DNA of 64,000 nt. It comes from Cantharellus purpuraceus. Taxonomy: Eukaryota > Basidiomycota > Agaricomycetes > Cantharellales > Hydnaceae. A program made the position numbers and the translations under genes. The stretch is from the NCBI GenBank assembly GCA_025174535.1, contig JALBUN010000014.1:310001-374000 (forward strand). The letters are read 5' to 3'. The first letter of the stretch is position 1. Each line of letters opens with the position of its first letter. The notes under the pieces were generated by a model that was not told where the DNA came from, searched no databases, and worked only from the letters and a program-made list of their open reading frames with translations. Below, piece by piece: positions 1-64,000 of this stretch.

Positions 1-205
1 GAATTCTTGTACATCGACGGATGTCTGCAGATCGAAGGTAGAGACGAGGAGGGTCATCATGTTTAGCTGAAAGTTGAGAAGGGTTTTCAGGCATGGCTGT
101 TTTGGTTTCAGTCTGATGGACAAGGGAGTGTGCGTGTAACATATCGCTAGTGAGCCCTACAGTACATGATTCAAGAACTGAAAACCGGTTTGTCAGGCAG
201 GGCAT
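1..205 (-). CDS. Ty3/gypsy pol, N-terminal part, cut by window edge
   Basis: An open frame starts at an ATG at 205 and runs leftwards off the window with no stop. It follows the gag gene directly on the same strand but in another frame, which is the usual place for pol in a gypsy element. Only about 68 residues are visible, in the poorly conserved stretch before the protease, so no catalytic motif can be seen. The identification rests on position next to the zinc-knuckle gag. Protease, reverse transcriptase, integrase and the second LTR should lie to the left of the window. Confidence 0.55.
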   Translation of the reverse strand, partial: MPCLTNRFSVLESCTVGLTSDMLHAHSLVHQTETKTAMPENPSQLSAKHDDPPRLYLRSADIRRCTRI

Positions 206-210
206 GCTCT

Positions 211-1353
211 TCACTGCTGACTGGCCTGAAAATCCTGCTTCTCCTCTTGCTTTGGAATTACTGCCTTCTGCGCTTCTTCCTTGGCCTTCAGTGCAGCTGC
301 TACTGACTCTGATATCATGCCTGCAATTGCTGTTTGTGTGAGATCAGCTCGGATAAGTTCCTTGCGTGGTTCAGGGCATGCTGGGGATATATGGCCACGC
401 TTTCCACAGTTATAGCACGTCCGAGTCTCAATGCGATGGCGGTTGGAGTCAATATCCATAGGTGCAGCACCATTAGAGGTTGCCAAGGTAGTTGGTACAG
501 AGATGACCGGAGTGCTGTGAGGGCGGGATGGGGTAGAGCGGGCAGGAGTGAGGGAAGTCTGAGCACGTCTCACTTCTAGAAGACGACGGTGGTTGCGGTC
601 AATTTGACAGGCCGCTTCCTTCCATGCCTTGAGATCGGATGGGAGGGATGGCTGTGCATGGATCTTGTCAAGAATCATTGCAGGGAGCCCTCGGGCATAG
701 GCATCTTCCAGTGCTGCATCATTAAACCCAGTCCTTCCTGCTAGTATCTCAAACTGTGCCGTGTATTCATCCGCTGACATGCCAGGTGTCATCCTAAGAT
801 CGTGTAGCTTTGTTCGTGCTGTTCGAGAGCGGTCAGGGTCCCCAAAAGCGTTCTCCACTTGCTTAATGAATTCCTCCAAGGTGGAGAGCGGTGAGGTCCT
901 GTCAATGACTGCCTGTGTCTCATTGTGCGCCCATACTTCAGCAGAACCTCCTGTCATAAAAGAGAGGGCATAGAGGATCTTGGTCCGCTCATCTGGGAAA
1001 GATGTAGGCTGGACTGCAATGGCAAGCCTGATAGAGCGAATGAAACCTTCCGTCTCTGCACGATCTCCATTGAATTTGGCTGGTTCAGCTGCCCTTATTG
1101 GGCGAACGGATGACGATGTAGGAGAAGGTGTGGGAAATGAGGTGGTCTGAGAGATGGTCTGTGCTGCAGCGATGGCAGCAGCAGTGGCAGCATCTGCTAG
1201 GTTGTTCTGGACATTGGCGAACTGGCTTTGGAGGTGCTGGTTCTGGAGTTGCAGCTGCTGGAGCTGCTGCGCCTGGGTGTTGAACAACGCTCGCAGAAAG
1301 CCACCACTTTCACCTAGAGTGTCCCAATAGGCTTCAGGGAGCTGATCGGTCAT
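211..1353 (-). CDS. Ty3/gypsy retrotransposon Gag (capsid-nucleocapsid)
   Basis: An intact 380-residue frame. A glutamine-rich N-terminal stretch (about residues 27-45, QQLQQLQLQNQ) is followed by a capsid-like region (about 90-260) with the DEYTAQFEILAGRTGF-type signature of gypsy Gag. A CX2CX4HX4C zinc knuckle (CYNCGKRGHISPACPE) lies near residues 315-330 and should bind the element RNA. The product would assemble cytoplasmic virus-like particles. Unlike the other elements here it has no internal stop, so this is probably the youngest element in the window. Pol follows at 205-1. The element sits inside an older F-family gene fragment. Confidence 0.9.
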   Translation of the reverse strand: MTDQLPEAYWDTLGESGGFLRALFNTQAQQLQQLQLQNQHLQSQFANVQNNLADAATAAAIAAAQTISQTTSFPTPSPTSSSVRPIRAAEPAKFNGDRAETEGFIRSIRLAIAVQPTSFPDERTKILYALSFMTGGSAEVWAHNETQAVIDRTSPLSTLEEFIKQVENAFGDPDRSRTARTKLHDLRMTPGMSADEYTAQFEILAGRTGFNDAALEDAYARGLPAMILDKIHAQPSLPSDLKAWKEAACQIDRNHRRLLEVRRAQTSLTPARSTPSRPHSTPVISVPTTLATSNGAAPMDIDSNRHRIETRTCYNCGKRGHISPACPEPRKELIRADLTQTAIAGMISESVAAALKAKEEAQKAVIPKQEEKQDFQASQQ

Positions 1354-1783
1354 GGTATCGGTGAAGTAGTTAATAGGGAAAGTGTTATGAGGTGTGGGGT
1401 CGTCTTATGAGCTTGATCTTCTGTGAGGGCGACGCTGATGACGAGGCCACAACAACAAGATACTCAATAAGTGAGAGCCGATAAGAAATAATGCCAGCTG
1501 GTACAGCGGATATCCTCAGTCTATACAGCTGTTTCTGATAAATACATGGGACTTACCTGGTACAGCGGATATCCTCAGAGATCAAGCTGAGGGGATCACA
1601 CTGCACCAAGGCGAGTCTTTATACTAAATGATGGAGACGGATAGGAGAACCAAGATAGGGGAGGAAAGATAGGGGAAGTGATAGGGGCAATGAAATAGGG
1701 GAGACGCACCCTGACAGGCTGCGCTGATAGGGGTGTCAAGAGAAAATACTAAAAATAGAATATGACTTATTTGAACCCTGACA
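1354..1783 (-). mobile_element. 5' LTR plus untranslated leader of the minus-strand gypsy element
   Basis: Read on the minus strand, the LTR begins TGTCAGGGTTC at 1783, exactly where F-family coding sequence stops. A TATA-like TAGTATAAAG lies near 1615-1625. A 20-nt string, TACAGCGGATATCCTCAG with its flanks, occurs twice (about 1501-1520 and 1561-1580). The inner LTR end and primer-binding site could not be fixed because the second LTR is outside the window. The 5 bp outside the LTR (1784-1788, tgctc) should be the target site duplication. Confidence 0.7.
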
Positions 1784-1806
1784 TGCTCCCTCACTGAGTG
1801 CTTAGG
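1784..1806 (+). pseudogene. 23-bp sliver of an F-family coding sequence between two insertions
   Basis: Translated on the plus strand in frame with 2432 onward, this reads CSLTECLG. The long F copy on the minus strand near 36600 reads CSLAERLG at the same place. The sliver is bounded by the gypsy LTR end at 1783 and a solo family-A LTR beginning at 1807. It shows that both elements inserted 23 bp apart in the same old gene. Confidence 0.75.
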
Positions 1807-2426
1807 TGTTAAGGGACTGGGAAACTCAGGGTTCAATGGAATAGCTGGAGTTCAGCTGCTAGTGAAGAAGGGAAGGGGACTTTACTGTTCTAGTTCAACG
1901 AGACAGAATGGGACAATAACTATTGAGTCAGATCAAGTGGACTTGGCTTCAACTTATGTGTTGTGCCCTCTCAGATCATTGGTCCAATATTTTGGAGTTT
2001 GGAGTATGGAGTTGGATCAAAAATCTGGAGTTTGACTTGTCAAGAAGGTACTTGTCAAGAAGCTAGCAACCAAGAAGTTGATGGGGTAAATCTTAGTCGA
2101 TATATGAACTACTGTAATAGACAGAGAGTAGCCCATATAAGTATGTGGAGAATTGAATGATGAAACTAAAAGCAATAAGACAATAAGATGGATATGGAGT
2201 ACAACATGGAAAGGAGTTCAGAGTTTGGACCCAAGTCCCAACTAAACTAAGCAATAATAAAGAAGAAGGTTTGTTGTATGTAACCCATAAGAAGAAACAA
2301 CTTATAAGGAGAACAATAATGGAGTTTGGGGTTGACGGAGGTGGAGTTGATGGAGAATGGAGATGAAGGAGATGGAGAATGGAGATGGAGATCTGGAGAT
2401 CGGACTTGGTGTTACAGGATGTAACA
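1807..2426 (-). mobile_element. Solo LTR, family A (copy A1)
   Basis: A 620-bp LTR with TG..CA ends. It is flanked by a perfect 5-bp duplication TTAGG (1802-1806 and 2427-2431). It matches in reverse the copies at 7909-8509 and 46706-47311 along its whole length. On its sense (minus) strand it starts with a short palindrome, TGTTACAtccTGTAACA. No internal element sequence is attached, so this is a solo LTR left by LTR-LTR recombination. Confidence 0.93.
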
Positions 2427-2638
2427 TTAGGTCACAATAAGCTTAATTGTGACCTTGATTGAGACACCATGTTAGCAGTTGCCTCCTCCTCATCCATTCA
2501 GTTGGATGAGGATGTAATGATGACATCAGGGGCAACTGAGAGTTGTCCTCCTCCAAAGCCATATGATCAAGATGATCATATGGACACTTACTTGTCCAAA
2601 CAGCTCCATAAGGAGCTGTATGACTAATTAGTGAATGA
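2427..2638 (+). pseudogene. F-family gene, C-terminal fragment (copy F1)
   Basis: Continues the reading frame of the sliver at 1784-1806 once the solo LTR and one TTAGG copy are removed. The protein contains AVASSSSIQLDED, matching AIASSSSIQVDED of the long F copy. It has one internal stop (TGA, 2460-2462) and ends at TAA 2636-2638. The DNA is rich in perfect hairpins: stems at 2488-2495/2504-2511, 2559-2568/2574-2583, 2601-2607/2612-2618 and 2633-2640/2646-2653. Function unknown; no known domain recognised. Confidence 0.7.
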
Positions 2639-3438
2639 GGTCATGCCTCATTCAAAAAGGAGAGGGTATCAGTACCCTAGGTACTTAATTATGGTAGAAT
2701 AATATATATATATATATGCATGTATTTGTATCTATAGCATTCCCTTAAGGAATGCTGCTTCTTGGTAGCTATATGTGCCCATGGGGTGCATATATACAGT
2801 TATTATATAATCAGTGGACCCAAGTATACATGTGAGTCCATGTGTAGTTAGACACTTGTTCAGAATCATATCATTATACACTATTCTTGTTATGACTATA
2901 TTCATTATCCCCGTCCGATCCACTCAGATCCCCATGCATATGAAATCTATACTCCATTTGGAAACCGCCATGTCTCCATTTTATCTGTCCGATTGTCACC
3001 ACTGAATCTCGCTCATCCATCTCCGGTTCCGATTGATGCATCAGCATCACCATAGGAACCCGGACATCCGTCCCCATCGGACTCGGACAGACTCATGTAA
3101 GGCCGTCGGCCTCGGAGACCCATCACTGGAGTAATTATTATCAAATATGTATTTAAGCTGCCCGACTGGGGACGTCATTCCCGAATATCAAATCATGCCT
3201 AGTTCCTAAGTCCGATCCTAACTCTCTAAGTCGTACTCCATCTCCAAAATCTCGGACACTGGTATTAGTGAGGGCGCAGCACATAAGCTGAAGCCAAGTC
3301 TGTTCAGACCCCCATGACGTACCCGACTCCTTCTCTGACTCCGACCAGACCTCCAACCAAACCTCTGACCCAATCTCCGACCCCAAATCGGACCTAGTGC
3401 GTAACAGTATATTCAAACTGCCATACTCACTCCTACCA
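2639..3438 (+). other. F flank, then leader and probable 5' LTR of the decayed gypsy element
   Basis: Up to about 2760 the sequence keeps the hairpin-rich F character (for example GCATTCC/GGAATGC at 2737-2743/2749-2755). A TA dinucleotide run lies at about 2700-2718. From about 3090 it is GC-richer and leads into gag. A TATTTAAG near 3151-3158 could be the LTR promoter. No second LTR copy is present, so the LTR limits cannot be set, and no credible gene is seen. Confidence 0.4.
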
Positions 3439-4574
3439 ATGCTACGATCCACCGCCAATTCCAAACATGCACGAACCATCGAGGTGTCTGCTCCCAGCAT
3501 CGACACCATCCCCGAGGTTGTCGAAGAACCGACGGACCACATAGAGGCCATCAATGAAGAAGACGACACTCCACCCTCTCCAAATCTGGCGCAAGCCATC
3601 TCCCTGCTCGCCAGCAGCATCCATACCCCACAAGCCCCTAAGTCCCGGACCAAGGTCTGAGAACCTGACCCATTCGATGGCTCTGATCCGTGAAAGCTCC
3701 AGCCATTCTTGGTGCAATGCTGGTTGAATTTCCGCGACTGCCCCGACGCGTTCACATCCGATCGGGTGAAGGTCACCTTCACCATGTCCTATCTCAAGGG
3801 CACCGCACTGGACTACTTTGAGCCAGCGCTCATGGACGACTCCGATGACCTGATATGGTCAGAAGACTACTCCGACTTCATCTCCAAACTTTGGACCAAT
3901 TTTGGCCCTTACAATCCTGAGGCTGATGCCGAGAATGAACTTGATCGACTTCGGATGAAGGAAAATCACAAAATCACAAAATACATTGTGAGTTTCCAGC
4001 AGCTAGCCCCAAAAGTCCAATGGGGCGATGCCACACTCCGACGCCAATTTTACGTTGGTCTCCCATCCTGCATCAAGGATGAGATATCACACATCAGGAA
4101 ACCGGATACTTTGATAAACCTTCGCAAGCTCACCCAATCCATCGATGCCCATTATTGGGAACGTCAATCCGAGGTCTCCTGCGAAAATTTGGCCAACAAC
4201 AAATTGGACAAATCATCGGACAAGACCCCAAAGTCCAACAAGGGGTCCAATAAGAAGACCACCACCAACTTAGGCCAGAAGTCAAACACTGGTAACGCTG
4301 CTGCTTCCAGTTCTGGTCAGAACAACTCCAGAACCGGCAATAGCTCTGAGCTCGCAAGAGCACTCTGGACCTCTCTACCAAGCTGGGAAAAGATGGAAAA
4401 CTTACCCAGCAGGAACGCCAGCACCGCATGGACAACAACCTCTGTCTGTTCTGTGGAAAACCTGGCCACCAAGTCTGCAACAAGGCAACCTCATCCGCAG
4501 CAAAGGCAAAGGGCTGTGCCGCCAATGCCATGACGGACAAGTCCAATGCTAAAGCAACGGACCCAAAAAAATAG
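3439..4574 (+). pseudogene. Ty3/gypsy Gag, decayed
   Basis: Gag-like protein starting at ATG 3439. The capsid region (about 3700-4180) includes FKGT-like YLKGTALDYFEPAL and FGPYNPEADAENEL segments typical of fungal gypsy Gag. A CX2CX4HX4C zinc knuckle (CLFCGKPGHQVC, about 4446-4481) lies in a different frame, so there is a frameshift around 4330-4380. Two in-frame stops (3658-3660, 3691-3693) are both TGA at positions where the context suggests arginine. The gag frame ends at TAG 4572-4574, directly after a run of seven A (4565-4571). The capsid should be non-functional. Confidence 0.85.
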
Positions 4575-6473
4575 TAAGCAGTCCTCTAGCCTCCGTACAG
4601 GCTGAGGGCTGCATTGGTACTCCCTGTATAACAAACAAGGTCTGCCTGAACACATCCACTCTTTCCCACTCTGACTCCCTCAACCTCCTCATCTACTCTG
4701 ACTCCATTCCCAATACCGCTATCCAAGCATTAGTTGACTCTGGTTCTACTCACTGTTTCCTTGACTCCTCTTTTTCCAATTTACATAAACTCCATACATA
4801 CACCATAACTCTGATATCACTCTGATTATTTGATGGCACTACTAATGCTGTTATTTCACAAGCTATAGATCTGTCTATCTGTTTTTCTGTTGGAGAAATC
4901 CAGAACCTTACATTCTATGTTACTCCGCTTGACTCCAGCTGTTCTGTGGTTCTCAGACATAATTGGCTCACCCGCTACAATCCATTGGTTGACTGGGCAT
5001 TGGGCCATATCACATTCTGTTCTCCAGTACAGGCTGTGTCATTCCCAACATCACCAGCAACTTTAGGTGCAAAACTATCTTCCACCTCCACTGACTCTGC
5101 TCCGATAGATACTCCATCTACCCCGCCGTTTATATCAATGGTGGATGCTATGGTCTTTGCCAGACTAAGCAAACTGGATGGCTCTCACACATTCCAGGTT
5201 CACCTCTCCAATCTGATATTCCTTGCCGCCTGTTCCACCTGATCAACTCTACCGGACCTATCTATGGTTCCTAAGGAGTATCATGAGTTTGCCAACATGT
5301 TCAGCAAGTCTAAAGCCAACTCCCTGGCAGAACACTGATCATATGATCTCAAGATTGAGCTGGATGACAACTCCACCCCTCCGCTTGGCCCTATTTACTC
5401 ACTATCCCAGAAAGAGCTACTGGCTCTCTGAACATTCATAGACGAGAACTTGGCCATGGGCTTCATCTGCCCATCCCTATCTCCCCATGGAGCTCTGGTC
5501 CTATTTGTCTACAAAAAGGAAGGATCACTCCACCTATGTGTTGACTTCTGTGGACTTAACAAGATCACCAAGAAAGACTGATACCCAATACCCTGCACCG
5601 CAGACCTACTCGAGAGTCCTTGAAAAGCTAAGATCTATTCCAAAATAGATCTCCGACATGCCTACCATCTAGTCCGCATCTGAGAAGGCAACGAATGGAA
5701 AACGACTTTCCACATGCAATATGGATCTTTCAAGTGGTGTGTCATGCCCTTCAGACTAACCAATGCTCCAGCCACCTTCCAGAGGTTCATGAATGATACC
5801 TTCGCTGACCTTCTCAATGTGACCGTCCTCGTTTACTTAGATGACATTTTGGTATATTCAGACAACAAAGAAGAACATTGGACACATGTCTGAGAAGTAC
5901 TCTGACATCTCCAAAAACATGGCCTTTTCGCCCACGCTGACAAATGCGAATTCCACTCCGACTCAGTCGAGTATCTAGGCTATATCCTCTTCCCGGCAGG
6001 ACTGATGACAAAATCAAAGCCATACAGGAATGGCCAGAACCATGGAAAGTCAAAGACATACAGTCCTTCCTGGGGTTCACTAACTTCTACCGCTGCTTCA
6101 TTTACAGCTACTCCGATATCACCATTCCGCTCACCCAACTTACTAGGAAGGGTACCCAATGGAATTTCACTGACAAATGTAGACAGAGCTTTGAGACCTT
6201 GAAAAGGGCCTTTACTTCCGCTCCGATACTGACTCATTGGGTTCCAGACATCCCTATCCTATTAGAAACCGATGCCTCCGACTATGCACTTGCCGTGATC
6301 CTGTCCATCATCTCTCCAGACGATGGACAAGTCCATCCGATCGCTTTTCACTCATGTACATTTACGCCCCCTGAACTGAACTATGATGTCCATGACAAAG
6401 AGCTCCTTGCCATATATGAAGCCTTCCAGATATGGAGACACTACCTCGAAGGCCCCTCTGATCCGGTGGACAT
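4571..6473 (+). pseudogene. Ty3/gypsy Pol (protease, RT, RNase H), decayed and truncated
   Basis: Pol is in the -1 frame relative to gag. Visible parts are the aspartic protease (ALVDSGSTHCF, about 4727-4760), reverse transcriptase with intact YLDDILVYS at 5834-5860, and RNase H with ETDASDYALA near 6268-6300 and HDKELLAI near 6391. Nine in-frame stops (4823, 5240, 5336, 5429, 5579, 5621, 5681, 5891, 5903) are all TGA. A further frame shift lies near 5995. RNase H is cut at 6473 by LTR D; connection domain, integrase and 3' LTR are missing. The enzyme would copy element RNA into DNA in virus-like particles, but this copy is dead. Confidence 0.9.
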
Positions 6474-7887
6474 TGTATGGGAACCACCTTTTCCCTATCA
6501 AATCCTATTTATGCAGCACCAATGTGCTATACTTTGCTTTTCCATTCCTAAATATCAGCATATATTTGGTGCTTGTACCTGGAATGGACTAATTCAAATA
6601 TTCTCTATTTTTCCATATTTTTTCAGGAATATTCCATGCAGAACTTGGCCCAGAATCATTTATTTCTGCTGTGCTACAGTTGTGGACCCATAGGTGCCCA
6701 CAAACATTCACACAGCCGGCTATCCACCTTTGGACCAGGCATTCAGCCTGAATTCAAGCTCAGATGTCTCTGATCAATAAATATTCTCTAACTTGACAAC
6801 CACAGCCTCTCAGGGCACTATTTTCCATGCAGATCATCACCTGAGATCTGGCTATCCATGGCTGTCCAAACCAGTGCAGAAAACAGGGTGGACACCCTTC
6901 TTCTTGCCTGATCAGTGCCTAGTTCAGGGATCAAATCAGGTGATTGCCTTGGAATATTCTACCCCTTTCCATAACATTCTAGCTGTTTCCTTCTATTATT
7001 AGATAGAACTTTCCAGAACCATTATTCAGCTCCTGATCAGTGTTAGTCCAGTGATCAGAACCTGTGATTGGCTTGGAATATTCTACCCCTTTCTTCCACC
7101 TTCCACAACCTTCCAGTAGTTTCCATCTATTAATAGGTAGAATATTCCAGAACCATTACTCAGCCCCTGTAAATACAATATATAAGGAGGCCATTCTGCC
7201 TCTGAAATAGTAACATATTCAACCTATTCTACCCATCTTCTGCACACCAGTGTGACTAGAGTGACATACAGTGTCATCCTCTATCTCAGTAACTGTTGAT
7301 TACCAGTTCAAGGATCTTTTACAGTTGTATAACTGTACTTGATTGCACTCAAAGTAGTGATATTCCTGCTTTGGGCGTGAGTGTAGCATCTGCCTCACGT
7401 GACTACGAATCTACAGGGTGAGATTGTCTGTCAATAGTCCTGCCATTAGTGCTCTTTGTTTAAGTTACTAGTGTGTACTGCCTTTGCAGAGCATTAGAAT
7501 CTTGAACTTGTGTGAAGCAGTTGCTAGACTATTTCACACATCGCTGTTACCCGCTTCTGAGTGCCACTGGTTGGATGGTTGGATTCATCCACCTACTTCC
7601 TTTAGCCTCTAAGTGCATTCCCCTCTTTTTGGAATATCTGGACCCCTAAGTGTCCGTGAACTCTAGACTCTGGAAGTCTTATTCATTTCTTGCTGCTAAG
7701 AAATGTATTACTTTTCTGCATATAGTCTGCATTGACCAATACAAGGGATTGTAACCAAAGTCCAAATGTTGAATTGTTTCTGGAGTTGTGCTGCAGCAGG
7801 GTTTGATATTCTTCTCAGCTGTTCATTCACGGAATTGTGGTGATTTAGAGTTTGCCCTAACACCATAATTTTGCGGGTTCCAAAACA
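6474..7887 (+). mobile_element. LTR, family D (copy D1)
   Basis: About 1.41 kb, TG..CA ends (TGTATGGGAACC ... GGGTTCC..ACA). It is nearly identical to 44639-46060 and its first ~208 bp also occur at 43393-43601. It has a TATA box (TATATAAGG, about 7179-7187), as expected for an LTR promoter. The left flank is gypsy RNase H coding sequence, the right flank is the middle of a family-A LTR, and the two flanks share no target duplication. That suggests a hybrid of two D insertions joined by recombination. Confidence 0.8.
7179..7187 (+). promoter_or_regulatory. TATA box of LTR D1
   Basis: TATATAAGG within the LTR, conserved in copy D3 (about 45355-45363). Placed roughly mid-LTR, as in other long LTRs; transcription is inferred, not shown. 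Confidence 0.5.
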
Positions 7888-8927
7888 CCAAACTCTGTTT
7901 ATTGTTTTTGTTACATCCTGTAACACTGAGTCCAATCTCCAGACTCCATCTCCACCTCCTTCTACTCCATGTCCATCAACTCCATCTCCAACAAACCTGA
8001 ACTCCATTTATTGTCTTCCTGATAAGTAGTTTCCTTGATATGGGTTACAATAACCATCCCTTTTTTATATTGATTAGTATTAGTTCAGACTTGAGTCTGA
8101 ACTCTGAACTCCTTTCCATGTTGTATTCCAGAATCCATCTATTGTTCTCCTACTCTAGTTTTTCATTCAATTCTTTGTATACTTATATCAGCTATTCTCT
8201 GTATGTTACAGTAGTTCATATATTGACCAAGTTTGACCTCATCATCTTCTTGGTTGCTAGCTTCCTGACAAGTAACTTCTTGACAAGTCAAACTCCAGAT
8301 CTCTGATCCAACTCTGTACCTCTGAACTCTGAAATATTGGACCAACAATCTGAGGGGGTGCAACACACAAGTTGAGGCCAAGTCCACTCAATCCAACTCA
8401 ATAGTATTGCACTCTGTCTCTGGTAGAACTGGAACAGTAAAGTCCTTCCTCATTCTTTAGCACCAACCCCAGTTACATCCTTGAACCTCCATGTCACAGC
8501 ACCTTAACAGTTTTCTTGATAAGTAGTCTCCTTGATATGGGTTACAATAAACATCACCTTTTATATTGATTAGTATTAGTTTGTACTTGAGTCCAAACTC
8601 CAATCTCTTTTCCATGTTATACTCCATATCTGTCTTATTGATCTCCTACTTTAGTTTTTCATTCAATTCCTCAGATACTTATATGGTCTATTCTCTGTAT
8701 GTTTCAGCAGTTCATATATTGACTAAGTTTGACTCCCACATCTTCTTGGTTGCTAGCTTCTTGACCAGTCTCTTCTTGACAAGTTGAACTCCAGATCTTT
8801 GATCCAACTCCATAGTTCTGGAACCTCCCTGTCTCCAGTTGAACTGAAAACAGTAAAGTCCCCTCTTATTCATTTTAGCACCCAACTCCAGTTACATCCA
8901 TTTGAACCTCATCTCAGCACTTAACAG
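7888..8927 (+). mobile_element. Family-A LTR fragment (A2) split by a later family-A LTR
   Basis: The stretch 7888-7908 (ccaaactctgtttattgttt and one more base) and the stretch from 8515 (cttgataagtagtc) are adjacent parts of the family-A consensus. They are separated by a complete family-A LTR (7909-8509) with its target duplication. The older copy ends ...CTTAACA at 8927, has lost its first ~100 bp to LTR D1, and has an internal deletion near 8815. It is therefore older than both D1's present junction and the inner LTR. Confidence 0.75.
7909..8509 (+). mobile_element. Solo LTR, family A, nested inside another family-A LTR
   Basis: A 601-bp LTR with TG..CA ends, starting with the same short palindrome as the other family-A copies. 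It is flanked by a perfect 5-bp duplication GTTTT (7904-7908 and 8510-8514). Insertion of an LTR element into an LTR of its own family, followed by loss of the interior, explains the arrangement. Confidence 0.9.
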
Positions 8928-9032
8928 GACCCTCCTGTCTCTGGTTGACCTGGAAACAGTAACATCATCCCTTATACTTCCTAGCATTCAAATTCTTATT
9001 ACTCCTTGATCTCTCCATTTCAACACTTAACA
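8928..9032 (+). mobile_element. 3'-end fragment of a third family-A LTR
   Basis: About 105 bp matching the last part of the family-A LTR (from CCTGTCTCTGGTTGA to CACTTAACA). It directly follows the end of A2, giving three family-A LTR ends in a row. It probably marks another nested insertion or a recombination scar. Confidence 0.65.
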
Positions 9033-9395
9033 GATGATGGATGTTGTTGGAAGTATTGGAAGTATATCAGAAGATTTGTCAGGGAAAATTGGAACTAGAT
9101 TCAGAAGGATGTGATCAGAATGTGATTGGAATATGTGGGAATGACAACTCATAACACTTGGCCCAAGAATGTTTCATGGTACTGGATGAAGGTCTCAGCA
9201 AGAGTCCTCAACCCACCCTCTCCCACTAGCAGATGTACCTGACATGATCTCTCACTGTGACACACTCTGCACAGACTGTTTCAGCTTGACATGCATAAAG
9301 GTGGCAAATTTACAGTTTGTCTTCAGGAGGAAAGGATTATAGAAGGGACTATTGAGCACCTTATGGAGATACAGAAGGATAATTAGCTATATAAA
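9033..9395. other. Gap between repeat block and host gene island
   Basis: No convincing gene and no match to the other repeats in this window. It lies where the 3' end of the RRM gene would be expected, so it may be unrecognised repeat that cut that gene. Confidence 0.4.
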
Positions 9396-10553
9396 TCATT
9401 TCCCATACATGCTCAAAATATTCATAATTTGTTCATGTATCTCTGCAAAATCAAAATGCACAGTTATCACCTGCGAGCCATAAGGTACCATCCCCCCGCC
9501 AGGCACAAACGATGTTGCGTTGGGGTTAACACCAAATTCCGAGGGATTGCCACTCGTTCTACGCTGCTGATATACCTGCACGGCGATATTGGCGTCGCCT
9601 ACCTCTGCGCAATGTAGGGCCGCCTCGGCCGCGCGTGCGTCGTCTTCTAGATAGAACTCAACAACGCCAGTCTCATCTCCAAAGCCTGCTTGATTAGCAC
9701 GAGCAGATGCCATAGGGCCATAAGGACGGAAGAGATCATAAAGTGCTGAATCTGAAAATTGAGGAGGAAGATGCTTGACAAGGCGGGGTTGTGCCTGTGA
9801 CGCTGGAGGAACGTGGGGGGGGTTGGAAGGTGGATAGGCAGATAAATAGAGCTACGCGGGGGGCGTGACCGAAGTAATTGGGCGACCATGGAGAGTCGTC
9901 AAGGCCTTCTCAGCTGCAATCGGGTGAGTCAGGACTAGAAACAATGGGATCATTATATGTGATAGGCACCTTTCTCCAGCTGCTTAAATTCGATAGTTCC
10001 GTTAAGAGGGTGACCAGAGCCATCGCGAGGGATATTGGGACGGAAGGGGACACATGTGTCGAATACTTGTGCCAGGTCAGCATCAGTAACGTGTGGTGCC
10101 AGATTGGTAATGTAGAGGATTGGCTCCCGAAGGTACGGGTGTAGTGCCAGTGAGTATTCCGGCTGAGCAGAATGAGGAACGAGTTTGAAAGCACAATTAA
10201 AGCAGAGATTATCTCAGCCGCTAGTTGCGCGAGGCGTGTCCACCAGATATTTGACTACAGGAAGCCGCCCTATTGTAAATGATTTGATTGAGGGAGCAGG
10301 TGAGCGTTCGTCGCGAGTTTGGAGACAAAGTCATTGATTTGCACTGGCAGGTCATGAGGGGATACTTGGGCTGCAAAAGGTCACTGCAGGAAGTCAGGTA
10401 GTGAAAAAGCAGAGCAGAAGGGAAAGGAAGAGCCAGTTGTAATATAGTGTGGGCGTCACACGTGTGAGACGGAAGCAAAACTTTTTCTTGTGCGAGATAC
10501 AATCGCGAGTTCACGTAGGGTGTCGCGCACCAGGTAGCATTTTTGTTCCATTA
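9396..10553 (-). pseudogene. RNA-binding protein with two RRM domains, 3' end apparently missing
   Basis: Two RRM-like segments are readable across introns. RRM1 (about 10140-9960) contains LYITNLAPHVTDADL and NGTIEFKQL; RRM2 (about 9830-9540) contains RLVKHLPPQFSDSALYDLF and TGVVEFYLEDDARAAE, the RNP2/RNP1 patterns that contact RNA. After VPGGGMVPYGSQ (about 9460) there is a plausible splice donor, but no good downstream exon is seen before the repeat block. The 5' exons near 10230-10550 are uncertain; a candidate ATG lies at about 10551. It could be a nuclear or cytoplasmic mRNA-binding factor. Either the gene was cut by transposons or its last exon is too short to recognise. Confidence 0.6.
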
Positions 10554-10612
10554 CACAGGGCTTAGGCTCTCCTTCAATTCACGTTCAAGAGATCCTTCAC
10601 GATGGCCGCCGG

Positions 10613-13320
10613 CTATATTTCGCCGCCCCCCATCTCGCCATTTTGTATGTCCTGGGATCGCTTCTTGGACACTTTGGCGGCACTTTCCGATGTGTCAGAT
10701 CTAGCAAAAAACCATGAGTCCGAGTCCTGGATCTGCAAAAAGGAGACACTCGCTCAAAATCAGACCCCCCAGTTCAATTTCCATCGCTTCAGCCGTCTCC
10801 CGCATCCAATACTTGTCATGGTTTTCTTTCTTGCTGCGATGGGCTACGCTGTCAATCTTGCGAGCAAGCTGGACCCGTTCTTTGATTTTATCCAGAATGT
10901 CGCGCTCCACGTCATCTTCGTCTAAGTAGACCCATAGTTTGAAACATCATCAGTGTCAGCTCACAAGGCATACGTACCTCTCCCAAGTGCCGTCAAAACC
11001 CCCTTGAAAACGCGTCTCTCATCAGGTGCACACAGTACAAGTCCAAAACCTGTTTTCATGGCGCGAGCAGTTCGCCCATTGCGATGTACGTACGCGTCTG
11101 CGGACCGTGGAACTTGATAGTGAATTACATGGTCCACAGCAAAAACATCCAATCCACGAGCAGCAACGTCCGTTGCGAGGAGAATGGAATTAGGTGTCAA
11201 TTTAAAGCTGCGTACGAGAGTCAAGGCCAATGCAACGTAATTGCGAAGGGAATTACCGATCAAGATTCTTGAGACGCTGCTTCTGCTGTAACCCAGAATG
11301 TAGTGGCCATGCATTCAGCTTGAGCAATTCGAGAAGAGGCATAAGACGACGGATGCCGTCTATTGAGGATAAAAAAACAAGCGAACGACCTGAGTGTCGC
11401 AGAAGGAAGTAGTACAGGTACATATCCTGAAATAGAAAGCCTCAATGGACGTCCTACAAACACACAAGCTACAACTCACCTTGTCGTTCGCCAGGCATTC
11501 AACTTTACTTTCTTGCAAACCCTCCACACGACCACCTTGAGGACTCAGATCTATTATCACTGGATCAGAATCTCGAAAATCGAGCTTCATGAGAAAATCA
11601 TCTAGAGACCGCACCATAAATCAAAAATCTCAACAGACCGCATTAAAATCATCTCACCCAAAGTAGAAGCAGACTCTCCTTGCGGGGTCTTGTATGAATG
11701 TTTCCAGCGTTTCCTCTTCAAGTCTCGCTGCAATTCCTTGCTCATAGTGGCAGAATACACGAAAGTTTGCAACGAATTATTGGACTTTGAGGCGGCCAAA
11801 GTGTCGTGTGAGGTGGGATCAATTTCTATGCTTGGACCTCGTGGCACGACTTCCTCGCTGTTACAATTATAGATAAATAGGTGGATGACTTGGAAAGTGA
11901 AAATACAAACGTGTCCATATCAGGTGGTGGCCTGGCCGTCAAACGCAAGATATGCTCGAGCTCCTGGAAATGGCCCGCCTCAACCATACGGTCTGCCTCA
12001 TCAAGAACTAGGAACCTGAGTGACCGCAACTGCGAAGCAAGGGAAGGATCCTGAAGAGAAAGCATGAGCAGAGATTGTGTTTTGCTGAAGCAATTTCATC
12101 GTCGAAGTGATGAACTAGGGCATTCACCTCGCCACACAGATCCCAAAATCGGCCAGGGGTTGCCACGAGAACATCCGCACCACGCAATAAGAGGCGACGT
12201 TGCTTTTGAGCTGACATCCCGCCTACAATAGCTGCCACTGACACCGGCGGCGGTGGTTTACGTTTCTGTGCGTCCATGCTACTTACATCTGCACCGACTA
12301 CTTCGCTCTGACCATGCGACTGGGCCTCGAACAGATGATCGAGACAAGCATTCAAATGCTCTGAGACTTGAAGGGCTAGCTCACGCGTAGGTGCGAGGAT
12401 GAGAGCTTGCAGAGGACGGCGCTGAGTAGTGACAGGAAGCTTAATGCTGACAGATGATGGGTTGGAACCACAAAAGGAGAGGGAATCCAGGATGTGGTGC
12501 AGTATCGGAAGACCATACGCAAGAGTTTTACCGGAACCCTAAGCGAGTGTCGCATTAGACATGAAAAATGATGAGGTGAGATAGACTTGCTGTTTGAGCC
12601 ACTCCTATTATATCTCGTTCCTTAATCTCCAACCGAACATCTATAGGACCCCCTTCGCCAGTTTTGTTGTCACTTCCTCCGGGCTCACCTCTTTGAAGGA
12701 ATATGTCAAATGTGCGTTGCTGGATTTCAGTGGGTAGTTCAAAACCACGCTTGTGTATTGAATGAAGTAGTGCAGCATGAAGAGGATAACGGGCCCAGGA
12801 TGGGCTCAGAGTTGCTGCTATAGGAAAAATCGTGACTCAATGCAGTGACACAGTATCTGAACGCACTGTCTAAGCTGTCCATCACGATTGAAGCTGAAGG
12901 CACAGCTGTTTCGGGTCTATCTTCAGCCTTTGAGCTCTCCCCTGCAATAACTTCCTCATGCAATTCCTCATTGACCTATCTTTTCATCAGCAAGTGTGCG
13001 AATCATTCCAGTAAGTCACCAACACGGAATCCAACGACTTTACCCCCTTCGCCATCCCCATACACAACTTCGACCCCTTCTACCTCCTCTAATCCTAATA
13101 TGCCGCCTGAGTCTCCAAACCTGCTAACGTCGCCGTGCGTGGGTACAACTTTCCATGGAAGATCGTCCGCAGTGACAGAAATCAACGATGAGGCATGTTT
13201 GCTTGAGTTTCTAACTGTACGGCTGGTGAAAGAACTGGAGTGAAGTGATTGTTTGAGCCTTTTTTGGATCGACGTGGAGGATGTTATGGCTAATTTTCGT
13301 TTGCGTCTTGGATCTTGCAT
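10613..13320 (-). CDS. MAK5: ATP-dependent RNA helicase MAK5/DDX24, multi-exon
   Basis: DEAD-box helicase of ribosome biogenesis, expected in the nucleolus for 60S subunit assembly. The N-terminus (ATG at 13320) has [11 protein letters not shown] and [13 protein letters not shown], characteristic of MAK5/DDX24. In order follow the Q-motif region ([14 protein letters not shown], about 12740-12690), Walker A GSGKT (about 12535), PTRELA (about 12390), GG and TPGRF (about 12220-12150), VLDEAD (about 12005), SAT (about 11750), then the C-terminal helicase signatures [10 protein letters not shown] (about 11175) and HRNGRTAR (about 11075). The C-terminal [11 protein letters not shown] segment fits the family. 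At least six short introns. Last exon DSWFFARSD ends at TAG 10613-10615; the splice into it is not certain. Confidence 0.9.
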
Positions 13321-14520
13321 GTACGAAAATTGAATCGAACAATGCGTTGGTTGGCTCCTCTGGAGAAGGCATGTGACCCCAATATTTGTGCCACAGTAGC
13401 CACTCTCCCACTCTGTCAGTCGTACGTGAGGGGCTAACAGGTTTATTGCGTCGCCACCGCTCTCTTGCGCGACCGGGGGACAAACTCCGGGCCGTGCTCA
13501 AGCCGGCGGAAGCTAAGTACATGAACGAGACAGGAGAAATAAAAAAAGAAGAAAGAAATTATTTTTGGGAAAGCGAAAGGGTGGGGGTGTGAAATGGGCG
13601 AGCGGTTGAAAGTTTGGTGACTTTGAGCGCAAGCTGTGAGAGAGAAGACAGCTGCAGCACTTGTAAGTGAATACCTCGAACTTGTGTGCATTTTTAGGTC
13701 ATGTGTGCGCATTTTTCAACATGTGCGAGCATGTAATTAATTATTATGCAGTCGGAGTAGCATAGACCAGGTGAGCCGGGTCACATAACGCGAACGTGAC
13801 TATTGATTCGGACAAAAGATTTGTCCGTGTTCTCTAGAGGAGGCACGTGATCAGTTCCACAGCACCATGTCAACGTTATCCACTCGCCCACTTCTCATGT
13901 TATCCACTCGCCCATTTCTTATTATCCTACTTTACCGCACCCACTCATTGTTCAGTCTACATCCCCTCCATTATTATAAATATGTCCAGTACTTAGCTCT
14001 GGTCTTCACCTCGCCGATTCTCACCTCCGCACTCAATAGTCACGCACGACATCGAGTTGCTTAATTTTTGCACCCACCCTTCCACATTCCCATATCATTT
14101 CTTCCATTTCTTATACCTTGTTCCAGCTTCATGTATTCGCCTCCACCGGCTTGAGCACGGCCCGGGCTTTTTGTCCGGCCGAGCACAAAGAGTGGCAGCG
14201 ACAGCATCAATATATTCTGTTTTGCCCACAACACACACGAGCGAGGGAGACTATGTGGCTGCAACTGGTCACGTGGGTTCCAGCTCACTAAGGCCTTTCC
14301 CTCAACATACAGTGGTATATGATTTATCTATCCCAGTCATCTTCTGATATGGTAGTGAATGCTCACATGTGGAGATTCTCAGCTATTGACTGCCAATCTT
14401 GTTGAAGTCTTGCACGTGACTTACGCGCGGCTATCCTCATCTCGTGCCCCGTAGGCACACTTCCGCCTCAAGGCCCTCAGGGCGCGATTATCCCCCAACT
14501 CACCCCGCGCAGTTTGTAGA
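13321..14520. other. Intergenic region between MAK5 and the next gene
   Basis: No convincing coding sequence. It holds the putative promoters of the two divergently read genes. A near duplicate, ttatccactcgcccatttct-like, occurs at about 13876-13897 and 13900-13920. Confidence 0.5.
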
Positions 14521-15730
14521 ATGGACCCGCATGATCCTCCTCTGGCAGACACTATAGAGAAGCGTAGGAAACAAATCGAAAAGGCAAAGGCTGCACATGT
14601 ATGTCCGAGTAACGGTGACGCGGCCTGGTAGGCATTTGTTGATGGGTTTCTGCTGGTAGCTCTCTCGACAACTGCAAACGCGACTACAGTATGCCCGGCT
14701 TAAGGTTGATCATGGATGGGTAAGTCTTTGGACTTTGCAGCCTGATTTCAATGGCCATTCAGTACGGACTGTGCAGCAAAAACAAACGCTTAACGAAGTG
14801 GAAAACCTATATTTCCATCATTACCGTGCGCGAATATCACCAAAGGGCACACAGAAGCCCGAAAAAGGCGTTGCGAGTATATCATTGCAAGTCACAGCAG
14901 AACTTCCCACTACTGCTTCCAATTCAACCTTTACTGCCACTCCAGCGCTCGCAATCGACACATGTACAGATCAACAGCAGGAGCAACTGCCTCTAGATGG
15001 TGACCAAACAATTACTATTACCGCTGCCGGTGAAAAGAATTCCTCAGCGATGGAAGTCGACCAACTACCTGAGCATTATGGATCAAGTACAGCACAGACA
15101 GCACAAATGACCTCCGATGTTCAGCGCTCACAATCACACCTACCTGTTTCTGAATTTGTGGTGATCGCCTCAACTAGCTCCCACTCCACACCGGTTTCCA
15201 AGACCCCATCTCCCTCCAAACCCTCGCAACCTCCACTTAACCCATCTCCAAGCCCTCACGTCCAACATCGCGCAGCACACTCCCCTGTGTCCCACTCCCT
15301 GTCTTCGGGCCCATTGGTCAACGTCTCGCCTTCACTCTCACGAAATCTCCCTCTTACCAAACACCCCTCACTACCTCAATCCGCCGTCCCGCGATTAAGA
15401 GGTCCCACACCTGCCATTCGATTATCCCATTCCACACCGCCACCCTCAATGCCTGGCTCTTCCAACATCGCGTTGACGTATGACAATTTTTGGTCAAGCC
15501 ACTCGACTACCTCGACCAACTACCGGTCAACAATGACAAGTACAGCGTCCTTTAATAAAGGGGACACAGGCTCTGAATTACCAAACTTGGAAGCCAGTTA
15601 TGCATTCTCAATGGGTGCATCAAATCCTCCGTTCGAGCCATTGCCACTCCAGAAACAGCAGTCATTATCTCGAAAACCAGCTGTGACTGCCTTACGACAG
15701 ACTTATAGTAGGAGTATGGGAGATGGCTAG
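14521..15730 (+). CDS. Hypothetical basic N-terminus plus serine/proline-rich protein
   Basis: ATG at 14521 starts a helix-prone charged segment (DTIEKRRKQIEKAKAAH), one intron follows (about 14599-14672), then LQTRLQYARLKVDHG and a second charged stretch (TLNEVENLYFHHYRA). The rest, about 250 residues, is low-complexity Ser/Thr/Pro. The stop is TAG at 15728-15730. A short GTAAGT..TTGCAG string at about 14720-14740 could be mistaken for an intron but reads through in frame. I do not recognise the family. The N-terminus suggests a helical protein-interaction region in a nuclear protein, which is only a guess. Confidence 0.6.
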
Positions 15731-15921
15731 TCGTATATATTTGCGTTTCGAAGTTTATTGTACTCTTTGATAGCCCAGGGTTATATTCTTGCGTTAAAAC
15801 GATCACCCATTAGGGTGCCAGTATCACATATGACTGACAAGCGCTCAAAAACGTCAACGTCACGCTCTTGTCACCTCGTCTTGTCCCTTCACGTCGGTCA
15901 GAACATTTTCATGCTCACAAC

Positions 15922-17161
15922 ATGGCTATGACACCCGCGAACGACGCATTCACACTGAACAATCGTTATTCACACAACCACAGACGTTGCTCCCCCTGTT
16001 CGAGCACTCGTCCCCCTTCGCCAGCAGTGGCCATGGGCATTGGGAAGCTCACGAGGCGGAGCACTAGGCGGCTTTCTCATAGCGGGTCTAATGGAATTTT
16101 ATTGCATGACATTGGGGAAGGCGCGATACACACTTTAGGGATGCGACATCGTAACGGGGATGCCAGAGACAAAGAAGTGAAGAAAATAGAATGGGAAATT
16201 CCTCGAAAAATGCTCCACTCCTCTATAGGTAAGCGCTCATATCGACAACTATAGTTAGCTTTCAAGACATTAAAACAGTTCACTCAGGTTTTGTCGTCGT
16301 CCCACTCTATATATACGGCCATTCTCCCCGCCCCGTCATCGTCATACTTTCTGGAGCATTGGCAATAATCTCTGCTGCAGACGCATTGCGCCTGCGCAAT
16401 GCAGCTTTTGCACGCTTTTACGAGAGTATCCTTAGCCCTCTCATGCGCGAAAGCGAAAAAGTGTGTCGCATGACACCATCCGCCGTGATTATTTATCTAA
16501 TACCTTCTGCTGTCTGATCTAGTATAAAGTCAACGGGGTTGTATGGTATATCCTTGGTGTACTTTTTTCATTGATTTCATATCCTCTGGATGTCGCAGTT
16601 GTATCAATCTTGATGTAAGCCAACGTTGTCTCTTCAATACTGACACTTAATCGTCATGTCAGATTATCTTGGGCCGACACAACCGCATCCACATTTGGAC
16701 GTCTATGGGGACGTTATACCCCTGCGCTTCCTTCTCACGTTCCCCTCATCCCGTTCCTACCAGCCTCTCTTCATTCTTCCCTCCGACTTCCATTGGCCCG
16801 CCGAAAATCTCTGGCTGGCTTCATTGCCGCCTCGCTCACTTCCGGTGTCGTGGCCTTGGGCGTCTGGGGCTGGCTAGCTCCGATCCGTGGTACAGAAGCA
16901 GTATGGACATGGAATAATACCCAATTCGGCGGGTGGTTAGGCTTGGGTCTGCTCAGTGGTGTAACGGCACTCGTTGGTGGCGTTGCGGAGGCGCTAGGTA
17001 CGTGACAAGCAGTGTTGCCATTTACTACTCGGCCTTTCTCTTACATGTACGATTCCATAGACCTCGGGTCCTTAGATGATAATCTGACGCTCCCTGTCAT
17101 ATCCGGCGGTGTACTATGGGGTTTCATGCGGGGGGTGTCGTCTTTAGTTCAATATTTATAA
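15922..17161 (+). CDS. DGK1: CTP-dependent diacylglycerol kinase, DGK1-like
   Basis: Integral ER membrane enzyme that phosphorylates diacylglycerol to phosphatidate using CTP. Exon 1 (15922-16228) has an Arg/Ser-rich cytosolic N-terminus then WEIPRKMLHSSIG. Exon 2 starts at 16288 (GFVVVPLYIYG) and includes SGALAIISAADALRLRNAAF. Later exons contain VNGVVWYILGVLF, SWADT..STFGRLWGRYTP, LARRKSLAGF and DLGSLDDNLTLPV, all hallmarks of the DGK1/dolichol-kinase fold. Several hydrophobic segments fit membrane spans. I chose the ATG at 15922. The stop is at 17159-17161. About five exons with short introns. Confidence 0.9.
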
Positions 17162-17428
17162 TTGAGACGAGCCGCGGTCAACTGGGCTGACCATAATTAA
17201 TAAAGCTTTAGTTTATACAAAGTACTTTTTTTTAGGTAGTTTGTAAAATTCGCACTGAACCCAAGATTGTGTTGTGTATCTGAAGGAAGGTATACAGTTG
17301 CCCAAAATTTGAAAACATGTATATGAAGTCACGACCATACAAGGAGGTATGAGAGAGGTGCATTTGAATGTGTGCCCCAAAAGCCCCCATCTTGCTATGT
17401 AAGATAGAGGATAGTGGAGTAGAAAAAA

Positions 17429-17513
17429 GGGCTTGGCCGAGAGTTGAACTCGGGACCCCCCGCATGGTTGAAGAACCCAAAGCGGGAATCATAGACCACT
17501 AGACTACCAAGCC
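17429..17513 (-). tRNA. tRNA-Pro (anticodon TGG) with a short intron
   Basis: On the minus strand, acceptor strands GGCTTGG and CCAAGCC pair. The anticodon stem is CCCGC/GCGGG and the loop is TTTGGG, giving anticodon TGG. About 11 extra bases (ttcttcaacca) sit just after the anticodon at the usual 37/38 intron position. The T-arm has GTTCAACTC. A T-run directly after the 3' end (plus-strand aaaaaa at 17422-17427) is a Pol III terminator. CCA is not encoded. Confidence 0.92.
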
Positions 17514-17677
17514 TCGAGCAGCATCGATTTAATTACTTATACATTCATTAACCTTTGCACCGAAGCCACGTCGGTTCGCATCATTTGATTGACCCAGACC
17601 TTGCCAGCTCCCTCCTCCCAGGTGATACATGGTTTGTGACTATTCCTGATTCACAGATTTTCCAGCTAGCTGATTCC

Positions 17678-20600
17678 ATGAGTAAGATGAATGCTACAGT
17701 CAATGGTAACTACCGTAGCAGTGCACCTATTGGAGGTACGGCTTGTCTGATTCCTTTTGCACAGTCGTAGCCGCAGTTGGGTTGGTCAAGCAAAGCATAT
17801 TCCGCCTCCCAAGCCCGTTCGCAACTGTAAGCGTTGATGATGAACGGGTTTTTACCACAGAAGTGGCTAGGAAAACTCTCAACCCTCACTGGAATAGTCG
17901 CATTGACGTGTGCGTATTATGAGATGCTGTTCTTCTAACGTTCATTCTCAAATCTGCTATCTGGGGAGTTTATGGGTGAATAGCTAACCCCTGTCTTATC
18001 TCCCCAGAGTTCTTAATGAAGATTCTGTTATTACCGTGAAAGTACTCGACTTGCATAGATCCAACCCGAACAATAGCAGTTATTTAGGTCTAAGTCATAT
18101 ATCGGCCAGAGACATCCTCAGCCTCCCTCTGGAGACAACAAGTAAGTGATGGATATCGTTGAAATAATGTATAACCTGGATTTGTATAGAGACGTTCACG
18201 ATGACCCTGGAGCCATCCACTGTCGCGCACGGCCAATTAATCATCCGAGTGACGAATAACGGTGCCAGGGAGGTACATCGTGATCACCCTAGTCAGCTCG
18301 AAACCCATCTTCTCAGGCCAGTAGCTCTAATTCCGGGTCAGAGTCACCCTCTGGCCGCCTTCAACGAAACGACACTTCGCACCGCAAGATCCATGAGCAG
18401 CATCCCTCTTACCGCTGCGTCCAGGCATCTTCCGATCCTTCCTAGTTCACATCGGAATAACACCAGTCTCGTCACGGAAAACTCTCAACCTAGCCAAGTA
18501 CGCCCATTGAACCTACAGGATTTAGACCTTTTCCGGTAGCTCTTTTCTAGATTCCTGAAGTAATGCCAGGGATAATCGCCGCGCCTGCATGGGCACGCCC
18601 CTCCAATGCTCAAGCTATTCCAAACGGCGATGTTGACAACTCTCCTCCACCTTGGTTGCCACGTGGCTGGGAAACTCGTCGAACGACCGAGGGGCGGCTG
18701 TACTATGTCGATCACAATACGCGCACTACATCTTGGCATCCTCCGTTGGAACTCTCTGGAAGCACATCTGCGCGCGAAACTGATAACGAGGAGATCAGTA
18801 TCAGACCCCAGGGGCGTCCCTTGCCAGCTGGATGGGAGCGTCGCCTGGATGAACAAGGTCGTACATACTATGTCGATCATAACACGCGATCAACGACATG
18901 GCATGACCCGCGGGACACAGCTGCGCGTGCACCTACTCATGCTTCTTCGAGGTCTTCCACGAACTTGAGTCCACTACCATCTGGATGGCAGATGCGGATG
19001 ACGTCAACGGGACGTCTGTATTACGTTGACCACAATACACAGACAACAACCTGGGACGATCCACGTCTGCCATCAGCTTTAGATACTGATGCACCTCAAT
19101 ATAAGCGCGACTTCAGACAGAAAGTTATTTCCCTCCGGTCGCACACTACTCTTCAGCTGCGTCCTGGGACTTGCAAGATAAAACTTAGGCGAAGTCATCT
19201 GTTTGAAGATGCATATCGTGAAGTCATGCGACACAGCCCGGATGATTTGAAGAAGAAACTTGATGTCAGGTTTGATGGAGAAAGTGGTCTTGACTATGGT
19301 GGACTTACAAGGTTTGTGGAGTATTCACATACCATTAATATCTTTTGACAGTATCCATTATTTAGAGAGTTTTTCTTCCTCCTCTCACATGAAATGTTCA
19401 GCCCTGCGTATTGTCTATTTGAATATTCGGCTCTCGACAATTATACTCTTCAGATAAATGCTGCCTCTCGTATTAATCCGGAGCATCTCGACTATTTCAA
19501 ATTTGTCGGGCGCTGTTTGGGGTTGGCCATTTTCCATCGTCAGTTAATTGATGTATACTTCGTAACAGCATTATACAAGATGATGCTAAGGAAGAACGTT
19601 AATATCTCTGACCTGGAAGGCGTGGATGCAACGCTGTACCGCAGCATGCTTTGGATATTGTATGTGAGTCCTTATTGACAGCTGCTGGTCTCTTCGCTGA
19701 TGCATGTACGTAGAGAGAACGATATTAATGATGTTCTTTTCCAAACATTCTCCGCGACAGAGGAACGATTGGGAGAGACGGTAACCACGGAGCTCAAGCC
19801 CGGTGGGAACAACATTCCTGTCACAGAGCAAAATAAGAAGGAATACGTAACGTCTGTGGTTCATGCTTCCCTCATACGTCAAACTGACTCATGATGTGGG
19901 TAGCGCCCTTGTCGAGTACAAGATTGCTGGACGGGTTAATGAACAGTTTGAAGCTTTCATGATAGGATTCAACGATCTCGTTTCTCAAGAGGCAATAAAT
20001 GTTCTTGACGAGTGTGAACTTGAGGTATGTAGGAGCTTGCTACACTACTAAGCAATTGAATCCACCTCAACGTGCACTATTAGTTACTGCTCAGTGGAAT
20101 TGCTGACATTGAAGTGTATGGCATGACTTATACATCCTGTTTAAAGTATCAAAAGCGCTGACTATTTTTCATCAGCGATGATCTGGACAAGTTCACAGAG
20201 TATCGTGGTTATAATAAGAAGGACGATGTTATTCAATGGTGAATAACCTCTTTCTGATACCTGTTGACAAATCACATACAAAATTCAGGTTCTGGAAGTG
20301 TGTTCGTGGTTGGCCCTCCGAACGCCAAGCCCGGCTCCTCCAATTCGCTACTGGAACATCGAGGATACCTGTCAATGGATTCAAAGACTTACAAGGCTCT
20401 GATGGACCCAGACGTTTCACAATTGAGAAATGGGGTGATCCATCGCACCTTCCTAGGAGTCATACCTGCTTCAACAGAGTATGTCGCAACATTAAATATG
20501 ACCACCATGCGCTCTGATGTCTTTGACTTGATAGATTGATTTGCCACCCTATACCAGTTATGAGACTCTGGAGCAGAAATTAACCATTGCAGTGGAGTGC

Positions 20601-20740
20601 GTCTATATATAGCCATCTTTGATTTCCTTAGTTATTAATCTTCCTTCAGAGAGACTCTTGGTTTCAGGTAAGCTCTTCTATCGCTGCTTTGTCTCTTCAT
20701 TTCTCAGCAGATTCTGGTTTGCATTTACAGTCAGGAATGA
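17678..20740 (+). CDS. RSP5: HECT E3 ubiquitin ligase, RSP5/NEDD4 type
   Basis: Attaches ubiquitin to membrane and other proteins for endocytosis and degradation. Order: C2 domain (exons about 17765-18260; [26 protein letters not shown]), three WW domains (about 18650-18735, 18820-18910, 18970-19060; each LPxGW...YYVDHNT), and the HECT domain (about 19130-20740). The catalytic cysteine is in [10 protein letters not shown], about 20445-20475. ATG 17678 precedes the C2 domain with an upstream in-frame stop. Introns at 17736-17764 and about 18008 are clear. The final exon is only 10 nt (20731-20740) and restores the conserved C-terminus GFSQE; the intron is 20668-20730. RSP5 usually has three WW domains, as here. 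Confidence 0.95.
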
Positions 20741-20859
20741 CTCTTTACAACTGAAAACTAGATGTTATTCATTCACGTCGTCCAAAACACATCCATCGCA
20801 TTACAGTAGTACAACAGTAGTAATACAGTAGGAAGCTTGATCTCAGAAAGAAACTTGGT

Positions 20860-23291
20860 TTACACATGATCACTTCCTCGACGACAGACGATAGGAAGTG
20901 ACATTGACTTTCTCCTTTCATTATAGAACTTCTCCATACGGGATAGCACCAATGACATCTTAGGCCTGTCGGATGGCATGGTACTCCAACAGCGTTCCAT
21001 TAGTTCCCACACCCCCGGGTTAAGTATTGGCATCCGCGGGCGCTTCGGCGTGATTCCTTGCAACAACTTGTTGATCACCTGCACATTGTTCGAAAGATCA
21101 TTGTACGGGTGTTCCCCTGTCATAATCTGCACGGGATCGTTATTGAACAAAAGACTCTTGAAATTCCAAATGCTCACTTCTAAGATGACACTGCCATACG
21201 AATATGTGTCGCTTGCGCATGTCTTGGATGTCACGTCCTGAGATTTCAAGAGCTCAGGAGCCATCCAACGCATACTGCCGCCGCTGAAGGTGCTTGTGGT
21301 AGAGTCTCCGGCGACTGCGATAATACCGCTCAGACCAAAATCCGCTAACGCAGCTTCGCCATGATCGTTCACTAGAATGTTTGCTCCTTTCACGTCACCA
21401 TGTACAATATTGGCTCCTGCTGTGCTGTCATGGAGGACCGGGAAGACGAAGGTATGGACTATAGAGATGCAGTATGAGTAGTGAGAATGTCTAAGCCTAA
21501 GGCAGCTTACGATAATTCAAACCGCACGCCACTTCAGTGAGCTGGTAAACGCGTTAAACGCATCCAACCGCTAGAAATAAGGACTTACTAGTTTCAAGCG
21601 TCTTTCCACAGTGCCTGCGTTGCCCAGGCTACGTAAGTATGTGTTGACATTTCCGTTTTCGTACCACGCAGAAACCATCGACGGAAATGGGCCAAACCCG
21701 TCACACTTAAAGTAGGGTATCATGGGACCAAAGTCTTTTTAAATAAGTAAGAGAACCCACTGTGCCATACATTTGCACGATGTTCTTGTGACGGAGTTGA
21801 TGCCAAACGCGAACCTCTTTGCATAAACGCTTTCACCACATCAGTCAGACCATGCGAGTATAATCGAGATACTGATGCAAACTTTGCGTATTTTAGCCTT
21901 GATATGTTCATCCTGGCTAAGAACACGAAGAACCTTCACAGCTACCTATACGTGAAGGATATATCAATGCACGAAATGGAAACGAAAGATAAATTGCCTA
22001 CCTGGAAGGATACACAAAAGTTACGGTCCCATCTTGCCCGCCAAATGTCTGCGTAGCCGCCATGTGCATCAGCCCATTCACCTTGCTTGTGAATTTGACC
22101 AGACAGGTCTTGGGCGTCAGACTCCCGGTAACGGTATGGCGACTCTGCAAGAAGTTGTCAGTTAATATTAGCTCAAAGAACGCGTCAATACATACTTACC
22201 TCGAAAAGCCGATAAAGGACTAGTGTCGGGCGTCAAGAGCGGAGTAGAAGGATAATCTATGGGAGACATGCATGTGAGAATGGCCTAGCAATCTTGGAAC
22301 AATATTGGGACTTCTCTACCCTCAGATGCAGGAGGCAAATTAGACGACTCAGGTGACTGAGTCAAACAGTCCTGAGTGATGATCTTCAGCGATGAGCCAG
22401 GTTGTAAGATTATAAGACGTTGTGTGACAGGCCGGGTGGCTATTTGGGCTTGCAGGATAACTGCTTCGTCTTCATCCTCGAGTTGAGAACCAGGAGTGAT
22501 GGGACGAGATCCCGAAAGGTTTTGGACGAAATCGATGATGGGATCAGGGGAGTCTGTGAAGGAGATTTCCGGAAGTTCGATCATTTCCCTCGTGATACCC
22601 CCACGAGCGATCAAGGAGTTGGCAACCTGCTGCCAGTCCTCAGGCAAACCCTACATGCCACTCGTCAGCTGGGGGGTTTCAGAGAGTACATTATAATCAC
22701 AATCAAACGCTGGTTGTCAGTCTTGTCACGCTCTACGTGCAGCACATGCGCAAAATCTGTTGGTTCGCCACAGTGGCTAACCCTATCATGTATATCTGTG
22801 AGCCAAGAATACAGCTCTTTTTCACTGCTGAAGATAAAGTAAAACGTTTTATCGTCGATGGTGTCGACCTTGAGACAGGGTCCTTCTTCATTGACACGTT
22901 CGACCTGCCTTACTCTGCGCAAAACGATGAGGTCAAGCACATCGGATTCCTGCGATAGAATGTTTAGCAGTGCCCGGCATGATGAGGTCGTGTATCAACT
23001 CACTGAGTCACGGTGCAAGGAAATTGTATGATTCGTCAATTTGAGCACTTGGCGAGTCCATGACCTCCAAGCTAGTGTTTTGTGACGCATAAAGACCGCC
23101 GCAGTACGCGTGACAAGTAGAGGAGATATATAAGGCAGTGGCGGTCGAGGTTGCTGAAGCAGACTCATGGAACGGAGGCGACGTACAGCGCCTCTCCTCG
23201 AACTAGCGGATGACTCGATGGTTTGAGCGGTGGGTGAAACGAATGACTCCCTGGAGGGTCTGCGTCCAATCACTCGGATGCCGGAGAACAT
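20860..23291 (-). CDS. Protein kinase, TKL-like, with upstream PH-like and CRIB-like segments
   Basis: The kinase domain occupies about 22060-20900. Visible parts are VAVKVLRV (ATP-binding lysine, about 21935), HGDVKGANILVND (catalytic loop), DFGLSG, SMRWMAPELL, SDTYSYGSVILE and CWSTMPSDRP, the pattern of fungal tyrosine-kinase-like kinases. Upstream on the same strand are a PH-like segment (about 23100-22760, ending ELYSWLTDIHDRV) and LPEDWQQVANSLIARGGIT (about 22650-22590), which resembles the GLPxxW end of a p21-binding domain. At least seven introns. The stop is TAA at 20860-20862. The start is uncertain: ATG 23291 is used, but an exon up to 23433 is possible. Whether all parts form one transcript is inferred from frame, strand and spacing. 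Confidence 0.75.
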
Positions 23292-23433
23292 TGTCGAGTA
23301 CGTGTGCTGCAGGAGAAGTCCAACACACTGAGGTGGTACTTGACTCAGTATTCTTAAATATCATTGATGGTGGTGGCCAGGGGGAAGTGGCTTCATGGGC
23401 AATTTGGCACGACAGCGCAGCTAACTGAGTCAT

Positions 23434-24045
23434 GTTAATGTTCTGGAAATGACGAGTTCGAAATAGATGCCAACGTTAAAAACTGGCTGTATTCTCGGAC
23501 GTGTTCAGGCTTGGGCGCTGTATCTCTATGGGTATATTATGTCGAAGCAGCCGCATAGCTGTGCGTACCAATTCAGCGACGTGCCACAATTAATAGAGAC
23601 CCATGGTCCCTGCCTTAGTGAAACAGATAGTTCTGAGTCCCGATCGAATAGCAGCCAGGGGATATGACTGAGACTGAGCCCGCCTTCCAGATTGGAGACG
23701 GGTGCAAGCATAGCATCGGCTGTGCTCATCTTAAGGTCTCATGGGAGAGGGGTGGTACTAATGGACGACTTATCACCTGACCGACCGGACGAATAGCTGC
23801 CAGGTTGCAACAATCCTGCACATACGGAGGCGAGCTACAATAGAAGTGAATGGCTGTTGGATGCAATGGGACACTATGATTGAAGCATATTGATCTTTGC
23901 TCCGTCACTGCTAGAACGCGTTATCAGCCGAAAGCAAAAGCAGTGAGGACTTGCCAACGCTGCGGGCGCAACAAGAGCAAGAGGCACACGGCCTAACCTA
24001 AATGGTATCTGTGAGAAAGCAAGCTGAGTTTGAACTGTGGTGGCA
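23434..24045. other. Intergenic region between the kinase and BPL1
   Basis: Divergent promoters expected. No convincing gene, RNA or repeat seen. Confidence 0.4.
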
Positions 24046-26166
24046 ATGAACGTCCTAGTCTATAATGGCCCTGGGGTTTCACAGACATCGCTTTTCCACA
24101 CAATTTCATCACTCAAGGCACTCCTAACGCCCCACTTCGCAGTAGAAACTGTCAGCGCCACAGCGCTCGCTTCACAGCTGTGGTCAGAATCTTGCGCTCT
24201 GCTCGTTCTGCCAGGAGGTCGAGATTTACCATATCTAACTTCATTAGCCACTGCCACAAGTATCATTCGGTCCTACGTCAATGAAGGTGGCGCATTTCTG
24301 GGGATTTGTGCAGGTGCATATTACGCATCCCGCCGTGTAGAGTGGGAGACTGGCACCAAGTTCGAGGTATCAGGTGACCGCCCACTAGCCTTCTTCGACG
24401 GTATCTGCAAAGGCTCTGTCTACCCAGGTTTCACATATGACAGCGAAAATGGTGCACGAGCTGTAGCAGTAGAGGACGTGGACGAAGCTGAGATCATGTA
24501 TGGAATGTACTTTAACGGAGGCGGCGAGTTTATCGGCGTAGACACCTCCGACACTGCCACTGTGCTCGCAAAATACGTGGAAGAAGAAGGCCAAGGTAAA
24601 ATTGCCGCAGTCCGCTGCCGCGTAGGCAAAGGCTCTGTTGCCTTATGGGGCACTCACCCGGAGTATCCATTAACAAATGAACCCCTCCTCTCTGCCTTGA
24701 ACAAACGCTTTCCCCCGCTTTCTGAGGAACAAGTAGGAACTAATGAAGCGCGACGATGGAAGCTAATGCGGAAAACCCTTAGTTTATTAGGTCTGCAGCT
24801 TCCTGGCGGTGTCTCTGATCTTCCAAGATCTGTTGGGAGCCCACTGCCACAGATCTTGACATCTCCAATACCATCTCTCTCCATGCACGTTTATAACCTT
24901 TTGGCTGTACATGCGACATCGACAGGACTTAAATTTCTTCAAGATGAAAATGATACATTCCAATTGCATACTTCCTCGTCAGCCGCTTCTATTTTGCGAG
25001 AAGCGCGCAGCCGCTCTGAGTACCCTGTGGAACTAGAGTCGCCGAAAGATATCATATTCTACGGGGACGGGGAACTACCACCTACAGAACTTACACCTAA
25101 GTTCTCAATCCGGCAGTATTATTCTTATCTATCCACCGCCCGGACTTCACATGTTATCAAAGCTTTGAATGACACAGAGTCCTGGGGCATGGGACAACTT
25201 CTGTTATATGGAGAGGCAGTGACGTCGACACAGACTCTGCTTGATAGGTACCTCGCCACATTTCCCATCGAACCCGTCTCATAACCGCATACAGGAACCC
25301 GGTATTTCTCCGAGCCCTCCCGGCCCCGCTCCTCTCTCTGGCGACGTATCAATTGTTAGGACGTGGTCGCGGTTCCAATACGTGGGTGTCCCCAGCAGGA
25401 TGTCTTCAATTTTCTCTTCTTCTCCGACCTGGGCTCGTAACATTGCCAGCTTCTCGTCTCGTCTTTGTCCAGTACCTTTTTGCTCTTGCTGTTGTTGACG
25501 CCAGCAGAGAACTCATGGGAGAAGCTGGTGATCGCATCAGGTTGAAATGGCCGAATGATGTATATGCTCTTGTGGATGTGGTAGATGAAGATGGTCGCAT
25601 GAGAAAAGAGAAAAAGAAGATTGGGGGAATTCTGGTCAGCACCAACTTCAACGCCGGAGAAGTGGACATTATCATTGGTGTGTCAATCATATCTCTCTCT
25701 TGATAGCCCAAAATGATCTTACTTCGACATCAGGGTGCGGTCTGAACATCCTGAATCCACATCCCACGACCTCCCTGTCGCAATTGACAAGTAGAGATCT
25801 CAGCATAGAGAAGACGATGGCCACTATTATGGCTGTCTTCGAGAAAATGTGGGGTGTCTTTTTGGAAAGTCAAGGCTCTTTTGACTCCTTCATGGATTTT
25901 TATTTGGATCGCTGGCTTCATTCGTGCGTGGCGCCGACTTCACGAAAGCCTACTGTTGTTCTGACTGACTCCGAAGTGATCAACTTGTGACGCTGACTAC
26001 CGTCTCACCACCTGTTTCCGTTCGCATTGTGGGAATCACAACTGACTATGGCTTGCTGCGCACTGTCCCTGTAGCAAGGCAAGGGCGCCAGGAGAATTTC
26101 ATCGACTTGCAGCCTGATGGGAACAGCTTCGATCTGATGGCAGGATTGATAAAGACCAAAACTTGA
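24046..26166 (+). CDS. BPL1: Biotin--protein ligase (holocarboxylase synthetase)
   Basis: Joins biotin to acetyl-CoA carboxylase, pyruvate carboxylase and similar enzymes through biotinyl-AMP. The N-terminal half is the glutamine-amidotransferase-like BPL_N domain (VLVYNGPGVSQ, LLVLPGGRDLPY, GICAGAYYASRR). The C-terminal half is the catalytic domain: GRGRGSNTWVSPAG (adenylate-binding loop, about 25355-25400), RLKWPNDVYA (about 25540-25570), KIGGILV. Introns 25248-25294, 25678-25733 and 25924-25976 join in frame. The end is TGA 26164-26166. I chose ATG 24046; an upstream in-frame GTG is unlikely. Length, about 650 residues, is normal for fungal BPL1. Confidence 0.93.
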
Positions 26167-27093
26167 CATGATATGTGATTAATATCTGGCACTTAAATCT
26201 TTACTTATTAAGCATGTGGCATTGATTGTGGCGTTGTCTTTTGAATCACGCCCCTACCATACTTGTTGCCGCTGACACTACTTTGAATCTTGTGCTAGTA
26301 ACAGATCTTGCCCATCCGAAGACTATTGAAATTCCAAGGAATTTAAAAGCACAATGATTGTGTATGACTGTTAGCATTTTAGCATTGCCTCTACCAGTAT
26401 GTACTTACTACAGCGTAGAGATACATTATACATCAGTCTTGTATCAGCTCCGCTTAGAAGATGGTTTGTTCAGACTCAGACAGTCCCTTTTGACTCGGAG
26501 TCTTTCCTGTTCGCCGTTCTATTACTCACATTAAAACATAATCCAAGTACATGTGGAACTGAATACAAGTTCCATGCCAGCGAAATCAGTTTGACGTATA
26601 GAACGGCTGCGTGACTGGAACCGCACGTCTGGCCGGATGTGTCTGTAAGAAGTTGCCCATTAATCACTTCGTTATTCTCACAAGCTTGAAAGATAACCAT
26701 GGAATATCGCCCAAATATATATTGATAACACGGCCGAGTTTGAATTTAATCTTGATGTTGTCCATAGCTATGCCGAATTTGCAGTCGAGGGCCCGCAATG
26801 GAGGATTCGGAAGTTGTATCATTGAAGTGTTTCTCATAATAACATGTATGTGAATATCGTTGTAATTCTCTCTTCCTAGGTCTTCGCTCCGGCTTCAAAG
26901 TTACGCGACTCTTCTACCAGTTACAGGTGCATATTCTACTTGTTTGTATACTGGAGTTAATTTTAGAGCATGCCTCAGGTTTTAAAACTGTATTACCGTT
27001 CCGCGGGGTTACTTTAGCAGTACTGGCCCGTTTCATGATTGTCAGCAACTGAGATGTATAAGTAGCTGAGATGTCCTTCCCCGTCGCACGTCA
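26167..27093. other. Intergenic region
   Basis: AT-rich; no credible coding sequence, RNA gene or repeat recognised. Confidence 0.4.
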
Positions 27094-27594
27094 ATGGAGC
27101 TTTATGCTACTGTGAAAATACTGGCAACCCTTCTCTTCGCAAATTCTATTTCTATGGAAAGTATGTTGCGAGGTCAAATCCTTGGCAGGTATTCTCACCC
27201 CGTGATTCTCTTTGCAGTCTCCAATCTACACCCCCCACTTAGACACCATACGACCGCTCCGTGAGACGACATGTTCAATGTTTTCTGGATACAACGGGAT
27301 GATGATATGACGACCTTGGTGGATGCTGAACATCGTTTACGTTACGCTATCGAATGGAGCACCTCCGAAGGCCGTTGGTCGTCTTCAGTTCGTACCGTAG
27401 TTCAGCAACGAGCAGATACTGGCCATTTCCCAGATCTTTGGTATGATGAAATCGCAAATATCAGTTGGCGTTTTCAGGCCACTTCTATTACAATTGGAAG
27501 GCGTGTAGTCAAGGCCAGTTCATATCTACGCAGTGAAAAACGTTTCTCCAAGTATATATATCATTTCTCTTTAGGTACGCATTCCTCGACGTGA
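27094..27594 (+). CDS. Possible small hypothetical gene
   Basis: ATG 27094 opens a short hydrophobic segment (VKILATLLFAN) that could be a signal peptide. A possible intron (about 27160-27218, GTATGT..TTTGCAG) follows. A longer frame from 27271 contains RWSSSVRTVVQQRADTG and WRFQATSITIG. No family is recognised and the exon joins are guesses. It may be a decayed gene. Confidence 0.25.
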
Positions 27595-28505
27595 GTTTTG
27601 ACACTTGGCGCAAGTTCTCGAGTCTTCATGGCACCAGGAGATCAACTTCCCTGCTGGACTATCAAAGGACAAAATCTTGAAGTTTGTGCACAATTCAGCA
27701 TACATGGGCTGAAATACCATAATTTTAGCTTCGCCATCAGAGGTCCAGTGCCCTTATCGCACGATTTCTGCCACCACGCCAAGGTTTGCGCCTTCTTTCG
27801 AGAAAGCCTCGACTTGCTTCACTGGAGGTACTTCCTCAGTACTCCAAAGAACCTCAACTCTTGAATGCTATGGTGATCACGTGGTGTAAGGAGCTAGTCC
27901 ACTTAGCGGACAGCAATAGCTCCGACTTAACTAGGAGCTCCGACTCAGTTCTGAGACAGGAGACAGGCCCGTGTCTGTGATATATAAGTAGGTAGAGTAG
28001 TTACATGTACGTTAGCGATAGGCGAGCCCGACTTCGATATAAACTTGGTTACGACTGGTCTACTGGTTGTGCAAAGTCTTCGAAGTCCGAACTTTAACTC
28101 GTTACACGTGGTCTATACTTGATGGCATAATGTGAGATAAAGATATCACCTGTTCCTCATAAGTGTGATACGTGTCCAGCCCGGGTAGTTTCACTAATCA
28201 GAGTCACTTATTATTACTATTTGCTTCATCTCCATTACAAAACACGGCTGATTGCTCACCAAGTATGCCCCGATGCCTCGATATTGCAATGCAATGCACC
28301 ACATCACTGACCGTATGCTGGTGGTGAGCAAAGGCTGTCTCCACTAGAAAGCTGTACTCTTCTATTAGCACACATTGCAGCAACTATGAATGTGTGGTAT
28401 ATTGGGAAGGGTGTAACGTAGTAGAGCAAAGCGTAGATCTCGGCGAGAGAATGCGTGCAGGAAACTAGCGAACCGACCAAGGACAATAGACAACAACGCG
28501 ACTCC

Positions 28506-28975
28506 CTACGTCCGACCATCACTTCTACTCAATGGTTGCCATTCGTTAGAACCGTTCACGGTACTAGCACTAGCTTCCTTGTTTACGTGATCCCCGTTCA
28601 CAACCAAAGACGCATTGGACTCCGTAACAGACCACCCTGGCCTGCTTCGTATTTCATGCGCCCAGCCTAGGAACCCATGCTTCAAATCGCCTCTGGAAGC
28701 TAGATGTTGTATCAGTCGAAAGATAACGAACAGAGTGACGACTACGCCGGTGAGGAAAATGGATACGAGAAGCAGGGCGCCGAGGACGGATGTCAAAACA
28801 CCACCTGTTGGCATAGCAAGAAGCAATCTCTCTTGAAGGCATTAGTAAGACGTCTAAGTGGAGGCTGACCTGCGGAAACGATCAAAATAGTAGAAGCAAT
28901 GATTGCGCAACCCAGACCAACAGCAACAAAGGCGGTGATGACGAGAATGGCAAAGCCCCTACGTTTACGGTACAT
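28506..28975 (-). CDS. Small membrane protein, two predicted membrane spans, unknown function
   Basis: Two exons. Exon 1 (28975 to about 28872) starts MYRKRRGFAILVITAF and gives one long hydrophobic span. The intron, about 28870-28806 (GTCAGC..CAACAG), joins cleanly into exon 2, which begins GVLTSVLGALLLVSIF and supplies the second span. A polar C-terminal tail of about 65 residues follows. Total about 130 residues. The basic N-terminus suggests it faces the cytosol. Family not recognised. Confidence 0.6.
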
Positions 28976-29877
28976 GAGTCATGCGAGGAGGTATATGTAT
29001 ATCACCTCACAAGAAAGACGCCACAGGCAAAAAGCTGAGCAAGCTAAAGATAATGATCAAAATCTAAAATGGTGTAGACTGTGCATCAATGATCATAACA
29101 TTAAATCCTGCTATAAGACTCACAGCTGCTATAGGACGCCTGTCTAAAAGGCTGCGAGCAGATTGCAAACATGGCGCAAAAAATTTTTGTTCGAAGCTAC
29201 GCCACAACAGGTGCGTCAACCCGGCGGAGAGAGTAGAGCAACCAGAGCGTGGACCGTGACGCAGAGCAGAATACTAACTGGGAAAAACGTGTTTGGACAA
29301 CACGCACGGCGTGCTCGAGTGCAGACTCCATATCCTGTTTAGTTTTTTCATCGAGGGCCATGACGGGGTGAGAAAGACGTCGCGATCTGATGTAAATATT
29401 CAGTCACGTGACAAGATAATGATGTCACTTCAAATAATCTTGCGCCCCATGCCGCAGATATTCACAAGCTCTCGTCATGGTATCAAGAGGGTCCTGTGAC
29501 AGGCATGGAAGTATTGAAGGTCATAGCCGAGGCTTTTTAATGGTTCCCCTGAACTGGTGAGCATGCTCCTAGAGACAGCTACACTGTTGATACGCGTGGG
29601 ACATGGGTGATGTAAAAGCCATCAGGCTTGCATGAGGCCTACACAACTGTGATCGTGTAGAATAATTATCCTCAGGAAATGTACACTTAAATTATTTTTA
29701 TCTTAAAATTTATAGCGTAATAAATTATATCCTTTCACTTGAATCTTTCTCAATGAGACGTGGAAGAACGGAATGACACCGGGAATGTGTTCAATTATTT
29801 TCTAAAGTCAAATGCGATCTGTGCGACAGACTAAGGGCCCCACTCGAACACACCCGGATGTAACGGATGGTTGTCGG
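28976..29877. other. Intergenic region left of the copia element
   Basis: No supported gene. The copia element begins right after it, at the target duplication 29878-29882. Confidence 0.4.
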
Positions 29878-29882
29878 TACGT

Positions 29883-30117
29883 TGACGAAAGTTTTACTAT
29901 GAAGCGACTCGCCCTCAATGTGGAGGCATATGGATCCACGGTTCGGCGGGGTATACAAAAGTTTTCTTTCGGGCGCCTGCTGGAGTTCACGCCTTTATCC
30001 GTGAACTCCAGGCACACATAGTGATAGTTCTATATCTCTAATAGCTAATACATCACGCCTTTATCCGTGAACTCCAGACTTGAGGTCCAGCTCACCACCT
30101 GAACCTACTAGTTGTTA
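29883..30117 (+). mobile_element. 5' LTR of Ty1/copia element
   Basis: 235 bp, starts TGACGAAAG and ends GTTGTTA, the same length as the 3' LTR at 35691-35925. The element is flanked by TACGT (29878-29882) and TACAT (35926-35930), a 5-bp duplication differing by one CpG-to-CpA change. It contains a perfect 12-bp-stem hairpin (29980-29991 with 30000-30011) whose 8-nt loop is reversed in the 3' LTR. The hairpin's right half, CCTTTATCCGTGAACTCCAG, is repeated once more near 30058-30077. Confidence 0.93.
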
Positions 30118-33100
30118 GGTTATGGGCCCTGCCAGCAAATCAGAATCACACGCCTTCAAATTTCCAAAGCTCAATGGCCAGAACTACTTGCTCTGGGCTG
30201 AGCACATGCAAGCTGCACTGCAGTCTTGCTACCTTTGGCTGATAGTCAATGGCATGGAGACTTGTCCGGAAGCACCATCTGGTGCAAAGGTGGCTACCAC
30301 AGAATGGAAGCTTGAACAGAAGGAACACATGGACTGGTTGCTGCATGATCAGGCGGCTCAGGGTCTCATGAAGAGTGCCACTGAGAGTTCTCAATGGCCG
30401 CATGTTTTGAAGGCCCAAACTTCGAAGGAGATGTGGGACATGTGGCATGACATGTATGTGACCAATCAGCAATGGATAGATGTCCACTACTACTTCAAGG
30501 AACTATATACTCAGAAGTATGTAGAGATGAGCTCCATGGCTGACCACATCGCTACCATGCTTGACCTCAGACAGAAAATCACGGCAGCAGGAGAGACACT
30601 CCCTGATATACATGTCGCTTGAGCACTCATCCTCTTGCTCCCCCACAATCAGTCATGGGACATTATCAAGATTCAACTGTTTAGCTTGGAATCACCTAAG
30701 CTCACTTCTACCACTGTCAGCAGCACGCTCATTTCGGAATCCAATCGCCGCTCTAGAGAGAAAGCTAGTGAAACAGCACTACTAGCTGGCAAGAAGAAGC
30801 GCACCAGAGCGAAACCATGGCCAGATGATGAATGTTGCTACTGTCATGAAAAAGGACATTGAGCCAACAGGTGTCCCAAGCATGAGGAAGATGAGAAAAA
30901 GAAAGGCAGTGGAGGCACGGCTAACCTCACTGTCAATAACCTCCAGGAGCTAGGAGAACACCAGATTGGACAGGTATACATGGCAGGAGGGACTCCAAAG
31001 TTGGCCAAGTTAATATTGGACTGCAGTGCGACATCACACATGTTCTGTGATAAGAGTTTCTTCATCACTTACTCACCATCGGGTTCATGTGAATCAATTG
31101 CAGTTGGGGATGCCTGCAACATCCCAGTAGCTGGTCATGGCTCCATTCAATTCAGGAACATACTACCAGAGGGATTCCAAATGATCACCCTAATTGGTGC
31201 TCTGCACATTCCCGTGCTCGCCACAAACTTGGTCAGCCTTGGCAAGTTGCAGCAAGAAGGGGCATCAGTTGCCAGCTTTGAGGGTGGATTGTCAGTATCA
31301 CTAAAAGGTGAAGAGTTGCTCTGTGGATCACTCACTGGTGATAGTGGTACTTTGTACCATATCAAATACCTCAAGATGCAGAGACAAGCTGCCTACATTG
31401 TAATGAGTGGGAGCCTCTGCCTCTGGCATCGGTGCTTAGGCCACCTGTATTTAGATGCAATCCGAGAAATGTCTCAAAAGAATACGGTTGATGGACTCAC
31501 CATATCAGTGCCCAACGAATATGACTGCTTATGTGAGGGATGTGCCCTTGGCAAGTTGCACTGGCTACCGTTCCCTAAAGCCAGTAGTACTCAATATGAG
31601 AAGATGGACCTACTAGTCGTTGATCTCACCAGTCCCATGTCCATTGAAACTTGGAGTGGAATGCAGTATGCATTTGTGGCTGTTGAGGTTGCTTGCTGAC
31701 TCCCAGTTGGATGGCTCCTACGTTCAAAGGACAAGGCTGGAGCTGCACTGAAGGAGACTGTAGTGATGCTTGAACGACAGTCAGGAAAACGGCTAAAGTG
31801 GGTCAGATGCGACAATGGAACAGAGTTTATCAAGAAGCTTACCAAGTCATTCTGTCACCACAATGGAATCATTTTGGAAACCACCGTCCCCTACTCACCA
31901 GAACAGAATGGTATTGCTGAGCAAGCGATAGCTGTCTACTTTGAGATGGTGAGATGCATGCTACATTCTGCCAGAATGGACTTACGGTATTGGTGAGAGG
32001 CATTCCTATATGCCATTCACATACGGAGCTGTTCCTACACCTCTGTGCTCAATGGAAAGGTACCGTTAGAGGCATGGTCTGGAAAGAGACCAGATATATC
32101 TCACCTCTGAATATTTGGCTCCATTGCATATGCCAATATCCCAAAGAAGCTTCACGGTGGCAAGCTGGAAGTTACCTCAGTAAAGTTCCGCTTGCTGGGC
32201 TGGTGGGCTAATGAAACAAAAGGGTATCAACTTGAGGATGTGGAAACTGGAAAATTAATAGCGGCAAGGGATGTACATTTCATGGAGGACCAAACACCAG
32301 GAGATCTTGCCTTGATTGACACCCGAGGGGCTGTCCCCACACATGCTGAGATTGATCAGCTTGTACCTGAAGACATGAGCCAAGCAGGAAAGGAAAACAC
32401 ACCAGAGTCTGAACTGACACTGAGCCAATCCAAGCTGGTTCATTCCCCAGATGCTCCTAATGACACCCGCACATCCCCACCTCCTGAACCAGAGCCAGAC
32501 CCACAACTACCATCCCATCCATCCAAATGGGCTAATCTCCCACCACATAGTCACCCAACACGAACCCGAAATCCTGCAACGCAATTTGGAACGGTGGCAA
32601 CTGAAGATGAGATAGAGGTGGTTGTGATAATAATTGGTGGAACTCACCATGCCTTCATTGCATACACCAACAAGCCACAAACATACCATGAGGCCATGAG
32701 GTCACCCTACTCAAAGCGGTGGGGGGGGTCAGTTGAAAAGGAGTATAATCAGCTGAAGAAAATGGGTACCTTTGAATGGGTTGAGAAAATCCCCAAAGGC
32801 TGGAAAGCAGTCGGAAGCCACATTGTTTTCAAGAATAAACATGATGGTGATGGTGGATTTCTTCAGCACAAGTCATGCATCATTGCAAAAGGCTTTTCAC
32901 AGGTACCTGGTCAAGATTTCAATGACACATTTGCATCCGTGGCAAAATTTAGTACACTATGTACCCTTTTGTCCATCATTGCACATGAAGACCTAGAATT
33001 GCATCAAATTGATGTGGTTGGCACTTACCTGCAAGGAGATCTCGACGAAGAGATCTATATGGAGGTGCCTGATGGGATCAAGGAGGAGGGCAAAGACGGC

Positions 33101-33749
33101 TGGTACTGGAAGCTAAAGAAGGCACTCTATGGCCTGAAACAAGCAGGACATCAGTGGAAAACAAGACTTGATAAGACAATGAAAAAGCTTAGCTTTCAAA
33201 AGAGTCAGGCAGATGACTGTCTCTATGTTCTCTGGGAGAACGGCACCATCACACTGCTGGTGCTCATCTATGTGGACAACATGGTGGTCGCTGGACAGAC
33301 CCTTCGAAAGGTTGAAGAATTCAGTCAGATTTCAAGAAAAGCTTTGATATTACTGACGTCGGTGAACTGAAGTATATACTCGGCATTCAAGTTACTTGCA
33401 ACAGAAAGACACGCACTGTGGTCATAAATCAAACCGCATATATCACTCGAGTCTTGGCCAAATTTGGTATGCAATATTGCACACCCATTGTGACACTGCT
33501 CGCTGTCAAGCACAATTTGTCAGCCTCACAGTCACCTGCTACAGAGGAGGACTGCACAGCTTACCTCAAATACACCAGCGGTCTCTCTTACCTTGAGATT
33601 GTTGGATCCCTGCTGTATGCAACACAGACGAGACCTGACATTCAATTCGCTGTCAGTCTCGTTTCGCAGTTTGGAGGGAACCCCGGAAAGACTCACCTAG
33701 AGGCTGTGAAGAGCATCCTGCAGTATCTGAAGGGGACCACTCACTTCGC

Positions 33750-35164
33750 TGACGAGCCAGGACGCATCGAGGACGCATATCGAACCACTCTGACAGTCCA
33801 ACTCCGCCAGCGTCTTTTCATATCAACTTTTAAATAGCGCCGCAACTCCCTCTCCACCTCAGTCTCTAATTCTAGCCATCGATCGTCACTCGTGTTTCAT
33901 CACCATTGATCATTATCAGCCTTCTATTCACACCGATCCTTTCATCATCATTCACATGGCTTCCCATTCTATTCCCCTCTCCAACATCGCTTCTAATAAT
34001 ACGTCACACTGGTCTCTGGACACAGAGGACTATCAAAAATACGCTGAGCTCCACGGGCATGTTAAGCCACCTCCACATGTCAAAATACTTCCAAAACTCT
34101 TTCAACGTCCAAGATCCCCACCATGTCTCTCTTATGCCATTGGCAATCCCATATTCTTTCACGATTCCGTTGAACCATATACATTCCTCGACATTTTGCC
34201 TCTATATCGTAACACGGATAGACGAGTCGAACGTGAGGTAGAATTTCAGTCGCCATCGCAGACCTATCCTCCCACTTCAATCCGACTCAGGTTACATTGT
34301 GTCAGGCAAAGGGACCGAATACTCTTGGAACGGAATACCATATGGAGACGGATCACTAAGACAATAAGGACTATTTGTTGTGGATGCTGACTGAAGTCCT
34401 CATGTGACTCAGGGTCAATTTACCTTCGGAGCTGTATGGAAGATGGTATTGGTGGACGTTTCTATTGTTCTTTTATATGACTCACCCCTGTTTCATCTTT
34501 AATTCATTCATACACGACTTACTCATCCTTGTTCTATTTTTGGTTCTTTTATTACTCATCACCCCCTATTCTTACAAAGATTACCCCCTATCTGTCGTTT
34601 CATTTCTCCATGATTTCCCCATTAGTAGTTCAACTTCACACGCTTCGTCAGCTGCTTCATCAGCATTTCTTGCATCATTTCGCATCATTTGCTCCTCATA
34701 TTGTGTCATTGTGCCCTGGGGATTTGTATATAAAAGGGCGCTAGTTTTTGCCTTTGGAAGGAATCAACAAGTTTTCAGCCAACGCTCTAAAGTCAAAGTC
34801 CATGCTCTAAGTCTACACTCTACGCTCTACATCACAATCCATCAGCTCTACACTGAGGTAAAACACCTTGGTTCGACGATCAGATTTCCCTCCGCCACCG
34901 AGAGGTTGCTTCTCCTGAAACCAGCTTTCGCATACCTCCCAACCGGGCTCTGCATTGTCATCCAGTCACAGAGCACGATCAGCCATCGGGACCGACCTTT
35001 TGCTCCCATCCTCATCCAACCACAGAGCACTATCCCACTTCCCTGTTACTTACCCCTCGCCCTGATTGATCTTTGGAGTGCTGAACAACTGCGTTACACA
35101 CCGTCTGTTTTGCTAGGACCATTGCGTGCAGGCTTATAGGATCTATTCCTTAAGCGAACCGACA
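33750..35164 (+). mobile_element. Solo LTR, family E (copy E1), inside copia RNase H
   Basis: 1415 bp with TG..CA ends (TGACGAGCCAGG ... GCGAACCGACA), closely matching 36918-38343 and, inverted, 43602-44638. Flanks are TCGC (33746-33749) and TCAC (35165-35168), a likely 4-bp duplication with one CpG decay. Removing the LTR plus one flank copy joins the copia frame as GTTHF-ALMLGQR. It has a TATA box TATATAAAAGGGCGC (about 34727-34741). Confidence 0.88.
33956..34390 (+). other. Conserved 144-codon open frame inside LTR E1
   Basis: Starts MASHSIPLSNIASNNTSHW and encodes a Pro/His-rich, non-repetitive protein. The same frame is found in E2 (37124, stopped early by TGA at 37451-37453) and in E3 on the minus strand (44471-44040). 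A second frame overlapping the 3' end (GYIVSGKGTEYSWNG) is also kept. LTRs rarely carry coding frames, so it may be captured or vestigial sequence. No known domain recognised. Confidence 0.45.
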
Positions 35165-35690
35165 TCACCTTGATGCTTGGGCAGAGAGCTCACAAATCCA
35201 TAGAGCTGGTCGGTTGGTCCAACTTGAACTGGGGCAAGGACCTGGACACATGCCGCTCAGTGGGAGGCTTCATGTTTGATGTCGCTGGAGGTTCGGTCTC
35301 ATGGTTGTTGAAAAGGCAGCTGATGGTCACGTTATCTATGGTAGAAGCTGAGTATATGGCCGCATTGAATGCGACAAAAGAGGCTGTGTGGTTATGAACC
35401 TTGCTTGAAGATCTGGGATATCCACCAGTCATAGCTATGCTGATAACCAAGGGTGCATTGCACTAGCATGAAACCCAGTTGCTCACACGTGTGCTAAGCA
35501 CATCAATATCTGTCACCATTTCATCCGAGAGCATGTAGATCACGGCGAGATCAACTTACAGTATTGCTCCACAAAGGACATGTTGGCTGATATCTTCACC
35601 AAGCAATTGCCTAAGGATGCATTTGAGAAATTCAGAGGCGAGCTAGGAGTGGGAGGAAACTGACCTCATTGAGAACTTGTTGAGTGGGAG

Positions 35691-35925
35691 TGATGAAAGT
35701 TTACTATGAAGCAACTCGCCCTCAATGTGGATGCATATGGATCCACAGTTTGGCGGGGTATACAAAAGTTTTCTTTCAGGTGCCTGCTGGAGTTCACAGA
35801 TAAAGGTGTGAACTCCAGGTACACATAGTGTGATGGTCTATATCTCTAATAGCTAATACATCATGCCTTTATCCATGAACTCCAGACTTGAGGTCCAGCC
35901 CACCGCCTGAACCTACTAGTTGTTA
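35691..35925 (+). mobile_element. 3' LTR of the copia element
   Basis: 235 bp, preceded by a purine-rich tract (GAGTGGGAG, 35682-35690) that would prime plus-strand DNA synthesis. It differs from the 5' LTR mostly by C-to-T or G-to-A at CpG, so this LTR is more decayed. The loop of the 12-bp hairpin (35787-35798/35807-35818) reads GATAAAGG, the exact reverse complement of CCTTTATC in the 5' LTR. Confidence 0.92.
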
Positions 35926-35930
35926 TACAT

Positions 35931-36432
35931 ACAGCCTTGTTTTTCTTGCTGCCCCTCAGTTCTTGATCACAGATTGTATTCAGAGTTTTCAGCTCCATAA
36001 TCATTTGTGTCAGTACAGTGTTGTGACCATTATCAGTCTAACAAAGAATAGTAAGTACAACTGTATTGGAATCCTTCCTAATGAGTAGTACACACACGCA
36101 AAGTCCCAACAGTATGCATAAGCACTGTCAGTGCTAGTGATTTTCCCTCAGTTGTTTAATCTACAACTGAGACTGAGAATAGTCAAATCTTAACAGACTG
36201 TACGAACTCTACCTAATATACACTCACCTCAGTTGTAGATTAAACAACTGAGGGAACTAGCACTGTGAGCACTTAGAGGTTGCATTACATAAGTCCAGCA
36301 CTTGTTTGAAGCGTGAGTGAAGCTCAAACTTGCAAATGCCATATTTTGCTCATTTCAGAATGAAATAAAATGTTCCATAACCTACAATTCCTAATGTAGT
36401 GTTATTTTATGATTTTTGTCTCTAAAACCACC
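35931..36432. other. AT-rich spacer containing a foldback repeat
   Basis: Between the copia target duplication and the end of the F2 gene. It contains the inverted repeat described separately at 36145-36254. No coding sequence supported. Confidence 0.4.
36145..36254. repeat. Foldback element: 27-bp perfect inverted repeat, each arm itself palindromic
   Basis: Arm 1 at 36145-36171 (CCCTCAGTTGTTTAATCTAC, then AACTGAG) is the exact reverse complement of 36228-36254. Each arm also folds on itself (CAGTTGT/ACAACTG). The match extends imperfectly outward through CAGTGCTAGT and ACTAGCACTG to about 36125-36270. It could be a small MITE-like element or part of a larger repeat. Confidence 0.75.
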
Positions 36433-36917
36433 TTAGTAACATTCACTTTTTCTGGCATGTTCATATGGCTCCAGAGGGGGATGGCTCTCAGTCGTCTCTG
36501 ACATTGTTGCGGTATCCTCATCCACTTGAATGGATGAGGAGGATGCAATTGCTACTGCAGCATCCTGATTGAGTTCACGATTAAGTTGACCATGACCTAA
36601 ACGCTCAGCAAGAGAGCATTTAGCAGCTTTATGAGCTGCTTGGGAGACTCCCTGAGTCTCCTGCTTTCGCTTACCAACCCTGGTGGGCTGGTTAAATGCT
36701 GCTCTGGAGACAATGTGTTTAGCAAACTCCTCTAATATAGCAGTGTGATTGGGGGTGATGCCTCCTGATCATCCAAACCAGAGCGCAAGCTCTAATTCAG
36801 TATGTTCTTTGGGGGAGTGATTCCCCCAATCATACACTCCAGTGACTGAAGTGTGAAAGGTGTCACCAAGAGTTGGTGAGAACTTTTGACCACTGGTCAA
36901 TAATCCCCAGTGGCCGG
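36433..36917 (-). pseudogene. F-family gene, 3' portion (copy F2, part 4)
   Basis: Minus-strand coding sequence continuing in frame from 38344 across LTR E2. It ends at TAA (36433-36435) after EHARKSECY. It includes HWGLLTSGQKFSPTLGDTFH and AIASSSSIQVDED; the latter matches F1 near 2480. One internal stop at 36769-36771 is TGA. Short inverted repeats recur throughout (for example CCTCATCC/GGATGAGG at about 36517). Product unknown; no known domain recognised. Confidence 0.65.
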
Positions 36918-38343
36918 TGACGAGCCAGGATGCATCGAGGATGGATATCGAACCACTCTGACAGTCCAACTCCGCCAGCGTCTTTTCATATCAACCTTTA
37001 AATAGCGCCGCAACTCCCTCTCTACCTCAGTCTCTAATTCTAGCCATCAATCATCACTCGTGTTTCATCACCATTGATCATTATCAGCCTTCAATTCACA
37101 CCAATCCTTTCATCATCATTCACATGGCTTCCAATTCTATTCCCCTCTCCAACATCTCTTCTAATAATACGTCACACTGGTCTCTGGACACAGAGGACTA
37201 TCAAAAATACGCTGAGCTCCACGGGCATGTTAAGCCACCTCCACATGTCAAAATACTTCCAAAACTCTTTCAATGTCCAAGATCCCCACCATGTCTCTCT
37301 TATGCCATTGGCAATCCCATATTCTTTCACGATTCTGTTGAACCATATACATTCCTCGGCATTTCGCCTCTATATTGTAACATGGATAGAAGAGTCAAAT
37401 GTGAGGTAGAATTTCAGTCGCCATCGCAGACCTATCCTCCCACTTCAATCTGACTCAGGTTACATCGTGTCAGGCAAAGGGACTGAATACCCTTGGAATG
37501 GGATACCATATGGAGACGGATCACTAAGACAATAAGGACTATTTGTTGTGGATGCTGACTGAAGTCCTCATGTGACTCAGGGTCAATTTACCTTCGGAGC
37601 TGTATGGAAGATGGTATTGGTGGACATTTCTATTGTTCTTTTATATGACTCACCCCTGTTTCATCTTTTAATTCATTCATACACGACTTACTCATCCTTG
37701 TTCTATTTTTGGTTCTTTTATTACTCATCAACCCCTATTCTTACAAAGATTACCCCTATCTGTCGCTTCATTTCTCCATGATTTCCCCATTAGTAGTTCA
37801 ACTTCACACGCTTCGTCAGCTGCTTCATCAGCATTTCTTGCATCATTTCGCATCATTTGCTCCTCATATTGTGTCATTGTGCCCTGGGGATTTGTATATA
37901 AAAGGGCGCTAGTTTTTGCCTTTGGAAGGAATCAACAAGTTTTCAGCCAACGCTCTAAAGTCAAAGTCCATGCTCTAAGTCTACACTCTACGCTCTACAT
38001 CACAATCCATCAGCTCTACACTGAGGTAAAACACCTTGGTTCGACGATCAGATTTCCCTCCACCACCGAGAGGTTGCTTCTCCTGAAACCAGCTTTCGCA
38101 TACCTCCCAACCGGGCTCTGCATTGTCATCCAGTCACAGAGCACGATCAGCCATCGGGACCGACCTTTTGCTCCCATCCTCATCCAACCACAGAGCACTA
38201 TTCCACTTTCCTGTTATTCAGTGCTACCTCTACCCCTCGACCTGATTGATCTTTGGAGTGCTGAACAACTGCGTTACACACCGTCTGTTTGCTAGGACCG
38301 TTGCGCGCAGGCTTATAGGATCTATTCCATAAGCGAACCGACA
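36918..38343 (+). mobile_element. Solo LTR, family E (copy E2), inside the F2 gene
   Basis: 1426 bp, TG..CA ends, flanked by perfect CCGG (36914-36917 and 38344-38347). Removing it and one CCGG joins the minus-strand F2 frame as FQNPG-HWGLL. It carries the conserved open frame at 37124, cut short by TGA, and a TATA box at 37895. Confidence 0.9.
37895..37906 (+). promoter_or_regulatory. TATA box of LTR E2
   Basis: TATATAAAAGGG, identical in E1 and present inverted in E3 (about 43691-43702). It fits an LTR promoter; activity is inferred. Confidence 0.55.
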
Positions 38344-38624
38344 CCGGGATTCTGGAACATAGTCCAGAGGTTCTTCTTAAATACAGAAGAACCCTTCTTG
38401 GGAGTGGCCTTTTGTAGCCACATCCAGATGTCCACATCAGACAGGTTCATGGTACCATCCAACTCCTGTCAGATGGCCAGGGGGACTCCATTAGGGTTTA
38501 CTTGCCACCCCTGTATGAGGGCAAGTGTGTCTACCAGTGTGGTCAGTAGAGTGCCGATAAGACTCACATTATCAGCGCAAGCCAGCAGAGTCATTCTCTT
38601 GATGACTCTGCACATTGGTACAGT
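38344..38624 (-). pseudogene. F-family gene (copy F2, part 3)
   Basis: Minus-strand coding sequence with MTLLACADNVSLIGTLL and DIWMWLQKATPKKGSS and one TGA stop (38469-38471). Its upstream end, ACTGT (minus strand 38624-38620), is the target duplication of LTR C1. The matching copy is now displaced to 40828-40832. Joining the two there gives the uninterrupted frame TLFTEQT-VPMCRVIKR. Hairpins include AGAGTCAT/ATGACTCT (38587-38609). Confidence 0.65.
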
Positions 38625-39947
38625 TGTTTTGGAACTGTGAACTTCAACCTAAACTGTGGTGTTAATCACAATCTAAGTTTAGCCCAAGGATGTATGACCT
38701 TTCAAGGCTAGCAATAAGCTTGAAACTATTTTAACGGAGAACCCAATTAAGAAATTATACTCTGGTAAACAAACACAATCAATGTTGCCACAGGGAGTGG
38801 GGCAATAGAGATTTTTATGCTTGTCACGTGTAGTTCATGCTTTACTGCTGATGCAATGTAAAGTCAAGATTGACAGGCATTCAAGGGTTCAGATACTTCA
38901 AAGGGGGAAGTAACCTAGTGCCTTAGGACCACAGGTTGAGTGGATTAAAGCCAACAATAATCCCTTCAACGTAAAAAGATAGATACGCACTTGAACACTT
39001 CCTTCTGAACAAGCGTATTCACTGTATGTGTCTTCTCTGTGATAGAATCAACAGTCAAGGGATATTAATCTCGTCTCAAAGAGGTGAGTTAATAGACTGT
39101 GGTGTTGATTTATTGAAATGCCCACATTTGAACCAACTGATCAATAGCAAAGTATGTATTAACCTGACTAACCTCAGAGTCTCAATTAAACATGTAAGGT
39201 TCTTGATTATAACCAATTGCCCAATATGTGATAATTTGACTAACCTCAGAGTCTCAATTACATGTGTAAGGTTCTTGATCAATGAATAACAATTAATACA
39301 CTTCAATTTACTGCTCCAAGTGGGCTTGTAGTGTGTTAATTACTAATCAGTTACTCTGTATCAACCTCTTCTCCAAGTTTGATTAATATTAGAGCCTGCT
39401 GGACTTGTAATATAATAGCTTCTGGCTTCTCCAAGAGTCAATCAAAGCTAATATACCTTAAGAGTAGCTGATATAAGCATGCTGCTTATGTGATGATTAC
39501 TCAATGCTTGAGTAGACACTGCTCTGTGTGTGTGTGGTAAAAAGATATTTTTATTGCACTGCTGTTGCAGCCCTTTTTATATACATGGGCTATCTAATTA
39601 GAGAATATTCCTGAGGCTTAGGGAAGCCCCTGGAAGGAAAGAGAAAGCTGGAGAACCTTGTGGAAGGTCCAGGAAGGTGTCAGAACCTTCTGTGGCCGCT
39701 TTTGGCTAAAGTGCATGAACTCTGCTGCTTATGTAATATGTGCATTGTTCGCTCATGCACAAGTGCTCTTTGAGGTCACATGACATATTATATCAGCAAC
39801 TGACCCATTGTGCATTGTGTATACTTGTGGGCTCAAATACACAAAAATGTGAAATATAAGTACATTCAATAGAACATTTGAAATACCTTTGAACTACTAA
39901 ATAATAGTCCTTATTTGAAGTAGTTTAGAACTTCATATACCTCAACA
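38625..39947 (-). mobile_element. LTR, family C (copy C1), left arm of a large inverted repeat
   Basis: 1323 bp with TG..CA ends, nearly identical to the reverse complement of 40833-42155. On its sense (minus) strand it has a TATA box and a nearby AATAAA. It contains a diverged tandem repeat (39163-39207 and 39237-39279, TGACTAACCTCAGAGTCTCA core). Its left flank ACAGT is the reverse complement of the bases just before C2, not of those after C1. Confidence 0.88.
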
Positions 39948-40832
39948 CATTAAGAGTCGCATGGCCGCAACTTATATGCAACATCGAAGATGATGTTGCA
40001 ACACCTTATTGTGAAGACTACGATAAGATGTACAAGGATAACTCAGACCTGTTTGCACAGGTCCAAGAACTCAAAGGACTTCTTGACAATGAGAAGTCCA
40101 AAGTAACTTGTCTCAGAGACAAGTTAAAAACACTGAAGGAGGCTGCTAATAAAGCACCTCCTACATTCAAGACCAACAATGGTGTGCTTGGCCCCAGTAG
40201 CATCGCTATTACGTGCTACAGCAGGCAAATCATTGCCTGCCATTATGCCATCACAACCTGTGGCTTCATTGTCACAGGAAATGATTGATCTCACCAAAGA
40301 GGATGATCACCCAAGCAAATTGCCTCAGATCAATTCTTGAGGGTTCAAAGGTCAAGATTGGGACAACACTGACCCAATCTGGGAGGGATATGACCATGAT
40401 CATGGCCTCCTCCTGGCTAGCATCCCCAAGGGTGCTAAGCAACCAGGCAAACTCAAAGAGTTTGCCCTATCAGAAATCAAAGCTGAGATTGATCAGCTTT
40501 GAAAGGAATATATGGCTGGTGATGCCAGTGTACCTTAAAAGACCCAGTGTTGAAGATGCTGGAGGAAGCCCAGCATATGAATTATTGCAAATGCTGGGAC
40601 AATTTCAGGCATGCTTGAGAGCATGCCAATGCAGGGAAATCATTCCCCAAATGGGCACCATGGTTCATGACTGCAGCTGACCCCCCAGAGCAGTCACTGG
40701 CCACCTGCTGTGACCTCTGGGCAAGTCTGCCCCTATCAGGGCAGACTGGTTTGACATCTGTGATATAGACACTCTGGAGTTTATATCACTCCATAAAAAG
40801 GCATTGGCCACACTGTTCACAGAACAGACTGT
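39948..40832 (+). pseudogene. F-family gene, inverted segment (copy F2, part 2)
   Basis: Coding on the plus strand, opposite to the rest of F2. The first part, from about 39986, reads DDVATPYCEDYDKMYKDNSD, then a heptad-like coiled coil (VQELKGLLDNEKSKVTCLRD). Later parts are in shifted frames with stops; the end reads ALATLFTEQT. Perfect hairpins are dense: stems at 40046/40058, 40076/40092, 40105/40116 (10 bp, 1-nt loop), 40221/40233, 40479/40493, 40569/40591, 40608/40620 and 40724/40739. No known domain. Confidence 0.65.
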
Positions 40833-42155
40833 TGTTGGGGTATATGAAGTTCTAAACTACTTCAAATAAGGACTATTATTTAGTAGTTCAAAGGTATTTC
40901 AAATGTTCTATTGAATGTACTTATATTTCACATTTTTGTGTATTTGAGCCCACAAGTATACACAATGCACAATGGGTCAGTTGCTGATATAATATGTCAT
41001 GTGACCTCAAAGAGCACTTGTGCATGAGCGAACAATGCACATATTACATAAGCAGCAGAGTTCATGCACTTTAGCCAAAAGCGGCCACAGAAGGTTCTGA
41101 CACCTTCCTGGACCTTCCACAAGGTTCTCCAGCTTTCTCTTTCCTTCCAGGGGCTTCCCTAAGCCTCAGGAATATTCTCTAATTAGATAGCCCATGTATA
41201 TAAAAAGGGCTGCAACAGCAGTGCAATAAAAATATCTTTTTACCACACACACACAGAGCAGTGTCTACTCAAGCATTGAGTAATCATCACATAAGCAGCA
41301 TGCTTATATCAGCTACTCTTAAGGTATATTAGCTTTGATTGACTCTTGGAGAAGCCAGAAGCTATTATATTACAAGTCCAGCAGGCTCTAATATTAATCA
41401 AACTTGGAGAAGAGGTTGATACAGAGTAACTGATTAGTAATTAACACACTACAAGCCCACTTGGAGCAGTAAATTGAAGTGTATTAATTGTTATTCATTG
41501 ATCAAGAACCTTACACATGTAATTGAGACTCTGAGGTTAGTCAAATTATCACATATTGGGCAATTGGTTATAATCAAGAACCTTACATGTTTAATTGAGA
41601 CTCTGAGGTTAGTCAGGTTAATACATACTTTGCTATTGATCAGTTGGTTCAAATGTGGGCATTTCAATAAATCAACACCACAGTCTATTAACTCACCTCT
41701 TTGAGACGAGATTAATATCCCTTGACTGTTGATTCTATCACAGAGAAGACACATACAGTGAATACGCTTGTTCAGAAGGAAGTGTTCAAGTGCGTATCTA
41801 TCTTTTTACGTTGAAGGGATTATTGTTGGCTTTAATCCACTCAACCTGTGGTCCTAAGGCACTAGGTTACTTCCCCCTTTGAAGTATCTGAACCCTTGAA
41901 TGCCTGTCAATCTTGACTTTACATTGCATCAGCAGTAAAGCATGAACTACACGTGACAAGCATAAAAATCTCTATTGCCCCACTCCCTGTGGCAACATTG
42001 ATTGTGTTTGTTTACCAGAGTATAATTTCTTAATTGGGTTCTCCGTTAAAATAGTTTCAAGCTTATTGCTAGCCTTGAAAGGTCATACATCCTTGGGCTA
42101 AACTTAGATTGTGATTAACACCACAGTTTAGGTTGAAGTTCACAGTTCCAAAACA
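40833..42155 (+). mobile_element. LTR, family C (copy C2), right arm of the inverted repeat
   Basis: 1323 bp, TGTTGGGG ... CCAAAACA. Same length as C1 and nearly identical to it in reverse. TATA box TATATAAAAAGGG at 41197-41209 and AATAAA at about 41225. Both sides lie in F2 coding sequence. No matching duplication is seen around C2 after correcting for the inversion (taatg/gaaac). Confidence 0.88.
41197..41209 (+). promoter_or_regulatory. TATA box of LTR C2
   Basis: TATATAAAAAGGG, followed about 20 nt later by AATAAA, a typical LTR promoter and polyadenylation arrangement. The same pair exists inverted in C1. Confidence 0.5.
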
Positions 42156-43392
42156 GAAACTTTGTACTTGATGGCCCTAGAAGATTATTCATCTTCAGCC
42201 ATCATAGCATACCTGCTACAAAGATCTCAAACTCTTTGAGATCTGCACCTCCTGTGTATTGCTCAGGAGGCAATACTTTAATGCCTGCCTTGGCAAGTAC
42301 AGACTTCTCTGGGTCTGTATCTCTATTATCAACTATGGCTACTTGCACCATGTGAGTAATGCCATCATCAATAGGATCAATTGTGTCCAATTGATCCAGT
42401 ATGCCTTGACCTTCTAGGGTCAATGGCACTGATTGTTCCCTGTTATGGGGAACATCTTGAGGTACCCATTGGGTATCTCATTGCCCATGGTGGGTGTCTC
42501 CTGAAAGGCCCACCACTCATACATGCTGATAACTGTTCAGCACATGTTGCAACTGTCAGTTTAAGTTGACTGCCACATTAAGCTCTTGCTGGGGCCACTG
42601 CTCTCTAAACAGCTGGCCAAGCTCCTGCTCTGCATGTTTAGCCTTCCATTCAAGGGCTAACCTGTGTTTACGAGAAGCCTCAACTTCTCATTGTTTCCAT
42701 AGCTCAATCTCTTGATTGAGCTCCTTTGCCATAGATTGAGGAGTTTCTTCCTCAATCTGGATCGGTAATCCTTGCCTTACAGGGATTACTGGGTCTCTGA
42801 TTCCCTCCATTGGGGGAATCTCATTTCCTCTGTCCAACTGATCATTCGGTTGGATCCTCTCACTCTGGGGAGATCCAGACTCTCTGGATTCAGATTCTCA
42901 TTGAGAATCTGATCTTTGGTGACATGACTTGCATTGCTCAGAGTTCTCTTGGAGCAATTTTAACATCATTCCTAGCTCTGCTATTTGCTGCCCCATAGTA
43001 GTGGCAGCATGCCCTGCTTTGGCAGCCATCTTAGCTGCCTGAGCACTAGCTTTGCCAATGCTCTTCATCTCATGTTGATTACACATGAGTTGTTCAGTCA
43101 ATCTCACGATTGACCTGTGAGTTTCACACCACTCCATGCTGCATGATTCCCTAGTAGAAGTATTGCTACTTCTACTTATGCTGCATATTGAGCACATTCC
43201 TTTCCTTTAGGAATGTTGGAGGCAGTTAACGACTGTCTCCTCCTTTCTTCTCTAATCAGAGAACCACTCGATGAGGGATTCCTGTTTGACAGACGATCTA
43301 TTGTGCAATTGTCTGCATGGTCTTGTGACTGCAATGACTCTCTCCTAGAGTCCTCCTTATGAGAAGTCCCTACAACTTCTCTAGGGTCTAGC
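42156..43392 (-). pseudogene. F-family gene, Gag-like N-terminal portion (copy F2, part 1)
   Basis: Minus-strand coding sequence cut at its 5' end by LTR fragment D2 and at its 3' end by LTR C2. It holds a helical segment (GIGKAS-like SAQAAKMAAKAGHAATTMG, about 43050) and EQYTGGADLKEFEIFVAGML (about 42265-42207), which resembles the start of retrotransposon capsid proteins. Stops at 42204, 42478, 42517, 42556 and 42688 (plus coordinates) are all TGA; a frameshift lies near 43180. Hairpins include 42224-42233/42237-42246 (10 bp), 42374-42382/42389-42397 (9 bp), 42701-42709/42714-42722 (9 bp) and 42892/42903. Confidence 0.65.
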
Positions 43393-43601
43393 TGTATGGG
43401 AACCACCTTTTCCCTATCAAATTCTATTTATGCAGCACCAATGTGCTCTTTTGCTTTTCCATTCCTAAATATCAGCATATACATGGTGCTTGTGCCTGGA
43501 ATGGACTTATTCAAATATTCTCTATTTTTCCATATTTTTTCAGGAGTATTCCATGCAGAACTTGGCCCAGAATGCTCTTATTCTGCTGTGCTATAGTTGT
43601 A
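43393..43601 (+). mobile_element. LTR D fragment (copy D2), first ~208 bp
   Basis: Starts TGTATGGGAACCACC inside F2 coding sequence and matches the first part of D1/D3. It stops abruptly at the end of the inverted LTR E3. Confidence 0.8.
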
Positions 43602-44638
43602 GAGCGTAGAGCGTAGACTTAGAGCATGGACTTTGACTTTAGAGCATTGGCTGAAAACTTGATTGATTCAAAAGGCGAAAAATAGCGCCCTTTTATATAC
43701 AAATCCCCAGGGCACAATGACACAATATGAGGAGCAAATGATGCGAAATGATGCAAGAAATGCTGATCAAGCCAGCTGATGAAGCGTGTGAAGTTGAACT
43801 ACTAATGGGGAAATCATGGAGAAATGAAGCGACAGATAGGGGTAATCTTTGTAAGAATAGGGGTTGATGAGTAATAAAAGAACCAAAAATAGAACAAGGA
43901 TGAGTAAGTCGTGTATGAATGAATTAAAAGATGAAACAGGGGTGAGTCATATAAAAGAACAATAGAAATGTCCACCAATACCATCTTCCATACAGCTCCG
44001 AAGGTAAATTGACCCTGAGTCACATGAGGACTTCAGTCAGCATCCACAACAAATAGTCCTTATTGTCTTAGTGATCCGTCTCCATATGGTATCCCATTCC
44101 AAGGGTATTTGGCCCCTTTGCCTGACACAATGCAACCTGAGTCGGATTGAAGTGGGAGGATAGGTCTGCGATGGCGACTGAAATTCTACCTCACATTTGA
44201 CTCTTCTATCCATGTTACAATATAGAGGCGAAATGCCGAGGAATGTATATGGTTCAACAGAATCGTGAAAGAATATGGGATTGCCAATGGCATAAGAGAG
44301 ACATGGTGGGGATCTTGGACATTGAAAGAGTTTTGGAAGTATTTTGACATGTGGAGGTGGCTTAACATGCCCGTGGAGCTCAGCGTATTTTTGATAGTCC
44401 TCTGTGTCCAGAGACCAATGTGACATATTATTAGAAGAGATGTTGGAGAGGGGAATAGAATTGGAAGCCATGTGAATGATGATGAAAGGATTGGTGTGAA
44501 TTGAAGGCTGATAATGATCGATGGTGATGAAACATGAGTGATGATTGATGGCTAGAATTAGAGACTGAGGTGGAGAGGGAGTTGTGGCGCTATTTAAAAG
44601 TTTGATATGAAAAGGTGCTGGCAGAGTTGGACTGTCAG
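43602..44638 (-). mobile_element. LTR, family E, inverted and truncated at both ends (copy E3)
   Basis: Reverse-complement match to E1/E2. About 330 bp of its 3' end are missing at the junction with D2. Its first ~48 bp are missing at the junction with D3, which begins at 44639 in the middle of E sequence (gtcag). The conserved open frame (44471-44040) is uninterrupted here. Confidence 0.85.
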
Positions 44639-46060
44639 TGTATGGGAACCACCTTTTCCCTATCAAATTCCATTTATGCAGCACCAATGTGCTATTCTTT
44701 GCTTTTCCATTCCTAAATATCAGCATATATTTGATGCTTGTACCTGGAATGGACTTATTCAAATATTCTCTATTTTTCCATATTTTTCCGGGAATATTCC
44801 ATGCAGAACTTGGCCCAGAATCATTTATTTCTGCTGTGCTACAGTTGTGGACCCATAGGCGCCCACAAACATTCACACAGCTGGCTCTCCCCCTTTGGAC
44901 CAGGCATTTGGCCTGAATTCAAGCTCAGATGTCTCTGATTAATAAATATTCTCTAACTTGACAACCACAGCCTCTCAGGGCACTATTTTCCATGCAGATC
45001 ATCACATGAGATGTGGCTATCCATGGCTGTCCAAACCAGTGCAGAAAACAGGGTGGACACCCTTCTTTTTGCCTGATCAGTGCCTAGTTCAGGGATCAGA
45101 TCAGGGATCAGATCAGGTGATTGCTTTGGAATATTCTACCCCTTTCCATAACATTCTAGCTGTTTCCTTCTATTATTAGATAGAACTTTCCAGAACCATT
45201 ATTCAGCTCCTGATCAGTGTTAGTCCAGTGATCAGATCCTGTGATTGGCTTGGAATATTCTACCCCTTTCTTCCACCTTCCACAACCTTCCAGTAGTTTC
45301 CATCTATTAATAGGTAGAATATTCCAGAACCATTACTCAGCCCCTGTAAATACAATATATAAGGAGGCCATTCTGCCTCTGAAATAGTAACATATTCTAC
45401 CACTTCTACCCATCTTCTGCACACCAGTGTGACTAGAGTGACATACAGTGTCATCCTCTATCTCAGTAACTGTTGATTACCAGTTCAAGGATCTTTTACA
45501 GTTGTGTAACTGTACTTGATTGCACTCAAAGTAGTGATATTCCTGCTTTGGGTGTGAGTGTAGCATCTGCCTCACGTGACTACGAATCTACAGGGTGAGA
45601 TTGTCTGTCGATAGTCCTGCCATTAGTGTCTTGTTTAAATTACTAGTGTGTACTGCCTTTGCAGGGCATTAGAAGCTTGAACTCGTGTGAAGCAGTTGCT
45701 AGACTACTTCACACATTGCTGTTACCCGCTTCTGAGTGCCACTGGTTGGATGGTTGGATTCATCCACCTACTTCCTTTAGCCTCTAAGTGCATTCCCCTC
45801 TTTTTGGAATATCTGGACCCCTTAGCGTCCGTGAACTCTAGACTCTGGAAGTCTTATTCATTTCTTGCTGCTAAGAAACGTATTACCTTTCTGCATATAG
45901 TCTGCATTGACCAATACAAAGGATTGTAACCAAAGTACAAACGTTAAATCGTTTCTGGAGTTGTGCTGCAGCAGGGTTTGATATTCTTCTCAGCTGTTCA
46001 TTCACGGAATTGTGGTGATTTAGAGTTTGCCCTAACACCATAATTTTGCGGGTTCCAACA
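44639..46060 (+). mobile_element. LTR, family D (copy D3), full length
   Basis: 1422 bp, TGTATGGGAACC ... GGGTTCCAACA, nearly identical to D1. The left flank (gtcag) lies in LTR E3 and the right flank (cagga) precedes a gypsy RT remnant. There is no duplication, so the two sides likely come from different insertions. Confidence 0.85.
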
Positions 46061-46435
46061 CAGGAGCCCCAGGCACATGTCATGAAATGATCTTAGAGGG
46101 ATTTGATGATATGATGGGGGGTGGAATTAGAGTCTATGATGGATAACATATATGAGGCTCATGATAAGTTCAAGGCACTGTTCTCCATATTTGTCAAAAC
46201 ACTACATTGGTGTAGAGACAAGGAATTGTCTTTATCACCATCCAAGGTGGAGTTGTTTCTGGATGAGCTATTGTGGGCAGGAGTCTTGCTATTGAAGGCC
46301 AGGGTCTCTCCAGACTTAAATAAAGTTATGGCAATTTTGCAATGGCTGACTCCTCAAATGGCAAAAGAGGTCATGGCTTTCAGGATACTTTTGACCATTC
46401 CAAGGTTTGCAGTGTTGGCAGAACCACTTCACTAA
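46061..46435 (+). pseudogene. Ty3/gypsy reverse transcriptase fragment
   Basis: The frame from 46121 contains FKALFSIFVKTLHWCRDKEL, LSPSKVELFLDELLWAGVLL, VSPDLNKVMAILQW and FAVLAEPLH. This is the thumb/connection segment that follows the YxDD motif in gypsy RT. The catalytic core is missing, removed at the junction with LTR D3. It likely belongs to the same element as the integrase remnant at 47317-49167. Confidence 0.8.
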
Positions 46436-46504
46436 CTGACTCATGGGGTGGAGGTAAGAGAAGTTATAGGGAAGAAACAGGGGGCATACAAGAGAACTTT
46501 GGGT

Positions 46505-46640
46505 GCATTTTGACTGCCTGAGCACTAGCATCACTAATGCTCTTTATCTCATGCTGATTCTGCATGAGATGCTTGGTTAATCTTGTGATACCTCTAAATG
46601 GGACAAGAGCAGGAGCAATCTTATGCATTATTGAAAGCAG
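46505..46640 (-). pseudogene. F-family gene fragment (copy F3)
   Basis: Minus-strand reading RLTKHLMQNQHEIKSISDAS matches RLTEQLMCNQHEMKSIGKAS of F2 near 43090-43030. It contains a perfect 9-bp hairpin (46546-46554/46562-46570). A third F-family locus in this window, short and broken. Confidence 0.7.
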
Positions 46641-46705
46641 CCCTAACAATGTCTCCAGTCTTGAAGTCCCATAGATGGGTGGTACCAAACATTATAGGTA
46701 CAGAT

Positions 46706-47311
46706 TGTTACATCCTGTAACACCAAGTCTGATCTCTGGGCTCTATCTCCACCTTCTCCTCCTCCATGTTCATCAACTCCACCTCTGACAACCCCAAACT
46801 CCATCTTTTGTTCTCTTGATAAGTAGTTTCCTAGTTATGGGTTACAATAACCTTCATCTTTCATATTGATTGGTTATAGTTTGGACTTGAGACCAAACTC
46901 CAAACTCCTTTCTGTATTGTATTCCATATCTGCTGTATTGTTCTCCCACTCCAGATTTCTCATTCAATTCTGTGTATACTTATACAGGCTATTTTCTGTA
47001 TGTTACAGTGGTTTGTATGTTGACTAAGTTTGACCCCAACATCCTCTTGGTTGCTAGCTTCTTGACAAGTGACTTCTTGACAAGTCAAACTTCAGATCCC
47101 TGATCCAACTCTGTACCTCCAAACTCCAAAATATTGGATGACAATCTGAGGGGGTGCAACACACAGGTTGAAGCCAAGACCACTTGATCTGACTCAATAG
47201 CTATTGCACCTCTGTCTCTGGTTGAACTGGAACAGTAAAGTCCCCTCCCATATATCTCTAGCATCCAAACTCTGGTTACCTCCCTGAACTCCATTTTTCA
47301 GCCACTTAACA
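46706..47311 (+). mobile_element. Solo LTR, family A (copy A4)
   Basis: 606 bp, TGTTACATCCTGTAACA ... CACTTAACA. Perfect 5-bp duplication CAGAT at 46701-46705 and 47312-47316. Colinear with the inverted copy 1807-2426. Confidence 0.95.
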
Positions 47312-47316
47312 CAGAT

Positions 47317-49167
47317 GCATGCAAGTACAGCTATGCAGTATTTCTAGCACAATGGGAGGTCAGTATGAATTTGAGGGGACAGGAGCAATACACACTGCAT
47401 CTGATATCATTCACATCACAGTTTACCCACATGTTAGAACAAATTTATCACTCATTTGGTCATTTTAGTCATGGACTGCCAAGCAGTGAGGGGCCTCCTC
47501 TCCAACATATCACTGCTCCCACACCATGCCAGATGGAAGGAGGTGGTATTGGGGCACAGTACCATTGACTTTATCCACTGACCAGAGAAGGGAAACCCTA
47601 TGGACAGCTTATCTCAATGGAGGGCAGGATTCTCCACTTGAACCTTTGAACCCAGGATGGGAGGTGTATTCAGGTCTCATCAACAACCTGTATCTAGTGA
47701 AACTTGTGGCACTTACATTGATCAGTTCAGATCAGGAGTTGAAGCAGCATGCTTTAAAGATGACCTAATAAGGGCCCCAATCATAAAGTGGTTGACAACC
47801 TTGACAATACCATTGGGTCTCTCTAGGTGAGGTGCAGTTATTGAGGAAGTGAGCTGCAGAATTTTTAGTGGAAGGTGGAAGGTTGTGGTGATGGCAGAAG
47901 GGAAGAGTGGATAGAGTTGAATGTTTAACTAGGCAGGAAGGATGAAGGAAGATGGCAGAGATGCATGAGGAGAGCAGACATTGGGGATGTGACATCTTGG
48001 TGGTGATGAGGAGGAGGAGGAAATATGATTGGCCCCAGCTGTGACTTGATACATCAGAAGTACCAGGAACCTGTCCAAGATGTCAGCAATTCAGACCTCA
48101 ATTGCAGAACTTCCTTTTACAACCTATAGTCCACCTACATACATCCATTTCAAATGTTCACCACTAATTACCTCAAACTACCGACTGGAGTTGGAGGGTA
48201 CAAGGAGGTTCTATCTTTTGTGGATTTCATGATAAGGTGTTCCTGGGGCTTTATGATCAAGAGAGTGGGAAACAGCACTTCATGAGCAAAAGCGCTTCAA
48301 ATGATTGTGGAAGGTTTTCAAGCACCACAGCTTATTTTATCTGACAACAGATCCCACTTTCAAGGCAAGGAAATGGATGAGATTTGTGAAGAGTTGGGGG
48401 TGATGAGGGACATCAGCAGCTTACACAGCACACTCAAATGGCTTGGTCAAGAACAAGAACAAGTTATTAATATCAATATTGGCTAAACTGTGTTCAACGC
48501 CCCATCCAGGTACTGGAGTATCCTTTTAGACAGCGTGGCCAACTTTCTTCTCGAAGGCGATGGCGATGCTGAATGAGCGAATAACGCCAGTGCTGGGAAC
48601 ATCACCAAAATCGTTGATGTTCGGGCTCGTCGATGAGGATACAAGACTGGATGATCTTATGGATTTGGACGTGGACCTAGGGCTACGTTTCACATTTTTA
48701 GACGCTGAGCATGAGAGAGCAAAAGAGAGCCTACATCAGGCCCAGGAACGACGAAAAGTATATTTCGACAAGAGGTCGCACTAAGCAAAATACAAATTAT
48801 CAACACCCTGGTTCGGTCCTTTCATAATAGAGTCAAGGATAAGAAACTCGTACCTAGTCAAGACGATGGCAGGCGAGGTGGCACGGGGAAAGATCCATGT
48901 CGCCGCTTGAAGCGGTTCCAGTTGGCAGATCCGTCGGTGGATGCAGAGAAGACAGGGAATGACACACTATTGGAGGAGCTGGAGGGCGTGTTAGGGATAA
49001 ATAAGGAAGAGGATTCAAGTGACATACTGTTCATTCCTATGGAGGAGAGGGAGGAGTTGACAGAGGAGGTCACAAAAGAGGCGAAGGAGGAGGACGTACA
49101 AGGGATTTTTATGGAGAGACCAAAGAGGGCAGCCGCGTTACGTCACGCGTTCATCGCGCCCCGTTGA
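47317..49167 (+). pseudogene. Ty3/gypsy RNase H and integrase remnant
   Basis: RNase H-like reading near 47318-47450 (SYAVFLAQWE, LHLISFTSQFTH). The integrase core is near 48301-48470 (QLILSDNRSHFQGKEM, LHSTLKW, matching the LSDNGSHF and HPQ regions). The integrase C-terminal part is at 48560-48890 (ARE-like EHERAKESLHQAQERRKVYFD). A charged acidic tail follows to 49167 in a different frame. Much of 47500-48250 is too degraded to read. No active copy. It ends upstream of a 3' LTR. Confidence 0.75.
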
Positions 49168-49225
49168 AGTAGTGTGTGTGTTTGTGGGTGCATGCTCGTG
49201 GGCGAGCATTGTTTTTTGGGGGAAG

Positions 49226-49644
49226 TGTCGACGGAGTTGGCTCTCCGTATGCTGTTCTGAGGGGGCCAGTTTTTTGATAGTGATGTAGTATCTAAAGAAG
49301 GCGGAGTAGAGAGAATAATCAAGCTTGCTTTCTCGAACTATCATCGTCTAAGGGAGATTACTCTTCTATAACGTTCAAAGGTTCAATTCGCAGTATTGAG
49401 CAGCTTTTAACATACCTCTGTCCATATATTTTATTTAGGAGCGTTCTTGTAGGGTGTTCTAAGGACTTGAGAGTCCTGATGGAAAATGGTTCGATAGAAG
49501 TGCTGAGGCGTATACGTATATATATGCATGCGGCGTGCGGATAATATTACAAATTGTGTGCAGAACTCAGTACAGTGAGGTAGGCGAGCACCGGACTTCC
49601 CGCTACATGGTGGGTGTGGTACTTCTAGTTAATCGCTGCTGACA
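49226..49644 (+). mobile_element. Probable 3' LTR of the gypsy remnant
   Basis: A purine tract TTGGGGGAAG (about 49216-49225) directly precedes TGTCGACGGAGTTGG. The inverted ends TGTC..GACA suggest the LTR runs to 49644. The left LTR is not in the window, so the right limit is tentative. It ends about 20 bp from the MRE11 3' end. Confidence 0.6.
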
Positions 49645-49666
49645 TCCACCTATGGCAACTGCTACG

Positions 49667-52528
49667 TTAACCAAACATTATACATAAAATCAAACGGTAG
49701 AAACTCACCACTTCAACCATTTTTTCTTTCGCCCTGTTTGCTGTTGTACGTCCAGAAGTCGCCCTTGTGGACGCGAGCCCCGTCTTTGTTTGCTGAAGCT
49801 CCGCCTTCTTTCTCGCAGGCGCCTTCTTGGTGGCTGCAGTGGCACTGCGCAACGAAAGCAAGTTCAGTTTACATTGTCTACAATCCATGTCTACATACTT
49901 GAGCACTGCTGCCCTGTTGGACCTTTTAGGCTTCGGCACTTCTTCCACGTCATCATCATCTTCTATGAAGTCATCGTCTTCGTCCGAATTCTGTGAGTAG
50001 TAGAACTGAGCTGCTAGTGTGACATTATCATGTTAACAATAACAACTTACTGCGACTTTCTTCCCCCTTCCTCTAGCAGGTGCGCTGGCTTTGCCTTTCG
50101 CAGCCGCCGTCATTTTCTTATAGGATGGCTTCTTCTTTGGCGCAGGCTCGTCAAAATCAGACTCTTCTGCGTCAACATCCATCATCATCGAATCCACAGA
50201 CTCTGGCTCCGACGCCACTGGTTTGGTCTTGTCCAGTGCTGTTCAAGTTGAGTCATTATAGCATGGCTCTTCAACATACCTTAGTTGCCGCCTTCCCAGT
50301 TGCTTTGCGCTTCATATACTCTTCATCGGCCTGTTCCTTGGCTTGCATGAGCTGGGAAATTTAAAAGTCAGGCAGGATTAGAACGCCTCTGCCTAATACT
50401 CAAACCTTCTCTTCTAATTCGTCTTCGTCGACTTCTGTAGCCACCACTCCCTTTTGGAGAGTCGTGAGACTCTTCACAACGTACCTGACCATCTGTTATG
50501 AGTTGCAAAGAGGGAAGGGGGGAACTGCTTACCGAGAGATCGAATGTATGTCATCCTTATCCACGAATGTCTGAATGGCATCTGACATACCATTTTCTCC
50601 CAGCAACTGCAACTCTTGCGCTGCTAAATACTCCTTAACTAGCGTCGCTACTCGAATTTTCTCCAGCTTTTCGCGCACTGGCATGTCTGGATCGTCGATA
50701 GAAAGTTCCGGTTCATCAGTGACGATTTTGCCACCACGAGCTGCTGCCTTTTTGGCACGATGGAAAAGAAGGACGTCTCGAGGGTTTGCTATTCGTCCTG
50801 CGAACTCTTGCCCAAATCGCACAGGATTAGACATCTCAGGTACACCTGTTGTGTCCACCTTGCACAGTCAAAACTTTGTTGCGGCAATATTGAACAAAGT
50901 TAGTAGTCACCTTGAGCCGGACCAAAGGGAGCATCCGCGGTAACTCTTTCTCGTTTACGGCCACGGCTGCTGCATTGCGTTCATCCCATTCGGCGTTGGC
51001 TTTGTCGATCAGCGCATTTACCTATTGGAGCGTGCGTCAAAAAGATCCAATAGCTACAGATGGCCGTTACTCACTCTAGACTTCAGGAATTTTGTGACCT
51101 CCATAGGCTTCGCTATATCGATTTTCTCATCTCCTTCCAGATCAACGAGAACTATTTCCTCCATCACGAAAGGTCGGACGGTTCTCAAAGAAATTGGTGT
51201 TAACTGGAAGTCCTTTCCCTGGATCTCAACAATGGCAACATGTCTGGCAAATTATCAGGCAAGAAAAGTGAATGCAAGCAACCGCCCACTTTTGCAATGA
51301 CTCTCCTTCAGCCAGAGAGGTGGCAACAGAGGAGCCTGGTTGAGTGACCATGTACCCTTTGCCAGCTACTGGCTCTGGTTCAATGCGACAGTCATGCTCG
51401 TGTCCCCAGACCACAAGGTTGATGCTGTCGTCGAACATGCCTTCTGGAACCGATTGCTGAGGACGGTGTTTGACCCTGAGGGTTTGGGGGATCAGGATAT
51501 ACTGATGGGAAGAGGGATATTGCCAACCGGTTCTGATGTACGAGCAATATGTTAAACCAGCCGTCCTTGTCGTGTGGCATAAACATGCGAACACGGTTGC
51601 TCCGTAATTCATAGTGCATTCTAGCGTCCTTAACGTTACCAATGCCATAAAGTCCCAACCGAGTTCTTCCTTTGCGAAGAAGTATTGGCTTGACTGCCAA
51701 CCCCGTCGACTGTGTGTCGTTTTCATTTCCAAGTAGATCGGATTTACCCATGTAATTGAGAAGCCCTGTGACGGAAAGAAGATCCAAAGCACACAGCGCC
51801 CCTTCCTACACAATGGAAATATGACCAAGAGCACCATGAAACTTGAAAGGGGACATACAGGACCGGTACCTTGGGGATCATCATGATTACCATGGATAGA
51901 GAATACCGGTATACCAATATTCAAATTGGCGTCTTCATAGTTGACGGCAGGAAACCTAGGTGAGGAATTCAGCGAAGGTGGAATGTCTTTGATGAAAGGC
52001 GCTGCTCGCACGAGAAACCAGGAGCCTTGCCATCATCAGGGTCACTCAGAAGCTCTATCGAAACAGGTTTGTCTCCTAAAGTGTATTCGCGCAATAAAGC
52101 TGTAACACGATAGATACAATCCCGAGACGGGCGATTGTCATGAAAAAGGTCGCCTGCCAGTAGTATGAAATCTACCTAAAGTCAGAGCAATTGTGAGCCA
52201 CAACGACATACCAAAAGAACGCAGAAAAACACGGGTCATGTGTTCACTCAGCGGGCAATGAGAGAAATTGACTGAGCTCGTACATCATGCTTTACTGCTA
52301 GCTGAAGTATCTCCTCGAATGTGTTTATGGCATCTTGTCCTCGGATGGGATCTCTTTCCAGATACCCTATGTGATTATCGGTAGCAAGCATGATCTTGAC
52401 AGTATCCTGAGCAACTAAGAGAGGTGAATGGGCATGGGATAAACACTCCGCCAGCACTACAACTTACACCCTGTGCGGATGGTAGGAAGAGGGTAGGCAG
52501 ACCCATCGCGTTCAGGCGACTCTGTCAT
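49667..52528 (-). CDS. MRE11: Double-strand break repair nuclease MRE11
   Basis: Nuclease of the MRE11-RAD50-NBS1 complex, nuclear, for DNA end resection and checkpoint signalling. ATG at 52528 ([15 protein letters not shown]). Phosphoesterase motifs in order: [16 protein letters not shown] (about 52410), [14 protein letters not shown] (about 52160), [10 protein letters not shown] (about 51880), and VWGHEHDC (about 51400), which supply the metal ligands. The capping region and helical part follow ([12 protein letters not shown] about 50540). The C-terminus is acidic then Lys/Arg-rich ([19 protein letters not shown]), as in other MRE11 proteins that bind DNA. About ten short introns. The last exon is uncertain: translation may stop at 49667 or splice once more toward the LTR. 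Confidence 0.93.
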
Positions 52529-54488
52529 TGTGAAATATTTAGTCAAGGGACGCGTCAAACGCGACGCGCTGTTTAGGGTACCACACACGCCCACAGTTTG
52601 ACTCTTTACACACTGGAGCTAGGTGTTTTTCAGGAATGCACTGTCCCAGGCAGTGCCGAACGTGCGAGAGCGGCTTTCTCCCCGATGCCGGTCTGAGGAG
52701 CCCCCGAATGTGTTGTACTTCGATTGCAGTTCCAGTTCTACAAACTATGACTCTGCGGACACGCGCCGTGCCAGGCTGGCTTGGCTCACACCTATCCTCA
52801 TGCTGTCCTCCCTGGGCTCAATTTGGATACCCAATACGGAAAGCATAGTTTGTGCCGTTTCTGAAATTCAAGTCATTGATGGTAGCCTCGTGCGTGCGGG
52901 GAGAATTGAAACCACGTGCTTTGTCCAGACGGTAGTATCTGCACTTAACACCAGGCCATCACCCTCCACTGATACATTGTAGTCGTAGAATCCCCTATCT
53001 GTATACTGCACTGGCCGCCATTTGTTGAAACAGGGGCAGGCTGTCTTTCGGCCGAACCTCTGGCGTTATGCAAGCTCTTCGACGCATTTTTGATAAGTAG
53101 TGTACAGTGAAAAAGCTGTCCTGACATGCTATGTGCAAGTTGTCCAAATCCCAGTGAGATCGTTTCTTTGGTTAAACAGTCATTCGGCATCGATCCACTA
53201 GTCATTCGGCATCGACCCTTTGCCATTTGGCTTAGGGAGTCTATCGCCTGGTGTACTACAGCCTGTGGTTTCATCGCTATGCTCCACTCACGTATGACTC
53301 CCTGATGCCCATATCTCATCCTGAAGCACCATGACTAGCCTCGTTCCTCACACCGCCATTCCAATAAATGTCGTCCTTTCAATTTCTTCTGGCTGTATGG
53401 CGCGTGTCTTCAGGGAGAACGGCGCATGTATATCACAACACTGTCTTTGGCTGAAGGGATGCCTTTTCTTTATTCCACTGGGTTACATGAACTCCACACT
53501 TGGATGTATAACTCCGGAAGATTACATGAAATGCACCGGGCTGCACCAGTGGACAGGATGCTCCTGCCATTGGCCATGTACAGAGTTGGCTTGCAATCCA
53601 CTCCTGCGGGCTATGCAAGCTGGCATGCATGTTGGGTTGTCGCCCAGGTACAAAAGCTAGTCACTCTCACATTTTCAGCTCGCTGCTATCAAGCTCCTAC
53701 CTTGCTTTCTCTCGTCTAGACTTCCCATGTGCGTACTTTTTCTCTTTGTCGCAAACATCGCTCGTGATTATTTTGGCATAGCCGTATACTTTACCAGAAG
53801 GACCGTACCTAATTGTAAGAGCGAGCAAATACGGTCTTCACCTCGAGTGAAAACTGACTCTCTGTCAGATGTGCATCGTCGCCATAAGAGGGACCATCAA
53901 ATATATGCTCTGCGGTCACATTTCCAACCCAACGTCCCAGGTCATTAATGACTGTCATCGCGAAGACTGCAGCTACAGCTACATTCATCCCAACCGCTGC
54001 ACTAATGGCATGGACTGGACGTGTCATTATTGTACGGCTTTCCGCAGAGCCTGCGACACACATCATATCTGTTCCGAACCTGAAATAAGGGAGCATTGGG
54101 AAAGAACTCGTGTTGGCTCCTGTAAAAGTTGTCCCCCCTAGTGATAAATGCAAGTGGTACTTATTTAATATCCTTGCCATAACTTACACTTTCACAGACG
54201 GTATTTACCTTGCAACAGTCTGGACACTTCCAATCCTTCGTAGACTACTAAAGCACCTAATTCTCACTACTCGGATTCTCCATATTCTTGCAGTAATAGC
54301 ACCGCGTTCGGACCTCTATGTAGCAATCATCAACGGATATTATGTATTTCCAAAGTGGAACGATCTAACTAACACCGAGTCTTATGTTCTACATAGTACT
54401 TCGGACATGATTTGAGTGACTGTTTAGTCACGTTTATGTGACGACATCAAGTCGAACCACAATTGCGTCTGCTTTGAACCACGACAGA
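52529..54488. other. Intergenic region without a supported gene
   Basis: Several open frames occur (for example minus 54180-53809 and plus 54110-54415) but none has a recognisable domain or a believable gene structure. A 19-bp direct repeat, gtcattcggcatcgayc core, lies at about 53179-53197 and 53201-53218. Confidence 0.35.
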
Positions 54489-56127
54489 ATGTCTGCTGTA
54501 AGCAAGTTATCGGCGGAGCGAAACCAGCGCATTCTTTTAGACCTCGTGAGCAAACCCGGAAACGGTCAACCAACTCTTATTTCCAAAAGGGGCCATACAG
54601 ACTGACCGAAGCCTGCTCATACGTACATGAACAGATGTCTGCGCTGACTGTAAAGCGAGAACCCCAAGATGGGCATCACATAATCTTGGAATTTTCCTCT
54701 GGTACGTCAGTGATATCGTCCCTCAGTGTTCTGCGTTAGGTGACGGTTTCTGTCTGCTTAGTATGAACTGTGCTAGCATCCATCGCAAGATCGGTACCCA
54801 TATCACAAAAGTGTGAGTGTTGTTGCCTTTCCCCCAATCAGCCGTGAACTGATGCGATGCCTGGCTCTCAGGAAAAGCGTGACAATGGATTCGTGGAGTA
54901 GAGAGCAGGTTGAGGCACGTTGACTTTGGTATGTGTCACACCCGATTCTGACGTATCTTCTTCACTGTTATAGGTCATGAAATCGATTGGCAACGTTGCG
55001 TCCAATTTCAAGTATAACCCTGATGAGGTCCGCCATCCTCCACCGACGAATCGTGAAGAATCAGAAAGAGATAGCGAGCTAGAAAAGTTCATCCGATGTA
55101 AGCTTCAGGCTTTCCTTATATCCTGGAAATTCTGACTTTACCCTGGGCTATAGGGAAGTATGAGTTCAGACGGTTTATAGGGAAGCCGAGTGCCACCTCT
55201 TCGACCATCCAGGCACCCCCGACCCGTGCTCAGTCTACCCCAGCTGCAACCATGGCACGCCGTTCATCCCCTCTTCCTCCCCTTCCCACAATTCCAGTAT
55301 CTAAGCCAGCTGTAGTATCACACCCACCAGAAACATACGTGGGATCCACCACTCCCGCACTTCCTCCTCGGAAATCGTCAGCCCCTGCCCCAAGTCCAGC
55401 CTCCAATCCAGCCCCCAATCCAGCTCCCAATCTAGCTCCCAGTCCAGCTCCCAATCTAGCCCCCAATCCAGCCCCCAAGAACCCTGTGTGGGATGACATA
55501 ATGTCGCTGGCAAACCCTGGCGCATCCTCGTCCCTGCTGCCTTCACAGCCGCAGCTCCAGGTTCCTAGCCAATCTCAGCAGGCATCGTTTATATCTTCTT
55601 CCAGCACCGCCAACACGCTAGGAGCGCCAGCTATGAGCCCTTTCCCATCTGCAATGATCAATGAGCCTCCTGGTCGTAGTGCCAGCCTCCCTGTTCTCGC
55701 AAGTTCGAGCAACTCGTTCCCCACGCCGAGCATGCAACTACAGCCGGGCATGGGGAATCCATTTGTTCAGATGACATCTGTATATCCCAACCAAATGGCT
55801 GTGAATAGCACTGGTACTGTTTTCCAGCCATTGCCTTCCGCGCCTCTGCAGGTCGAGGCTCCATTCGCCCGGTTGTCGTCTTCCCCTTTCTCACAATCTT
55901 ATACACCTCCATCAGCCTTCCCCCAGGGGCAGCAACAGCAGCAACAGCAGTTTGCACCGAGCTCATTTCCTCAACAATTTGTGCCGGTGACACAGTTGCC
56001 CATGCAACAACCTCTCCCAGCGTTTCCACAACAGCCGCCAATGCAGGGTGGGAATCCTTTCGGCCCGCCTACATGGCAGCAACAGCCATCGGGTCAATCG
56101 CCCTACGGCCATCGGGGAGGTATGTGA
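54489..56127 (+). CDS. ArfGAP-domain protein (GTS1/AGE2/SMAP-like)
   Basis: GTPase-activating protein for Arf, expected in vesicle budding at Golgi and endosomes. ATG 54489 (MSAVSKLSAERNQRILLDLV). The ArfGAP zinc finger reads CADCKA then FLC and NCASIHRKIGTHI across two introns (about 54625-54810), followed by KSVTMDSWSREQVE and MKSIGN. After RDSELEKFIRWKYEFRRF the protein turns low-complexity. It has a tandem tetrapeptide tract of NPAP/NLAP/SPAP units (about 55390-55480), PALPPRK, and a Gln/Pro-rich C-terminus. The stop TGA 56125-56127 follows GGM, but GTATGT there could also be a splice donor. Confidence 0.88.
55390..55480 (+). repeat. 12-bp tandem repeat encoding NPAP/NLAP units in ArfGAP
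   Basis: About seven 12-bp units of the form (AAT or AGT)CCAGCCCC(C/A). Copies differ mainly at third positions, and some change Pro to Leu. Such tracts vary in length between strains. Confidence 0.8.
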
Positions 56128-56716
56128 ATTTAGGGCGGGCACGGTGGTCACAGCTGAGGCTCTCAGTCACGTTTCATCTTCGAGGGACATGTATGACACT
56201 TGACAGTTTCTATTATATTCTGGATCTACAAGCTACTAAGTAATCAGTTCAAGCCCATCGCCCGCCAGTACACAGCTTGGTGTTACTCTTCTCGTCTAAG
56301 GTCAGGAGCCAGATGGCAGTGCAGAGTAAGGCACATGTCGCTCAGGGCATGGACATTTGCGCCGCCAACCAGGGTTATGGTTGATTGCGCATTATCTGCG
56401 GGTCATCTTGTCGAGATGATTGGTGTGCCATATTGTCATGAAACACATGGAGCTTCGGCCTATAGTTTAATTTTCATTGCTGTACAGCGAAGCTGAGAAG
56501 GCGATATGGGTCTAAAATTCATGAAGAGGGCTTCCTGAACCAGATGACGAAGGCGTAGAACGCTTCCAGCCAGGCCTTGAGGGATGGTATGTGAATTCAA
56601 GTTCCCCTGTGACATGCACACCATCATGTCACTGATTCAAGATGTTTTGAATCCACCAGTCTCTGATGTCCATACACGGAGCACTCACAAACATGATACT
56701 TTTCGGTCCGGATGAT
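56128..56716. other. Gap between ArfGAP and the F-box-like gene
   Basis: Contains the ArfGAP 3' region and possible further exons (GTATGT at 56119). No separate gene supported. Confidence 0.35.
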
Positions 56717-57721
56717 CTAAGGCAGCCCACTTCTCCAACCACTGCATTCCTTTTCCCAGGAATCCCAGACATTGATTCCGTTCTCAACCATTGTTTTCCA
56801 GTCATCGCCATCAAAGGTGTATTCTGTGCCTACCAGCAACCTGTCATCAGCCACACATGCCAGTTTAACCCATATAGAACCCTTGCGATCGCGATCCGGG
56901 TTCCCCTGCTCGTCATTCACTAGTATTAGAAGGCGTTTCAGTGTCGACGACTCTAGGAGAGTAGATATGGTGATGATGAGCTCGTCTTCCTCGTCGCCGT
57001 CGTAAGGAAAGGCGCAGTGGGTGAGGGAGGGAAGCAGGGAAACGTCGCAAGCTGTCGCGGGAGGAGGTGGTTCGAGGCCTAGGTAGAGGTATCTGACGTT
57101 GCGGAAGAGAGGTGAGGCCCAGGGGACGTCGTCGAGGGCGCCCATAAGCATCACTTCATATGGGGTGGGACATCCTGTGTCCGAAATGCTCTGCAGTGCC
57201 GCCGATGAGTCAGCAACCGACGCCGTAACGTCTCCCTCCTGCATATCTAACTCTGGGAGCCCAACAAGTGCGGGGGGATAGCCAGCGAACCTCTCTACCC
57301 TTGAACACGCTAGGATTATATCCGAGCCGTGCTCTCCGTTGATGAACAAATGTCTGACGTGAGTTGCGAAGAAGGAGCGTGGCTTGGCATCGAAAGCGAC
57401 GCGGAATAGCTCCACAGTGTGCGGCGTCCACAGTGTGACAGCGCGGTAAAGCATTGGTTCAACCCATGCGCGCACCGTCTTGGAAACGAGGGAGAGAGAG
57501 AGGGCCATTTGTGGGCATGCAATGGCGGCATGCTTGACAATAAAGCACACAATCTCCGGGGGAAAGTTGGCGAAGGGGGAGTCAAGAGGACAGCGACATG
57601 CGTGAGTATTGATGTCAGGGATGAAGACAGAGAGTCGCTGGGGCGTGCCGCGACGGTGAGAGTGCAAACAGGGTGCACCTGTTTTCAGTAGCACCTGTCT
57701 GTTGCCAAAGGACTCAATCAT
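56717..57721 (-). CDS. F-box-like protein of the Agaricomycete type
   Basis: A single 334-residue frame. An F-box-like segment at residues about 48-85 (FANFPPEIVCFIVKHAAIAC, SLVSKTVRAWVEPMLYRAV) is followed by leucine-rich-like stretches (VRHLFING, VRYLYLGLE, LPSLTHCAF, STLKRLLILV). Such proteins are a large family in mushrooms and usually act as substrate adaptors of SCF ubiquitin ligases. The F-box match is by pattern only. The end may be spliced further. Confidence 0.6.
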   Translation of the reverse strand: MIESFGNRQVLLKTGAPCLHSHRRGTPQRLSVFIPDINTHACRCPLDSPFANFPPEIVCFIVKHAAIACPQMALSLSLVSKTVRAWVEPMLYRAVTLWTPHTVELFRVAFDAKPRSFFATHVRHLFINGEHGSDIILACSRVERFAGYPPALVGLPELDMQEGDVTASVADSSAALQSISDTGCPTPYEVMLMGALDDVPWASPLFRNVRYLYLGLEPPPPATACDVSLLPSLTHCAFPYDGDEEDELIITISTLLESSTLKRLLILVNDEQGNPDRDRKGSIWVKLACVADDRLLVGTEYTFDGDDWKTMVENGINVWDSWEKECSGWRSGLP

Positions 57722-59065
57722 TGTATCGAGGTTGTCATGGGTGAGAGAGACATCAAACTAATACGCTAGTGAGGTACACATAAGAAACGCTACACTGGGC
57801 ACCCACGTCCTTGGCAAAGACCGCACGGACCAACCTGTGCTCTTCCTAGCCTTGTCACTTGCTCTACAATTTCAACAACGCCTCCCTCAACCGGTCCACC
57901 CACAGTCAAGAGTCAGTCTACCGAATTCTGATCCATCTCCGAGCTCGGGATTGCACAGCTTTCGTCCCATTGCTGTGCAACACGCCACACCAATCAAGGT
58001 TTGATTTTCTTTTCCTTTGGCTAACATTTATCTGCAGATCACACAAGCTATAATAATATGCGAGCACCCGCTGTCCAATAAATCATCCTGAAATTCATCA
58101 CACTCGATGCATGGTCTACGCATTGGCGGATGAGCTGATCAAGGATGTCGGTACAATTTTTCACTTTGCTCCACTATGATCCGCGAAAGCCGCGTCTCGA
58201 ACACTTTTTTGAGGTCCAGAATCACATCTGGAGGCCGGTGCCCTTTCTCCCCGATGTCTCGAGAAGTCTCTTTATACACATCCCGCCGACGAGTCTAGCA
58301 TAGCCTGCGTGATGATGGCAGCATCCGTTTTTGCCTGCATACGCTTTTGGAATTAATGATAGAGTCCTCACGCCGGCGCATGTCTGGTCACACCCCATGG
58401 GCGCTCACCGCAGAAATCTACTCCGGTCACTACGTTCTATTGTGATGTCCTGTCTTTGTGTGCCAGAGCGCTGTTCTGTCTCCATGAATTCGGAGATAGG
58501 ACAATCACACCCCGGCATTTCAGCTGCCGCGGAACAGACCCGTTTATTAAAGCAAGAGGTTCAATGACGTCCAGTCCCTTGCCTGCCGAGTTGCAATTGG
58601 TCGTATATCAATGGAGAGACATCGGACGATTCTTGTCCCGCTACATGCTTCTTAGTATTGCCCCTGTCTACAGTAGTCGGTGTTGCATGGTTTCGTTCCG
58701 AGTTGGTGTCGACAATAGGTTCCGGCGAACCCCCCGAGTGTTCAAAGGCAAGAGAACGGATATGCAGGTTTTTTTTTTAACCCCGATTTCTGCGCGGTTG
58801 TAAATCAAGCTGCGTTGTTCCTGGTCTGCAGTTCTATATGACCGCAGAGGAATATCAGGGGGGAGATGGTTTCTTTTCAGCTTAATTAATTGGACGCCTC
58901 AAATTGCCTGCTCTGGTAACATAGTTCTCTCTGAATTATTTTACCTGAAGCTTGATCATCTGTGTATAGAACAAACTGCATCGTCGTATACAATCATCAG
59001 ACAAATTGTCATTGGCTCCTACGAGACATGAGTCGCTGTGTCGATACATCGTAAACATTCACACC
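57722..59065. other. Intergenic region
   Basis: No supported gene. Small frames (for example 58456-58803) have no recognisable domain. Confidence 0.35.
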
Positions 59066-62000
59066 TCAAACCACGAGCAGCGCCAAGTGTCCTCCAGCAA
59101 CAGGTCTTCCATGATCATTTGTCAGGCCAGTGACACCATTACGATAAGATTGCCTACCTCGCTTGGAAACCTTGGACTTTGGCGTTGATGGTTTCGTACC
59201 AGTCGCTGAACGGAACGTTATTGACGCCACTGGCTATGTACTTGTGTACACAGCTGATGAAGAGGTCGCGTGCTGTCGTATCCGTCGCAATAGCAGACGT
59301 CCAGATCTGCCAGTCTGATCGGCACGCAGGTATGAAACGACACCCAAAACCAGGACTCACACCACGATCAAGGTATTGCTAGGACAGACATTGACACGCA
59401 CGGGCCACAGTTTGGTACCAAGCGGTTTCTTTATCGAAAAACGCCGATGAATTAGCCCCAGTTGAAGAGTAAATAAATCACACTTACGTTGTTCATACAC
59501 TGATTGAGCAAAGACACCAGTGCCAAGTAATTTATCCGCCATCATATTATATGTCAAGCCCCAGCTAGAAGCATTCCCATACGACAGCTCCAAATGCTTC
59601 AGATTTCCTATCGTTGCCGTCGCGAAGCCTTCAATCCGAGGCGCATAGCCCGAGGCAATGGACTATTGCCATGTCAATTCAGTATATGCTCAAGGCAGAG
59701 GCAGCTTACACTATAGTTCTCAGAGGTAGTTATGTTGCCAAGCATGCCCTCAATAACTGACATCGCTTTGATGCCGATAGTGCCTTTGATGGCAAGGTTC
59801 GTTTGGTTTGCCAAAGTTCCGGCGAAATCATCCGTTGAGAGCCTGTGCGCCTGTAAGTAGGTTGCCTATGATATTCAATATAGGACGACGCACTGGTTAG
59901 CAGGAACTAACGAGTCCTCGATGAGGAATTGTGTCCACTGGTTCAAAAGCTTGGACTATGTTACAAGTTTGTAGTCAGCGCGCAAACGGAGACGATTACA
60001 CGTTTACGATCTACCCACGTAAGTGGTCACCAAACTCATGTCCTTTGTTTTCTGTGTGTAACTCAGAGTCATGATCAGCATATTACCGCTCTCTATGTTG
60101 CCAAGTATATTAGCCAGACATTCTAGAAAACAATACATGAAAATTACCTTCAACAGGCATTGCTTCGTCTCTCCCATCATTGTGTCCAAGTGCCTTCGGA
60201 TAGCTCGCACCTATTTTCGACATCACAAAGCGGAACGGACGGGGAAGACGTATAACCTCACCCATATCGTGCACGCTCCAAGCGTTTGGATACTGGCCAC
60301 TCGCTTGATACCGGAACAGCGGCTCGAGGAGATACTTGCCTAGCACTGGGTTGAGATACAAGAAGATGGGCCATGCAGGGAATATCACATCACTGATGGG
60401 GGCTCGTAAAGAAATGGATCGCAAATAACAATGAGGACGTCTTACACGGTGTTCACATTGCCATCAGAGGATATCTCTGTGCAAGCTCCTAGTATGTCTC
60501 CCATGCGCTATCCTGTGGGAGTGACCACGCACCTTTCATAAAGTACAACACATCACTTGCATTGAACTTTCCCGTGGAGTCCTTGCTTACTGTCAACTCG
60601 CATGCAGCCAGCGCCTGTCTCACGGAAAGTGCAACAATGGCCTCGTAATCTGAGGAAATTGCACTAGTATCTCTAGATATCTTTGCATCTAGTGCATTTG
60701 CTGAAGACAACGCGCTAGCGTAATCTGGCAGGAACGCCGCAATCTGCCCGGGAAAGTTATAATTTAAAATTTCATTGCATATCTTTCCACGCACCGCCGC
60801 CGTTACGCCAGCATATTTAGTGAAGAAGAAGCTGGAGCGATCCTGAAACTTCCCACCGGCAACGATGTATTGGATCGCGGGATCCCTGACGTGACCGATG
60901 CTGAAAACCACAGGCCCCGCTGCATTTGGCGTCACGGTGCCAAGGTCGCGTGCCAACCCGAAGACAGGCCAGTTGTCATTGATTGCACGGAAGGCGGTGT
61001 CCTTGGTGTTGAGAAGTGTGCCATTGGACGTGAAAGTTCCACGAACGACAATATCTTGGCCACTTTGGAATGTGGTGTTGGAGCTCTGCGAAGGGTAAGT
61101 CAATCAGTCCATCCCGATTCACTAACTTCCAGTATAGGACGCGCACGTCTAGGGTGGAGTAATAGGTAGCACCATCTGTGATGACGACTATTTAACATTC
61201 AGATTTTGTGAGGAGGCGTCTCGTACGTGCATTGTGTATGATCGGCCACCTCCGAAAACAATTCTTGTTCCTCAAGCTGCACTTGATGGGTAATGATACC
61301 CCCTGCTGTACTTGTGGACCAGTTGGCAGTGAGGGAGTTATTGCCTGATATCCACTCAGCACTATACAAAATAGCGCTTAAGTTGCATCATTGCGCGAAA
61401 CAGCATACAGGCAGCTATTTGGAAGCGACCTACCTGATGTCCGTGTAGACTTGCACAGAGTGGGTCCGTCCATCAGTCGATTGTACTATTAAAGCCAAGT
61501 ACGAAAACGGAAGCGACTGTTTGACGAGTTCCTTAGGCTGAAGATTGAATAGGAGACCAGAACCGCCAAGGGGAGACAGAGGAACAATGAGACTAAATAG
61601 GAATAAGCAGCTTCAACACTTACTTCAACAGGGCTCAGAAAATTAGCTGTTATGTCGACGGGACCAGCAGAGAGCACGAATGTGCTTTGTGTCGAAGTAT
61701 ACTATAGGGTAGTCATTAGTTGAATCATCGTCTCATTTCTGTATGGGTACACCACCCCACTCGAGACAAGCCAACATCACGAAAACAAAGTTGCTTGAAT
61801 AGTAACTACCTTGAAACTTCTCTGAATAGCCTTTTGCACGCCGAGGCCCAGAGATGGATCACCGAGAAATGTGTACGCTGTTCCATCTACACGTATGAAT
61901 CCTGACCAACCTAGGGTCTTCCAGAGAATGCAGTTATCATAGACTAGTCCAAACAAGGGCCGCTACATACCGTGCCTGTCCAGAAACTGGGCCAGACGCC

Positions 62001-62165
62001 GTTCAATGGTTGCCCGTCGCCCTGCTGAAGCCAGGCAGATAGATACGGGGTGCGTACAGCCAGAGGAACTGCGGGCGGATTTAGAGGTTCGGCCGTCCAT
62101 GTGACCGCAGCATTAGCTAGGGAGGTAGCTAGAGGCGCGATCAGAACAACAATACGTGATAACAT
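59066..62165 (-). CDS. Secreted glutaminase, GtaA type (DUF4965/DUF5127/DUF1793 family)
   Basis: Expected to hydrolyse glutamine to glutamate and ammonia outside the cell. ATG 62165 begins a signal peptide (MLSRIVVLIAPLATSLANA). Readable parts in order: LAVRTPYLSAWLQ, WPSFWTGT, LGWSGFIRVDGTAYTFLG, TANWSTSTAG, NDNWPVFGLARDLG, KYAGVTAAVRGKICNEI, DVIFPAWPIFLYLNP (about 60410-60365), HNDGRDEAMPVE, WTQFLIE, LSTDDFAGTLANQTNLAIKG, SYGNASSWGLTYN, SDWQIWTSA, NNVPFSDWYET, then RPVAGGHLALLVV and TGA at 59066-59068. These match GtaA homologues. More than a dozen short introns; their limits are approximate. Confidence 0.88.
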
Positions 62166-64000
62166 CGCAAACACCAAGTCAATCGGAACAAGGAATGGGG
62201 CGGGTGTGGCCCTCCGAATCAATGGACTTTTAAGTCATGAAAATATGACTTTCCCCATAGATACGAGTGACTCATGGCCATGCGCACGGGGCCATATTAA
62301 ACGTGGTCAGCTGAGACTTGGAAAGAATCTTCTTTTTTGAAGATAGTGCAGCCAGCAAGAATAAAGCCGAGTCCAGTGCGTGTTCGGAGAATTTGGATGC
62401 ATCAAGCGTCACGCGACTCTATAAAGGTTTGTAGTCATGACAGGTGGAGCGTGGTCTTCCTTAGCAACGGCACCTAAGACCTTTCGCTTCGGATACAATA
62501 TATTGGAGAGCCCAACGATACTAGTTTTTCCAGCCATGAATGCTTTAGTGCTGTTGAATCAGTGATAAGATAATTATAAGTCACTTGATCCACGTCGGAG
62601 TTACAAAAAACTGCATTCCGTCCGGAGGTGGTTCGCAGAACATTAATGCGGACCGCGGCTGGGTCCTTTTGACCCGGGTGCACCTCACTCCCTCCCACAC
62701 CCCTGGCCTGTAGTCGCTAGTAGGTTAGTGACGACTAACTAGAAGAACAGTTAACAAAACGACCATGCAGTCACCAAGCCAGCAACACACGGGCCAGGCC
62801 TACTGGTACCCTGACGCCCGCTCCAGGTTCACCAAGTTCTATCAAGGACGGTTCCCCCGACAGGGCAACTTGCATCGAAGAGCTACAGAACACCAGGCTT
62901 GGAGTCAACCTGGGCGGACTGACCACCGTGCCCGGATTGGAAGTTATGTAAGGTCGCCTCTGTGATTAACCTGCATAGCAATGAGCGCAGGCTTGTTGGA
63001 GAAGAGAAAGGGAAGACGGAATGGCCAGCTGTTAGCTTATTGATGCCATGGTACCCAGCCTTTAATACGTCAAGTATCGGCAGTGGTTGCCGTATTCTCG
63101 ATTTTTTTGTAGCAACAACGCAGTTACTAAGCACATGCTAATCATTCGGTACGCTACCTACGTCGATCCCCACATGAAACTTTATGTACTCTGCGCCTAC
63201 AGGCTGCATGCCTCTCCGTCCACCTGACAGGATCATTCACTATGAAAAAATATGAATCAGGTGTCATTATTGGATGACTGCCTGGATTCCACGAAATCCA
63301 GATATTAAATATGGGGTGTGCACAGCTAGAGAGAGGGCACGCAAGTGCTCGAGGCGTAGGTCCAGCTCTTCCTGTCAACTAAAAATTCAGCATGCCCTGG
63401 GGCGAGTAACAAGGTAAACCATCGTCGCACTCGCAAATGCGTTGACAAGCAGAGCCAAGAGGAGATACACTCATAGTCTCTAGAACAAGGCGATGTCCCT
63501 GAGCGCGGTAGCTGGGTTAAGAAAACGAGAGCAGTGCCAGGATCAGCGCGCGTTGAATATTATATTGTACAGTTGCGAGCAGGGAGTCTCTGACTAGAGT
63601 GGTTTGGGCAGCTTGAGATCAATGAATCTAGCCGTACACACCAGTATCACATTGAACCGTGCATGGAAGTCTCCCAGCATGAGCATCACAGCGCGGTGTT
63701 TAATGCTGCCAGAAAAGAAGGGGTGGTTTTGATTTATTTCAATAATTGCCCTACTAATTAGGATGACAGGTACCTCCTGATTTGCGTGGGTGAACGTTGA
63801 ACCAATGCGGTGGCGAATTGCTTGATTGTTTTGCCAAGTGCCTCGAACACAGTGCAATTCAACAATGTTGTCAACCCTGGGGCTGAAGCTTGAAGGCCTG
63901 ATATATCGCGATCGAGCCAACAGAGATTTCAAGTCAAGGCGACAACAGACGTCTGAGGATGAAGATCATGATGAGAATGCTGTGCTATCTGAGATGGGCC
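62166..64000. other. Right end of the window, no confident gene
   Basis: Holds the glutaminase promoter and two weak candidates: a 66-codon plus frame at 62765-62965 (MQSPSQQHTGQAYWYPDARS) and a 112-codon minus frame at 63932-63594. Neither shows a known domain. Confidence 0.35.
63594..63932 (-). CDS. Possible hypothetical protein
   Basis: 112-codon frame with RHRIGSTFTHANQEVPVILI and a moderately protein-like composition. No family is recognised, and the frame could be chance or an exon of a gene extending past the window. Confidence 0.2.
   Translation of the reverse strand: MKSLLARSRYIRPSSFSPRVDNIVELHCVRGTWQNNQAIRHRIGSTFTHANQEVPVILISRAIIEINQNHPFFSGSIKHRAVMLMLGDFHARFNVILVCTARFIDLKLPKPL

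Follow-up and report, generated by a model that had tools for sequence, protein, structure and literature searches.

The window, the whole 64-kb stretch of DNA that was analysed (contig JALBUN010000014.1, positions 310,001–374,000), contains genes, mobile elements and dispersed pieces of one sequence family, here called F, whose copies were sought throughout the 40.15-Mb genome (50 contigs). Among the genes is one for a biotin-protein ligase (24046–25284); among the best 120 of its 490 matches, unnamed proteins reach 86% identity, and the closest named matches are Ramaria rubella (70%) and then Hysterangium (64%), which would suggest an agaricomycete host close to the Gomphales. F itself is, to judge from its sequence, an old Ty3/gypsy LTR retrotransposon, of which the two larger segments in the window are pieces.

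These two segments have their sense on opposite strands. The first (F2a; the F2 gene of an earlier note on this DNA) lies at 39948–40832 on the plus strand and is a broken copy of the 3′ region downstream of the integrase; it matches positions 7803–8699 of a longer copy, L062, at 89% identity, carries 11 perfect stems of at least 8 bp and is inverted relative to the remainder of the window's F copy. The second (F2b), at 42156–43393 on the minus strand, is a broken 5′ part with a Ty3 capsid-like gag (L062 2103–862). Also on the minus strand are the stretch that in longer copies comes after the 3′ region (38344–38624; L062 8958–8695), the 3′ tail preceding the LTR (36458–36919; L062 9353–8957) and a short gag fragment with one perfect stem (46497–46589). 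On the plus strand, 2427–2854 belongs to a second F subfamily, with ~76% identity to the first; it comprises the 3′ tail and LTR start and has six perfect stems. The F copy in the window is broken by stops.

The earlier note had read 39948–43392 as one gene copy, which it is not: between the two F pieces, at 40833–42155 on the plus strand, lies the LTR (TG…CA) of an unrelated element. A second copy of this LTR occupies 38625–39947 in the opposite orientation (minus strand), and the two form an inverted repeat of 1323 bp per arm with 99.9% identity. The pentamer ACTGT, present once at the corresponding point of L062, is duplicated at two of the four outer LTR edges (40828–40832 and, reversed, 38620–38624); the remaining two edges (39948–39952 and 42156–42160) share no duplication. 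Read on the minus strand, the order is gag (43393–42156), the two opposed LTRs enclosing the inverted F 3′ region, and the F tail pieces. This layout would fit a history of insertion, inversion between two LTRs and loss of pol.

Structure of the F Element

Three 9.9-kb stretches elsewhere in the genome (L061–L063) contain both parts, and F2a and F2b therefore belong to one element. Its domains run in the order gag, CCHC, protease, reverse transcriptase (RT), RNase H, integrase and an SH3-like end, followed by a 3′ region of ~2 kb and an LTR of ~270 bp. The gag matches Ty3_capsid with an E-value of 8.5e-6 and 25.8 bits (below the cut-off of 29.1) and zf-CCHC above the cut-off; the pol of L062 matches RVP_2 at 3002, RVT_1 at 4318, RT_RNaseH_2 at 4711 (below the cut-off), Integrase_H2C2 at 5716 and SH3_Tf2-1 at 6553. 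Direct LTRs, seen in one element only, stand at 2183–2421 and 9663–9901 of L061 (94% identity); as read from the alignment, the LTR starts with TGTAAGTA and ends near TTTACA. The retroelement origin that the earlier note had suggested from the Gag-like start is therefore borne out by a Ty3 capsid-like gag, CCHC, protease, RT, RNase H and integrase. F resembles Ty3/gypsy elements (Metaviridae) in this order of domains and in the direct LTRs of L061, but differs from them in having hairpins across coding and non-coding parts and in its ~2-kb 3′ region, which gave no Pfam match in the three pieces scanned and no homologue for the one 140-aa piece searched. The capsid piece has 191 relatives at E ≤ 0.001; a scan of viral contigs and genome contigs with a gag alignment profile found no relative. 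F2a occurs at no fewer than 40 places in the genome including the window copy, the others being 85–90% identical (40 of 152 candidates scored), and F2b, over 900 bp, at no fewer than 41 including the window copy, the others being 83–92% identical (40 of 955 candidates scored).

Hairpin Density and Extent

Stems are defined here, unless stated otherwise, as perfect, at least 8 bp long and enclosing a loop of at most 15 nt. The whole 64 kb holds about 55–56 of them with loops of 1–15 nt, and they are concentrated in F: 30 lie in 3.4 kb of F-like DNA (8.9 per kb) and 25 in the other 60.6 kb (0.41 per kb). Eleven stems stand in 39948–40832, for which 200 dinucleotide shuffles gave a mean of 0.33 and a maximum of 3, and seven in 41800–43392 (mean 0.40, maximum 3; 200 shuffles). 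The earlier note, which first drew attention to this excess, had listed nine stems, of which eight are exact; the ninth is two bases off and really lies at 42222–42231/42235–42244. It had claimed at least five stems with loops of at most 10 nt in 39948–40832, where nine were found, and had rightly held that the stems are not one repeated element, their sequences being unrelated. The excess is real, but it is not confined to the F2 segments, as that note had it; it spans the whole element.

The extent of the property is clearest in L062, in which 70 stems are spread over 9,055 bp, reaching from gag across the enzyme domains as far as the LTR, versus 1.7 after shuffling; stems of 8, 9, 10, 11 and 12 bp number 34, 18, 14, 3 and 1, versus 1.95, 0.15, 0.1, 0.05 and 0. 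Loops are short: among the 219 stems of at least 8 bp that three long copies have when loops of 0–60 nt are admitted, 201 enclose 18 nt or less, 4 nt being the commonest size. In L062, twelve open segments spread from gag to the 3′ region contain 64 stems of at least 7 bp and 30 of at least 8 bp, versus 7.4 and 2.6 in synonymous-codon shuffles, so the hairpins do not come from the protein or the codons. At the 7-bp threshold all 12 segments exceed the shuffled mean and nine exceed the maximum of 200 permutations; at 8 bp the numbers are 11 and three. All 30 F2a copies (two pairs near-identical) have between 2 and 11 stems, with a mean of 7.2 versus 0.30 when shuffled. Across six overlapping alignments, in which some rows are one locus entered twice, 148 hairpin sites were recognized; 28 are confined to a single row, and of the 120 shared by two or more rows, 40 reach at least half of the rows.

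Outside F, genes of the window have 7 and 4 stems versus 4.5 and 3.15 expected (1.3–1.6 times chance). Other elements range from 0 to about 3 times chance (0 versus 0.2, 6 versus 1.85, 1 versus 0.5 and 0 versus 0.15; a further non-F element with 3 versus 1.15 contains a small F fragment), and the left arm of the unrelated LTR has one stem versus 0.25 expected. The density in F is therefore higher both than in codon-shuffled controls and than in the other retroelements here, the two yardsticks that the earlier note had proposed. In 70 loci, overlapping ones included, the DNA beyond the F mask has 0.96 stems per kb. Two hairpin clusters outside F were seen, in L004 and L064.

Predicted RNA folding (z-scores from 20 shuffles each) is in excess along the whole of L062: in 16 successive pieces, z ranges from −3.6 to −16.0 for the sense strand and from −3.4 to −14.9 for the antisense strand, versus −1.1 to +1.6 for four gene pieces and −3.9 to +0.9 for four pieces of other elements (both strands). 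The property is strand-symmetric, the sense strand of F folding no better than the antisense.

Loop Inversions and New Arms

Whole loops are inverted between copies at four of the 68 hairpin sites examined (29 + 39): GGGT/ACCC in 1 of 30 copies, AAA/TTT in 7 of 30, CTCA/TGAG in 1 of 30 and AAGA/TCTT in 2 of 30. The window copy is itself a case; its hairpin at 40608–40627 (plus strand) reads GGCATGCT[TGAG]AGCATGCC with the whole loop inverted, the loop being CTCA in 27 of 30 aligned copies. At 42701–42722 (minus strand), the 4-nt loop is inverted in two of 30 copies (L052 and L055), and up to 14 nt are inverted in some pairs. A fifth site, CAATAGA/TCTATTG, emerged when all pairs were searched for exactly inverted stretches of 4 nt or more. 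Exact inversions of at least 7 nt occur at three sites, running 7, 10 and 14 nt; the mirror-image and complement-only controls gave five and three windows, none above 6 and 4 nt, respectively. Loops inverted with their stems kept, as is expected of hairpins made by template switching, were thus found at five sites. The AAA/TTT loop requires five changes on the tree, at least two of which are forced by well-supported branches, and 59 of 500 shuffles were as low. An apparent flip at columns 161–173 proved to be pair toggling at CpG sites and was discarded, as were three further 4-nt inverse windows that are likely misalignments, like the eight control windows; one of the three is equally complement-only.

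In three single copies, moreover, one arm of a stem looks like an inverse copy of its partner. As read from alignments of the subfamily-2 3′ tail, an 8-nt insertion in L067 makes a 17-bp stem with a 1-nt loop, several changes in L070 make a 12-bp stem, and extra copies in L069 match the inverse of the right arm and make a 15-bp stem, an insertion that could be a tandem duplication instead. The new arm lies 3′ of its source in L067 and 5′ in L069, so no strand can be named. Five blocks (mostly subfamily 1; 102 copies left once near-identical rows were taken out) were scanned strictly, and one of 152 changed clusters was explained by inverse copying, one by direct copying and none by mirror or complement copying; new template-switch events among close copies are therefore rare. 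In the tail set the scan gave four inverse, one mirror, one complement and no direct hits; two of the four inverse hits represent a single locus entered twice. Only L067 was caught among the three examples just described, the hit in L069 being a different hairpin.

Pairing and Divergence among Copies

Supported stem pairs (support of at least 20% in the tail or 30% in the blocks) are 88–92% Watson-Crick in six alignments, versus 20–28% with partners slid by +1; pairs with double-sided changes number 13, 25, 9, 24, 20 and 19, versus 6, 10, 2, 3, 6 and 6 when slid. Shared non-Watson-Crick pairs are nearly absent, with two G.T, three A.C and three other single ones inside long subfamily-1 stems in blocks holding 1,108 supported pairs. 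All mismatch cells in stem pairs comprise 1210 G.T, 1297 A.C and 333 others, and single interior mismatches in individual copies of three sets comprise 15/45/7 G.T, 30/58/22 A.C and 31/23/11 others, or 67 G.T versus 110 A.C in total; both counts are drawn mostly from decayed copies, so that they bear on decay and not on the active lineage. Pair types are slightly asymmetric (A-T 3814, T-A 3460, C-G 3472, G-C 3053), a sign of strand that was weak and was set aside.

The resident copies have decayed, and CG/TG/CA columns hold 62–71% of the pairwise differences between them, the mark of CpG decay. Such decay was not supported as the maker of the stems: masking the state of these columns changed the stem number from 9.3 to 13.5 in one block and from 7.03 to 6.68 in the other. 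The two arms of a stem decay independently, with 204 compatible double changes versus 196 expected in F2a and 230 versus 224 in F2b; a coupling of arm decay was sought in these counts and not found. Nothing thus maintains the resident copies, and the most likely time of origin of the stems is that of the active lineage.

Four comparisons of subfamily-1 stem pairs between subfamilies, made after exclusion of 357 cells in CpG columns and 26 gapped ones, gave 277 unchanged, 11 compensatory, 20 G.T, 17 A.C and nine other pairs. Stem columns differ between subfamilies at ~10% and other columns at 17–22%; the halving is largely expected, since perfect pairing in one subfamily was the criterion for picking stems, and the lower divergence leaves room for some constraint. 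Most subfamily-1 copies agree with the F2a homologue of L066 (subfamily 2) at 77 of its 92 stem pairs; two further pairs are compensatory and 13 are unpaired.

Origin of the Hairpins

The explanation that we favour, with slightly better than even confidence, is that F gathered perfect inverted repeats because its DNA synthesis repeatedly switched template at short imperfect ones. The growing strand would fold back or jump to the complementary strand at such a repeat, and the polymerase would copy the opposite arm for ~10–17 bases (the range of three examples) and then return; a switch of this kind would turn near-palindromes into perfect stems, lengthen their arms, change both sides of a pair together and sometimes flip the loop. 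Fold-back switching would explain together why the stems are perfect and Watson-Crick-paired, why both strands fold alike, why loops are short and sometimes flipped, and why some arms look like inverse copies. The concentration of hairpins in F points to the element's own replication, probably reverse transcription. Most stems would then have been made by template switching, which appears to have taken place in the replicating lineage and to have been the work of the element's own RT rather than of a host polymerase. Counting against this reading, the strict scans explained few changed clusters by inverse copying, and double-sided Watson-Crick changes between subfamilies are few (11 versus 46 non-Watson-Crick changes and 277 unchanged pairs). 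A bolder form of it, offered tentatively and with less than even confidence, is that F habitually folds back on itself during its own reverse transcription. Its sequence would then evolve mainly as hairpins arise, become perfect and flip, and the whole coding genome, catalytic domains included, would be a succession of perfect Watson-Crick hairpins within the limits set by protein coding.

The main rival holds that selection acts on a genome-wide structure of the element's RNA (in packaging, protection or translation) and that compensatory changes keep the stems. It would account for stems throughout the element and for sense-strand folding in excess in 16 of 16 pieces (z −3.6 to −16.0), for the 77 of 92 L066 stem pairs that are the same in most subfamily-1 copies, for the ~10% divergence of stem columns versus 17–22% elsewhere (a halving largely expected from the choice of stems) and for 110 double-sided changes versus 33 with the structure slid by one column in six alignments. 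We nevertheless judge it unlikely: antisense folding is as strong as sense, loops invert, and G.T pairs are no commoner than A.C pairs (1210 versus 1297 and 67 versus 110, mostly in decayed copies, and 2 versus 3 among shared pairs). Equal folding of the strands, A.C at the level of G.U and almost purely Watson-Crick shared stems leave selection on the sense RNA poorly supported. Of the two causes proposed in the earlier note, template switching accordingly gains support from the loop inversions and the apparently inverse-copied arms, though new events are rare (1 of 152 clusters), and selection for RNA structure or packaging lacks its expected signs, with G.U not favoured over A.C and the strands folding equally.

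Selection might instead act on structure at the DNA level, for example on hairpins that single-stranded cDNA would need in order to replicate or integrate. This idea, to which we give a very small probability, would suit the strand symmetry and the purely Watson-Crick stems; against it stand the ~70 stems of unrelated sequence across the element, and nothing comparable was found in titles and abstract beginnings of the open-access literature. Somewhat more credence, although still little, goes to the view that the host, when replicating or repairing its DNA, switches template at the hairpins of resident copies, F being merely rich in seeds. The flipped hairpin beside a Copia-type gag described below, the inverse-matching arms in single copies and the 28 of 148 hairpin sites found in one copy only speak for it; the near-chance counts in genes and the range of 0 to about 3 times chance in other elements speak against it, as do the 120 of 148 sites in more than one row and the 40 in at least half (some rows being one locus twice) and the independent decay of arms (204 versus 196 and 230 versus 224 expected). 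Chance, composition and codon usage are ruled out by the dinucleotide and synonymous-codon shuffles, and an assembly artefact is contradicted by all 30 copies, which lie at different places, sharing the property; we attach practically no weight to explanations of this kind.

Comparison with Known Systems

Some RNA viruses have genome-scale ordered RNA structure, with excess folding along the whole genome, as in F. Unlike such structure, that of F is strand-symmetric and consists of short, perfect stems with Watson-Crick pairs only; the sense-over-antisense folding and the preference for G.U over A.C expected of genome-scale ordered RNA structure were not found in its copies, which are mostly decayed.

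Titles and abstract beginnings in the open-access literature, which excludes subscription journals, describe no such hairpin-filled family of elements. Template switch mutations are stated there to create and maintain RNA hairpins in rRNA genes and are attributed to DNA replication (Monttinen and Loytynoja, 2022; PMC8794818). The classes of footprint given there resemble those read in F (multiple compensatory changes, inversion of the loop only, insertion in a stem half); the setting there is rRNA genes and DNA replication, whereas F is a mobile element filled with hairpins, probably via reverse transcription. Quasipalindrome-associated mutation in E. coli is likewise summarized as template-switch mutation at imperfect inverted repeats (PMC7202029), but it concerns bacterial hot spots, in contrast to the element-wide state in F.

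If template switching is indeed the cause, F is a natural record of it, with many copies available for counting stems, flipped loops and copied arms. Mutational bias alone could then produce extreme and seemingly conserved secondary structure in a coding genome, which cautions against taking an excess of structure or covariation as selection, and the origin of perfect RNA stems would be testable in an active F-type element.

Small hairpin-loop inversions in plant chloroplast DNA are flips of loops between perfect arms, like those of F. The hairpins concerned are scattered in plastids, unlike those of F. A flip was also seen in the window outside F, where a hairpin beside a Copia-type gag is inverted between repeats (29980–30011 versus 35787–35818). 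Flipping is therefore not confined to F and looks like a general fate of good hairpins; the special trait of F is the number of its hairpins, not their flipping.

Structure and Decay of F Copies

One F segment in the window is inverted and flanked by two LTRs of an unrelated element, of 1323 bp each (38625–39947 and 40833–42155), which are 99.9% identical and lie in opposite orientation, an arrangement that likely arose by inversion between the LTRs together with a deletion; ACTGT is present at two edges of the LTR pair. F copies with equal match scores (977 bits in the search with F2a, from the 3′ region; 1505–1509 bits in the search with F2b, from the gag part) were found on several contigs of the host assembly (C37, in two places, C35, and C1), and these are probably duplicated blocks, with both orientations represented on C37. 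Strong CG to TG/CA decay is seen in the 30 copies of F2a (L001–L030), where CpG observed/expected is 0.04–0.36; this decay resembles the effect of methylation or a RIP-like process. The F 3′ region lies downstream of integrase (7493–9411 in L062, a longer copy from this genome); three pieces of it gave no Pfam match, and a search with one 140-aa piece found no homologue.

Hairpins Outside F

Flipping of hairpins also occurs beyond F: within a repeated stretch adjoining a Copia-type gag, a 12-bp hairpin is present in two copies (29980–30011 and 35787–35818), which are the same except that the 8-nt loop is inverted. Outside the DNA marked as F-like, two mutually reverse-complementary hairpins (36147–36171 and 36227–36253) are spaced ~80 bp apart, and small hairpin clusters at two other fetched loci (L004:3172–3240 and L064:3321–3518) possibly represent further hairpin-rich families.
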